Assembly: GCA_902790525.1 (NCBI GenBank)
Contig: CADASI010000004.1
Coordinates: forward strand, 1-40,514
DNA from: an uncultured Eubacteriales bacterium
GTDB taxonomy: Bacteria > Bacillota > Clostridia > Christensenellales > Aristaeellaceae
DNA length: 40,514 nucleotides
Reading direction: 5' to 3'
The first letter of the stretch is position 1, and each line of letters opens with the position of its first letter. The position numbers and the translations under genes were made by a program. Below the pieces are notes generated by a model. The model saw nothing but the letters and a program-made list of their open reading frames with translations. It ran no database searches and was not told where the DNA came from. Shown one piece after another: positions 1 through 40,514 of the stretch.

Positions 1-62
1 CCCTGCTAAGGGAGTAGGGTGGGATAACTGCCGCGAGGGTTCAAATCCCTCCTTCTCCGCCA
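1..62 (+). tRNA. tRNA-Ser(GCT), 3' part
   Basis: The window opens inside a serine tRNA. The anticodon loop CTGCTAA puts GCT at 5-7; a long variable arm follows, then a perfect T arm (GAGGG 35-39, loop TTCAAAT, CCCTC 47-51), the 3' acceptor strand CTTCTCC at 52-58, discriminator G59 and encoded CCA 60-62. The 5' half lies outside the window. The integrase gene lies just downstream and points toward it, so its 3' end is the natural candidate for the phage attachment site, but no second copy of this sequence is seen in the window. Confidence 0.93.
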
Positions 63-98
63 AACACCCCATATCTTCGCAAGATATGGGGTGTTTTT
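62..98 (+). terminator. Intrinsic terminator of the tRNA-Ser gene
   Basis: An inverted repeat (about 62-77 paired with 81-96) with a CGC loop forms a stem of about 15 bp and runs into a T tract ending at 98. It starts at the CCA of the tRNA and will end the host tRNA transcript before the integrase gene. The flanking A/T tracts would let it work from either side. Confidence 0.85.
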
Positions 99-192
99 CT
101 GGTGTTATGCACTATATATTGTGGTTTTTGCGGACCTGGGACGCGATATGCGGTGGATGGATCGAGTGGAGGATTTTAACATCTATGGCTGT

Positions 193-1350
193 CTATTCCT
201 GCTTATTCTCCTCTATGGCCCCTTCTATGGCCCCTGATTTCTCGCCCTTATGCTTGAGTTTATCCACGGCGGCCAGCGCGTCGGCATCGTCCGGGTGCGC
301 ATAACGTGACAGCATGGCCGTGGTAGACCATCGCATGACCTTCCGCACGGTCTCCGGCGCGATGTTTTCCGAGATTGCCAGGGCCGTGGCCGTGGTGTGG
401 CGGCAGGAGTACGGCGTGAGGCGGCGCGTGCCCGCTGCTTCCAGCGCCGCGTAATAGCGTATATAGAAATCATCCTGGGAGCAGGGCCAGACGCGGCCCT
501 CCTTCCCTGCTGCCGCCTCCTGGAGGAGCGGCAGAATGTCGGCTGGCAGATAGACCGGCGCAGCTTTGCGGACTTCCGTCTTGAGACCCACGCCGAGGAT
601 GCGGCGGTTTTCAAAGTCTATCATATCCACGGTGAGGCGGCGCATTTCTCCCGTCATCATGCCCGTATAGATCATGATAAGCGGAATCGCCGCGTCCGTT
701 ACGCCGGATTCATAGGCTTTCCAGAGGGCTTTCTGCTCGTCCTCCGTGAACGGCTCGCGGGCGGTTTCGTTCTTGTCGGGCAGGATGATGAATGATGGAA
801 GTTCTTTTGAACACCATCCATCCGCCGCGCCGAGGGTGAATAAGTGCGAAAGCAGCACCTTCATATCACGCGCTGGATAATACGTGGTGGCCTTTTCCCC
901 CACGACGCGGCGCAGATCGGAGACGGTGAGGCCGTCTATGGGCCGCAGGGATATGGATTTCAGCTTTTCCCAGGCGATTTTATATGCTGTGCGCTTGGAA
1001 TCGGACAGTTTTTCCATTTCCCCGCCGCTGTACGTGTTCCAGTATTCGGAGAGCTGGGGCGCTTTTTTCTTCTGCTGCCGGTCGAGAAGGGACGCGGTAT
1101 AGGCCAGCGCGTCGGTGCGCGTCTTGAAACCGCTTTTCCGCAGGCGACGACGGAATTTCTTTCCGTTTTCGTCAGTGATCCAGCCTATTGTGACTTCCGC
1201 CATCCAGCCCTTGCCGGATTTATAGGCCGTTCCCGTGCCATTGGCCCGCTGGTGGACGCGGGACGGAGCTTTTCGCTGGAAAACGCGCCCGCAGTAGCAG
1301 CACAGGGCTGCGTCGTCAGGAATTTCTTTGTTACATCGTGGACAAATCAT
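193..1350 (-). CDS. int: Tyrosine-type phage integrase with N-terminal zinc ribbon
   Basis: Site-specific recombinase for integration and excision, 385 aa. The start ATG at 1350 is chosen because AAGGAGG lies a few bases before it; an upstream in-frame start at 1380 would precede that site. The N-terminus has a CPRC...CCYC zinc-ribbon pattern, followed by an arm-binding-like domain, a SAM-like core-binding domain and the catalytic domain. The catalytic part shows a lysine in GLKTEVRK, the second arginine in CRHT and the tyrosine in RYAH. Where the first catalytic Arg is normally found (TG-x-R-xGE) the sequence reads TGMMTGE, and the usual HxxR histidine is Tyr. The gene ends about 100 bases from the tRNA-Ser, the normal int-att layout. 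Confidence 0.9.
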   Translation of the reverse strand: MICPRCNKEIPDDAALCCYCGRVFQRKAPSRVHQRANGTGTAYKSGKGWMAEVTIGWITDENGKKFRRRLRKSGFKTRTDALAYTASLLDRQQKKKAPQLSEYWNTYSGGEMEKLSDSKRTAYKIAWEKLKSISLRPIDGLTVSDLRRVVGEKATTYYPARDMKVLLSHLFTLGAADGWCSKELPSFIILPDKNETAREPFTEDEQKALWKAYESGVTDAAIPLIMIYTGMMTGEMRRLTVDMIDFENRRILGVGLKTEVRKAAPVYLPADILPLLQEAAAGKEGRVWPCSQDDFYIRYYAALEAAGTRRLTPYSCRHTTATALAISENIAPETVRKVMRWSTTAMLSRYAHPDDADALAAVDKLKHKGEKSGAIEGAIEENKQE

Positions 1351-1361
1351 GCGTTTCCTCC

Positions 1362-1390
1362 TTGAAAAACGGGGCCGCATGTGCTATAAT
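1362..1390 (+). promoter_or_regulatory. Strong promoter divergent from int
   Basis: TTGAAA (1362-1367), a 17-bp spacer and TATAAT (1385-1390) with an extended -10 TGC just before it. It fires rightward, away from int, with the -35 lying over the complement of the int ribosome site. The spacer end and -10 (ATGTGCTATAAT) closely match the late promoter at 13883-13911. There is no plus-strand gene directly downstream, only a terminator. Confidence 0.7.
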
Positions 1391-1396
1391 AAGCCT

Positions 1397-1464
1397 GCGA
1401 TCCTCAAAAATGTGGCGTTGGCGAGCATCGCGCCGTCTCTGGCAACAGAGGCGGTTTTTTATTT
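1397..1464 (+). ncRNA. Candidate small RNA, about 65 nt
   Basis: This is the transcript predicted from the promoter at 1362-1390 to the terminator at 1432-1464. It has no ORF of useful length and is antisense to nothing but the 3' tail of the neighbouring leftward secreted-protein gene. Promoter and terminator are both well formed, which is why it is listed; that an RNA is made and has a role is inference. It could instead be a remnant of a leader whose gene was lost. Confidence 0.4.
1432..1464 (+). terminator. Intrinsic terminator (rightward)
   Basis: CCGTCTCTG and CAGAGGCGG pair over 9 bp around a GCAA loop and are followed by TTTTTTATTTT. It is oriented to stop the short rightward transcript from 1397. 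It overlaps the last codons of the leftward gene at 1459-2244. Confidence 0.75.
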
Positions 1465-2244
1465 TGCGAATTTCGTCACGGTCAGGGCGAGAAATCCTCC
1501 GATTTTTGCGTTTTCAAAGTAGTCCAGCGCGTAATCGTCGGCCTCTATGCTTGAGGCATGGTCAATTACGTTGTATTGGAGCGAATACAGCAGATTGTCG
1601 GCCTCTTGGTATTCAATGTCGAGCACGGAAACTATCAAATATGCGAGCGCTTCATACTGCGGACGGTACGAAATCGGGACTTGAAGCAACATCTTGTACT
1701 TCGATCCGTCGTTGTAGGACATATACAGCATGTAAAAATCCGGGTCTGAAATAGTTGAATAAATCCACTCATATTCTGCGTGATCGTGTGAAATCACCAG
1801 CTCCGGCAGCATGATATAGATGCCGTTTTCAGATAACAGCGTCAGATAATCGGATATTGGAGACAAATCAGCGGACGTAGAACCGTATATCGGGAAATCA
1901 TATCCATGTTCATGTTTCCATTGGTTTGTTGCTTCTAAATCCGACAGATCGCTTCTGGCAGATGATTTTTCTACTTCCGGCGCTTTATACTCGCCATCAT
2001 ACCACGCCTTGAGCTTTGCGTATTCTTCATCTGTGAATGTGTATTCGACCGTTCCTTCTCTTGATCGTATTTTGATGCTATATGGGTCACCCTCCTTATG
2101 CATCAAGTTTGCAGTAGTCAAAGCAATGTAAACGGATGCCTTGTCGGATTCTGTCAACGTAGCAATGAGGTCGTCTGCCTGATCTGCCCATGCGTTTGCG
2201 CAAAGCAAACATAAGGCTAGAAGAAATGTCAGAGCTTTCTTCAT
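1459..2244 (-). CDS. Secreted protein of unknown function, probable lysogenic cargo
   Basis: 261 aa, not recognised as a known family. The N-terminus is a clear Sec signal peptide: MKKA, a hydrophobic core, then a cleavage site after AWA, before DQADD. No lipobox and no later membrane segment, so it is probably released or cell-wall associated. The mature part is acidic and rich in Tyr, Asp and Ser, without repeats or a visible catalytic motif. ATG at 2244 is preferred to the GTG two codons upstream because GGAGGG lies 7 bases before the ATG. It sits between int and the repressor in the same direction, a place where phages carry genes expressed in the lysogen. Effect on the host is not known. 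Confidence 0.75.
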   Translation of the reverse strand: MKKALTFLLALCLLCANAWADQADDLIATLTESDKASVYIALTTANLMHKEGDPYSIKIRSREGTVEYTFTDEEYAKLKAWYDGEYKAPEVEKSSARSDLSDLEATNQWKHEHGYDFPIYGSTSADLSPISDYLTLLSENGIYIMLPELVISHDHAEYEWIYSTISDPDFYMLYMSYNDGSKYKMLLQVPISYRPQYEALAYLIVSVLDIEYQEADNLLYSLQYNVIDHASSIEADDYALDYFENAKIGGFLALTVTKFAK

Positions 2245-2256
2245 GCCCACTCCCTC

Positions 2257-2646
2257 CTATCCTATCTTTTGATCTTCCACACCGGCAGCGTCAGAGTGCC
2301 TTATATATATAGGCAAAGCCATATACATGGTTTGCCGGATGTACTCTTGTCCCTGACGATTCAGATTCCTATAGTCCTGTATTAGCTTGACTTCATCCGG
2401 CGACAATCCTTCAAATGCAGCGTCATTTTCGCCTGGGGGCTGTTCCCCCATCAGCTCGGAGATGGTGCATTGGAGGGCGGTTGCTATCTTTTGTATGGTG
2501 TCCGTGTTCGGCCTTTTAGTGACATCCGGGTTTTCTATGTCAGAGATTGCGGATTGAGAGATTCCTGACAGATCGGACAAGCGGGCCTGGGAAAGACGGA
2601 GCTGCTTGCGCCTGTTCTTGATGTTCAAACCCACGTCTGCGGCCAT
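2257..2646 (-). CDS. XRE-family repressor (CI-like)
   Basis: 129 aa. Residues about 8-62 form a helix-turn-helix of the XRE/Cro-CI type (LSQARLSDLSGISQSAISDI is the turn region). The C-terminal half is short and shows no LexA-type Ser/Lys peptidase, so induction probably does not depend on RecA-driven self-cleavage. It is transcribed leftward from the divergent control region and is the best candidate for the lysogeny repressor acting on the ATCGGAA boxes. A GGAGG-like site precedes the ATG. Confidence 0.88.
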   Translation of the reverse strand: MAADVGLNIKNRRKQLRLSQARLSDLSGISQSAISDIENPDVTKRPNTDTIQKIATALQCTISELMGEQPPGENDAAFEGLSPDEVKLIQDYRNLNRQGQEYIRQTMYMALPIYIRHSDAAGVEDQKIG

Positions 2647-2686
2647 TGTTCCACCTCCAATAATCGGTATTCCGATTTTTGATCTA

Positions 2687-2692
2687 ATTATA
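2687..2692 (-). promoter_or_regulatory. -10 of leftward repressor promoter
   Basis: Reads TATAAT on the minus strand. No good -35 is found at the right distance (TAGCAA at best), so it may depend on an activator. The perfect operator palindrome at 2662-2677 lies just downstream of the expected start, which would allow the repressor to control itself. Confidence 0.45.
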
Positions 2693-2715
2693 CCGTAAAA
2701 ATATCGGAATTGCTA

Positions 2716-2744
2716 TTGACAAAGCATCGGAACAGTGGTATTTT
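2716..2744 (+). promoter_or_regulatory. Rightward early promoter (PR-like)
   Basis: TTGACA at 2716-2721, 17-bp spacer, TATTTT at 2739-2744. One ATCGGAA operator box lies in the spacer and another just after the -10, so bound repressor would block RNA polymerase. It drives the Cro-like gene at 2776 and probably the whole early operon. Confidence 0.7.
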
Positions 2745-2775
2745 GGTATCGGAACAGCGATTGGAGGTGGTTTGA

Positions 2776-2982
2776 TTGACGACTTTGCGCCAGGAACGCG
2801 AGAAAGCAAAGCTGACCCAAGCGGAGCTTTCCCAGATTTCGGGAGTTCCGCAGGCCGTTATCAGCGACATAGAAAAAGGAATAACGAGAAACCCACGGCT
2901 TGAAACCGTTAGGAAGTTGGCTTTTACACTTCACTTTAATATTGCAGACTTGCAAATCAAGGAGGAGGCGGTCGGTCAATGA
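2776..2982 (+). CDS. Cro-like XRE DNA-binding protein
   Basis: 68 aa, essentially a single helix-turn-helix (TQAELSQISGVPQAVISDIE). It begins with TTG at 2776, 8 bases after GGAGG; no ATG is available in the frame. The opposite direction to the 129-aa repressor, with shared operators between them, gives the classic lysis-lysogeny switch. The stop overlaps the next start by 4 bases (ATGA). Confidence 0.82.
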   Translation: MTTLRQEREKAKLTQAELSQISGVPQAVISDIEKGITRNPRLETVRKLAFTLHFNIADLQIKEEAVGQ

Positions 2983-3230
2983 CCATGACTGTGGAAGAAT
3001 TGGCCGCGCTGCCGGGGGTACATGTGGGGACGAAAGAGGCGGCGGCTGTGCTGGGGTGTGATCGGTATTCGCTGAACATCGCGGCGAAACAAGGCACGCT
3101 AAACATCGCCCACATGTTCGTCGGGAACCGGCTCAAGATCAGCAAGGCGGCGCTGCTGGAATACTGCGGATATATCCGCGAAGAAAAGGCTCCGCTTTCC
3201 ATCGTTTTCAGCAAGGGGGTGCGCCCGTGA
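2979..3230 (+). CDS. Excisionase-like / MerR-type small DNA-binding protein
   Basis: 83 aa. The sequence TKEAAAVLGCDRYSLNIAAKQG looks like the winged helix of the excisionase/MerR family, followed by the typical NRLKISKAALLEYCG end that reads the insertion primer-like domain of such proteins. It follows the Cro-like gene with a 4-base overlap and an AGGAGG upstream. Roles in excision or as an early regulator are both possible; the family is more certain than the job. Confidence 0.65.
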   Translation: MTMTVEELAALPGVHVGTKEAAAVLGCDRYSLNIAAKQGTLNIAHMFVGNRLKISKAALLEYCGYIREEKAPLSIVFSKGVRP

Positions 3231-3676
3231 AAGTTATCGCCGTGGATTTTGACGGCTGCCTGTGCGAGGCGAATTGGCCGGAAATCGGCGCTCCGCGTAT
3301 GCCGGTGATCCGCGAGCTGCTTTTGCAGCAGGCGGAGGGCGCGAAAATCATCCTTTGGACATGCCGGGAGGGCGAACAGCTCCAAGCGGCGGTTATGTGG
3401 TGTCTGAACCACGGGATCAAGTTCGACGCGATCAATGACAACCTGGAAGAAAACAAGAAGCGGTACGGAAACAACTGCCGCAAAGTATGGGCCACGGAGT
3501 ATTGGGACGATAAATCCGTGCTTATAGTCGGCAATGGCAAGGTAACGAGCATATGCTTTTCGCGGATCGAGGGCGGCATGACCATCAAGAAGTGGTTGAG
3601 CAGCGACATGAAGCTGATAACGCCGCCTGCCTGGAAACCGAAGAAAAAGAAAAAGTGGTGGCAGATATGGCGTTGA
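3227..3676 (+). CDS. HAD-like hydrolase
   Basis: 149 aa from a GTG start that overlaps the previous stop by 4 bases. The N-terminus VIAVDFDGCLCE carries the DxDG motif I of the haloacid dehalogenase superfamily, where the first Asp is the nucleophile, and LWTCREG fits motif II (Thr). The C-terminal tail is very basic (KPKKKKKW). Phage members often act as small phosphatases on nucleotides or polynucleotide ends; the substrate here is not known. Confidence 0.75.
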   Translation: MKVIAVDFDGCLCEANWPEIGAPRMPVIRELLLQQAEGAKIILWTCREGEQLQAAVMWCLNHGIKFDAINDNLEENKKRYGNNCRKVWATEYWDDKSVLIVGNGKVTSICFSRIEGGMTIKKWLSSDMKLITPPAWKPKKKKKWWQIWR

Positions 3677-4095
3677 GGCTATCCGAGGAAGAATTTGCGG
3701 CGCTGCAACGGCGCAGAGGCTTGACACGCTGCGCGGCTCCTTCCCCTTCCGGCGTTTCCCTGGACGATCTGGACGAAAAACCGAAACGGCAGAAGTACGG
3801 CAACCGGCGCGTAGAGATCGACGGGATCAAGTTTGACAGCCAGCATGAGGCGAACGTGTACCAGGAGCTTATGATGCGCGTAAAGGCCGGGGAGCTGAAA
3901 ACCGTATGCAGACAGGTGAAGTTTGATCTTCCGGGCGGGATCGTGTACATCGCCGATTTCGTGACCATCCGGCCCGACATGACCGTTGAGGGCGTGTACG
4001 ACGCGAAAAGCGAGGCCACAAAGCAGAACCGGGTGTACATCAACAAGAAAAAACAGGTGAAAGCCTGCTGGGGCATCGACATACGGGAGGTTTAG
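3667..4095 (+). CDS. DUF1064 family, endonuclease-like protein
   Basis: 142 aa. The pattern KYGNRRVEIDGIKFDSQHEA, then YIADFVTIRPDMTVEGVYDAKS matches the DUF1064 family, whose conserved E, D and D-x-K residues suggest a PD-(D/E)XK nuclease fold. ATG 3667 is used because the family begins close to it; the open frame continues upstream to 3553 but there it overlaps the HAD gene. It could process recombination or replication intermediates. Function is inferred from fold only. Confidence 0.72.
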   Translation: MALRLSEEEFAALQRRRGLTRCAAPSPSGVSLDDLDEKPKRQKYGNRRVEIDGIKFDSQHEANVYQELMMRVKAGELKTVCRQVKFDLPGGIVYIADFVTIRPDMTVEGVYDAKSEATKQNRVYINKKKQVKACWGIDIREV

Positions 4096-4097
4096 CC

Positions 4098-4385
4098 GTG
4101 ATTGTCTCGGACGATACGATCTACGCCAGCTCGGAAGAAATCAAAACACTTAGCGATGCCTGCGTGACGCTTGCGGAGGCGACGGGTATTGCGCTTGAAG
4201 GTGCAATAGGCGCTATTAGGCGCATTGTCGAGATTGAAGGTGGTAATATCTCCGCTGCTTTCCCTGATGAAATGGAGACAAAACCATTGCCGAAGCGATT
4301 CAGATGCCGCGTGTGTGGCAGGCATTACGACTTTAAGGGCGAGGCGAAAGCCTGCGAGCGGGATCACAAACAATGGCGACGCTGA
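4098..4385 (+). CDS. Small Cys/His zinc-binding protein
   Basis: 95 aa from GTG at 4098, two bases after the previous stop. The first 60 residues look helical; the C-terminus has CRVCGRHYDFKGEAKACERDH, a C2-CH arrangement like a treble-clef or C2H2-type zinc site. Function unknown. It is one of a series of small metal-binding proteins in this early region. Confidence 0.6.
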   Translation: MIVSDDTIYASSEEIKTLSDACVTLAEATGIALEGAIGAIRRIVEIEGGNISAAFPDEMETKPLPKRFRCRVCGRHYDFKGEAKACERDHKQWRR

Positions 4386-4402
4386 AAAGGTGGTGCGCAT
4401 AG

Positions 4403-4693
4403 ATGGCCGCAAAGCGGTTTCACGTATCAAAGCCGGACGAGCTGCGGGCGCTCTGCGAGTTTGTGAAGGAGGGCAAGCTGTCCAACATGGTGAGTGTATG
4501 GACGGCAACGGCCCGAAAGAACGGAACAACGCGCTGGGATAACGCAATCTATGTTGGTTTCTCTGGCGACAGGCAGCGCGTCGCCGAGGTTGTGCGATTC
4601 AGCGCGACCGGCGAGCTGGTGTACTGCGCCACGCTACGGTATAACCTGGCGCTCAACTGGTGCGAGCAGCACTTGAGGCCGGTTTACGATTAA
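4403..4693 (+). CDS. Hypothetical phage protein
   Basis: 96 aa, ATG at 4403. Not recognised. It starts with a basic segment (MAAKRFHVSKPDE) and contains an alternating pattern (VYCATLRYNLALNW) that suggests a small beta-rich fold. It is the last gene before the long noncoding stretch, and the first tRNA-like structure starts 5 bases after its stop, so they are likely co-transcribed. Confidence 0.55.
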   Translation: MAAKRFHVSKPDELRALCEFVKEGKLSNMVSVWTATARKNGTTRWDNAIYVGFSGDRQRVAEVVRFSATGELVYCATLRYNLALNWCEQHLRPVYD

Positions 4694-4698
4694 CACAT

Positions 4699-4822
4699 GG
4701 GGATTTAGCTCAGTTGGCAGAGCGATGGCAAATCCGGGGCGGCTATAGACGCATGGGGTTCGCGTGACCTTAGAACTTCGGTATGCCGTAGGGCGTCGGT
4801 TCAATCCCGGCAATTCCCACCA
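4699..4822 (+). tRNA. tRNA-like RNA with enlarged anticodon arm and encoded CCA
   Basis: The acceptor strands GGGGATT (4699-4705) and AATTCCC (4812-4818) pair fully, with one G-U at 4:69. The D arm (GCTC, loop AGTTGGCA, GAGC) and T arm (GTCGG, loop TTCAATC, CCGGC at 4795-4811) are standard, the variable loop AGGGC is 5 nt, and A plus CCA end it at 4822. Total length is 124 nt, about 48 more than normal. The extra bases lie in the anticodon arm: ATGGCA (4725-4730) pairs with TATGCCGT-type bases 4784-4789 and pairing continues after one mismatch, so no 7-nt anticodon loop is evident. An insertion or intron in the loop, or a tRNA mimic, are the options. Confidence 0.6.
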
Positions 4823-4823
4823 G

Positions 4824-4850
4824 CCCGCCCCTGACGCATCTTGGGGCGGG
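4824..4850 (+). other. GC-rich hairpin after tRNA-like unit 1
   Basis: CCCGCCCC (4824-4831) pairs perfectly with GGGGCGGG (4843-4850) around an 11-nt loop. It starts two bases after the CCA. No T tract follows, so it is not a normal terminator; it may be a structural element of the RNA or a processing/stability element. Confidence 0.6.
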
Positions 4851-4920
4851 GGCAAGACGACAGGTTCCCGATACTACCACTTGCCAACAACCATGATGCG
4901 CTACAAAGGGAGATAATCGG

Positions 4921-4941
4921 TGGCAGCCGGGAAAGACCGGC
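4921..4941 (+). repeat. 21-nt hairpin repeat, copy 1
   Basis: Identical over 21 bases to 5256-5276. Each copy contains GCCGG and CCGGC around a GAAAGA loop, i.e. a 5-bp hairpin. This copy lies just before tRNA-like unit 2; the other lies just before the thyX ribosome site. Confidence 0.8.
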
Positions 4942-4946
4942 CTTAT

Positions 4947-5033
4947 GCGGCATTGTTGTAAAGGTGCAAAGCCCGCTGGACGGTAGCTCCGTAGGCGGTG
5001 CAGGAGCCGGTTCGATTCCGACATGTCGCTCCA
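4947..5033 (+). tRNA. Second tRNA-like RNA with abnormal anticodon arm and CCA
   Basis: GCGGCAT (4947-4953) pairs with ATGTCGC (5023-5029), 7 pairs including a G-U at 4:69. The D arm is TTG-loop TAAAGGTG-CAA; the T arm is GCCGG, TTCGATT, CCGAC (5006-5022) with one C-A mismatch. T5030 and CCA (5031-5033) end it. At 87 nt it is about 11 nt longer than normal. The middle forms a bulged helix (4971-4976 with 4995-5001) topped by ACGG-TAGCT-CCGT, again without a 7-nt anticodon loop. GCTCC/GGAGC (4986-4990, 5003-5007) is an alternative pairing. Decoding function is therefore doubtful. Confidence 0.5.
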
Positions 5034-5081
5034 ATACACCGTGGACACCGGGAGAAAGGGTTGGCCCTGTCGATGTGAGGC

Positions 5082-5117
5082 GCAGTTCGATTCTGCAAGT
5101 GTGCGGGTTCGATTCCC
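5082..5117 (+). other. Two adjacent T-arm-like motifs
   Basis: GCAG-TTCGATT-CTGC (5082-5096) and GGG-TTCGATT-CCC (5105-5117). Both have the exact T-loop sequence TTCGATT of the second tRNA-like unit, but no matching acceptor, D arm or CCA is found around them. They could be T-loop modules in a larger RNA or remains of lost tRNAs. Confidence 0.5.
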
Positions 5118-5255
5118 TAACGCGCTGGTGCAATATCATCGACCGTCACGGGACAGATCGGTTGGGTTTTAGGAAGTCCTGAACGAAGCCCCACAAGCTG
5201 CATGGCGTTATTGCGGGTGTAGACGGATCACTCAAAAGGCAGTTACCAAACCGTA

Positions 5256-5276
5256 TGGCAGCCGGGAAAGACCGGC
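5256..5276 (+). repeat. 21-nt hairpin repeat, copy 2
   Basis: Identical to 4921-4941. It ends 15 bases before the AAGGAGG of thyX, so it might mark the 3' border of the structured RNA or affect thyX translation. Confidence 0.8.
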
Positions 5277-5306
5277 TATTTTCGCCACATAAGGAGGCAG
5301 CAGCCC

Positions 5307-5975
5307 ATGAAAATCATACAGGCGGGATATGAGATCATCCGCCCGAACATCGAGGACGGCGGCGCGGGCCGCGATGCCATTTATCGGCTGATCGAGCAGG
5401 CAGGCCGGACGTGCTACAAGAGCGAGGACAAGACCACAGAGGACAGCGCGGCGAAGTTTGTGCGCGGGCTGGTGAAAAGGCACCATGAGGCCATGCTGGA
5501 ACACGCCAGCATGACAGTGAAATTCACAGTTGACCGGGCCGTTGCCAATGAGATTGTTCGTCACAGGATTGCCAGCTACGCCCAGGAGAGCACGCGCTAC
5601 TGCAATTATGGCGCGGACAAATTCGGGAGCGAGATCACGGTGATCGAGCCTTGCTATCTGGTGAAGGAGACGAAAGGCTGGGAGGCGTGGTATAAAGCGT
5701 GCAAGGTTGCCGAAAAGATGTACTTTGACATGCTGGACTTCGGATGCCTGCCGGAGCAGGCGCGGGCTGTGCTGCCGCTTTCCACGAAAACGGAACTGGT
5801 CATGACCGCGAACATGCGGGAATGGAGGCACTTCTTCAAGCTCCGGGCCGCAGGCGTGACGGGCAAGCCCCATCCGCAGATGCTTGAGGTTACTGTACCG
5901 CTCCTGGGCGAGTTGAAAGAATACATGCCGGAGCTGTTCGGCGATATTGGCGGTGATGGCGATGGACGCGCTTGA
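5307..5975 (+). CDS. thyX: Flavin-dependent thymidylate synthase ThyX
   Basis: 222 aa. ThyX makes dTMP from dUMP with methylene-tetrahydrofolate, FAD and NADPH, without needing dihydrofolate reductase. The family signature RHRx7S is present as RHRIASYAQES followed by TRY at residues about 85-98; this is the FAD/dUMP site. FVRGLVKRHHEAMLEHASMTVKF upstream and the ANMREWRHFFKLR segment (near residue 172) are also typical. AAGGAGG precedes the ATG. In a phage it supplies thymidine nucleotides for replication. It stands just after the noncoding stretch and is followed by the small gene often found beside phage thyX. Confidence 0.95.
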   Translation: MKIIQAGYEIIRPNIEDGGAGRDAIYRLIEQAGRTCYKSEDKTTEDSAAKFVRGLVKRHHEAMLEHASMTVKFTVDRAVANEIVRHRIASYAQESTRYCNYGADKFGSEITVIEPCYLVKETKGWEAWYKACKVAEKMYFDMLDFGCLPEQARAVLPLSTKTELVMTANMREWRHFFKLRAAGVTGKPHPQMLEVTVPLLGELKEYMPELFGDIGGDGDGRA

Positions 5976-6231
5976 GGAAACGAAAGTGTGCCCTCCCGGC
6001 CCTGACAAGTGCCCGATCTGCGCGACAAAGCACGATCCGAAGGAACCGCACGACAAGGACAGCCTGTATTACCAGAACCGTTTCCGCAGGCGGCATAAGA
6101 GGTTCCCCACCTGGGCCGACGCGATGGCGCATTGCAGCGCCGCAACCAGGGCGGCATGGAAGGAAAAGCTGCTGGCCGCTGGCGTATCGCCGGAGGAGTT
6201 GGGCGAGGATGGATCATCACGGGTGGATTAG
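5962..6231 (+). CDS. Small zinc-ribbon-like protein beside thyX
   Basis: About 89 aa. It begins MDALEETKVCPPGPDKCPICATKHDP and so has a C-x7-C-x2-C-x3-H metal site, then a helical, basic part (FRRRHKRFPTWADAMAH). The start is not certain: ATGs at 5947, 5956 and 5962 all overlap the end of thyX, and 5962 is taken for fit to the conserved N-terminus. Function unknown. Confidence 0.6.
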   Translation: MDALEETKVCPPGPDKCPICATKHDPKEPHDKDSLYYQNRFRRRHKRFPTWADAMAHCSAATRAAWKEKLLAAGVSPEELGEDGSSRVD

Positions 6232-6565
6232 CCTAAACGAGCGCACGCCCGCGCCGGCAGACGGCGAATACGTGCTTGTGTGGCACGTCTATCAAGGAAC
6301 AATGGCAATTCGGCGGGAGGAATACACAAAGAACCGCTTTTACAGCCATTGGAAACCCATTCCCGCCGAGGGCTGGATCGACAAAAACGAGCACATGCCC
6401 ACGGCGGAAGATGGCGACGTTTGGCGCTGCGTGCTGACGCGCCATGAGATTTACGGATTCAAAGTGACCGGCTGGCAACAACTGGAACACGACAGGTATT
6501 ACACCCATTGGATGCGCACACCAGAACCGCCAGACGATTTCGTTGAATTAAGAAACAGACTTTGA
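6209..6565 (+). CDS. DUF551-like protein
   Basis: 118 aa from ATG 6209, overlapping the previous gene by 23 bases. It starts HHGWISLNERTPAPADGEYVL and ends YTHWMRTPEPPDDF, the two hallmarks of the DUF551 family of small phage proteins. The motif appears twice in part (SHWKPIPAEGW and THWMRTPEPP), suggesting an internal duplication: a WI(S/D)xNE...HW pattern in each half. Role unknown. Confidence 0.65.
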   Translation: MDHHGWISLNERTPAPADGEYVLVWHVYQGTMAIRREEYTKNRFYSHWKPIPAEGWIDKNEHMPTAEDGDVWRCVLTRHEIYGFKVTGWQQLEHDRYYTHWMRTPEPPDDFVELRNRL

Positions 6566-6579
6566 AGGAGGATCGCAGA

Positions 6580-7509
6580 ATGAACGACATTGCCAACGCC
6601 ACGGCACAGGAACTTACCGTACTCGACGGACTTGCGATGCAGGCGCGGACGCTGCGCCTGTCCATCAACATGAACATGTGGCAGCTCGCCCGCGTTTTCA
6701 TCGAGGCCAAGGAGCTTGTGCCTCATGGAGAATGGGGCAAGTGGCTCCAAGACAACGCCGACGTGAGCGAAAAGACCGCCCAGGACATGATGGCGGCCTA
6801 CAGGCGCTTCGGCGGCAGGCCGCAGTTTGAAACCCTGGGCCGGGCAAAGACCTTCAAGCTCCTGCCCCTTCCCGAAGGGACAGAGGAGCGGTTTATGGAG
6901 GAGCACGACGTTGAGAGCATGACGACGCGCGAAATCCAGGAGGCCGTGAAGCAGGCACGCGCCGAGGCGCAGGCCCGGATTGACGCGGCGGAGGCCCGCG
7001 TGCGCGAGCTGGAAGAACGAGAGCCGGTCATACCGCAGGAAGTCACCGACGAGCTGGCAGCCCGCAGGCAGGAAGCCGAGGCGTACAGGACCGATTTGGA
7101 ACGTATTACCCAAAACGCAAAGGACAGCCTGGCCGAGGCCCTACAACTGCGCCGGGATAAGATACAACTGGAACGCGACATGCAGGAGAAGGACGAGCTG
7201 TTACAGGAACAGCAGGAAGCCCTTAACCGCGCCCAGGACGACCTTTTGAACATGCAGAGCGCCCAGGCACGCGGCGACGCGGAGCACGCACACACGGACG
7301 AGCTGACGCTTGACCTGTTCAGCGCGGCGGTGCGCGAGTTTATGGGCCTTTGCGCCCGTATGCCCTATATGGGCGGCAGCTTTGCCATTATGCCCCAGCA
7401 GACCAAGAACAGCTACAACGAATTATTACACACGATTGAGGGCTGGTGCGAGAAATCGCGTCAAGCTCTGGATAGCTATACCGTTGAGGGAGGGATCATC
7501 ATTGGGTGA
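6580..7509 (+). CDS. DUF3102 family protein with long coiled coil
   Basis: 309 aa. ATG 6580 follows AAGGAGG with good spacing. Residues about 25-115 (NMWQLARVFIEAKELVPHGEWGKWL, SEKTAQDMMAAYRRFG) match the DUF3102 DNA-binding-like domain. Residues about 125-230 are a highly charged coiled coil. The C-terminus (DLFSAAVREFMGLCARMP...) is helical. Proteins of this type are common in Firmicutes phage early regions and mobile elements; a role in DNA binding or partition is possible but unproven. Confidence 0.72.
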   Translation: MNDIANATAQELTVLDGLAMQARTLRLSINMNMWQLARVFIEAKELVPHGEWGKWLQDNADVSEKTAQDMMAAYRRFGGRPQFETLGRAKTFKLLPLPEGTEERFMEEHDVESMTTREIQEAVKQARAEAQARIDAAEARVRELEEREPVIPQEVTDELAARRQEAEAYRTDLERITQNAKDSLAEALQLRRDKIQLERDMQEKDELLQEQQEALNRAQDDLLNMQSAQARGDAEHAHTDELTLDLFSAAVREFMGLCARMPYMGGSFAIMPQQTKNSYNELLHTIEGWCEKSRQALDSYTVEGGIIIG

Positions 7510-8095
7510 GCTGACAACACGCGAGAACACGGCCCTTTCCCCCGAAACGGTTGAGGTCGTTTCCGTGGTAGTGCGGGACATCATGGCCCCGCTGATGGAG
7601 AGCATCGGGAAGATGCTCAAGCACAACACCGAGGCGATGGAGCAGATCGCCGCCGCGCAAACCCTGACGAGCCAGCGAATTGCCGACCTGGAAAAGCGCG
7701 TGCGCCTGCAAACACCCATGACGAGAACACAGGAGAAGTACATCGGCGACGCGATCCGCGCCCGCGCCCGCGAACTGCTGGACACGAAGGGCTACGCGGA
7801 CGACAAAAAGGCGGTGACGAAGCTCTCCGGCGCGATACGCAAGAGCGTTCTTACACGCTGGGGCGTTTCTTCCCTGCGGGAAGCGCCTGCCTACGACTAC
7901 GAGACAGCGCTCAAGCAGATCGGCATGTGGAGCGACTTCATGGCGATCCGCGACGTGACGAAGGAGGCGCGAAAGCGTGCTGAAATGGCTATGGTTCCGA
8001 CTGAACAGCCTACGGGTATGGATGGTCAAGAAGCGCTGGCCCGCCCGGACGATCAACCGGGTGAGCGGAATATGCGTGAAGATATGGAGGGATGA
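7502..8095 (+). CDS. ORF6C-domain protein (antirepressor-type C-terminus)
   Basis: 197 aa from TTG 7502, about 7 bases after GGAGGG and overlapping the previous stop by 8. Residues about 75-160 (TRTQEKYIGDAIRARARELL...TRWGVSSLREAPAYDYETAL...) fit the ORF6C domain usually found after Bro/AntA domains in phage antirepressors. Here the N-terminal DNA-binding domain is absent and replaced by a short helical segment, so it is a stand-alone C-terminal domain. It may modulate a regulator by protein contact. Confidence 0.68.
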   Translation: MGELTTRENTALSPETVEVVSVVVRDIMAPLMESIGKMLKHNTEAMEQIAAAQTLTSQRIADLEKRVRLQTPMTRTQEKYIGDAIRARARELLDTKGYADDKKAVTKLSGAIRKSVLTRWGVSSLREAPAYDYETALKQIGMWSDFMAIRDVTKEARKRAEMAMVPTEQPTGMDGQEALARPDDQPGERNMREDMEG

Positions 8096-8097
8096 TT

Positions 8098-8667
8098 ATG
8101 CGGATTGAGGATTACCAGTCCCTTGCCATGCGGACGAGCACGGAGGGACACGACCGCGCGGAAAACGGCTGCCTGGGCCTGATTGGCGAGAGCGGCGAGA
8201 TCGTGGACGCGGTGAAGAAATGGCGCTTCCAGAGCGGCGAAAACCCGCCCGTGCCAGTGGACAAGCTGATCGACGAGTGCGGCGACGTGCTGTGGTACTG
8301 CGCGGAGCTGGCCGAGGGCCTTGACGCGGACATGGCGGAGCTTTACCGGCGATTCAGCGAAGGATTCTACATGGATTTGCACCCGCTCAACGCTGTTTCT
8401 CCCCTTCCGCTGCTGGCCGTACACCTGGCGAACGCCGCCATGCGGCCCTACGCGGAGCTGTACGATTCTCCCGAAACGATCCCCGATGATTGGCGGGTTT
8501 CGCAGGCCAAGTGTGAGATCGTGGGTATCATGGTGACGGTGCGGGACATCCTGGAACTGCATTGCGGAAGTACGCTTGAGGAAGCGATGCAGCGGAACAT
8601 CGAAAAACTGAAACGACGCTACCCTGACGGATTTGACCCGGAAAGGAGCCTGCACAGGGCGGAATGA
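8098..8667 (+). CDS. MazG-like nucleotide pyrophosphohydrolase
   Basis: 189 aa. All-alpha NTP pyrophosphatase of the MazG type, which hydrolyses NTPs or dNTPs to the monophosphate. The metal-binding pattern ExxE...ExxD is seen as GESGEIVDAVKKW (about residue 30) and DECGDVLWY (about residue 60). ATG 8098 is chosen over ATG 8092 because GGAGGG is too close to the latter. The protein is longer than a bare MazG domain, with an extra helical C-terminus. With ThyX and the HAD protein it forms a nucleotide-metabolism set. Confidence 0.82.
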   Translation: MRIEDYQSLAMRTSTEGHDRAENGCLGLIGESGEIVDAVKKWRFQSGENPPVPVDKLIDECGDVLWYCAELAEGLDADMAELYRRFSEGFYMDLHPLNAVSPLPLLAVHLANAAMRPYAELYDSPETIPDDWRVSQAKCEIVGIMVTVRDILELHCGSTLEEAMQRNIEKLKRRYPDGFDPERSLHRAE

Positions 8668-8680
8668 CGAGGTAAGAGCT

Positions 8681-9733
8681 ATGCCGATTGTCAACTATGT
8701 TCGGGAACACATACGGTTTATGGAGTATGCGACAGATGAACACCTCACAGCCAGTGAACGCCTCTTGTGGTACGCCCTGATGCACATTATGAATCAGCGG
8801 GCACAAGGCAAAGTCTGGCCTGACGAGTTTATCCGCATCAGCAATGACCGGCTGCTCTCGTTTTGTCCAATGAAGTATGACACCATAGCCGCCGCCAGAA
8901 ACAGCTTGAAGCAGCGAGGATTGATTGAGTATACGAAGGGAGAGAAAAACAAGCTGTCACCTGCCTACCGCATGATATATTTTTACCCGGAATATGTGGC
9001 CCCTGATACGGAATCTGACGCTGATAATCCCCGAAGTAATACGGAAAAATCGGATTACATGGGGGGTAACATCGGGTATAACATTGGGGGTAACATGGGG
9101 GGTAACATCGGGGGCAACCGTGGGGGCAACATCGGGGACTATAATATAAACTATACAGGGAATAGACGTATTCCAGATCGTTACCAAAGAGATTTTGAAG
9201 ATGATGATGAAGAACAGGAGGAAGCATCCGCGCGTGCACGCGAGGAGATCACCGAGGCGTGGAGAAAAGGATTCGGCAAAGAACCGACCCCTGCCATCAT
9301 TGAGGCCCTTTGTTGGCGCGTTGTAGCCCTGGACTTCGGCGAGGGTGTAGTCGCCCAAGCTGTCCACGCCGCCGCATTGAAGGGCGCGAACAGCCCTTTC
9401 GATTACATCATCTCCCTGCTTTCGGACTGGAAAGCACACAAGTGCAAGACCTTGCAAGACGTGGAGGAATACGCATACCTGTACGACGCGACAGAGGGGA
9501 AACTGTCGAAAACCTGTCACAGCTTAGAAGCCTACGACAAGCTAAGAGCGTTTGTGCAAGATCGGGAAACGCCGGAGCAGCGAGAGGCCCGCGAGGATTA
9601 CGAGGCGAAGCAGGAAGAACGCCGCGAGGAATACCGGGCAATGATAACGGCCAACCAGGAAGAACGCGAAAAGCGGGAGTACGAGGAAAAAAGGCAAGCG
9701 CTGGATAGGCAATACGGAGTAGTCAACGCATAA
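8681..9733 (+). CDS. DnaD-like replication initiator / replisome organiser
   Basis: 350 aa. ATG 8681 starts the conserved MPIVNYVREHIRFMEYA; further upstream the frame is not phage-like. Residues about 20-100 form a winged-helix domain (SERLLWYALMHIM...SNDRLLSFCPMKYDTIAAARNSLKQRGLIEY). Residues about 125-155 are a Gly-Asn-Ile repeat encoded by DNA iterons. Residues about 185-270 fit the DnaD/DnaB C-terminal domain, with its FDYIISLLSDW...TLQDVEEY motif that binds DNA and helps load helicase. The C-terminus is a charged helix. No phage helicase or loader is seen nearby, so the host helicase is probably used. Confidence 0.85.
   Translation: MPIVNYVREHIRFMEYATDEHLTASERLLWYALMHIMNQRAQGKVWPDEFIRISNDRLLSFCPMKYDTIAAARNSLKQRGLIEYTKGEKNKLSPAYRMIYFYPEYVAPDTESDADNPRSNTEKSDYMGGNIGYNIGGNMGGNIGGNRGGNIGDYNINYTGNRRIPDRYQRDFEDDDEEQEEASARAREEITEAWRKGFGKEPTPAIIEALCWRVVALDFGEGVVAQAVHAAALKGANSPFDYIISLLSDWKAHKCKTLQDVEEYAYLYDATEGKLSKTCHSLEAYDKLRAFVQDRETPEQREAREDYEAKQEERREEYRAMITANQEEREKREYEEKRQALDRQYGVVNA
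9061..9165 (+). other. ori: Probable phage replication origin (iterons)
   Basis: Six tandem 12-bp units with core GGGG(T/C)AAC occur inside the initiator gene; the TAAC/CAAC element recurs at 9067, 9079, 9091, 9103, 9115 and 9127, exactly 12 bp apart. An A/T-rich stretch (9139-9160, TATAATATAAACTATA) follows directly and could be the unwinding site. Origins inside the initiator gene with iterons and an AT-rich flank are known from lambda O and many Firmicutes phages. Confidence 0.72.
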
Positions 9734-9748
9734 GGAGGAGCCAACGCC

Positions 9749-10033
9749 ATGTATTTGCAGATCATGTGTTCCAGTTGCGGGCACAGAAGCCGGAAATTCA
9801 AGTATGACAAATATCTCAGGACAGAGCCTGCGGACGAGATCGTGAAAGCGGGCTGGAACAGCTTCGGAGACGCTTTCTACTGCCCGAAGTGCGTCAAGAC
9901 CTGGGAGCAGCGCAACGGGAAAGACCGGCCTCTGTGGGGCAAAGTGCACACCAGGGAGCGGGTTTACCAGGTGATGATTGGCGACCTGATGGACGAGAAC
10001 GAATACCTGCGGAAGGGAGAGTGGCCCTGTTGA
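9749..10033 (+). CDS. Small zinc-ribbon protein
   Basis: 94 aa, preceded by AAGGAGG. CSSCGH near the N-terminus and CPKCVKTW at about residue 48 give a C2-C2 zinc ribbon. The C-terminal part is helical and charged. Function unknown; such proteins may bind nucleic acid or host polymerase. Confidence 0.65.
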   Translation: MYLQIMCSSCGHRSRKFKYDKYLRTEPADEIVKAGWNSFGDAFYCPKCVKTWEQRNGKDRPLWGKVHTRERVYQVMIGDLMDENEYLRKGEWPC

Positions 10034-10374
10034 GTGTGATTCACCTACCGCTTGAGGATTACGAAACCAGGATCGAAAACGGGAGGACGATTCACGTCTG
10101 TACGATGCGGCAAATCCTCACGCACACCATCGGCATGGACAGCAAAGGGACGTATACGCGATACGGCGTGAAGTATTACAAGCCGTACAGGAACTATTTC
10201 AACACGTATGTCGGCACCTATCCCTGGCCGATGCTGGAAGAAGCTGGATATGCCGCGCATGGTGAAATACATAAGCGCGACGGAAAACAGGACACGACGG
10301 ACTATTACCTGACGCGGAAGGGCCTGGACTGGCTGGGCGCGGAACTTGGAATCGTCATAAGAGACGCGAGGTAA
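10030..10374 (+). CDS. Hypothetical phage protein
   Basis: 114 aa. The start is probably TTG 10030, overlapping the previous stop and 10 bases from GGGAG; GTG 10021 and GTG 10036 are alternatives. The sequence (TMRQILTHTIGMDSKGTYTRYGVKYYKPYRNYFNTYV) is rich in Tyr and basic residues, and the C-terminus (YYLTRKGLDWLGAELG) looks like a winged-helix end. Not recognised as a family. Confidence 0.5.
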   Translation: MSVIHLPLEDYETRIENGRTIHVCTMRQILTHTIGMDSKGTYTRYGVKYYKPYRNYFNTYVGTYPWPMLEEAGYAAHGEIHKRDGKQDTTDYYLTRKGLDWLGAELGIVIRDAR

Positions 10375-10379
10375 CGACC

Positions 10380-10628
10380 ATGAAGATCAACAAGAGTGAC
10401 TTTATCAAGTGGTCGGAGGACATGACGCGGACGTTTCACGCATGGGAAGTGATGATCCCGTGCGGTGCGCCGGGAAAGCTGGCTTTCCGGCAGGAGAAGT
10501 TTGTGCCGGAGGAATACGAAACGCCGGAGGAGCAATACGAGGCAGTTACCGAATTTCTGAACGGCTGCCGGTTTTCCGACACCGAGTATTACGTGTTCTG
10601 CGACGACAAGCTGGTTGTGGACTTTTAG
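10380..10628 (+). CDS. Hypothetical acidic phage protein
   Basis: 82 aa, starting 5 bases after the previous stop. Acidic and Glu/Asp-rich, with aromatic residues spread throughout (WEVMIPCG, YYVFCDDKLVVDF). No motif recognised. Small acidic proteins in early phage regions are often inhibitors of host proteins, but nothing here shows that. Confidence 0.5.
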   Translation: MKINKSDFIKWSEDMTRTFHAWEVMIPCGAPGKLAFRQEKFVPEEYETPEEQYEAVTEFLNGCRFSDTEYYVFCDDKLVVDF

Positions 10629-10638
10629 GAGGCACGGC

Positions 10639-10827
10639 ATGGCAAGATGGGTAACGCTCGACAGCAACGACCGGGGATGGCGGTTTTACTGTTCCGCTTG
10701 CGGCGGACATGCCTACTGGCCGCAACCGACGCGGGGACGCAGGCTCCCCAGGAAATGTCCATATCCTACGTGCCCGTGGTGCCATGAGAAGATGGAGGTT
10801 GACGATGGGAAAGAAAACGAAAATTGA
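10639..10827 (+). CDS. Small zinc-ribbon protein
   Basis: 62 aa. ATG 10639 follows AGGAGG; an upstream ATG at 10615 lies within the previous gene. CSACGG and CPWCHEKM flank a basic loop (RGRRLPRKCPYPT), giving a typical zinc ribbon. Its end overlaps the next gene by 23 bases. Function unknown. Confidence 0.6.
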   Translation: MARWVTLDSNDRGWRFYCSACGGHAYWPQPTRGRRLPRKCPYPTCPWCHEKMEVDDGKENEN

Positions 10828-11602
10828 CTGGTGTGATTCTTCCTGGAATCCCGTCACGGGATGCTTGCACGGCTGCGAATACTGCTATGCGCGAGGAATT
10901 GCAAACAGATTCGGCTTTTTGAAGGATGATGGCAAGCTGCATGAACTTGATAAGCCGTGCACAAGGGATTATTACGAGGACGGAGAGATTGTGCGGGCGG
11001 ACGTGAAACAGCCTTATCCAAACGGCTTTGCTCCCACCTTCCACCGCTACCGGCTGGACGAGCCGCAGAAGTGGACGAAGCCGCGCACGATCTTTGTGTG
11101 CAGCATGGCGGATTTGTTCGGCGAGTGGGTGCCGGACGAGTGGATTATCGAAGTGCTGAACGCCTGTCGGAAAGCGCCGTGGCATCGGTATTTGTTCCTG
11201 ACCAAGAATCCAGAGCGCTATGACGCGCTGGAAGAAGCCGATCTTATCACGGACGCGGATATGAATTTCTGGCTGGGCACGACTACGACGGACATCACGA
11301 AAGACCTGTTGCACTTCAACGAGGCGCTTCACACCTTCCAGAGCTGTGAGCCGATGCTGAAACCCTGGCCGCCTGCGCAGGAACCAAACCAGGAAAGCGT
11401 GATGAAAAACTGGCTGCCGGAATGGGTGATCTTCGGCGCGGAAACCGGCAACCGCAAGGACAAGGTGATCCCGGAAAAGGCGTGGGTGGACAACGCCGTG
11501 CAGATGTGCCGGAACATGGGCGCGTATGTGTTCATGAAGGAATCCCTGCGCGAGATCATGGGAGACGACTTTATCCAGGAGTTCCCGTGGGAGGCGGAAT
11601 AG
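10805..11602 (+). CDS. DUF5131 (phage Gp37/Gp68) radical-SAM-like protein
   Basis: 265 aa from ATG 10805 with GGAGG upstream. The N-terminus KIDWCDSSWNPVTGCLHGCEYCYAR holds the C-x3-C-x2-C motif that in radical SAM enzymes binds a 4Fe-4S cluster and SAM; the sequence continues with the family's RTIFVCSMADLFGEWVP and LFLTKNPERY. Members are widespread in phages, often near DNA-metabolism genes, and have been thought to act in DNA or RNA modification or repair. The substrate is not known. Confidence 0.85.
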   Translation: MGKKTKIDWCDSSWNPVTGCLHGCEYCYARGIANRFGFLKDDGKLHELDKPCTRDYYEDGEIVRADVKQPYPNGFAPTFHRYRLDEPQKWTKPRTIFVCSMADLFGEWVPDEWIIEVLNACRKAPWHRYLFLTKNPERYDALEEADLITDADMNFWLGTTTTDITKDLLHFNEALHTFQSCEPMLKPWPPAQEPNQESVMKNWLPEWVIFGAETGNRKDKVIPEKAWVDNAVQMCRNMGAYVFMKESLREIMGDDFIQEFPWEAE

Positions 11603-11604
11603 CC

Positions 11605-11796
11605 GTGCATACGCTTGAGGAGATCATCGAAGGACTGAACTGCTTCAAGACCTGTCAGCACAAATGTCTGGATTGCCCATTCAATCCCCATCCGGGTATG
11701 CCGTGGCCCTACGGGTGCATCAAGGGGCAGAACGACATCGCCACGGAGGCGCAGGAGCGCTTGAGGGCGACCGCGCCGGGCGGGACGAAAGCGTGA
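11605..11796 (+). CDS. Small Cys-rich protein
   Basis: 63 aa from GTG 11605, two bases after the previous stop. Five cysteines in CFKTCQHKCLDCPFNPHPGM and a later PYGC suggest a compact metal site. Unknown family and role. Confidence 0.5.
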   Translation: MHTLEEIIEGLNCFKTCQHKCLDCPFNPHPGMPWPYGCIKGQNDIATEAQERLRATAPGGTKA

Positions 11797-11800
11797 TCCC

Positions 11801-12013
11801 ATGAAGAACAAGCCAACGCCAGATGAATTGTTGATCGCCATACACAAGCATTGCCTTGAGTGCAGCGGCGGGAGCCGGAAAGAGGTACATCGCTGCGGGA
11901 TCAAGACATGCAACCTGTGGATATGGCGGGAGCCGGAGACGGAAAAGAAACCGAAGAAGGACAAGAGGCAGGTCTGCATGTTCGACCTGTTCAAGGAGGC
12001 ACACAATGCTTGA
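11801..12013 (+). CDS. Small Cys-rich basic protein
   Basis: 70 aa. It has HCLECSGGSRKEVHRCGIKTCNLW, a four-Cys pattern seen in several phage proteins of unknown function, followed by a Lys-rich stretch (KKPKKDKR). It overlaps the next start by 8 bases. Possible zinc- or iron-binding; not known. Confidence 0.6.
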   Translation: MKNKPTPDELLIAIHKHCLECSGGSRKEVHRCGIKTCNLWIWREPETEKKPKKDKRQVCMFDLFKEAHNA

Positions 12014-12449
12014 GTATGAGCTGAACAATCCGAGCGACCCGTATACTTTCCTCGCCTCCGACAAGGAAGTGGCCGCGCTCGCTATCGGCTGCTTGAGTTT
12101 GGCTTATGGAGCCGACACCCAGGACGAAGCAGAAGAAAACCATGTTCCCATATTCCTGTTCGGGGGCTATGACGAGTGGTTCAAGCAGAATTTCGGGCGC
12201 GATCCTGCTGCCGGCCTGGAAGCGAGGAAACGCGACGTTGGACAGGCGCTTTCGTCATTCATGCTGGGCCATTTTGAGGACAGGCGGCGCTATGACGCTG
12301 CGCTGAACGCGATTGACGATCCAGAGAAGCGGGAGAAGTTTATTGCCGAATGGCAGGACGGACGGACGAGCCTTAATGACATCGGGACTGTTGCTCACAG
12401 CATCGGAAAAAGACTATTGGAGGTATCGTATGAGACAAGCAAAATATAA
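12006..12449 (+). CDS. Hypothetical phage protein
   Basis: 147 aa from ATG 12006, with a GGAGG-like site within the previous gene. The sequence YTFLASDKEVAALAIGCLSLAYGADTQ and a helical charged C-terminus are similar in style to conserved small phage proteins but no family is recognised. No Cys cluster, no membrane segment. Overlaps the next gene by 20 bases. Confidence 0.6.
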   Translation: MLEYELNNPSDPYTFLASDKEVAALAIGCLSLAYGADTQDEAEENHVPIFLFGGYDEWFKQNFGRDPAAGLEARKRDVGQALSSFMLGHFEDRRRYDAALNAIDDPEKREKFIAEWQDGRTSLNDIGTVAHSIGKRLLEVSYETSKI

Positions 12450-12732
12450 GCCTGATGAATACAAAGACCTCATGATGCCGTCTGACGATTATGACGATTA
12501 TCTGGAAAACTATCACAGCAAGCTGGTGAAAGTACGGAAGGAAACGACATGCCATTATTGCGGAGCGACGATCCGCGCCGGGGATCAGGCGTTAGCTGAA
12601 AAGTGTTTTATCGACGGTGCGCCATATTACATCCATGATTGCCTGGATTGCGTGGAGGACGTAATCAAGGGATGGGACGACCGGGCACAAAACCGCTGGG
12701 AAAAGCGGGCAAAGAAAGCAGGCTATGTATGA
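12430..12732 (+). CDS. Small zinc-binding protein (treble-clef-like)
   Basis: 100 aa. ATG 12430 follows GGAGG. VRKETTCHYCGATIRAGDQAL...YYIHDCLDCVEDV gives CxxC...H-xx-CxxC, similar to the PARP-type/treble-clef fingers. The next protein has the same core, so the two are probably related by duplication. Overlaps the next start by 4 bases. Confidence 0.62.
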   Translation: MRQAKYKPDEYKDLMMPSDDYDDYLENYHSKLVKVRKETTCHYCGATIRAGDQALAEKCFIDGAPYYIHDCLDCVEDVIKGWDDRAQNRWEKRAKKAGYV

Positions 12733-13136
12733 TTGAAGAAGTATCAACCACATGGCGGACAGCACGAAAGGCCCACACTTGTAATTACTGCCGAGGAACT
12801 ATCCAACCCGGCGAGCAATACGAGCGTTACGTCGGTAAGCAAGACGGTGATCTATACACATTTCGGGCACATGAGAAGTGCGTGTTCATCGCCCGCGAAA
12901 TATGGGATTTTGTTGATCCCGACGATGGAATGGACGATGACACTTTCTGCGAGGGATGCAGCGAAGTGTGCAGGACGTTTGTCTGCCCGGATTGTGGGAA
13001 ATGGGACACGGACGAGTGCGACGAAAGCTATTGCATGGACAAGCTGTATGATTTCCTCAAGAAATACGAGCTGTATAAAATACGTGAAAGAAATTATCTG
13101 CGCGTGTGGAAGTGCAGGGAAAGGATGAAAGCATGA
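12729..13136 (+). CDS. Zinc-binding protein with two Cys clusters
   Basis: 135 aa, ATGA overlap with the previous gene. The first half (RTARKAHTCNYCRGTIQPGEQYERYV...HEKCVF) repeats the finger of the preceding gene. The second half has CEGCSEVCRTFVCPDCGKWDTDEC, another zinc site, followed by a helical basic end. Likely to bind nucleic acid or protein; unproven. Confidence 0.62.
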   Translation: MIEEVSTTWRTARKAHTCNYCRGTIQPGEQYERYVGKQDGDLYTFRAHEKCVFIAREIWDFVDPDDGMDDDTFCEGCSEVCRTFVCPDCGKWDTDECDESYCMDKLYDFLKKYELYKIRERNYLRVWKCRERMKA

Positions 13137-13315
13137 ACGCAGAGAATAACGAGCAATGGAAGAACGGCGGCGATTGCAGGAAGTGCCGTAGAGCCAAATA
13201 CTGCAAGAAGGAATGTCGGGCCTCACGCGAGAGGATGAACCGGGAAATGCGGCAGCTTATTTGCGGCGCGACCGGGATTGACAAGATCGAGGAATCGCTG
13301 AACCAAACCAAGTAG
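13133..13315 (+). CDS. Small Cys-rich basic protein
   Basis: 60 aa, ATGA overlap with the previous gene. GGDCRKCRRAKYCKKECRASRERMNREM carries four cysteines in a very basic context. It is the last gene of the early operon; a perfect palindrome that can act as terminator begins at its stop codon. Confidence 0.55.
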   Translation: MNAENNEQWKNGGDCRKCRRAKYCKKECRASRERMNREMRQLICGATGIDKIEESLNQTK

Positions 13316-13339
13316 AAAACCGCGAGCGCTCGCGGTTTT
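13316..13339. terminator. 24-bp perfect palindrome, copy 1 (terminator-like)
   Basis: AAAACCGCGAGC and its exact complement GCTCGCGGTTTT form a self-complementary 24-mer; with one G on each side the 26-mer is identical to 31930-31955. A GC stem between A4 and T4 is typical for a two-way intrinsic terminator. It lies between the early operon and the late-activator gene. Confidence 0.65.
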
Positions 13340-13355
13340 GACGGAGGGATGTACT

Positions 13356-13886
13356 GTGAAGAACGACAAGCCCACAAAGGGCGGCGGTGCCGCCGAATCG
13401 AAAAAGCCGGTGGTGATCCGCAACAGGGACATCCCGATCCTCGCGGACGTACTGCCCACGATGCAGCTTGTGAACCAGACGGAGCGGCGGCTGGACTGGC
13501 AGCACGACCGTATGCTTTCGATCAACCAGCATATCAGCGGGATGCCGGGCGGCGGGAGCCTGCCCAAGGGCCTTGAGGACGCTTTCGCCATGCTGGAGGA
13601 GGCGGGCGAAGCGCACGAGGGCCAGCTCAAGCAATACAACCACGAGCTGCGGGCGGCGGAGCGCGTGCTGAACGGCATTGAGAGCCGAACCATGCGGGCG
13701 TTCGTGGTGATGAAGTATGTGATGGACGTGCCGGACGCGGAGATCAGGCGGGAGCTGAACATGAGCGAATGGGGCTTCAACAGGGCGCGGAAAGCCGTTG
13801 AGGAAGCCGAAAGCATGGCGAGCGTGGTGTGGCGCGAGCGGTACATCCTGGCGGAGGAAAATAAAAAATTTTCCAAAACCACTTGA
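13356..13886 (+). CDS. ArpU/RinA-like late transcription activator
   Basis: 176 aa from GTG 13356, 7 bases after GGAGGG. Residues about 115-160 (RTMRAFVVMKYVMDVPDAEIRRELNMSEWGFNRARKAVEEAE) look like a sigma-70 region 4 helix-turn-helix, as in the ArpU and RinA families that switch on phage late genes. The N-terminal half is helical. It stands directly before the late promoter and the terminase genes, the usual position of such activators. Confidence 0.72.
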   Translation: MKNDKPTKGGGAAESKKPVVIRNRDIPILADVLPTMQLVNQTERRLDWQHDRMLSINQHISGMPGGGSLPKGLEDAFAMLEEAGEAHEGQLKQYNHELRAAERVLNGIESRTMRAFVVMKYVMDVPDAEIRRELNMSEWGFNRARKAVEEAESMASVVWRERYILAEENKKFSKTT

Positions 13887-13911
13887 AACACGATGGCGAA
13901 TGTGCTATGAT
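13883..13911 (+). promoter_or_regulatory. Late promoter
   Basis: TTGAAA at 13883-13888, 17-bp spacer, TATGAT at 13906-13911 with extended -10 TGC. The spacer end and -10 (ATGTGCTATGAT) nearly equal the promoter at 1362-1390. It overlaps the end of the activator gene and precedes all packaging, head and tail genes. Confidence 0.7.
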
Positions 13912-13935
13912 GCTATCGTCGGTAGACGTGGATAG

Positions 13936-13975
13936 AGAGCGGACAGCCAAAAGTTGCCCGCTCTTTCATGTTTTT
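13936..13975 (+). terminator. Leader hairpin of the late operon
   Basis: AGAGCGG (13936-13942) pairs with CCGCTCT (13958-13964); an inner CAGC/GTTG adds four pairs after one mismatch, loop CAAAA. T-rich TTCATGTTTTT follows. It lies about 18 bases after the expected start of the late transcript, so it may end some transcripts early and be a target of antitermination, or simply form a leader structure. Confidence 0.5.
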
Positions 13976-13995
13976 GGCGAAAGGAGGCGGGCAAA

Positions 13996-14613
13996 ATGCC
14001 GGGATTTAACAAGAATTACGGCGGCGCAAGCGTGTACGTGGACATAAGCGACCTTATGGACACGATCAACATGATGAAGATTGCCATGTCCTCTCCTGCC
14101 TTTGACGAAATGCTCAGACGCACGTTCAATGACGCGGGCAAAAAGGTGAAATCCATCATCCGCAAGGAAGTCCCCAAAGAATACGCCGTGACGGCGGCCT
14201 GGGCGGGCAGCGCCGTGGGCTGGCCGAAAAGCCAGGGCGGAGCCGGGAGGATCGGCGTGGTGGTGCCCATCAACGGAACACGCGGCAGCATCGGCGGACG
14301 CTTCAAGGCTTCCGGCCCACGCGGGCGGCCCGCGAAGGGCAGACGCGCCAAGATCAACGCCAAGATTCTGAAAGGGCAATCCAGCACGATGCCCGCCACG
14401 ATGGATCACCAGGGCGGGCAGCCTCCGTTTATGGTGGGCGGCGTGGCGTTCACGCGCAAATACAAGGGCAAGAGCCATCCCATCGTGCATGTGGTGGGCC
14501 TGGGCGTGCCGCAAATGCCCATCAACAAGAGCGAGGAGGACGTGCAGCGGGAGATCAAGGAAGTGGTGGAAAAGCGCCTGGTGCACCACTTCGGGCAGCT
14601 TTTCGGGAAATAG
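13996..14613 (+). CDS. HK97 gp10 / gpZ-like neck (tail completion) protein
   Basis: 205 aa from ATG 13996 with AAAGGAGG upstream. The N-terminal helix (FDEMLRRTFNDAGKKVKSIIRKEVPKEYAV), a Gly/Lys-rich middle and a HPIVHVVGLGVPQMP end match minor tail proteins of the lambda gpZ / HK97 gp10 type, which sit between portal ring and tail. These genes normally lie after the major capsid gene; here it precedes terminase. Function is inferred from family style, so moderate certainty. Confidence 0.6.
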   Translation: MPGFNKNYGGASVYVDISDLMDTINMMKIAMSSPAFDEMLRRTFNDAGKKVKSIIRKEVPKEYAVTAAWAGSAVGWPKSQGGAGRIGVVVPINGTRGSIGGRFKASGPRGRPAKGRRAKINAKILKGQSSTMPATMDHQGGQPPFMVGGVAFTRKYKGKSHPIVHVVGLGVPQMPINKSEEDVQREIKEVVEKRLVHHFGQLFGK

Positions 14614-14616
14614 CCT

Positions 14617-15138
14617 ATGGACATGACGAAGCAAGCCCTGGCGGAGCTTACCGGCATGACCTACCGCCAGATATTCAATATCAATAAAAAGCTCGTCCAG
14701 GAGGACGAAAGCAAAGCCCTGTTTGTGAAAGGCGAGGACGCAAAGAAATGCGACCTCGCTATTTTTGTGCAGCGATGGGTGGATTATAACGTGGAGCGCG
14801 TGTCCGCCAGCGCCGACGATCTGGACGCGGTAAAGGCCGCACATGAGAGCGTGAAGATGCGCAAGACACAGCTTGAGGTTGACCGCATGGAGGGCAGCCT
14901 GGTGGATGTGCAGGAAGTGCGCAAAATTTGGGGAGACATCGCCAACACCATCATGCAGAGCATGATCCACCTTCCGAGCACGCTTGCGCCCATGGTGCGC
15001 GGGATGGATAACGTGGAGGTTATCAACAACGTCATAGACACGGAAATCCGCAAGGTGCTGGAAGGGCTTTCCGATACGCCACTACCCGCCTATCTGCTTC
15101 TCCAGGACGAGGACGACGAGGAAGCCGAGGAGGAGTAG
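14617..15138 (+). CDS. terS: Terminase small subunit (Nu1/TerS-like)
   Basis: 173 aa. The N-terminus MTKQALAELTGMTYRQIFNINKKL is a winged-helix DNA-binding motif, followed by a coiled coil (VKMRKTQLEVDRMEGSLVDVQEVRK...) and a very acidic C-terminus. This matches the lambda Nu1 / Firmicutes TerS plan: it recognises the packaging site and hands DNA to the large subunit encoded directly after it. Confidence 0.78.
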   Translation: MDMTKQALAELTGMTYRQIFNINKKLVQEDESKALFVKGEDAKKCDLAIFVQRWVDYNVERVSASADDLDAVKAAHESVKMRKTQLEVDRMEGSLVDVQEVRKIWGDIANTIMQSMIHLPSTLAPMVRGMDNVEVINNVIDTEIRKVLEGLSDTPLPAYLLLQDEDDEEAEEE

Positions 15139-15141
15139 CGC

Positions 15142-17022
15142 GTGGCAAAAAAGGGACGGCGGCTGATCGCCGAGCTTTTTATCTATACGCTGCTGATGAT
15201 GAAGCCGCCGAAGCTCCAAAGCGTGAGCCAATGGGCGGACAGCAACCGCATACTGGTTTCGGAAAGCAGCAGCGAGCCGGGCCGATGGCGAACGGACAGA
15301 GCGCCATACCAGAAGGAGATCATGGACGCTTTCACGCAGCCCGGCGTGTGGCAAATCGTGATAATGGCGAGCGCCCAGGTGGGCAAAACGGAGCTTGAGT
15401 TGAACATGATGGGCCGGGCGATTGACGTTGATCCCGGCCCGATGCTTTTTGTGCAGCCCACAGACGGCTTCGCGGAGGACTTTTCCAAGCGCCGCGTCGC
15501 GCCCATGATCCGAGCTTGCCCGGCATTGCAACGCAAGGTGTACGAGGCAAAGAGCCGGGACGCAGGCAACACGATCACGATGAAAACCTTTCCAGGCGGA
15601 AGCGTGGCGTTCACGGGCGCAAACTCCCCCACCGAGCTGGCCGGGCGACCTGTGCGGTATGTGTTTATGGACGAGATAGACCGTTTCCCGGCGAGCGCCG
15701 GAACAGAGGGCGATCCGCTGGAACTGGCGGAGCGCCGTACCGAGACCTTCCGCCACAACCGCAAGGTGGTCAAGACGAGCACGCCGACCATTAAGGGGGC
15801 CAGCAAGATTGAAAAGGCATATATGTTAGGCACACAGGAGGAATGGCACACCGAGTGCCCGCATTGCAAGGGCTTCTCCTTCATCCGATTTGACAACATC
15901 AAATTTGACAAGGAGGAGTACAAGGACGAGGGCGGTGAGCGCAATTACCATGTGCGCAATGTGCGTTGGCAATGCCCGCTGTGCCAAGGCGAGACGAAGG
16001 AATACGACACCAAGCGCTGCCCGGCCAAGTGGGTTCCGAAGAACCCGGAAGCCATCGAGACGGGCGTGCGATCCTTCCGCCTCAACGCCTTTATGTCGCC
16101 CTGGTCGGACTGGACGGACATCTGCCGGAGTTTCCTCAAAGCCCACGACGACCCGGAACTGCTCAAGGTGTTCGTGAACACGATGCTGGGCGAGAGCTGG
16201 GAAATGCGCGACCGCAGCGGAGCGCCGGAGGCGCTGCTTGCGCGGCGTGAAATCTATAACGCGGAAGTCCCGACCGGCGCGTTGGTGTTGACCATGGGCG
16301 TTGACACGCAGGACAACCGTCTGGAATACGAGGTTGTGGGCTGGGGCCGCGAGGAACAGAGCTGGGGCATCGCAAAAGGCGTGATCCCAGGACGCGCGGA
16401 CGCGCCGGAGGTATGGGCAGAGATAGACGACCTTCTGGATCGCCAATGGACGCTGCCGAACGGCATGAAGATGCGTATACTCGCCTCCTTCATGGACAGC
16501 GGCGGCCACTTCACGCAGGAGGTTTACGCCGAGTGCGCCAGACGCGAGAGCAAACGCATTTGGGCTGTGAAGGGCGAAGGTGGAAGCGACAAGCCCTATG
16601 TGCGCCTGATGAAGAAGGACAACGGCAGGGACAAGGCGACACGGTTCATCATCGGCGTTGACAGCGGCAAAGAGGCGATCATGTACGCCACGGGCATTAC
16701 CGAACCGGGAGCGCGGTACATGCACTTTCCCAGGGATTATACCTGCGGATATGACATCGAATACTTCCGTGGGCTGATCTCCGAAAAGATGGTCATGCAC
16801 CGCAGGATGGGCCAAACCGTTGTGACGTGGGAAAAGACATACGACCGCAACGAGCCGCTTGACTGTCGCAATTACGCGAGGGCGGCCTACAAGTATTTCA
16901 ACTGGAATTTTGATAAGATGGAGCGCCTGCTGAACGGGACGGAGGAACCGAAGATCGAGACCCGGCAGCAGGTGGAACGGCGCAGGAAAAAGCGCGTTTT
17001 GAGCGAGGGAATCAAAGTGTAA
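15142..17022 (+). CDS. terL: Terminase large subunit (GpA family)
   Basis: 626 aa from GTG 15142, three bases after terS. It is the packaging ATPase and nuclease. The ATPase shows a Walker A-like SAQVGKTE at about residue 75, Walker B VFMDEIDRFP at about 175 and a coupling motif near TSTPT. Two CxxC pairs (CPHC, CPLC) form a zinc site typical of the GpA type. The nuclease half has LTMGVDTQDNRLEYEVVGWG. GpA terminases usually cut at cos sites, so cos-type packaging is likely. Confidence 0.95.
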   Translation: MAKKGRRLIAELFIYTLLMMKPPKLQSVSQWADSNRILVSESSSEPGRWRTDRAPYQKEIMDAFTQPGVWQIVIMASAQVGKTELELNMMGRAIDVDPGPMLFVQPTDGFAEDFSKRRVAPMIRACPALQRKVYEAKSRDAGNTITMKTFPGGSVAFTGANSPTELAGRPVRYVFMDEIDRFPASAGTEGDPLELAERRTETFRHNRKVVKTSTPTIKGASKIEKAYMLGTQEEWHTECPHCKGFSFIRFDNIKFDKEEYKDEGGERNYHVRNVRWQCPLCQGETKEYDTKRCPAKWVPKNPEAIETGVRSFRLNAFMSPWSDWTDICRSFLKAHDDPELLKVFVNTMLGESWEMRDRSGAPEALLARREIYNAEVPTGALVLTMGVDTQDNRLEYEVVGWGREEQSWGIAKGVIPGRADAPEVWAEIDDLLDRQWTLPNGMKMRILASFMDSGGHFTQEVYAECARRESKRIWAVKGEGGSDKPYVRLMKKDNGRDKATRFIIGVDSGKEAIMYATGITEPGARYMHFPRDYTCGYDIEYFRGLISEKMVMHRRMGQTVVTWEKTYDRNEPLDCRNYARAAYKYFNWNFDKMERLLNGTEEPKIETRQQVERRRKKRVLSEGIKV

Positions 17023-17035
17023 GGGAGGTAAAAGC

Positions 17036-17278
17036 ATGGCGTTTATATCCGCCTACTCGCTGACGGAGGCGAGAAGCCTACTGGCCCTGTACAAGGACGC
17101 GGAGATCGCGCTGGTGGACGGGCAGGCCAAGAGCTATAAGATCGGCTCGCGGGAGTTTACCGCCCTGGATTTGCCGGTAATATTGCAGCGCATCCGGGAG
17201 CTGGCAAAGACGATTGAAGGTTTGGAGGGCAACATGCGGACAAAGCGGGCCGTGATGGTTGTCCCCCGCGACCTGTAA
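17036..17278 (+). CDS. gpW-like / DUF6148 head-tail joining protein
   Basis: 80 aa, RBS GGGAGGT. The pattern SLTEARSLLALYKDAEIAL...YKIGSREFTALDLPVILQRIREL is that of small gpW-like proteins (helix, beta-hairpin with G-S-R, helix). In lambda gpW sits between terminase and portal genes and stops the portal channel; the position here is the same. Confidence 0.8.
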   Translation: MAFISAYSLTEARSLLALYKDAEIALVDGQAKSYKIGSREFTALDLPVILQRIRELAKTIEGLEGNMRTKRAVMVVPRDL

Positions 17279-17290
17279 GGAGGGCCGGTT

Positions 17291-18961
17291 ATGGGAAAGA
17301 GAGACCCGACCTTGAAGGAGCGCGTGATGTTCCTGTTCAGCCCGGAAAAGGCGAACGAGGAATACAGCCGCCGCATGAACGAGCTGGGCAAGGAGACAAA
17401 GGCCGGGCGCGGACGCGGCGGCAGCCCGCGCATGAGCTACGGGAACCACGGCGCGAGCCAGACGCTTAACAGCATGGTTGGCTGGATCGTGAACGGAGGA
17501 GCCGCAGAGGACGACATCGACGAACACGGCAGCACACTCCGGCAGCGAAGCCGGGATCTGTTTGACGGCGGCGGACTGGCCCGAAGCGGCCCGGTCACGC
17601 TGACGACAAGCGTTGTGGGCTGGGGCATCCAGCCGAAACCAAAGATTGACGGCGACTTCCTGGGTATGAGCGAGGACGTGCGGGAGGAAACAGAGCGCAC
17701 GATCCTTCGGGAGTTCAAGCTGTGGGCGGAGAATCATTTCTGCGACGCGGAGCGCCATAAGAATTTCTACGAGCTGCAACAGCTCGCTTTTCTTTCGATG
17801 CTGGTGAGCGGAGACGTTTTCGCCCTGTTCGGTTACAAACCCAACGGGCGCACGCCGTATCAACTGACCGTGCGCCTGCTGGAAGCCGATCGAATCAGCA
17901 CGCCGGACAGCAGCGGCGACAGCGAGATCAAGAACCTGGACAACGGCGGCCGCATCATTGACGGCGTAGAGATCGACAAGGAGGGCGCTGTGGTGCGATA
18001 CCACATCGCCAGCCATCATCCGCTGGCAGGCAGCGTAACGGAACAGCTCACATGGCAGCCCATCGAGGCATACGGCAAGGAAACCGGCGAGCCGAACATC
18101 CTGCACATCATGGTCAGCGAGAGGCCGGAGCAGCGGCGCGGCGTGCCGTTCGTAGCAGCGGAAATCGAACTGCTGAAACAGTTTGACCGCTATCTCAAAA
18201 GCGAGCTGACGGCCAACCTGGTGGCGAGCATGTTCAGCGTGTTCCTCAAGAGCACTGAGGACGACGGCGTAAACGGACTTGAGGACGTGGTGAACGAGGA
18301 CGACCGCGTAAAGGATGACGATTACCACTACGAGCTGGGGCCGGGCGTGGTGCTTGATCTCCCGTATGGCAAAGAGCCTGTGACCGTCAATCCGACGCGA
18401 CCGAACAGCGCGTTTGACAAGTACGTGGCGGCCATGGAGACCGTGATCGGCAGCAGCATGGAAATCCCCAAGGAAGTGCTGACGAAAAAGTACGAAAGCA
18501 ACTATACCGCCGCGAGGGCCGCGCTGCTGGACTTCTGGCGCACGGTGCGCGTGTACCGCACGCGCTTCAATGCCAGCTTCAACCAGCCGATCTATGAGCA
18601 GTTTATGGCCGAGGCCGTGGCAGCCGGGCGCATCGACGCGCCGGGATTTTTCGATGATCCGGCCATCCGGCAGGCATGGTGCGGCTGCTCCTGGATGGGC
18701 GCGAGCATGGGCCACGTTGACCCGCTCAAGGAAGTCAACGCCGCCGCAATGCGCATCGCGCAGAACATCACCACGCAGGAGCAGGAGGCCAGCGAGTACA
18801 ACGGGAACGATTGGGCCGCCAACGTGCGGCAGCGCCGCCGTGAGCTGCAAGCCCTGCAAGAGTTCGCCGACCTTGTGAACAAGGCCAGCGGCAACAAACC
18901 GCCCGCGCCCGACGACGAGGAGGACGAGGACGAGACCGAGGAACAGGAGGATGAAGAATAA
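17291..18961 (+). CDS. Portal protein (lambda gpB type)
   Basis: 556 aa. Sequence features include LNSMVGWIVNGGAAEDDIDEHGSTLRQRSRDL, the long helix LVASMFSVFLK and SMEIPKEVLTKKYESNYTAARAALLDFWRTVRVYR, all characteristic of lambda-type portals. It forms the dodecameric ring at the capsid vertex through which DNA enters. The C-terminus ends in a 20-residue Asp/Glu tail. It overlaps the protease start by one base. Confidence 0.93.
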   Translation: MGKRDPTLKERVMFLFSPEKANEEYSRRMNELGKETKAGRGRGGSPRMSYGNHGASQTLNSMVGWIVNGGAAEDDIDEHGSTLRQRSRDLFDGGGLARSGPVTLTTSVVGWGIQPKPKIDGDFLGMSEDVREETERTILREFKLWAENHFCDAERHKNFYELQQLAFLSMLVSGDVFALFGYKPNGRTPYQLTVRLLEADRISTPDSSGDSEIKNLDNGGRIIDGVEIDKEGAVVRYHIASHHPLAGSVTEQLTWQPIEAYGKETGEPNILHIMVSERPEQRRGVPFVAAEIELLKQFDRYLKSELTANLVASMFSVFLKSTEDDGVNGLEDVVNEDDRVKDDDYHYELGPGVVLDLPYGKEPVTVNPTRPNSAFDKYVAAMETVIGSSMEIPKEVLTKKYESNYTAARAALLDFWRTVRVYRTRFNASFNQPIYEQFMAEAVAAGRIDAPGFFDDPAIRQAWCGCSWMGASMGHVDPLKEVNAAAMRIAQNITTQEQEASEYNGNDWAANVRQRRRELQALQEFADLVNKASGNKPPAPDDEEDEDETEEQEDEE

Positions 18962-20136
18962 TGGCGAGAGACATCTTCCGGCTGGGTTACAGCGTGCGGA
19001 TGGAGGCGGAAAACAGCGACACCGCAGAAATCATGCTGTACGGCCAGATCGTGGAGGACGGCCCGAAATGGTGGAAGTGGAGCGAGGAGGATAAATCCGC
19101 CGCCGACTTCGATAAAGCCATCAAGGACGTGCGCGAAAAGGGCGCGAAGAAGCTGCTGCTGCGCATCAATTCCCCTGGCGGCGTGTGCACGGAAAGCGTC
19201 GCCATGCGGGCGATCCTGGGTAATGCGGGCTTTGAGGAAATTAACATCCGCATCGAGGGCATGTGCGCCAGCGCGGCGACGGACATTGCCACCCTGCCAG
19301 GGGCGCACGTCGCCATCTGCGAGGGCAGCGAGTACATGATTCATAATCCCTGGTGCATCGCACTGGGGAACGCCAACGAGCTGGAACACACCATCGAACG
19401 TCTGCGGAATATCGAACAGGTTTCGCGCGGATTCTACGCCAAGAAAAGCGGCCAGAGCGAGGAGCGCATCAAGGACTGGATGGACGCGGAGACCTGGTTC
19501 ACCGCCGAGGAGGCCGTGGAATACGGCTTCGCCGACGAGCTGCTTGAGGCGGAAGTGACGGGCGAAACGCCTGCCGCAGCCTGCGCCAGCACGCGCGAAA
19601 TGGCGGCCATGAAGGGCCTGTACAAGACTGTGCCCGAACAGATTGCGGTGCGCGAGGACGCGCCGCAGGAACAGACTGTCAGTAACGAGGCTCCAGTTGC
19701 CGGGGACTCGACTGAAATACATCACGAGGAGGACAATGACACCATGGACATCAAGGACATCAATGTTGACCAGCTTCGTGCGGAGAACCCGGCGCTGCTT
19801 GAACAGATTCAGCAGGCCGCGATCACCGCAGAGAGGCAGCGCCAGGACGACATCGACGCGCTGACCGATCCGGGGTACGAGGAGCTTGCCGCCCAGGCCA
19901 AGGCCAACGGCACCAGCCCGGAGGACTTCGTGAAGCAGCTCGTCGCCGCCAAGAAGCAGAAGGGCGCGAATCACCAGGCGGCCCGCCAGCAGGAGACCGC
20001 CCCCGCGCAGAACGTGACGGGCGGCGCTGCCGACGACAAGAAGGAGCACGAGGAACAGGACGTAAAGCAGTATGCCGAGAGCATGGCGAAGTACGCGAAG
20101 GAATATCGCGGCGGCGCTGACGGCAACATGTTTTAA
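18961..20136 (+). CDS. Head maturation protease (ClpP/S49-like) with scaffold tail
   Basis: 391 aa. Residues about 20-200 form a ClpP-fold protease: LLLRINSPGG (oxyanion loop), GMCASAATDIA with the nucleophilic Ser, and YMIHNPW with the catalytic His, as in lambda gpC. The rest (about 260-391) is a charged helical scaffold. An in-frame ATG at 19744 is preceded by GGAGG at 19728-19732, so the scaffold may also be made alone, as with lambda Nu3. The protease cleaves the scaffold and itself during capsid maturation. Confidence 0.9.
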   Translation: MARDIFRLGYSVRMEAENSDTAEIMLYGQIVEDGPKWWKWSEEDKSAADFDKAIKDVREKGAKKLLLRINSPGGVCTESVAMRAILGNAGFEEINIRIEGMCASAATDIATLPGAHVAICEGSEYMIHNPWCIALGNANELEHTIERLRNIEQVSRGFYAKKSGQSEERIKDWMDAETWFTAEEAVEYGFADELLEAEVTGETPAAACASTREMAAMKGLYKTVPEQIAVREDAPQEQTVSNEAPVAGDSTEIHHEEDNDTMDIKDINVDQLRAENPALLEQIQQAAITAERQRQDDIDALTDPGYEELAAQAKANGTSPEDFVKQLVAAKKQKGANHQAARQQETAPAQNVTGGAADDKKEHEEQDVKQYAESMAKYAKEYRGGADGNMF

Positions 20137-20160
20137 TCCTGGAGGAAGGAGGAAACAGAC

Positions 20161-20826
20161 ATGAGCAATCTGTACGGTATCATCGGGCAGAGCACGCCCG
20201 AACATCTTCTTGCCGATCCCATGAACGGCCATCCCATTGCCGTTCCTGTGGAGCCTGGCAATGGCGAGATCAAGCGCGGCACGCTGCTGTACCGCAAGAG
20301 CAACGGCCTGTGGGCACCCGCTGGCACCAGCCAGATTTCCACCAGCTACGCCCTGGTGGTGCTGAATGAGGCCATCGACACCGGCGCAAGCGTGAGCGTT
20401 GGCGCTGTGGCTGAGAACGCTGCCGCATATCAGACCGGCCGCTTCATCGACGGCAAGGTGCTGTACGACAACAGCGGCACGCCGACCGCCGTAACCGCCG
20501 CGCATAAGGTCGTGCTGGCTCTCATGGGCATCTACTTCGACCAGAGCATGGAGAGCGCCCCTGAGTTCGACAACGGCGGCTATACCATCACCTACAAGGC
20601 GAACAACGGCGCTGACCCCGCCGAGCCTGATGTGAAGGACTACAAGCTGGCCGGAGCGAGCTACACGGTGCTGAACAACAGCGCTACGGCGCTGGGCTTC
20701 ACCGCGCCCGCCACCAAGAGCTTCAGCAAGTGGAACACCAAGGCGGACGGAACCGGCACGGACTACGCCGCCGCAGCGACCTATTCCACCGACGCGGACC
20801 TGACGCTCTACGCTGTGTGGGCTTAA
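20161..20826 (+). CDS. Head decoration protein (gpD-like) with added InlB_B domain
   Basis: 221 aa with GGAGGAAGGAG upstream. Residues 1-140 match the lambda D head decoration family (KRGTLLYRKSNGLWAP, ALVVLNEAIDTG, GRFIDGKV); such trimers cap and stabilise the expanded capsid. Residues about 142-221 (GGYTITYKANNGA...FSKWNTKADGTGTDYAAAATY...LTLYAVWA) are an InlB_B / Listeria-Bacteroides repeat, an extra beta-rich domain that would project from the capsid. Lies between protease and major capsid genes as in lambda. Confidence 0.85.
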   Translation: MSNLYGIIGQSTPEHLLADPMNGHPIAVPVEPGNGEIKRGTLLYRKSNGLWAPAGTSQISTSYALVVLNEAIDTGASVSVGAVAENAAAYQTGRFIDGKVLYDNSGTPTAVTAAHKVVLALMGIYFDQSMESAPEFDNGGYTITYKANNGADPAEPDVKDYKLAGASYTVLNNSATALGFTAPATKSFSKWNTKADGTGTDYAAAATYSTDADLTLYAVWA

Positions 20827-20850
20827 TCACGGAAAGGAGGACAAAGAATC

Positions 20851-21891
20851 ATGGACATCTACGATACCAGGGCACAGCTCGCGGCCATCGACCTGATGGA
20901 ACCCGAGTATACTTTCCTGCATGACATGACCGTGCGCGACGCTGGCACGGTGGAGGACGACAAGGCGATCTACGATTACCGTAAGGGCAGCCGCAAGATG
21001 GCTCCTGTGGTGCATCCCGGCACGGGCGGCGTGCTGATGGAGCGGCAGGGCTTCCAGACCCGCGAAATCGGGTTTGCGACCGTTGCGCCGGAGCGCGTGA
21101 TCGAAGTGAACCAGCTCTATGGCCGCTCCTTCGGCGAGAAGATTCTGGGCGGCATGACCCCCGCAGAACGCGCCAAGAAGATGCAGGCCCGCGACCTGGT
21201 GGATATGCGCAAGGCCATTCAGCGCCGCCGCGAGCACATGGCCCGCCAGGTTGCCCTCACCGGCAAACTGGAACTGTTTGAGTACACCAACGAGGGCCGC
21301 AGCAAGCAGGCGAACCTGATTGCCGATTACGGCTTCACCAACGACTTTGTTCCCGGCGCTGACAGCGCGAATTGGGATCAGGTCGGCGCGAAGATCGAGA
21401 GCGACATGCAGAAGATGCTCAACCTGGCCTATGACGGCCTGGGCATCGTCGAGTGGATCATCATGGCTCCCGACGTTGCGAACGCGCTGCTGTACAACAG
21501 CGATTACGTGAAGCGCCTGGACATCCGCAACGTGAACATCGGAGAGATCAACGCCAAGTATCGCGGCCAGGGCGTGCGCTTCATCGGCCACAACATCGAC
21601 GGCGTGGAGATGTACTCCTTCGCGGGCACCTTCATCGACGACGACGGCCTGCCCAAGCCCATTCTCCCCAGCGGCAAGCTGATTATGGGCTACAAGGGTA
21701 TGCTGCTTGAGTATCACGGCCCCGTGACGCAGGTTGAGAAGGTCGATGGCGACCCGATCACCTACATCAAGAAGGAAGTGCCGCTCAAGTACAGCTCCAT
21801 CGAGAGCAACAGCACCAAGAACCGCCTGACCAGCCGCCCGACCATCGTGCCGGAGAACATCGACGGCTGGGTTGTCGGCACCGTGCTGTGA
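20851..21891 (+). CDS. Major capsid protein (lambda gpE type)
   Basis: 346 aa, GGAAAGGAGG upstream. HK97-fold capsid protein of the Phage_cap_E family: long N-terminal region (PEYTFLHDMT), the E-loop-like segment RVIEVNQLYGRSFGEKILGG, and the A-domain helices (RRREHMARQVALTGKL, NANALLYNSDYVKRLDIRNV-like). Length fits lambda gpE (about 340 aa). Follows the decoration gene as in lambda. No cleavable pro-domain is evident. Confidence 0.93.
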   Translation: MDIYDTRAQLAAIDLMEPEYTFLHDMTVRDAGTVEDDKAIYDYRKGSRKMAPVVHPGTGGVLMERQGFQTREIGFATVAPERVIEVNQLYGRSFGEKILGGMTPAERAKKMQARDLVDMRKAIQRRREHMARQVALTGKLELFEYTNEGRSKQANLIADYGFTNDFVPGADSANWDQVGAKIESDMQKMLNLAYDGLGIVEWIIMAPDVANALLYNSDYVKRLDIRNVNIGEINAKYRGQGVRFIGHNIDGVEMYSFAGTFIDDDGLPKPILPSGKLIMGYKGMLLEYHGPVTQVEKVDGDPITYIKKEVPLKYSSIESNSTKNRLTSRPTIVPENIDGWVVGTVL

Positions 21892-21909
21892 GGCAGGAAG
21901 GAGCGCCAA

Positions 21910-22257
21910 ATGTATATCGCAACAGCATTTATCGGCACCGATTATACACCCGGCGAAATCCTGCCTGACGATCTGGACGAGGCGCTTGTCAAGAGGCTGC
22001 TGAAATCGGGCGCGATCCGCGAGACCGCGCCCGAACCGACAGCGCCGAGGCCCGCAAAAGCGGAAGCGCCCGCGCAGGAGCCGGAGGAACCGGCAGCGCC
22101 GGAGGAGCCGGAGGACGAGACCGAGGAGGCCGAAGAACCCTACGAGGAGCCGGAGGCCCCCGAAGTGGACGCGGCGGAAGCCCTGATCGCTCCCGCAGAG
22201 GAGGAGGCGAAACCCGCGCCCCGCAAACGCACCGCGAAGGGAGGCAAAGGGAAATGA
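21910..22257 (+). CDS. Acidic Pro/Glu-rich head protein (gpFI-like position)
   Basis: 115 aa. The first 40 residues are folded-looking (YIATAFIGTDYTPGEILPDDLDEALVKRLLKSGAI), the rest is a long disordered Pro/Glu/Ala run ending in a basic PRKRTAKGGKGK. It lies between the major capsid protein and the head-completion gene, where lambda has FI, a packaging accessory. The correspondence is by position, not by clear similarity. Confidence 0.6.
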   Translation: MYIATAFIGTDYTPGEILPDDLDEALVKRLLKSGAIRETAPEPTAPRPAKAEAPAQEPEEPAAPEEPEDETEEAEEPYEEPEAPEVDAAEALIAPAEEEAKPAPRKRTAKGGKGK

Positions 22258-22427
22258 GGGTAATCATCGCAGGCGTGCCCACGGACATGGCGGATGAATA
22301 CGCCGCCCGCATGATCGAACAGGGCAAGGCCATTCCCGCGCCGCCCGCGCCGCCCGTCCCCAGGGCCGAAAAGCCCAAGGGCAAGCGCAAGGACGTGAGC
22401 GAGCATGAGCCTAAAAACGCGGATTGA
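22254..22427 (+). CDS. Small 57-aa ORF
   Basis: Starts with ATG 22254 overlapping the previous stop (ATGA) and preceded by AAGGGAAA-type sequence inside that gene; ends with TGA at 22425-22427, overlapping the next gene by 23 bases. The product starts MRVIIAGVPTDMADEYAARM and has a Pro-rich, basic end. Its N-terminus and Pro/Lys tail resemble the gene before it, so it may be a short duplicate. Function unknown. Confidence 0.55.
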   Translation: MRVIIAGVPTDMADEYAARMIEQGKAIPAPPAPPVPRAEKPKGKRKDVSEHEPKNAD

Positions 22428-22749
22428 GGCCGACCGCTCCCGTGTGTTCCTGCGTCAGGATCACTTTGCGGACGATCACACCTGGAACGGCATTACGTTT
22501 AACTGCGTGACCGACGAGGAAGTGGCGCTCAAGCGCAAGAACAACAACGTAAACGACATTTCGTGGGACAACAACACCCGCGAGACGGTGGTTTACGTGC
22601 GTGAGGAGGACTGGCCGGGCCGCAAGGTGCCCAACGAGCACGGCTTTTTCGACAACAGGCACATGAAAATCATGCAGATACAGGAGGACATGGGCATGTT
22701 GACCATCGTGCTTTCGACCGTTTCCCCCAAGGCGGTGGCGAGCGAATGA
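22405..22749 (+). CDS. Head-tail joining protein (gpFII-like position)
   Basis: 114 aa. The sequence VFLRQDHFADDHTWNGITFNCVTDEEVALKRKNN...TVVYVREEDWPGRKVPNEHGFFDN suggests a small beta-barrel like head-closure proteins that bind under the portal. Its place after the capsid genes supports this. No diagnostic motif, so the role is inferred from order. Confidence 0.6.
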   Translation: MSLKTRIEADRSRVFLRQDHFADDHTWNGITFNCVTDEEVALKRKNNNVNDISWDNNTRETVVYVREEDWPGRKVPNEHGFFDNRHMKIMQIQEDMGMLTIVLSTVSPKAVASE

Positions 22750-23399
22750 GAACCGTTGAACGGCTGCGGAAATTGCAGCAATGGACATACGACACCGTAT
22801 GCAGGGGCCGTGAAATGAAAACGCCCGCGCCGAACATGGACGTTCGGCAGATCGCGCGGCAGGAGCCGAAGGTGTTTCTTGCCTACCAGCCCATGCGCCC
22901 GGACGACAGCAATTTCACGGGAGAGATCGACCCGCTGAACGTCAGCCCCGGTATTATCATCGCGCCGACATTCGGCTATCTGAAATACATGGAGGAGCAG
23001 CGGTTTGACAGGTACAACGACGTACACCGGCCCAAGGAAATGGGACAAAGCCTGTGCTGCCAGGTTCTTTTCTTCGTGTACGAGGACGGTATACGCCTGC
23101 CGGGATTTGTGGAGAGCGCGAACAGCGGCGCGTATGATATGTCCCTGATGGCAGAGGGCACCCAGGACGGGCTGGAAACCCTGCTCAACTGGATGGACGA
23201 CTTCAAGGACGCGCTGCTTTCGCAGAAAACCATTCCCGACACCGACATGTTTCTGAACGAGGCAGAGTGCCAGTATGGCCTCTACAGCGACCAGAAGTTT
23301 GTCGCAGACAGGAGGCCCGCGTTCATCGGCATGGTAACAGTGACGTTCCAATGCCATGCGGACGAATACAACGACGAGGTAACAAAACTTTTGAGATGA
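22746..23399 (+). CDS. Tail terminator / neck protein candidate
   Basis: 217 aa, 4-base overlap with the previous gene. Located directly before the sheath gene, where tail-terminator proteins of contractile phages are encoded. Alpha/beta content (GIIIAPTFGYLKYMEEQRFDRY, LCCQVLFFVYEDGIRLPGF, AFIGMVTVTFQCH) fits such proteins, which cap the tail tube at the neck. No family recognised directly. Confidence 0.55.
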   Translation: MRTVERLRKLQQWTYDTVCRGREMKTPAPNMDVRQIARQEPKVFLAYQPMRPDDSNFTGEIDPLNVSPGIIIAPTFGYLKYMEEQRFDRYNDVHRPKEMGQSLCCQVLFFVYEDGIRLPGFVESANSGAYDMSLMAEGTQDGLETLLNWMDDFKDALLSQKTIPDTDMFLNEAECQYGLYSDQKFVADRRPAFIGMVTVTFQCHADEYNDEVTKLLR

Positions 23400-23412
23400 G
23401 GAGGACATGACC

Positions 23413-24930
23413 ATGAGCGAATATCTGCATGGCGCGTATGGCGATACGCAGGCCAACGGCAATCGCGTGTCTACGGACAGCGAGAGCGCCATTGTCTGCA
23501 TCGGCACCGCGCCCGTGCACACCCTTGCCCTGGCGAGCGGCGAGAGCTATCCCGTCAGCAAGCCCGTGCTGGTGCGCAACATCGCCGAGGCCAAGAAGTA
23601 TTTCGGCTACAGCGACGATTGGGCCAAGTACACCTTGTGCGAGGCGATGCACCACTTTTTCGAGACCAAAGGGATCGGCCCGCTGGTGTTTATCAACGTG
23701 CTTGACCCCACCAAGGCCGCCCACAAGAGCGTGAGCCAGACGACCGTGAGCAAGACCCCAGTGAACAACATCATCACCATCGCGGACGCGGAGAGCGTGA
23801 TCCTGGAATCTGTGAAGGTGCAGACCATCGTGGAGGAAGGAGACCCCACCGTGAAGGTGAAGGGCACGGATTACTCCATCGCCTACTCCGCCGCGAAGAA
23901 AACCATCACGATCACCGGCATCACCACCCTGGGCACCGATGCGCTGAACGTGGTGTATGACACCATCGACGCGACCGGCGTTACCAGCGACGACGTGATC
24001 GGCGCGACCGACAACCTGGGCACCAATACCGGCATCTTTGCCGTGAAGAACGTGTACCAGCTTACCGGCGTGATCCCGGCCTATATGATCGCCCCCGGCT
24101 TCAGCTCTGTGCCCACCGTACACGCGGCGATGTATCAGAACAGCCAGAAGGTCAACGGCCATTGGGACATGTGGATTTTCGCCGACCTGCCCCTGCTGAA
24201 CGGCTCCACTCCGCTGACGATGGATACCATCGTGACCTGGAAGAACAGCAACGGCTACAACCACCCGAACGAGACCGTGTACTTCCCCATGATCGCGGGC
24301 ACGGATGGGAACAAGTATCACCTGTCCGTGATCGCCGCCGCCAACTTCCTGGAACTGCTGGGCGAGAATGAGGGCATCCCCTATCACAGCGCCAGCAACA
24401 CCGACGCGCCGATCATCAGCAAGCTGTGGATGGGCGACAGCGCCGTGGACAAGCTGTTCGACGACGAGATCATCAACGAGAAGCTCAACAAGAACGGCAT
24501 CGCCAGCGCGGCCTTTGTGGGCGGACGCTGGGCCGTCTGGGGTGCTCACGCTGCGAGCTACAACCAGAACGATGCGGATTACGTGAACGTAGCCGAAACC
24601 GCTCTGATGATGCTGTACTACGTGAGCAACGACTTCCAGGCCCGCAGGCCGCGCAACGTGGACAAGCCCATGACGGCGAACGACATTGCCAGCATTGTGG
24701 CCGAGGAGCAGAACCGCCTTGACGGCCTCAAGGCCATGGGCGCTCTGATCTACGGCGAGGCCGCGCTGGACGCGGATTCCATCGCCAACAGCGACGTGTA
24801 CAGCGGAGATTTTGTGTTCGAGTTCCGCGTGACCACCACGCCGCTGGCGAAGTCCCTCAAGGCCGTCGTGACCTGGGTTGACGACGGTTTCAGCACCTAT
24901 TTCGCCACCGGCGAAAGCGACGTGGCGTAA
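23413..24930 (+). CDS. Contractile tail sheath protein
   Basis: 505 aa. ATG 23413 is preferred to 23407 because GAGGAGG is 7 bases before it. N-terminus SEYLHGAYGDT...SAIVCIGTAPVH and PVLVRNIAEAKKYFGYSDD are typical of Firmicutes sheath proteins; the C-terminus ends with the conserved FRVTTTPLAKSLKAVVTWVDDGFSTYF that forms the inner ring on the tube. The sheath contracts to drive the tube through the cell envelope. Its presence makes this phage a myovirus. Confidence 0.92.
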   Translation: MSEYLHGAYGDTQANGNRVSTDSESAIVCIGTAPVHTLALASGESYPVSKPVLVRNIAEAKKYFGYSDDWAKYTLCEAMHHFFETKGIGPLVFINVLDPTKAAHKSVSQTTVSKTPVNNIITIADAESVILESVKVQTIVEEGDPTVKVKGTDYSIAYSAAKKTITITGITTLGTDALNVVYDTIDATGVTSDDVIGATDNLGTNTGIFAVKNVYQLTGVIPAYMIAPGFSSVPTVHAAMYQNSQKVNGHWDMWIFADLPLLNGSTPLTMDTIVTWKNSNGYNHPNETVYFPMIAGTDGNKYHLSVIAAANFLELLGENEGIPYHSASNTDAPIISKLWMGDSAVDKLFDDEIINEKLNKNGIASAAFVGGRWAVWGAHAASYNQNDADYVNVAETALMMLYYVSNDFQARRPRNVDKPMTANDIASIVAEEQNRLDGLKAMGALIYGEAALDADSIANSDVYSGDFVFEFRVTTTPLAKSLKAVVTWVDDGFSTYFATGESDVA

Positions 24931-24947
24931 GAAGGGAGTGAGAGACG

Positions 24948-25466
24948 ATGGCGAAAAAGAGCATGAAGATCAACGTTGTGGATCATCTTTTGATCGACAA
25001 CAACCGCGAGGTTGAGGACGTTACCAGCGTGGTTCTGCCTGTGCTGGAACACCCGACGACCGCCATTGACACCAGCGGCATCGCCCTGGCGATGGACGTT
25101 CCCGACATGACCAAGTTCAACGCGGCGGAGTATTCCATCGCGCACAACAACGGCACCAACAGCCAGTATCTTGCCATGCCGGGCCTGCATACCGACGAGT
25201 TCCGCACGGTGCGCCAGAAGTACACGACCAGCAAGACCAAGATCGAGTACGAGAGCGTGAAATACCGGCTCACGGGTATGCACAAGAGCACCGAAAAGGG
25301 CACGATTGAGACCGGCAACCCCTGGGGCAGCACGGACAAGTACAGCCTGGTGCGCTATGAGGAGATCGTGAACGGTAAGCAGACCATGCTTGTTGACGGC
25401 CCGAACAACATCATCAAGATCAACGGCAAGGACTTCGCAGGCGACGTGCAGAAGCTCTTGCGGTAA
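24948..25466 (+). CDS. Tail tube protein
   Basis: 172 aa following the sheath gene, RBS AAGGGAGTGAGAG. VRQKYTTSKTKIEYESVKYRLTGMHKSTEKGTIETG is the beta-rich signature of P2 FII-type tube proteins, which also end with a subunit-contact segment (PNNIIKINGKDF). It polymerises into the inner tube through which DNA passes. Confidence 0.88.
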   Translation: MAKKSMKINVVDHLLIDNNREVEDVTSVVLPVLEHPTTAIDTSGIALAMDVPDMTKFNAAEYSIAHNNGTNSQYLAMPGLHTDEFRTVRQKYTTSKTKIEYESVKYRLTGMHKSTEKGTIETGNPWGSTDKYSLVRYEEIVNGKQTMLVDGPNNIIKINGKDFAGDVQKLLR

Positions 25467-25473
25467 AACACAC

Positions 25474-25500
25474 GGGGCTGTCTCCACGGGAGGCAGCCCC
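25474..25500 (+). terminator. Hairpin after the tail tube gene
   Basis: A 12-bp GC-rich stem (25474-25485 with 25489-25500) with a 3-nt loop and one G-U, followed by CTTCCTTCATT. The T run is weak, so it probably gives partial termination, which would make far more tube and sheath mRNA than mRNA for the tail assembly genes downstream. Confidence 0.65.
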
Positions 25501-25535
25501 CTTCCTTCATTCATTACGCGAAAGGAGAAAATAAC

Positions 25536-25973
25536 ATGAGCGAGAATGAAAAGACCATCCAGGAGAACACGCAGACGGAGCAGCCTAAGACCATGCCCGG
25601 AGGAATCCCTATGATGTCACCCACCGAGGCGGCGGAGAAGGTTTCCAAAGGCCGGTTCAAGCTGCTGGTGCCCATCGAGGACGGCGAGACGAAATACGAC
25701 ACGCTGACGTATGACTTTAACAAGCTGACTGGCTGGGAGCTTGCCAAGGCCATTGACAACGGCGCAGACAGGAACGCGAATCCCAGCAATGTGACCGACA
25801 CGCAGGCGCTTTCCCTGTTCGCCGTGGCCGCCGCGAAGTGCACGGGTGGCCTTGACGCGAAGGACATCATGGAGCGCTTGAGCGCCCAGGACGCGATTGC
25901 CGCGATCAGCGTTGCGTCGATTTTTTTCAAAGGTTCCTTGTTGGCGGGAAGTCTGCGTATTACGAAAGAGTGA
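25536..25973 (+). CDS. Tail assembly chaperone, frame-0 product (gpG-like)
   Basis: 145 aa, RBS AAAGGAG. It lies between tube and hub/tape measure genes, where phages encode chaperones that wrap the tape measure. The 5' part is disordered (QTEQPKTMPGGIP), then a helical domain. Near the 3' end the heptamer T TTT TTC (25922-25928) sits in the frame needed for -1 slippage at codons 130-131. Without slippage the ribosome reads KGSLLAGSLRITKE and stops at 25973. Confidence 0.75.
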   Translation: MSENEKTIQENTQTEQPKTMPGGIPMMSPTEAAEKVSKGRFKLLVPIEDGETKYDTLTYDFNKLTGWELAKAIDNGADRNANPSNVTDTQALSLFAVAAAKCTGGLDAKDIMERLSAQDAIAAISVASIFFKGSLLAGSLRITKE

Positions 25974-26113
25974 TCGAGACGGCGCGGTTATCCTACACCA
26001 GCGCCATGGAATATATGGGCCTGCCGATAGACGAGTTTATACTTTTCCGGCAGGCCCTTAACAATGTGCTGGAAAGAGAAATCGAGGCGCGGAACGCGGC
26101 AAGGAACGAGTGA
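25929..26113 (+). CDS. -1 frame extension of the tail chaperone (gpT-like)
   Basis: In the -1 frame the sequence is open from the slippery site to TGA 26111-26113 and reads QRFLVGGKSAYYERVIETA and on through MEYMGLPIDEFILFRQALNN. A slip at 25922-25928 would give a fusion of 131 plus 61 = 192 aa, like lambda gpGT or P2 E+E'. GTG 25970 could also start a separate 47-aa product, but the open frame in front of it and the T7 run argue for frameshifting. Confidence 0.7.
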
Positions 26114-26127
26114 AAGGAGGCGTGGGC

Positions 26128-27045
26128 ATGGAATTGAGCTGGAACGGGATCGACATAACGGACAGCGTGAACATCACGGGCTGCGTGCACCGGGAAAGCG
26201 CGAGCGGAAAAAGCGATTGCCTGGAGCTGACACTTGACCATGCCTCCCGATGGTACGGCTATGCGCCGGAGGAGGACGACGAGATCATCCTGACCCACGG
26301 CGACTATTCCACGGGAAAACTGTATCTGAACGCGGTGATCCCGGTCGGGGATCAATACCGAATCCTGGCAACAAGCGTAAAGCGGGCCGCTGCACGCAGG
26401 GCGTGGGCGAGCTACGCGGACACTACGCTGAAAGACATATTCGACAAGTGCGGCGCGGAGTGCGGCATGGAGGGCAGACTGTACGGCGTTGACGGGCGGC
26501 TGCCATACCCGTTCGCATTGCGCCGGAACGAGGGCGCTGCGGCCTTTCTGAACCGAATCGGAGAGTGGGAAGGGCTGTGCGTGAAAGCCCGAAATGGGGC
26601 GTTTCTGGGCGTTTCCGTGGCCCTTGCGCAGGAGCGCGACGCAGAGACCGGGCTTGAGATCAGCGCCAAACAGGAGGGCGTGACCTGGCGGCGGCGCGAC
26701 AATCTGAAATACACGGGACTGACCATACAAACACCGTGGGCCAGCGCGACGGCCAGGGATGCGGACGCGAAGGGCAATAACGCGCCGATCATCACCTGTC
26801 TGCCCGCGATGGACAACGCGCAGGCGGGCCGATGGGCGCGTGGCCTGCTTCTTATGCACAACCGCAAGACGGAAACCCTGACGATCGACAAGGGCCTGGA
26901 CACGAGCCTTGTACCATTGGCGAAGGTGGAGGTTTCGGGAGGCACGGCCATGAGCGGCGACTGGCTTGTGGACGACGCGGAGCACGATATTTTCAACGGG
27001 CGGACGACGGCCAATCTGCTGCGCGTGATCGAGAGCGTGAAGTGA
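26128..27045 (+). CDS. Baseplate hub protein (gpD / XkdQ-like)
   Basis: 305 aa. ATG 26128 follows AAAGGAGG. Two barrel-like domains at the N-terminus (MELSWNGIDITDSVNITG; SDCLELTLDHASRWYGY; DEIILTHGDYSTGKLYLNAV) and the later RRDNLKYTGLTIQTPW, KTETLTIDKGL match the hub proteins of P2 gpD / XkdQ type, which form the centre of the baseplate. In most such phages the hub gene follows the tape measure gene; here it precedes it. Confidence 0.78.
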   Translation: MELSWNGIDITDSVNITGCVHRESASGKSDCLELTLDHASRWYGYAPEEDDEIILTHGDYSTGKLYLNAVIPVGDQYRILATSVKRAAARRAWASYADTTLKDIFDKCGAECGMEGRLYGVDGRLPYPFALRRNEGAAAFLNRIGEWEGLCVKARNGAFLGVSVALAQERDAETGLEISAKQEGVTWRRRDNLKYTGLTIQTPWASATARDADAKGNNAPIITCLPAMDNAQAGRWARGLLLMHNRKTETLTIDKGLDTSLVPLAKVEVSGGTAMSGDWLVDDAEHDIFNGRTTANLLRVIESVK

Positions 27046-27054
27046 GGCGCGAAC

Positions 27055-27285
27055 ATGAAGAACGAAGATAACTCCCAATGGGGAGCAAGGATAGAGCGCG
27101 GCGAAGTGACCGGGAAGCACGGGACGAGCGGAAGCTACACCTACGACGTGAAAAGCTACGACCGGCCCGGCGTGGAGGTATACGGGCTTGCCGCGCCGGA
27201 CGGTGGAGAATACGACGCAGGATCAAAGGTGTATTTCTTCACGTTTGAGGACGGAAAAGGGCTGATCCTCAACGGGATCGCATGA
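27055..27285 (+). CDS. Small baseplate-region protein
   Basis: 76 aa, between hub and tape measure genes. Beta-rich and Gly-rich (RIERGEVTGKHGTSGSYTYDVKSYDRPGVEVYGLA, KVYFFTFEDGKGLIL), suggesting an OB-fold like that of small hub or spike-associated proteins. Not recognised with certainty. Confidence 0.5.
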   Translation: MKNEDNSQWGARIERGEVTGKHGTSGSYTYDVKSYDRPGVEVYGLAAPDGGEYDAGSKVYFFTFEDGKGLILNGIA

Positions 27286-27317
27286 CATAATACGGACGCG
27301 CAAGGAAGTGAGGATTT

Positions 27318-30300
27318 ATGGCTGTTGACCTTTTGACTAATGTCATAATCGGCGGTCAAACCACGGCGGGGTTTAACGCGCTGGCCGGGCGGCTTACGAG
27401 CCTGGGCGCGACGGTTGAGAAGATCGGCAGCTATGTGCGCGAATTTGAAAAAGACAGCGTACAGGTTTACCGCAATTACGAGGACAACATGCTGGCGGCG
27501 GAATACGCTTTGTCTGCGCAATACAGCAGCGCGACAGAGCTTTCCACGGTCATGCAGAACCTTGACCTATATGCAAGCCAATGGGCGGCCAGCACGATCT
27601 TCCATACCAGCGACGTGAGTGCTGCCATCAACGAGGCGGCACACGCAGGCTGGAATTACGAGCAGATTGTAAAAGGCATCCCGCAGGCGATGTATATTGC
27701 GCAGGCGGGCGGCATGGAGCTTTCCACCGGCCTTGATTACCTGGTCAAGATGATGGGCGCGACGAGCACGGAGTTCGGCGAAATGGGCACCGTGATCGAC
27801 CAGTGGAGCAAGGCGGCGAACCTTTCCGCAACGGACATCGGCGAAATGGGCCAGGCGTTCATGTCGCTGGGCGCTGCGGCGCAGTTTGGCGACAGCACGC
27901 AGGAGCTTTTCACGATGCTGGCCGTGCTGGCAAACGTGGGCACCACGGGCAGCCAGGCGGGCACGGCGCTGCGCGGAGCCATGATGCGCATTATCGCGCC
28001 GACGACCAAGGCGGAGAACGCCATGAGCCTGCTGGGCGCGGACGCGGACGAGCTGAACGAGGTGCTGGCGGACGAGAATGTGACCAAGGCCGCCAAGACC
28101 CTGGAAGGGTTGGGCTTCTCCGCGTATGATACGCAGGGCAATCTCCTGCCCATGATCGACATATTCACCAACCTGCACACGGCGCTGCAAGGACTGAGCG
28201 AACAATCGCAGAACGAAATCCTTGCCGCAATCTTCCCGACGCGCAATATCGCGTCCGCGAAAGCATTTATGCAGGCTGTCGGCAACGGGCAGATGGCGCA
28301 TCTGTTTGAATCCATCGGAGACAGCGAGGGTTACGCGGCGAAGGGCGCGGATATTATGATGTCCGGCCTGACCGGCGCGATTGAAACCCTTGCGTCGAAG
28401 TGGGAGGAGTTTCAGCGACAGGTAGGCGAAACGCTGGCACCGGCGATTGAGAATGTGGCCGGGTGGCTGGGCACGATCATGGATGCCGTGAACAACATGG
28501 ATGAATCCACGTTGAACGGCCTTGTGACCGCGCTGACGGCCATTGCGGCGGCAGGCCCCGGTCTGCTGATCGCGGGCGGCGCGATCAAGTTCTTCGGCAC
28601 GCTGGGGCCGGTCGGCTCCGCCATGCTGTTAATCGGCGTGGGCGCGGCTTTCCTGGCGGGCAAGCTGGCAGCGCTGAACGAGATCAACTTCAAAAGCAAT
28701 TTCGGCACGATGGAGCTTGATCTGGACGAGCTGGGCAGCCATGTGGACAGCCTCAAGACATCGTTCGACAACCAGCTCACGACGATCTCCGAGTGGGAAA
28801 CGGCGCTTGCCGGAGCCGAGGAGAAGTACGCGACGACGAGCAGCAAGTTCGCGGAAACCCTACTCACGGACGTTTTGACCGGGAAGAAGCTCACGCCGCA
28901 GGAAATCGCCAACATCAACCAGTACGCGCAAGACCTGTATGACGCGGTTTGGACGGGCATCGAGAACGCGGAAGCCAGCGACATGACCTTCCTGGACGCG
29001 ATCTTCGGCGACCATGAAAGCGTGGAACAGGAGAACGTGGGCAACACCGCCGCGCAGGTGGTGACGAGTTGGTATGAAAGTCTGTATGGCGAAGCCCGCG
29101 CCGTGGGCGAAGAATTGCGCAACCAAATGACCGCAGCGCTACAGGACGGAAGTCTGAACGAGGCGGAGCGGCAGGCCATCCAGGCGAGCGTTGACCGCTA
29201 CAATCAGATCATGGCGGAAATCCAAAGCCAGATGGACGCGGAGGCTTACTACGAACAGCTCTACAAGGCGCAGAGCGTGAGCTGGGACAGCATTTCCGCG
29301 TATATCGAGGAGAACACGACCAAACAGGAATCCGACCTTGCGGCCCTTGAGAACGCATACGCGGCTAAATGGGCGCATTACCGCGCGGCCTTTGATTACG
29401 CCATTGCCAACGGCACGGAGTTTACCGACTTTGAGGGCAACACCCGCAAAGTAACCGAGGGCGATTGGACGGACTTCGAGGCGCAGTTCCAGATTGAAAA
29501 AGAACGGGCGATCCAAGGCGTTTACGACAAGTACGGCGACTTAAGCGCCGCAGCGTTTGACGCGCTGATGAACGACAGCGACTACGGCGACGCATGGAAA
29601 CTGATGCGCATGGCTTCCTTCAACGAGGACGGAAGCCTTAATGTCGGTGACATGTTCGCCGGGATGAACCGCGAAGAACTTGACGCTGCCAATAGCGCTT
29701 TAAGCGATCTGTGGACGAACGCTCATTCGATCTTGAAGCGCCTGCCGGACGGGTTCTTTGATACAGAGCAGGGCGAATACATGTCCAGCCTGATGGCGGC
29801 CGCAGGCAACGCCGCCGACGCAGCATCGCAATGGAACACCGACTTATGGATGGCCGGATGGGACACGGTGCCAACACAGGCGCAGTTGCCGCTAATGCTA
29901 CAACTCGCCCAAAGGCAATCCGACCTTGAAGCTCTCAGCTACAAACAGCAGCAATTAGAGCAGGAAATATCCACCAGGCAAACGCGGCTGGATAACAACG
30001 ACTATACCGCCTGGCAGAAAACGTTTGGCCCGTACATCGCGGACGACAGGACGGCCCTTTACGGCAACCTGGAATTGCCGCAGATCAGAGCTGGACAGTA
30101 TACGGAAGGGTCGCTTTACGGTCAGCAGGAGCAAGTCAATCTGGACATTGCCGCAGCGGAGGCAGACATCGCGGCGCTACAGTCGCAGCTCGACGCATTG
30201 AGCGCTCCGGGGCCGCTTGACGTGACGACGACGCTGAACACGTCGGCTGTTGACAACTACACCCCGCCCACGAAGTACATGCCGGTTGTCGCAAGGCCGA

Positions 30301-30650
30301 CAATGACACCGTATGCCGAGGGCGGACGCGCAGTTACCGCGAGCATCTTCGGCGAGGCCGGGCCGGAATGGGCAATCCCGGAGGCGCACACGGAGCGGAC
30401 GGCGGAACTGCTGAACGCAGCCCGCGAGGCCAGCGGCTTTAGCTGGGGCGACCTGCTGGGACGTTTTGGCGGCCTTAACGCCAACCCGAACCGGGAGAAC
30501 GTGGTGGTGCATTATTCCCCCACGATCAACGCGACGGACGCGCGAGGCGTGGCCGATGTGCTGGCGGCGGACAAGGCGCGGCTTATCAAGCTGGTTAAGG
30601 ACATGCTGGCCGATCAACGGCTGCGGGATGAAGTGGAGGTATACGCATGA
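27318..30650 (+). CDS. Tail tape measure protein
   Basis: 1110 aa. It sets tail length and leaves through the tube during infection. The N-terminal domain (AAEYALSAQYSS..., HAGWNYEQIVKGIPQAMYIAQAG, NVGTTGSQAGTALRGAMMRIIAPTTKAENAM) is the TP901/phage-tail TMP core. Two hydrophobic helices follow at about residues 405-455 (AIAAAGPGLLIAGGAIKFFG, SAMLLIGVGAAFLAGKLAAL), then long coiled coils and a C-terminal TPYAEGGRAVTASIFGEAGPEWAIP motif seen at the end of many tape measure proteins. By the usual relation of TMP length to tail length a tail of about 160 nm is expected. Confidence 0.93.
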   Translation: MAVDLLTNVIIGGQTTAGFNALAGRLTSLGATVEKIGSYVREFEKDSVQVYRNYEDNMLAAEYALSAQYSSATELSTVMQNLDLYASQWAASTIFHTSDVSAAINEAAHAGWNYEQIVKGIPQAMYIAQAGGMELSTGLDYLVKMMGATSTEFGEMGTVIDQWSKAANLSATDIGEMGQAFMSLGAAAQFGDSTQELFTMLAVLANVGTTGSQAGTALRGAMMRIIAPTTKAENAMSLLGADADELNEVLADENVTKAAKTLEGLGFSAYDTQGNLLPMIDIFTNLHTALQGLSEQSQNEILAAIFPTRNIASAKAFMQAVGNGQMAHLFESIGDSEGYAAKGADIMMSGLTGAIETLASKWEEFQRQVGETLAPAIENVAGWLGTIMDAVNNMDESTLNGLVTALTAIAAAGPGLLIAGGAIKFFGTLGPVGSAMLLIGVGAAFLAGKLAALNEINFKSNFGTMELDLDELGSHVDSLKTSFDNQLTTISEWETALAGAEEKYATTSSKFAETLLTDVLTGKKLTPQEIANINQYAQDLYDAVWTGIENAEASDMTFLDAIFGDHESVEQENVGNTAAQVVTSWYESLYGEARAVGEELRNQMTAALQDGSLNEAERQAIQASVDRYNQIMAEIQSQMDAEAYYEQLYKAQSVSWDSISAYIEENTTKQESDLAALENAYAAKWAHYRAAFDYAIANGTEFTDFEGNTRKVTEGDWTDFEAQFQIEKERAIQGVYDKYGDLSAAAFDALMNDSDYGDAWKLMRMASFNEDGSLNVGDMFAGMNREELDAANSALSDLWTNAHSILKRLPDGFFDTEQGEYMSSLMAAAGNAADAASQWNTDLWMAGWDTVPTQAQLPLMLQLAQRQSDLEALSYKQQQLEQEISTRQTRLDNNDYTAWQKTFGPYIADDRTALYGNLELPQIRAGQYTEGSLYGQQEQVNLDIAAAEADIAALQSQLDALSAPGPLDVTTTLNTSAVDNYTPPTKYMPVVARPTMTPYAEGGRAVTASIFGEAGPEWAIPEAHTERTAELLNAAREASGFSWGDLLGRFGGLNANPNRENVVVHYSPTINATDARGVADVLAADKARLIKLVKDMLADQRLRDEVEVYA

Positions 30651-30886
30651 CGCTGACAGGATTTGTGTACGTCTGTTCGGGCGGAGAGACCTTTGACAGC
30701 ATCGCGCGGGAGCTGTGGGAGGAGGAAAACTACGCGGCAGACCTTTTGTGTGCCAACCCGGAATACGCCACGAAGCAGACGTTCACAGGCGGCGAACAGC
30801 TCTATATACCCGTGGTGGAGCTGCCGGAGGACGACGAGGCCGAGGACATGTCCGCGCCCCCGGTAAAGGCCCCGTGGAGGGAGTGA
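30647..30886 (+). CDS. Tail protein X, LysM-like
   Basis: 79 aa, 4-base overlap with the tape measure gene. FVYVCSGGETFDSIARELWEEENYAADLLCANPEY...GGEQLYIPVVEL is a LysM-type fold as in P2 gpX, which binds the hub or tube in the baseplate. The C-terminus is acidic and Pro-rich. Confidence 0.82.
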   Translation: MTLTGFVYVCSGGETFDSIARELWEEENYAADLLCANPEYATKQTFTGGEQLYIPVVELPEDDEAEDMSAPPVKAPWRE

Positions 30887-30890
30887 TAAG

Positions 30891-31595
30891 ATGGCCGATT
30901 TGATTACATGGAGCGGCAACGGCGGGATCTCCTTTTTCATCAAGAGCAGCGAGATTCGAGGCGTGAAGGACTTCTCCATCAGCGCCAGCGCTGAAACCGA
31001 GGACAAGACACAGAGCAGCGAAAAGTTCACCAAAAAGAAGAACAGCGGCAGCTATCAGATCACCATGACCGCCGTGCTGAACGCGGCCCTGGGCGTGGAC
31101 GTGCAGGCGCTTGCACTGAAAATGACCGAGGCCGCCAGGAAGGGCGACGCGGGCTATTTCTACACGGCCAACTCGAAGCTGTTTCCGAGCAACTTCATGG
31201 CGACGGACGCGAAAGTGAACAATATCCAAATGACCGGCAGCGGGAAGTGGAGTTATTGCGAGGTTACGCTGACGCTGAAACAATGCAGCAAGTTTGACGG
31301 TTCCACGGGCGGAAGCAGCAGCAAGAAAAAGAGCAGCAGCGGAAGCAAGAGCAAATCGACTTCGACATCTTCCAAGAAAACGACCCTGGGCGACACGCTC
31401 AAAAAGGTGGCGAAAGGCGTTGTCGATGGCGTTAAGAGCGTCGTGAGCAAAGTCAAAACCGCAGTTTCCGGCGTAGTGAGCACGATTTCTGCCGCGAAAA
31501 AAGCGAGCAACGCGGCCAAGACGAACTTAACGACCAAGAAAACGAACGTCGTTTCAAGTCTCGTGTCGAAAGTAAAGAGCCTGTTCAAGAAATAG
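30891..31595 (+). CDS. Baseplate/tail protein with Lys-rich amphipathic C-terminus
   Basis: 234 aa. Residues 1-135 look like a tube-type beta domain (FFIKSSEIRGVKDFSISASAETED..., GKWSYCEVTLTLKQ). Residues about 140-234 are of a different kind: a Ser/Lys linker (GGSSSKKKSSSGSK) then repeated amphipathic segments (VKSVVSKVKTAVSGVV, LVSKVKSLFKK). The tail may bind DNA or membrane, or be a flexible linker. The first domain is often seen in this position in Clostridia phages; the second is not recognised. Confidence 0.65.
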   Translation: MADLITWSGNGGISFFIKSSEIRGVKDFSISASAETEDKTQSSEKFTKKKNSGSYQITMTAVLNAALGVDVQALALKMTEAARKGDAGYFYTANSKLFPSNFMATDAKVNNIQMTGSGKWSYCEVTLTLKQCSKFDGSTGGSSSKKKSSSGSKSKSTSTSSKKTTLGDTLKKVAKGVVDGVKSVVSKVKTAVSGVVSTISAAKKASNAAKTNLTTKKTNVVSSLVSKVKSLFKK

Positions 31596-31607
31596 AGGGT
31601 GGCAGAT

Positions 31608-31928
31608 ATGGCGCAATACGAAATCACGAACATTCCGGGAGAGATCAAGTTTGAGACCGGCAATAGCAGCACGGGACTGGAAAGGACGCTGCAAAACGCC
31701 AAAAACCTGCTCATGTGCCGGATGGGAGAAATCCCCTTTGACCGACAGCGCGGATTAAACCCCGCGCTGTTTGATCTGCCAATCAACGAGATGCAGAGCT
31801 ATCTCCTGCCGGAACTGGACAGGGTGATGCTGTGGGAGCTGGACGTGGATGTGGTGAGCGCCACGGTGACACTTGAGGACGGTCAAGCGGTGATCCGCTG
31901 CATCGTGGAAGTGAGGGACGAAGAATAA
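31608..31928 (+). CDS. Baseplate wedge protein, gp25/gpW-like
   Basis: 106 aa. ATG 31608 follows GAGGG; a GTG at 31599 is too near that site. Short alpha/beta domain with MCRMGEIPFDRQRGLNPALFDLP, the usual T4 gp25/P2 gpW signature, which joins sheath and wedge. Followed by the second palindrome and the gpJ-like gene, the normal W-J-I order. Confidence 0.82.
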   Translation: MAQYEITNIPGEIKFETGNSSTGLERTLQNAKNLLMCRMGEIPFDRQRGLNPALFDLPINEMQSYLLPELDRVMLWELDVDVVSATVTLEDGQAVIRCIVEVRDEE

Positions 31929-31930
31929 CG

Positions 31931-31954
31931 AAAACCGCGAGCGCTCGCGGTTTT
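31931..31954. terminator. 24-bp perfect palindrome, copy 2 (terminator-like)
   Basis: Same 24-mer (and 26-mer 31930-31955) as at 13316-13339. It starts just after the stop of the gp25-like gene and is followed by the ribosome site of the next gene. Here it lies inside the tail operon, so a full stop to transcription would be harmful; partial termination, mRNA processing or protein binding are other options. Confidence 0.55.
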
Positions 31955-31976
31955 GCGGCTGGAAGGAGCTGAAAGA

Positions 31977-33077
31977 ATGGACGATACCGAGCTGCATTAT
32001 CTGACGTATGACCCGGACGAGATTCTTAAGGACATGATGTTCGCCTATACCGTGGCGGGCGGCGATCTGCTGTACCCTGGCGACGAGAAGGAAATGCTGC
32101 TGCAAGCCATGCTGCAAATCATGGTGCAGGCGTTCGCGGGCATCGACAATGCGCTGCGCATGGACACCTTGCGCTATGCCGTCCGCGATTACCTGGACAT
32201 CTACGGCGAAAAGCGAAACTGCATCCGCATCCCGGCGCAGGCGGCCACGGCGACGGTGAAAATCACGATGGCAGCGACCGGTGTTGCCGGAACCATCGCG
32301 GCGGGAACGGCCCTGACGGCGGACGGCGCTGTGCTTTACCTGACCAAGGACGACCTGACCATTTCCGGGATCGCGCAGGAGCTTTCCGTGGACGTGCTGT
32401 GTTCGGAGGAAGGAAGCGTCGGCAACGGCCTGACAGCCGGAACACAGATGCAGAGCCTTGTGCCCATAGATGGAGCTACGGCGATTGAGTGCATCGTGAG
32501 CGCCACGGGCGGCCAGGACAAGGAAACGGACGACGCATACCGCGAGCGCATCCGCACATACGGCCTGGCGAGCGTTTCCACTGGCCCGCAATACCAGTAC
32601 GAGAGCGCGGCGAAAGCCGTGAGCAGCCAGATTGTTGACGCGCGGGCGCTGAACCTGGGTGCTGGACAAGTGGGCGTTTACATCATCCCGGCGAGCAGCA
32701 CGGGCCTTGCCGCTCTGCTGGAAGCCGTGGAGGACGCACTGAACGACACGACCGCGCGGCCGCTGACCGACCAGGTGACGGTCTCGGCGGCAACGCCGGT
32801 CTCCTATACGCTGAACGTGAAGTACAGCTACGACGGCAGTAGCGGCACGCAGACGCTTATCACGGAGGCGGTGAGCGAATACCAGGCATGGCAGGAGCAG
32901 ACCGTAGGCCGGGCGTTCAATCCTGACAAACTGGCGGCCATGCTGTACCAGGCAGGCGCGACGCGCGTGCTCTGGGGCACGGGCAGCGCCTTTAACGGCG
33001 GGACGGTGGAATACACCGAGATCGAGGCCAACGAGTATTGCAAGGGCAACATCAGTCTGGCGGTGATCTCCGCATGA
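31977..33077 (+). CDS. Baseplate wedge protein J-like
   Basis: 366 aa with AAGGAGC before ATG 31977. Gp47/gpJ type: helical N-terminus (EILKDMMFAYTVAGGDLLYPGDEKEMLLQAML), LRYAVRDYLDIYG, and a Baseplate_J core with GGQDKETDDAYRERIRTYGLASVSTGPQYQYESAAK. Forms the arms of the baseplate wedge. It overlaps the gpI-like gene by 4 bases. Confidence 0.9.
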   Translation: MDDTELHYLTYDPDEILKDMMFAYTVAGGDLLYPGDEKEMLLQAMLQIMVQAFAGIDNALRMDTLRYAVRDYLDIYGEKRNCIRIPAQAATATVKITMAATGVAGTIAAGTALTADGAVLYLTKDDLTISGIAQELSVDVLCSEEGSVGNGLTAGTQMQSLVPIDGATAIECIVSATGGQDKETDDAYRERIRTYGLASVSTGPQYQYESAAKAVSSQIVDARALNLGAGQVGVYIIPASSTGLAALLEAVEDALNDTTARPLTDQVTVSAATPVSYTLNVKYSYDGSSGTQTLITEAVSEYQAWQEQTVGRAFNPDKLAAMLYQAGATRVLWGTGSAFNGGTVEYTEIEANEYCKGNISLAVISA

Positions 33078-33706
33078 TGGACTTTGACATCAAGGGCCTT
33101 GTGCCGCGCTTTATCTGGAACGACAGAAACGGGCACGCGCTGGCGAAAGCGATGGAAGCGGGCCTCAAGGACTTCCTGGCCGTGTGCAAGCAGGGCCTTG
33201 ACACCTGGGGCAACGTGGAAAACATGCCCGAATGGCGGCTTGACGAAATGGCCTGGGAGTACAACATCCCTTATGATTACACGGCGGACACAGAGATCAA
33301 GAGGGAATGGATTCGCAATGTATACGAGCTGTCCAGGCTGTACGGAACGCCGGAGGGCATCGTGGAGTACATGGGCGGCTACTTCGACGAGACGACGCTT
33401 GAAGAAGCATGGCAGTATGACGGCGATCCATTCCACTTCCGCGTGCTGTTCAGCGGATCGTGGACACCCGAAAAGGTGGCATGGGCAACCAGAGCCATAA
33501 ACACGGTGAAAAACGTGCGAAGCGTGCTGGATAGCTATACCTTCATCGGGAAATGGCTGCACGACCTGTTTGTGGGCTGCGCCCTGTTCACGTATGAGGC
33601 GGCGACGTACCAGGTGCCCGTGGTGGTGATCGAAAACGACTGGTATATCGACGAGCTGGAAAACATGCTGCTGGACGAGAACGGCATACTGCTGATCGTG
33701 GAATAA
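33074..33706 (+). CDS. Tail protein I-like (P2 gpI)
   Basis: 210 aa starting with ATGATG at 33074. Conserved features are NVENMPEWRLDEMAWEYNIPYDY, KREWIRNVYELSRLYGTPEGIVEYM and YFDETTLEEAWQYDGDPFHFRVL, matching the Tail_P2_I family. It links wedge and tail fibres. Order W-J-I is as in P2. Confidence 0.88.
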   Translation: MMDFDIKGLVPRFIWNDRNGHALAKAMEAGLKDFLAVCKQGLDTWGNVENMPEWRLDEMAWEYNIPYDYTADTEIKREWIRNVYELSRLYGTPEGIVEYMGGYFDETTLEEAWQYDGDPFHFRVLFSGSWTPEKVAWATRAINTVKNVRSVLDSYTFIGKWLHDLFVGCALFTYEAATYQVPVVVIENDWYIDELENMLLDENGILLIVE

Positions 33707-33718
33707 GGAGGAGACGAT

Positions 33719-34915
33719 ATGATTGCGACGGCACCGAGCCTGACGGATCAAGGGAAAAGCCTGCTGATGCGGGCCATCGGCGGGGAGCAGATCACCTTCA
33801 CCCGCTTCAAGGTCGGCAGCGGATCGCTGGCGAGCGGCCAGACCATTGATTCGCTGACCGATCTTATTACGCCTGTCCTGGCGTTCGCCATTACGGACAT
33901 GGACGATACGCAGGAGGGGCTTTTGGCCCTGACGGGCGAGTTCGACAACAGCGACGTGGAGGCTGACTTTACGTGGCGCGAGCTGGGGATTTTCGCCAAA
34001 GGCGAGGACAACACCGAAGTCCTGTACGCATACAGCAATGACGGCGCGGACGCTGGCATTGTGCGGCAGCTCAACACGGACGTTATCACCCAGCAGGAAG
34101 TGACGATGATAATTGCCATCGGCGAGGCGGAGAACGTGACGGCTGTTTATTCGCCGCACCAGCAATACGCGCTTGCGGCGGACCTGGCAGAGCACACGGA
34201 AAACACCAGCAACCCGCACCACGTAACAAAAGCGCAGGTGGGCCTTGGCAATGTACCAAACCTGGCCCCCAGCAACATGACCGTGACCTTTACACAAGCG
34301 GCAAACCGGGACAACATCGCCACCGGCGAAACACTGGCAACGCTGTTTGGAAAGATCAAGAAGGTTATCGCTGACGTGATCTCCCATATCACCAGCAGCC
34401 AGAACCCACACAATGTTACGCTTGCACAGGTGGGCGGCGCAGCGGCCAGTCACTCCCACAGCGCCCTGGACATCAAATCGGACGAGAATGACCCTGCCCT
34501 GCCGGTGACGGCGGGCGGAACCGGCGTGAAAAGCATGAGCGCCCTGCGCAGCGCCATCGGCATTAACGCCACTGTGGGAATATACACGGGCGATGGAACG
34601 CAGAAACGTGCCATGAACCTGGGCTTCAAACCGAGCGCCATCCTGCTGACGGATGAATACGGGCGCGTATGGGACGACACGGACGGCATTTTGGGCGGCA
34701 TGGCCGTGGGCCTGTACGGCATCCGAAGCATGGACAGCAGCAGCGACACGGACGCGACCGTGTGGAGCAACCAGTACACGGCCCTGCTGGCGGACGAGGA
34801 TTTGGAAAACCAGTTCGCCGGATTCTACGTGAATTACTACGAGGGCCAGAGCGCCGAGGAGAACATCAGCACCAATAAGACCGGCGTTGTGTATCACTAC
34901 ATAGCGTACAGATAA
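33719..34915 (+). CDS. Tail fibre protein (collar-fibre type)
   Basis: 398 aa, AAGGAGGAG upstream. The N-terminus TAPSLTDQGKSLLMRAIGGEQITFTRFKVGSG with LGIFAKGEDNTEVLYAYSN is the tail-collar fibre domain that attaches to gpI. Two NPHxVTxxQVG repeats (NPHHVTKAQVGLGNV, NPHNVTLAQVGGA) make the shaft. The C-terminal half (GGTGVKSMSALRSAIG and beyond) is a tip domain; no chaperone or enzymatic motif recognised. Confidence 0.85.
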   Translation: MIATAPSLTDQGKSLLMRAIGGEQITFTRFKVGSGSLASGQTIDSLTDLITPVLAFAITDMDDTQEGLLALTGEFDNSDVEADFTWRELGIFAKGEDNTEVLYAYSNDGADAGIVRQLNTDVITQQEVTMIIAIGEAENVTAVYSPHQQYALAADLAEHTENTSNPHHVTKAQVGLGNVPNLAPSNMTVTFTQAANRDNIATGETLATLFGKIKKVIADVISHITSSQNPHNVTLAQVGGAAASHSHSALDIKSDENDPALPVTAGGTGVKSMSALRSAIGINATVGIYTGDGTQKRAMNLGFKPSAILLTDEYGRVWDDTDGILGGMAVGLYGIRSMDSSSDTDATVWSNQYTALLADEDLENQFAGFYVNYYEGQSAEENISTNKTGVVYHYIAYR

Positions 34916-34927
34916 AGGGGTGAAAAA

Positions 34928-37900
34928 ATGGCTGGACAGAAGATTACCGAGAAAACACAGGCAGCGGTCGTCAAGAGCGGAGCCAATTTCCTGATTACCC
35001 AGCCGGAGGGCGAAACGGGAAGCGAAGTGGAGAGCGTGCGCCGCGTACAAATGAGCGCCATGATCTCCGCGCTGCGCGGATTCGGCCTGTTGACCGGGTA
35101 CAGCACGACGGCGCAGATGAACGCCATCCTGGAGGAGTACGTGAACGGCGTGGAGCCTGTGGAGGGCGGCATCAAGATCACCTACGGCGACGGGGACGAA
35201 GTGACGATCCCGGTTGCGACGGAGGGCGGCGCCGACCTTTCCGAGTTCCACATGTATTTCGACACGGGTACGGGCTATCTGCACTTCTACGACAGCAACG
35301 ACGTGGACGTGTTCGATCCCGTATGGATCGGCGGCGGCGGAGGCGGCAGCGGCGGAGGCTCCATTCTGACCTTCTCCATGTACACAGACCCGGCGTTTTC
35401 CGTGATCGAGAGCGCAGGAGAGGCGGAGATCGAGTTCAAATTCACGTCCATCGACAAGGAAACCGAAGTGCCGACCGGCAGCGGCAACCTGGCGATCTAT
35501 GTGGGCGGCCTGATGAAAACCAACATGACCATTCAGCAGGGCGACAACCAGATCATTGACGTGTTCGCCTATCTGTCCACGGGCACGAACAACGTGCGCC
35601 TGACCATGACCGACAGCTACGGCAACACGGCGACGCGCACCTTCACCATCACGATGGAGAGCTTCGCGCTGGCGTGGAACATGGGCGATACGAACGTCAA
35701 TTATGACAGCGCGTTGTCCTTCTATGTGACCCCGACAGGCAACGGCAGCAAGAGCATCTACACGAAGGTTGACGGCACGATCGTCTCCACGGACACGGTG
35801 ACAACCAGCGGGCGCAGGCTGACCAAGACCCTTACCGGCCTGACCCACGGAGCGCACACCATCGAAGTGTACGGAACCGTCGTGATCGGAGGCGTTACGC
35901 TGGAAAGCAACCACCTGATCGCGGCTGTGGCTGTGGTGCTGGCGGGCGAAAGCGCCCCGGTTATCGCCGTGAAATGGCCGAACGGGCCGCTGACGCAGTA
36001 TACGAGCGTCAACATCCCCTATGTGGTGGTCGATCCTTCGGCAAACCCGGCGACGATTCAGCTCATGGAGGACACCGACGAGCTGAACGAGATCGACGTT
36101 GACCAGAGCGGCCACGTATGGGCCTACCGCCCGCTGCACGCAGGCTACAAGCTGGTGAAGATCGTGCGCGGCGCGACCACGGCCAGCAAGCAGTACGCCA
36201 TCCAGGGCCTTGACATCAGCGTGGAGGAAGTGGAGGACGGGCTGGCCTGCAAGATCGACCCCAGCACCATTTCCGACCTTGCCACCTGGACAAACAACGG
36301 ACATAGCTTCACGCTTTCGGAGAACTTCGACCTGGTGAACGGCGGCGTGATCGTGGACGAGGAGGGAGCACATTGCATCCGCATTGCGGCGGGCGACACG
36401 CTGACCCTTGACCTTGACCCCTTCGCAGAGAACGCGATTACCAACGGCCTTGAGCTGAAATTCATCTACAAGATCGTGGATTCCAGCAGCAAGACCGCAA
36501 GCGGCATCCACAGCATGAGCGGCGGGCGCGGCCTGGACATCAAGGCCAATAACGTGTACCTGTACGGCAACCAGAACAGCGCGAATCTTTCCGTCTGCGA
36601 GGGCGAAAAGACCGAGCTTGACGTGAACATCCAGCAGAAAACCGACAACGGCGACAGGCTGATGATGATTTGGGAGAAGTGCAGCACGTTTGCCTTTGTG
36701 CAGTACGCCGAGGACGAGAATTTCCGCCACACCGAGAATGTGGGCATCACGTTCGGCTGCGCGGACGCTGACGTATACCTGTACCTGTTCCGGGCATACA
36801 GCCGCGACCTGACCACCGCCGAGCTGCGGGCAAACTACATCGTGGATGGCGCGGACGGCGCGGAGATCAACGAGCGCAATACCCGAAACGCCATCTACGA
36901 CAGCAACGGCGTGAACTTCGAGCTGGCGGCCCAGGCCAACCCGGACATGGATTGCGTGCTTATCAGCGCGGAGAAGATGTCCACGGCCAAGAAAAAGGCG
37001 GGCGGCAGCGTGCCTTGCACGATCCGGCATCTGCGGGTTTCGGGCGGCGCACAGCACGCATGGACGGCGACCGGCACGATGGACTTGCAGGGCACGTCCT
37101 CCGAGGAACACGCGCTGACCGCAGGCCCCAACCTCAACTGGCGCTTGACGGGCGGCATCGAGTTTGACGACGGGAGCACGGCGGAGGGATGGGCCATGCA
37201 CGGCACGGCCAATTCTGTGCCCGTGAACCTGTTCAACTACAAGAAAAACATCGCCAGCCAGGATCACATCGTGAACCGCGTCGCGGCGGAATGGTACAAC
37301 CGATTCCAGCCCGCGATCCGGCAGGCCCGCGTGGATGATCCCCGCGTGCGCGACTGTCTGGAAAGCACGATGGTCGCGGTGTTCTTCCACAACACCAGCG
37401 ACGCGGCGGTTGTGGTCGGCCCCGACACGGTACAGCCGGACGAGACGATCTTCTTCGGCCTGGGCAACATCTGTTCAAGCAAGGATTGCTATGAGACGTT
37501 CGAGTATGACGACATCGTGATCGAGGTCAAGCAGAATCCTTCCGACGTGGCCCGGTTCAAGGACGACGATCTGACCGGCGATAATTGGGATCAGAATTAC
37601 GAGTTCCGTTATCTCAATGAGGATGTTTATACCGAGGAACAGGGCATCGCCCTGTGGCAGGTGGTGCAGACGTTCATTTTCAAGACGGACTGGACGACGG
37701 CGACGGACGACCTGCTATCCACGGCGGAAACGATCAACGGGACGACGTATACGCACGACACGGCGGCATACCGCAAGGCCAAATGGCTGGCCGAGGCGGC
37801 GGATCACTTCGAGATGGACACGCTGTATTGGCACCATGTGATTACGCTGTTCTTCCTGCTCCGTGATAACCGCGCGAAAAACATGTTCTGGTCGTACAAC

Positions 37901-40514
37901 ACCGAAAGCGGCAAATGGGCGCTGCGGTTCAACTGGGACAATGACACGGGCCTTTGCCGCAACAACCAGGGCTATGTGGACATCGAACCCGGCTATATGG
38001 ATTGGGACACCATCGGCACCGACAACGTGTTCAACGCCGCTGACAACGCCCTGTTCACCAGCCTGCGGGAGAATAATTTCGCGCAGCTCCAAGCCATGTA
38101 CCGAGACCGCGAGACGGCGGGCGCGTGGAACCTGGACAGCATTTTCAATTACATCAAGGACAGCCAGAACCAGGTATGTGAAAGCCTGTGGATTGAGGAC
38201 GCGGAACACAACGCGATCCGCATCCTGCAAAACATGGGCAACACAAGCTATCTGGCCCGCGCCACGGGCCGGTTGCAGCTGCATATGAAAAAGGCGCTGA
38301 TGTTCCAGAAAGCGCTTGTTGACAGCTACTTCCTGGCGAACGCGGCGACCGTTGACCGCGCCCGTCTGCGCACAAACACGCCGCAGACCTGGGCAGGCGT
38401 GGAGCCGAGCGGCACGATCACACTGAAAACCTACACGGACATGTACGTGAATCTGCTGGCAGGCGCTACTCCCTACCGGGTGCGGGCCACGGCGGGCGTT
38501 CCTGTGACCATCGACATTGTGGCGACGCTGGGCAACACCGAGACGTACATCTACAGCGCCGAATGGATTCAAGAGCTGGGCGACCTGTCCGCGCTGTATT
38601 TGCAGCAGTTCGAGATCGACACCATGCGGCGCGTGAAAAAGGTGATCCTGGGCACAGCGGAGGACGGATATTACAATACCGGCCTACCGAGCATTGGCAT
38701 CGCCAACTGCGTGAAGCTGGAGGAGCTTAATGTGGCGGGCGTGACGAGCCTGACGGCATCGCTGAACCTGGCGCACACGCTATACCTCAAGAAGTTCGAC
38801 AGCCGAGGCAGCGGCGTGACCGGCGTGCGCTTCGCCAAGAACGGGCGCTTGCAGGAAGCCAAGCTGAACGCGCTGGCATCCCTGTACATGAGCGGCCTGT
38901 GGAACCTTGAAACCTTCTCCGTGGCAAGCCTGGACAACCTGGGCACGCTAACCATTGAGAATTGCAGCCAGGTGGACGCGCTGGCTATCGTCGAGGCGGC
39001 GGAGGATTTGGAAAACCTGCGCCTGATCGGCATTAACTGGACGCTGGACAGCACCGAGCTGCTGAACCGCCTGCTGACCATCGGCGGGATCAACGATAAC
39101 GGCGTGGCCGGAGACCCGCCCTGCGTGCTGACGGGCAGCGTGTACGTGCCCATCCTGCGCAAGAGCGAGAGCGACGCATACACGGCGGCCTGGCCGAACC
39201 TGACCGTGACCTACGGGCAATTCATCCAGCAGCACACTGTAACCTTCAAGAACTACGACGGAACCACCCTGTTCACCGAGGCTGTTGACCAGGGCAGCGA
39301 CGCGACCGACCCCGTGCTGAACGGCGACATCGCCACCCCGACGAGGCCGAGCACGGACGAATACAGCTACAGCTACAGGGGATGGGACGTGAGCCTGGCA
39401 CAGATCAGCGGCCCGCGCACGATCACGGCGCAGTATAACGCGACCAAACGCACGTATACCGTGAAATGGTACGCGCAGGGCATCCTTGTGGACGAGCAGA
39501 CTGTGGAATACGGCGCGGAGGCCGTCTATTCGGGCGACGATCCCACGTACACGATGGAGGAGCCGATGCTGGGCTACTACCTGTGGACGGGACAATGGGA
39601 CAAGTCCACGGGCCGAGTGACCGGCAACATGACGGTGAACGCGAAGTTCGAGTACGCCGACCTGTCCGAGGCGGTTTCCAGCACGGAGGACATGACGGCG
39701 GCCTATCTGTACGGCCTGCGCCAGAGAGGCAACAGCTTCGTCCAGGCAGCCTTGCAGACAAAAGACCGCATCCTCATTACGCTGGGCTATGAACCGAGCT
39801 TCGACAACGTGACCGAGTGGATCAGCCAGCAGGAATACGTCTTTGACGGTGTGGACGACTACGCGGACACCGGCCTTGACTTCCTCAAGGACGGCATCGC
39901 GGCAGGCTGGACGCTCGCCATTGACTTTGAGTTCACGGCGGCGACCAACAACGCCACGATCATGAGCCTGTGGCAGGACGACGGCTACATGGGATTCAAG
40001 CTCAAGTACAACACCAGCGGCACGGCAGGGCCGAGCATGGTATGGGGCACGAACGCCTACAACAGCCAGCAGGGCTTGAACCGCGAGATCATGGTGTTGC
40101 GGCACATGCCCGGCAGCCAGATGGTTTACTGCTACAGCAGCAACACCGGCAACATGACCATCGCCCTGACGACGATTCAGAAAACCATCGACACGCAGAC
40201 CACAAAGCACCTGCTGCTGGGATGCGACCAGAACGACAACGGCGAGAAGATCAACTTCGCGGCGGGCATTGTGCACAAGCTGCATGTATGGTACGCCGAT
40301 CTGGGCAACACCGAGTGCCAGAAGATCGCAGCCTGGCCGAGGGAGCAGATTTGCGAGGAGTTGACCGGCTACGGCCAGTTCCAGCTCGCGGCTGACACGA
40401 TCTCCGAGAACGGCACCAATCGAATCAATCACAATGGATTTTCCGGCGCCTGTCTCGCCCGTCAGAACATTCAGTCCCGGTGCGAAGCTGATGTCCGCAC
40501 GCTCGATCACAGCA
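34928..40514 (+). CDS. Giant multidomain tail/host-interaction protein, 3' end lost
   Basis: Open from ATG 34928 to the window end, over 1,860 codons; phage sequence ends near 40390, so the last ~40 codons read antisense recN. Approximate residues: 1-130 N-terminal attachment; 134-143 Gly linker; 150-340 Ig-like strands; 435-640 LamG-like; 760-1010 possible CotH-kinase-like region (VPVNLFNYKKN, RDNRAKNMFWSYN, RFNWDNDTG); 1254-1390 leucine-rich repeats; 1435-1575 two InlB_B/Flg_new-type repeats; 1636-1818 LamG-like (YVFDGVDDYADTGLDF). Such a mix suggests binding to cell-surface sugars or proteins. The CotH assignment is tentative. Confidence 0.8.
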   Translation, partial: MAGQKITEKTQAAVVKSGANFLITQPEGETGSEVESVRRVQMSAMISALRGFGLLTGYSTTAQMNAILEEYVNGVEPVEGGIKITYGDGDEVTIPVATEGGADLSEFHMYFDTGTGYLHFYDSNDVDVFDPVWIGGGGGGSGGGSILTFSMYTDPAFSVIESAGEAEIEFKFTSIDKETEVPTGSGNLAIYVGGLMKTNMTIQQGDNQIIDVFAYLSTGTNNVRLTMTDSYGNTATRTFTITMESFALAWNMGDTNVNYDSALSFYVTPTGNGSKSIYTKVDGTIVSTDTVTTSGRRLTKTLTGLTHGAHTIEVYGTVVIGGVTLESNHLIAAVAVVLAGESAPVIAVKWPNGPLTQYTSVNIPYVVVDPSANPATIQLMEDTDELNEIDVDQSGHVWAYRPLHAGYKLVKIVRGATTASKQYAIQGLDISVEEVEDGLACKIDPSTISDLATWTNNGHSFTLSENFDLVNGGVIVDEEGAHCIRIAAGDTLTLDLDPFAENAITNGLELKFIYKIVDSSSKTASGIHSMSGGRGLDIKANNVYLYGNQNSANLSVCEGEKTELDVNIQQKTDNGDRLMMIWEKCSTFAFVQYAEDENFRHTENVGITFGCADADVYLYLFRAYSRDLTTAELRANYIVDGADGAEINERNTRNAIYDSNGVNFELAAQANPDMDCVLISAEKMSTAKKKAGGSVPCTIRHLRVSGGAQHAWTATGTMDLQGTSSEEHALTAGPNLNWRLTGGIEFDDGSTAEGWAMHGTANSVPVNLFNYKKNIASQDHIVNRVAAEWYNRFQPAIRQARVDDPRVRDCLESTMVAVFFHNTSDAAVVVGPDTVQPDETIFFGLGNICSSKDCYETFEYDDIVIEVKQNPSDVARFKDDDLTGDNWDQNYEFRYLNEDVYTEEQGIALWQVVQTFIFKTDWTTATDDLLSTAETINGTTYTHDTAAYRKAKWLAEAADHFEMDTLYWHHVITLFFLLRDNRAKNMFWSYNTESGKWALRFNWDNDTGLCRNNQGYVDIEPGYMDWDTIGTDNVFNAADNALFTSLRENNFAQLQAMYRDRETAGAWNLDSIFNYIKDSQNQVCESLWIEDAEHNAIRILQNMGNTSYLARATGRLQLHMKKALMFQKALVDSYFLANAATVDRARLRTNTPQTWAGVEPSGTITLKTYTDMYVNLLAGATPYRVRATAGVPVTIDIVATLGNTETYIYSAEWIQELGDLSALYLQQFEIDTMRRVKKVILGTAEDGYYNTGLPSIGIANCVKLEELNVAGVTSLTASLNLAHTLYLKKFDSRGSGVTGVRFAKNGRLQEAKLNALASLYMSGLWNLETFSVASLDNLGTLTIENCSQVDALAIVEAAEDLENLRLIGINWTLDSTELLNRLLTIGGINDNGVAGDPPCVLTGSVYVPILRKSESDAYTAAWPNLTVTYGQFIQQHTVTFKNYDGTTLFTEAVDQGSDATDPVLNGDIATPTRPSTDEYSYSYRGWDVSLAQISGPRTITAQYNATKRTYTVKWYAQGILVDEQTVEYGAEAVYSGDDPTYTMEEPMLGYYLWTGQWDKSTGRVTGNMTVNAKFEYADLSEAVSSTEDMTAAYLYGLRQRGNSFVQAALQTKDRILITLGYEPSFDNVTEWISQQEYVFDGVDDYADTGLDFLKDGIAAGWTLAIDFEFTAATNNATIMSLWQDDGYMGFKLKYNTSGTAGPSMVWGTNAYNSQQGLNREIMVLRHMPGSQMVYCYSSNTGNMTIALTTIQKTIDTQTTKHLLLGCDQNDNGEKINFAAGIVHKLHVWYADLGNTECQKIAAWPREQICEELTGYGQFQLAADTISENGTNRINHNGFSGACLARQNIQSRCEADVRTLDHS
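40391..40514 (-). pseudogene. recN: recN fragment (host DNA repair ATPase), interrupted
   Basis: On the minus strand the sequence reads AVIERADISFAPGLNV then LTGETGAGKSIVIDSIGAVLGDRVS, the N-terminal P-loop region of RecN (Walker A GETGAGKS). The gene should begin just outside the window to the right and continue for over 500 residues; here it breaks after about 45 residues and passes into phage sequence, within a zone (40382-40400) where both readings are possible. No other part of recN is in the window. Confidence 0.75.

Follow-up and report, generated by a model that had tools for sequence, protein, structure and literature searches.

A putative tRNA-punctuated cassette of structured non-coding RNAs in a tailed-phage contig

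The window, by which we mean the whole 40,514-nucleotide stretch analysed here, belongs, as contig C4, to an assembly of an uncultured Eubacteriales bacterium (3.75 Mb in 199 contigs), and is a tailed-phage contig with genes for the terminase large subunit, portal, major capsid protein E, tail sheath, and tape measure protein. A gap lies between a 96-residue ORF (stop at 4693) and thyX (start at 5307), and an earlier note on this DNA had proposed that these 613 bases form a large structured phage RNA, either similar to ROOL or GOLLD or belonging to a new class. Structured RNA is indeed present, but it is organized as four units rather than one 613-nt molecule, with tRNA-like A, RNA-1, tRNA-like B, and RNA-2 following one another in that order upstream of thyX (Table 1), and the last structured unit stops at 5276, not at 5306.

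Table 1. Features of the RNA cassette and of the gene that follows it, in window coordinates.
Feature	Position	Strand	Detail or basis
tRNA-like A	4699..4822	+	Acceptor GGGGATT/AATTCCC, Ala-type D-arm; Rfam tRNA, 46.3 bits
T-arm and ACCA end of tRNA-like A	4795-4811; 4819-4822	+	Sequence reading
RNA-1	4823..4941	+	Two hairpins with possible loop contacts, UGGCA 4921-4925, terminal hairpin
Terminal hairpin, copy 1	4926..4941	+	GCCGG-GAAAGA-CCGGC, UGGCA in front
5-nt spacer CTTAT (T at -1 of tRNA-like B)	4942..4946	+	Sequence
tRNA-like B	4947..5033	+	Acceptor GCGGCAT/ATGTCGC, D-arm, T-arm 5006-5022, TCCA end
RNA-2	5034..5276	+	Alignments A1 and A2; covariation; model R1, 135.9 bits (the window is one of the 16 source sequences of R1)
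RNA-2 closing helix ACCG/CGGT	5038-5041 / 5159-5162	+	RNAalifold on A1
RNA-2 insert domain	5069..5143	+	Helix 5069-5075/5137-5143 around two T-arms (5082-5096, 5105-5117)
RNA-2 conserved stem-loop	5163..5192	+	GGG(UUU) with (AAG)CCC around UAGG-AAGU-CCUG
RNA-2 pseudoknot	5198..5255	+	P4 5198-5201/5239-5242; P5 5215-5219/5229-5233; loop strand 5223-5226 with 5251-5254
UGGCA and terminal hairpin, copy 2	5256..5276	+	Stem 5261-5265/5272-5276
Shine-Dalgarno-like AAGGAGG of thyX	5291-5297	+	Sequence reading
thyX	5307..5975	+	Pfam Thy1, E 1.5e-42; next gene, outside the RNA cassette

The gap had been described as free of ORFs, which is not strictly so, as it contains ATG frames of 112 and 84 aa on the - strand and of 49 aa on the + strand, a 113-aa TTG frame, and part of a 213-aa - strand frame that runs over its 3' edge. 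What does stand is the absence of a conserved frame in RNA-2: length changes among the RNA-2 homologues are not multiples of three and break the frames, and by comparison of these sequences there is no conserved coding frame across RNA-2, a reading that covers RNA-2, the frames in tRNA-like A and RNA-1 having one homologue only. Promoter-like or terminator-like sites were looked for in 4500-5450 and none was found. The many hairpins reported earlier fold no better than chance, with z = 0.34 for the whole stretch against 20 shuffles, 0.13 for tRNA-like A, and -0.35 for tRNA-like B; these values are indistinguishable from those of shuffled sequence, so folding energy was dropped as evidence for structure, which is visible in covariation alone.

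A likeness to ROOL or GOLLD was not borne out, as cmscan of 4600-5400 against Rfam 15 returned tRNA alone at E ≤ 5, with no match to the ROOL or GOLLD covariance models; a homo-oligomeric cage is a further mark of those two RNAs. The stretch likewise matches no tmRNA model (Rfam, ARAGORN), no HDV-like Rfam model, and no other Rfam ribozyme up to E = 5. Among 18 related or thyX loci and eight named-phage loci tRNA is again the only Rfam family to reach its gathering score, and a distant blastn comparison of the stretch with named phages gave nothing at E 0.01.

The tRNA-like parts seen earlier are confirmed. The Rfam tRNA match of tRNA-like A spans 4699-4819 and rests on its acceptor, D-arm, and T-arm; an insert of about 55 nt occupies the place of the anticodon loop, ARAGORN does not call it, and the 5' part resembles tRNA-Ala genes in relatives. 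In tRNA-like B the anticodon arm is extended and lacks a 7-nt loop, and ARAGORN does not recognise this unit as a tRNA, either within the stretch or alone; closely related versions in L056, L386, and L390 retain both acceptor and T-arm. Neither tRNA-like thus has an anticodon arm with a 7-nt loop. The T-loop modules proposed in the note correspond to four T-arm-like hairpins, namely the T-arms of tRNA-likes A and B and two hairpins in RNA-2 (5082-5096 and 5105-5117).

RNA-1, between the two tRNA-likes, contains a hairpin at 4824-4831/4843-4850 whose loop (4835-4840) is able to pair with 4895-4900, and another at 4851-4856/4880-4885 whose loop (4868-4872) is able to pair with 4916-4920. A single homologue was found (L041, 79% identity over window positions 4790-4941), and some of the pairs, read by eye in these two sequences, are changed yet kept.

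RNA-2 homologues were found by blastn in five other genomes, and a scan with a conserved 17-mer gave 30 viral stretches, 26 of which were judged real; L370, L373, L375, and L392 were taken for chance or coding matches and left out. Alignment A1 has 30 sequences and A2 is limited to the 16 in which the terminal hairpin is retained, and the near-duplicates L377, L383, L385, and L387 are absent from both but retained in the 33-member tRNA count given below. Of 396 genomes drawn from the host's order, six have a match to the RNA-2 model at E ≤ 0.001, a strong one in two cases (the genome of the window and G149); the five known RNA-2 relatives are not among the six, and were thus missed by the draw of genomes or by stricter filters. 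On these comparisons RNA-2 is a member of a phage and prophage RNA family that has no match in Rfam 15, and the suggestion of a large phage RNA of possibly new class has support for this 243-nt unit, through its homologues and its covariation. By eye, L372, L379, L388, and L391 have a UGGGAACUACGAUAGUGCCA-like conserved 3' hairpin in RNA-2 in place of the UGRCA hairpin.

The 30-sequence alignment has invariant blocks near CGyGGAC and at UAGGAAGUCyUGAACGA, and the closing helix includes two covarying pairs (UA:23/AU:5 and CG:21/GC:5/AU:1; RNAalifold, A1). The two-T-arm insert with its covarying closing helix occurs in some members, including the window, and own-sequence pairing of the insert helix is 6.57 compared with 5.36 for cross-pairing (13 sequences). 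In the stem-loop at 5163-5192, 100% of cells are paired and two of the eight pairs are changed on both sides; pseudoknot helices P4 and P5 have 93.8% and 96.3% of cells paired, both with two-sided changes. The pseudoknot loop helix has 62.5% and 55% of cells paired on two alignment counts. Read sequence by sequence, it forms 4-6 pairs in all 15 of the sequences that could be parsed (1 of the 16 could not), with a mean of 4.8 compared with 4.07 when crossed, and because of this we think that the low cell figures reflect MAFFT having set subgroups one column apart.

Across the 16 sequences, the six-helix pseudoknotted fold has 89.8% of cells paired versus 79.5% when shuffled, dropping to 26-54% when helix partners are slid, and five of the six helices have two-sided compensatory changes. 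Covariation, named in the earlier note as a check, gave a score of 0.305 compared with 0.131 ± 0.015 for shuffled alignments. Extra pair types are not raised over shuffles (121 of 500 reach the observed count). A free stem search for P4 gave a permutation p of 2.5e-4, with a score of 5 reached in 24 of 30 own sequences versus 52% of crossed pairs, and is weaker than the fixed-column counts because crossed pairs also yield stems.

In 21 of 33 members a tRNA or tRNA-like ends just before the RNA-2 core, 3 nt away in 20 and 1 nt away in one (18 of 29 without near-duplicates), versus 8 of 233 shifted control placements, none of them at 3 nt. No tRNA-like was found before the core in the other 12 of the 33 by a search that could miss short ones, and none is evident by eye in front of the G149 copy; L274 has a tRNA-like at 3 nt and was counted apart from the 33. 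CCA occupies this place in 26 of the 30 aligned sequences. At all five loci submitted to ARAGORN the preceding gene is a standard tRNA, these being tRNA-Met (L366), tRNA-Thr (L371), tRNA-Ser (L376 and L382), and tRNA-Ala (L380), and in L366 RNA-2 sits between tRNA-Met and a tRNA-Thr that starts 4-5 nt after the terminal hairpin. RNA-2 is 96% identical between the window and L038 and the preceding tRNA-likes differ, as expected if these are swappable cutting marks. L038 also lacks tRNA-like A and RNA-1, the element there following directly on the upstream gene, and the units seem, from such comparisons, to move as cassettes joined at tRNA ends.

Conservation of these RNAs next to thyX was looked for and not found. 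No homologue of the kind anticipated in the note was obtained from the 16 phage thyX loci fetched; none of the 16 has a match to the UGRCA hairpin element, which was looked for across the collected loci, and the RNA-2 model run on six of them had no match at E ≤ 0.1. As judged from genomic context, the link of the cassette is to tRNA and tRNA-like genes, not to thyX.

Both RNA-1 and RNA-2 close with UGRCA and a hairpin of the form GNNNG-GAAAGA-CN'N'N'C. A repeat finder located the hairpin GGCAGCCGGGAAAGACCGGC twice in the stretch, and with up to three mismatches the window has two matches versus a mean of 0.00 in 100 shuffles. Related genomes have two stem versions of this hairpin in which G-C is swapped for C-G. 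We scanned viral sequences with the pattern TGACAG-NNN-GGAAAGAC-NNN-CA, in which the three middle pairs are unconstrained, and all three are formed in 45 of the 45 matches listed from newly fetched viral loci (L174-L218). With the loci of the first, partly fixed scan included (L046-L125 and L174-L218 together, of which L174-L218 alone are free of the partly fixed stem), 94 of 94 listed matches are fully paired. Twenty-one stem combinations occur among these 94 listed matches, and 15 include a G-U pair, which favours an element acting as RNA over one acting as DNA; a DNA-level palindrome is made unlikely by the G-U pairs together with the strand bias of neighbouring T-arms described below.

A scan of bacterial genomes, in which chance matches are expected in number, gave 98 fully paired among 124 listed matches, in 94 of 120 loci; going by record titles, the paired loci include Pseudomonadota, Bacillota, Bacteroidota, and Spirochaetota, along with a Planctomycetaceae and an Omnitrophota bin. 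An exact hairpin match is also present in named phages, among them Medea1, mEp390, BS-TP2, ESP2949-1, Alexa, and Pokken, and phiEt88 has a match with one mismatch. When 50 records were searched whole with up to three mismatches, 39 showed a single match and the other 11 between two and six, and a reversed control pattern matched in three of the 50. A match in a haloarchaeal virus (L173) was dropped, its stem being unpaired by eye. A second contig of the same assembly, G000:C6 (L045), has three copies of the UGRCA hairpin, one of them divergent, and a tRNA to which ARAGORN assigns a 4-nt anticodon. A third type of RNA, recognised by eye in related phages (L056, L044, and L069), has AAGCGGTCACG ... 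CAAGCAGACCG-like blocks and the same terminal hairpin.

A variable stem abutting UGACA (score ≥ 6) is present in 26 of 200 listed viral loci, compared with 4 to 14 at offsets of 1-12 nt upstream; in the listed genome set the count is 7 of 117 versus 3 to 7, and the peak is not clear. Outside the RNA-2 family a pseudoknot beside UGACA is slightly enriched (29 of 279 versus 5.4% of cross-swaps), and the idea that one stands next to every element was set aside at this weak enrichment.

We listed 325 elements as distinct by exact flank, with relatives included (186 from the viral scans, 104 from the genome scan, 15 from relatives, 14 from the RNA-2 scan, and 6 from named phages). A tRNA-like, defined by an acceptor and T-arm, begins 0-13 nt downstream in 79 of these 325 listed elements compared with 37 of 1211 control placements, and the spacing is 4-7 nt in 63 of the 79; an earlier set of 200 listed matches, mostly from the viral scans, gave 47 of 200 compared with 39 of 1000. 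Sixty-six tRNA-likes lie at 3-7 nt and range from 63 to 144 nt in length, 44 being non-standard by ARAGORN; G is the first base in 48, T is at -1 in 48, and 32 have a CCA end, as in RNase P substrates. RNase P prefers U(-1) and G(+1). For 246 of the 325 listed elements no tRNA-like was found within 13 nt downstream, and tRNA cutting thus cannot form all of their 3' ends. A Shine-Dalgarno sequence and ORF follow in 44 of 200 listed elements (control 120 of 1000) and a terminator in 12 of 200 (control 18 of 1000). Within 400 nt of the 200 listed elements there are 69 upstream and 64 downstream T-arms on the same strand, about 6 being expected per side, and three on the other strand, both sides together.

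Several other RNAs were observed near these hairpins. A recurring tRNA-Leu-like RNA with acceptor AGTCAGG/CCTGACT is present in L175, L181, L189, L205, L229, and L194, with a long stretch replacing the anticodon or variable arm except in the short L205 copy. A tandem T-arm element, in which two GTTCGANTC-like hairpins lie a few tens of nucleotides apart, immediately precedes the UGACA hairpin in a range of different phages (L217, L233, L199, L232, L061, L082, L109, and L240). In Acinetobacter phage Alexa the UGACA element is followed, 33 nt from its first base, by a complete-looking hammerhead core (L171, 3029-3076; CTGACGA, GAAA, and stems I-III); this core scores 20.4 bits with Rfam Hammerhead_HH9, under the cut-off of 52. 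L183 has a hammerhead-like core (CTGATGA ... GAAA ... TC) on the sense strand 79 nt upstream of the element. Hammerheads in phages are already known, according to the available excerpt of PMC3088659. As a general partner of the element the hammerhead was rejected, with two complete-looking cores within 1500 nt of the 200 listed elements and none antisense.

The reading that we favour, with confidence somewhat better than even, is that the stretch represents a cassette in which phage non-coding RNAs are punctuated by tRNA-likes that serve as cutting marks. We observe the modules, their order and spacing, their covariation, and their spread, and from these we infer transcription, cutting, and the role of the 3' module. 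The cassette would be made as one transcript and probably cut at the tRNA-likes, most simply by host enzymes. Cleavage 5' of a tRNA-like by RNase P would place the 3' end of the preceding RNA 4-7 nt past the UGRCA hairpin, and tRNA 3' processing would free the RNA behind CCA. That the tRNA-likes keep the acceptor stem, the T-arm, and often CCA, and often have no usable anticodon arm, suggests that they are cutting marks and not decoding tRNAs. RNase P needs little of its substrate beyond the acceptor and T-arm, and uses the 3' RCCA. Dependence of cutting on RCCA is reported for a pseudoknot substrate in the part of PMC12710915 available. RNA-1 and the pseudoknotted RNA-2 would be the cargo, and the pseudoknot-UGRCA-hairpin a shared 3' domain, acting most simply as a 3'-end guard or as a docking site for a protein or the ribosome. 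Several results count against this reading: for most elements outside this phage group, and for 12 of the 33 RNA-2 cores, no tRNA or tRNA-like was found in the expected position, 4500-5450 showed no promoter-like or terminator-like site, and a single homologue was found for RNA-1.

The strict placement of the modules, with RNA-2 mostly 3 nt after a tRNA and the hairpin mostly 4-7 nt before the next, could instead mean that the RNA-2 core, the UGRCA hairpin, or both are a new self-cleaving ribozyme that matures neighbouring tRNA ends as theta ribozymes do, a reading that the many invariant bases of RNA-2 would also fit. The excerpt of PMC10879173 places the theta cleavage site at most 5 nt from the tRNA 3' end, a similar placement. 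However, no Rfam ribozyme matches up to E = 5, many elements and some RNA-2 copies stand with no tRNA found alongside, and an encoded CCA together with RNase P would be enough, so we regard a ribozyme as unlikely. Less probable again is its extension to an undescribed phage RNA-processing system, in which RNA-2 would cleave itself at tRNA-like 3' ends with the hairpin as its counterpart 4-7 nt before the next; if true, phages of many bacterial phyla would cleave their non-coding transcripts themselves, with no need of enzymes from the host. Were the tRNA-likes themselves the business end, as decoys for host tRNA-cutting defences or tRNA-binding enzymes, with RNA-1 and RNA-2 as linkers, the frequency of non-standard forms among the adjoining tRNA-likes (44 of 66) and their wide range of lengths would be accounted for. 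It is RNA-2, however, that is nearly constant between the window and L038 although the preceding tRNA-like differs, and standard tRNAs occupy the same place in other phages; we consider decoys improbable, a shade more so than a ribozyme.

The same low weight as to decoys goes to the terminal element being a nascent-RNA antitermination site, comparable with phage put or nut, by which polymerase would get through untranslated RNA and arrays of tRNAs. The strand bias among the T-arm neighbours is in keeping with this, as is a possible likeness to boxB in size and in the purine-rich loop, but no boxA-like partner was seen by eye, and in L059 the element comes after a tRNA group and directly before a terminator rather than ahead of an untranslated part; in L240 too it comes after a tRNA group, with no downstream tRNA called. 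To an eroded tRNA cluster without function we give hardly any credence. tRNA-like A does look like the 5' half of a tRNA-Ala with an insert, and folding energies are not below those of shuffles, yet five of the six RNA-2 helices have compensatory changes on both sides, terminal stems are fully paired across phages, and spacings are fixed, all of which points to selection.

The large phage RNAs that occur near tRNA genes are still puzzling. A family backed by covariation is added to them here, together with a small RNA element that is present in phage contigs and in genomes from several bacterial phyla, set at a fixed distance from tRNAs or tRNA-likes. The tRNA-likes near this element do not look able to decode. 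The punctuation reading predicts exact cut sites, so that a role of broken-looking tRNAs as cutting marks is directly testable, and some of the 'degenerate tRNAs' of phage genomes might be explained in this way.

That phages have structured RNAs close to tRNAs is already known; the RNA-2 family and the recurring hairpin were not found described, and neither a text search of a literature collection with hairpin spellings nor the titles listed from it showed a paper on such an element. Both may have been detected earlier without a name in the candidate-RNA motif sets of PMC2864571 and PMC8040213. In phages and prophages, ROOL and GOLLD are structured non-coding RNAs of unknown function that often lie close to tRNAs, and many GOLLD RNAs exceed 800 nt (PMC12286853, in excerpt). 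RNA-2 is also a structured phage and prophage RNA near tRNAs, but is 243 nt long, has no Rfam match, is often bracketed by tRNAs or tRNA-likes, and often ends in the UGRCA hairpin. With the HDV-like theta ribozymes, as presented in the excerpt of PMC10879173, it shares a fixed distance behind tRNA 3' ends in phages. It differs in having no HDV-like Rfam match, the comparison being made through Rfam models and not the refined theta motif. The lambda boxB, a phage RNA with a 5-bp stem and a purine loop, is set apart by description from the terminal hairpin, which has a 6-nt GAAAGA loop, a UGRCA lead, and an association with tRNAs. T4 stable RNAs C and D (species 1 and 2) are stable non-tRNA RNAs with no known function within a phage tRNA cluster and thus similar to the RNAs described here, the likeness being one of description and not of sequence. 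tRNA punctuation is known from organelle transcripts, and the 3' end of MALAT1 is made by RNase P at mascRNA; here too a tRNA or tRNA-like is proposed to act as a cutting mark that frees a neighbouring RNA, the differences being the phage setting, the degenerate state of the tRNA-likes, and the 3' pseudoknot-hairpin that the RNAs share.
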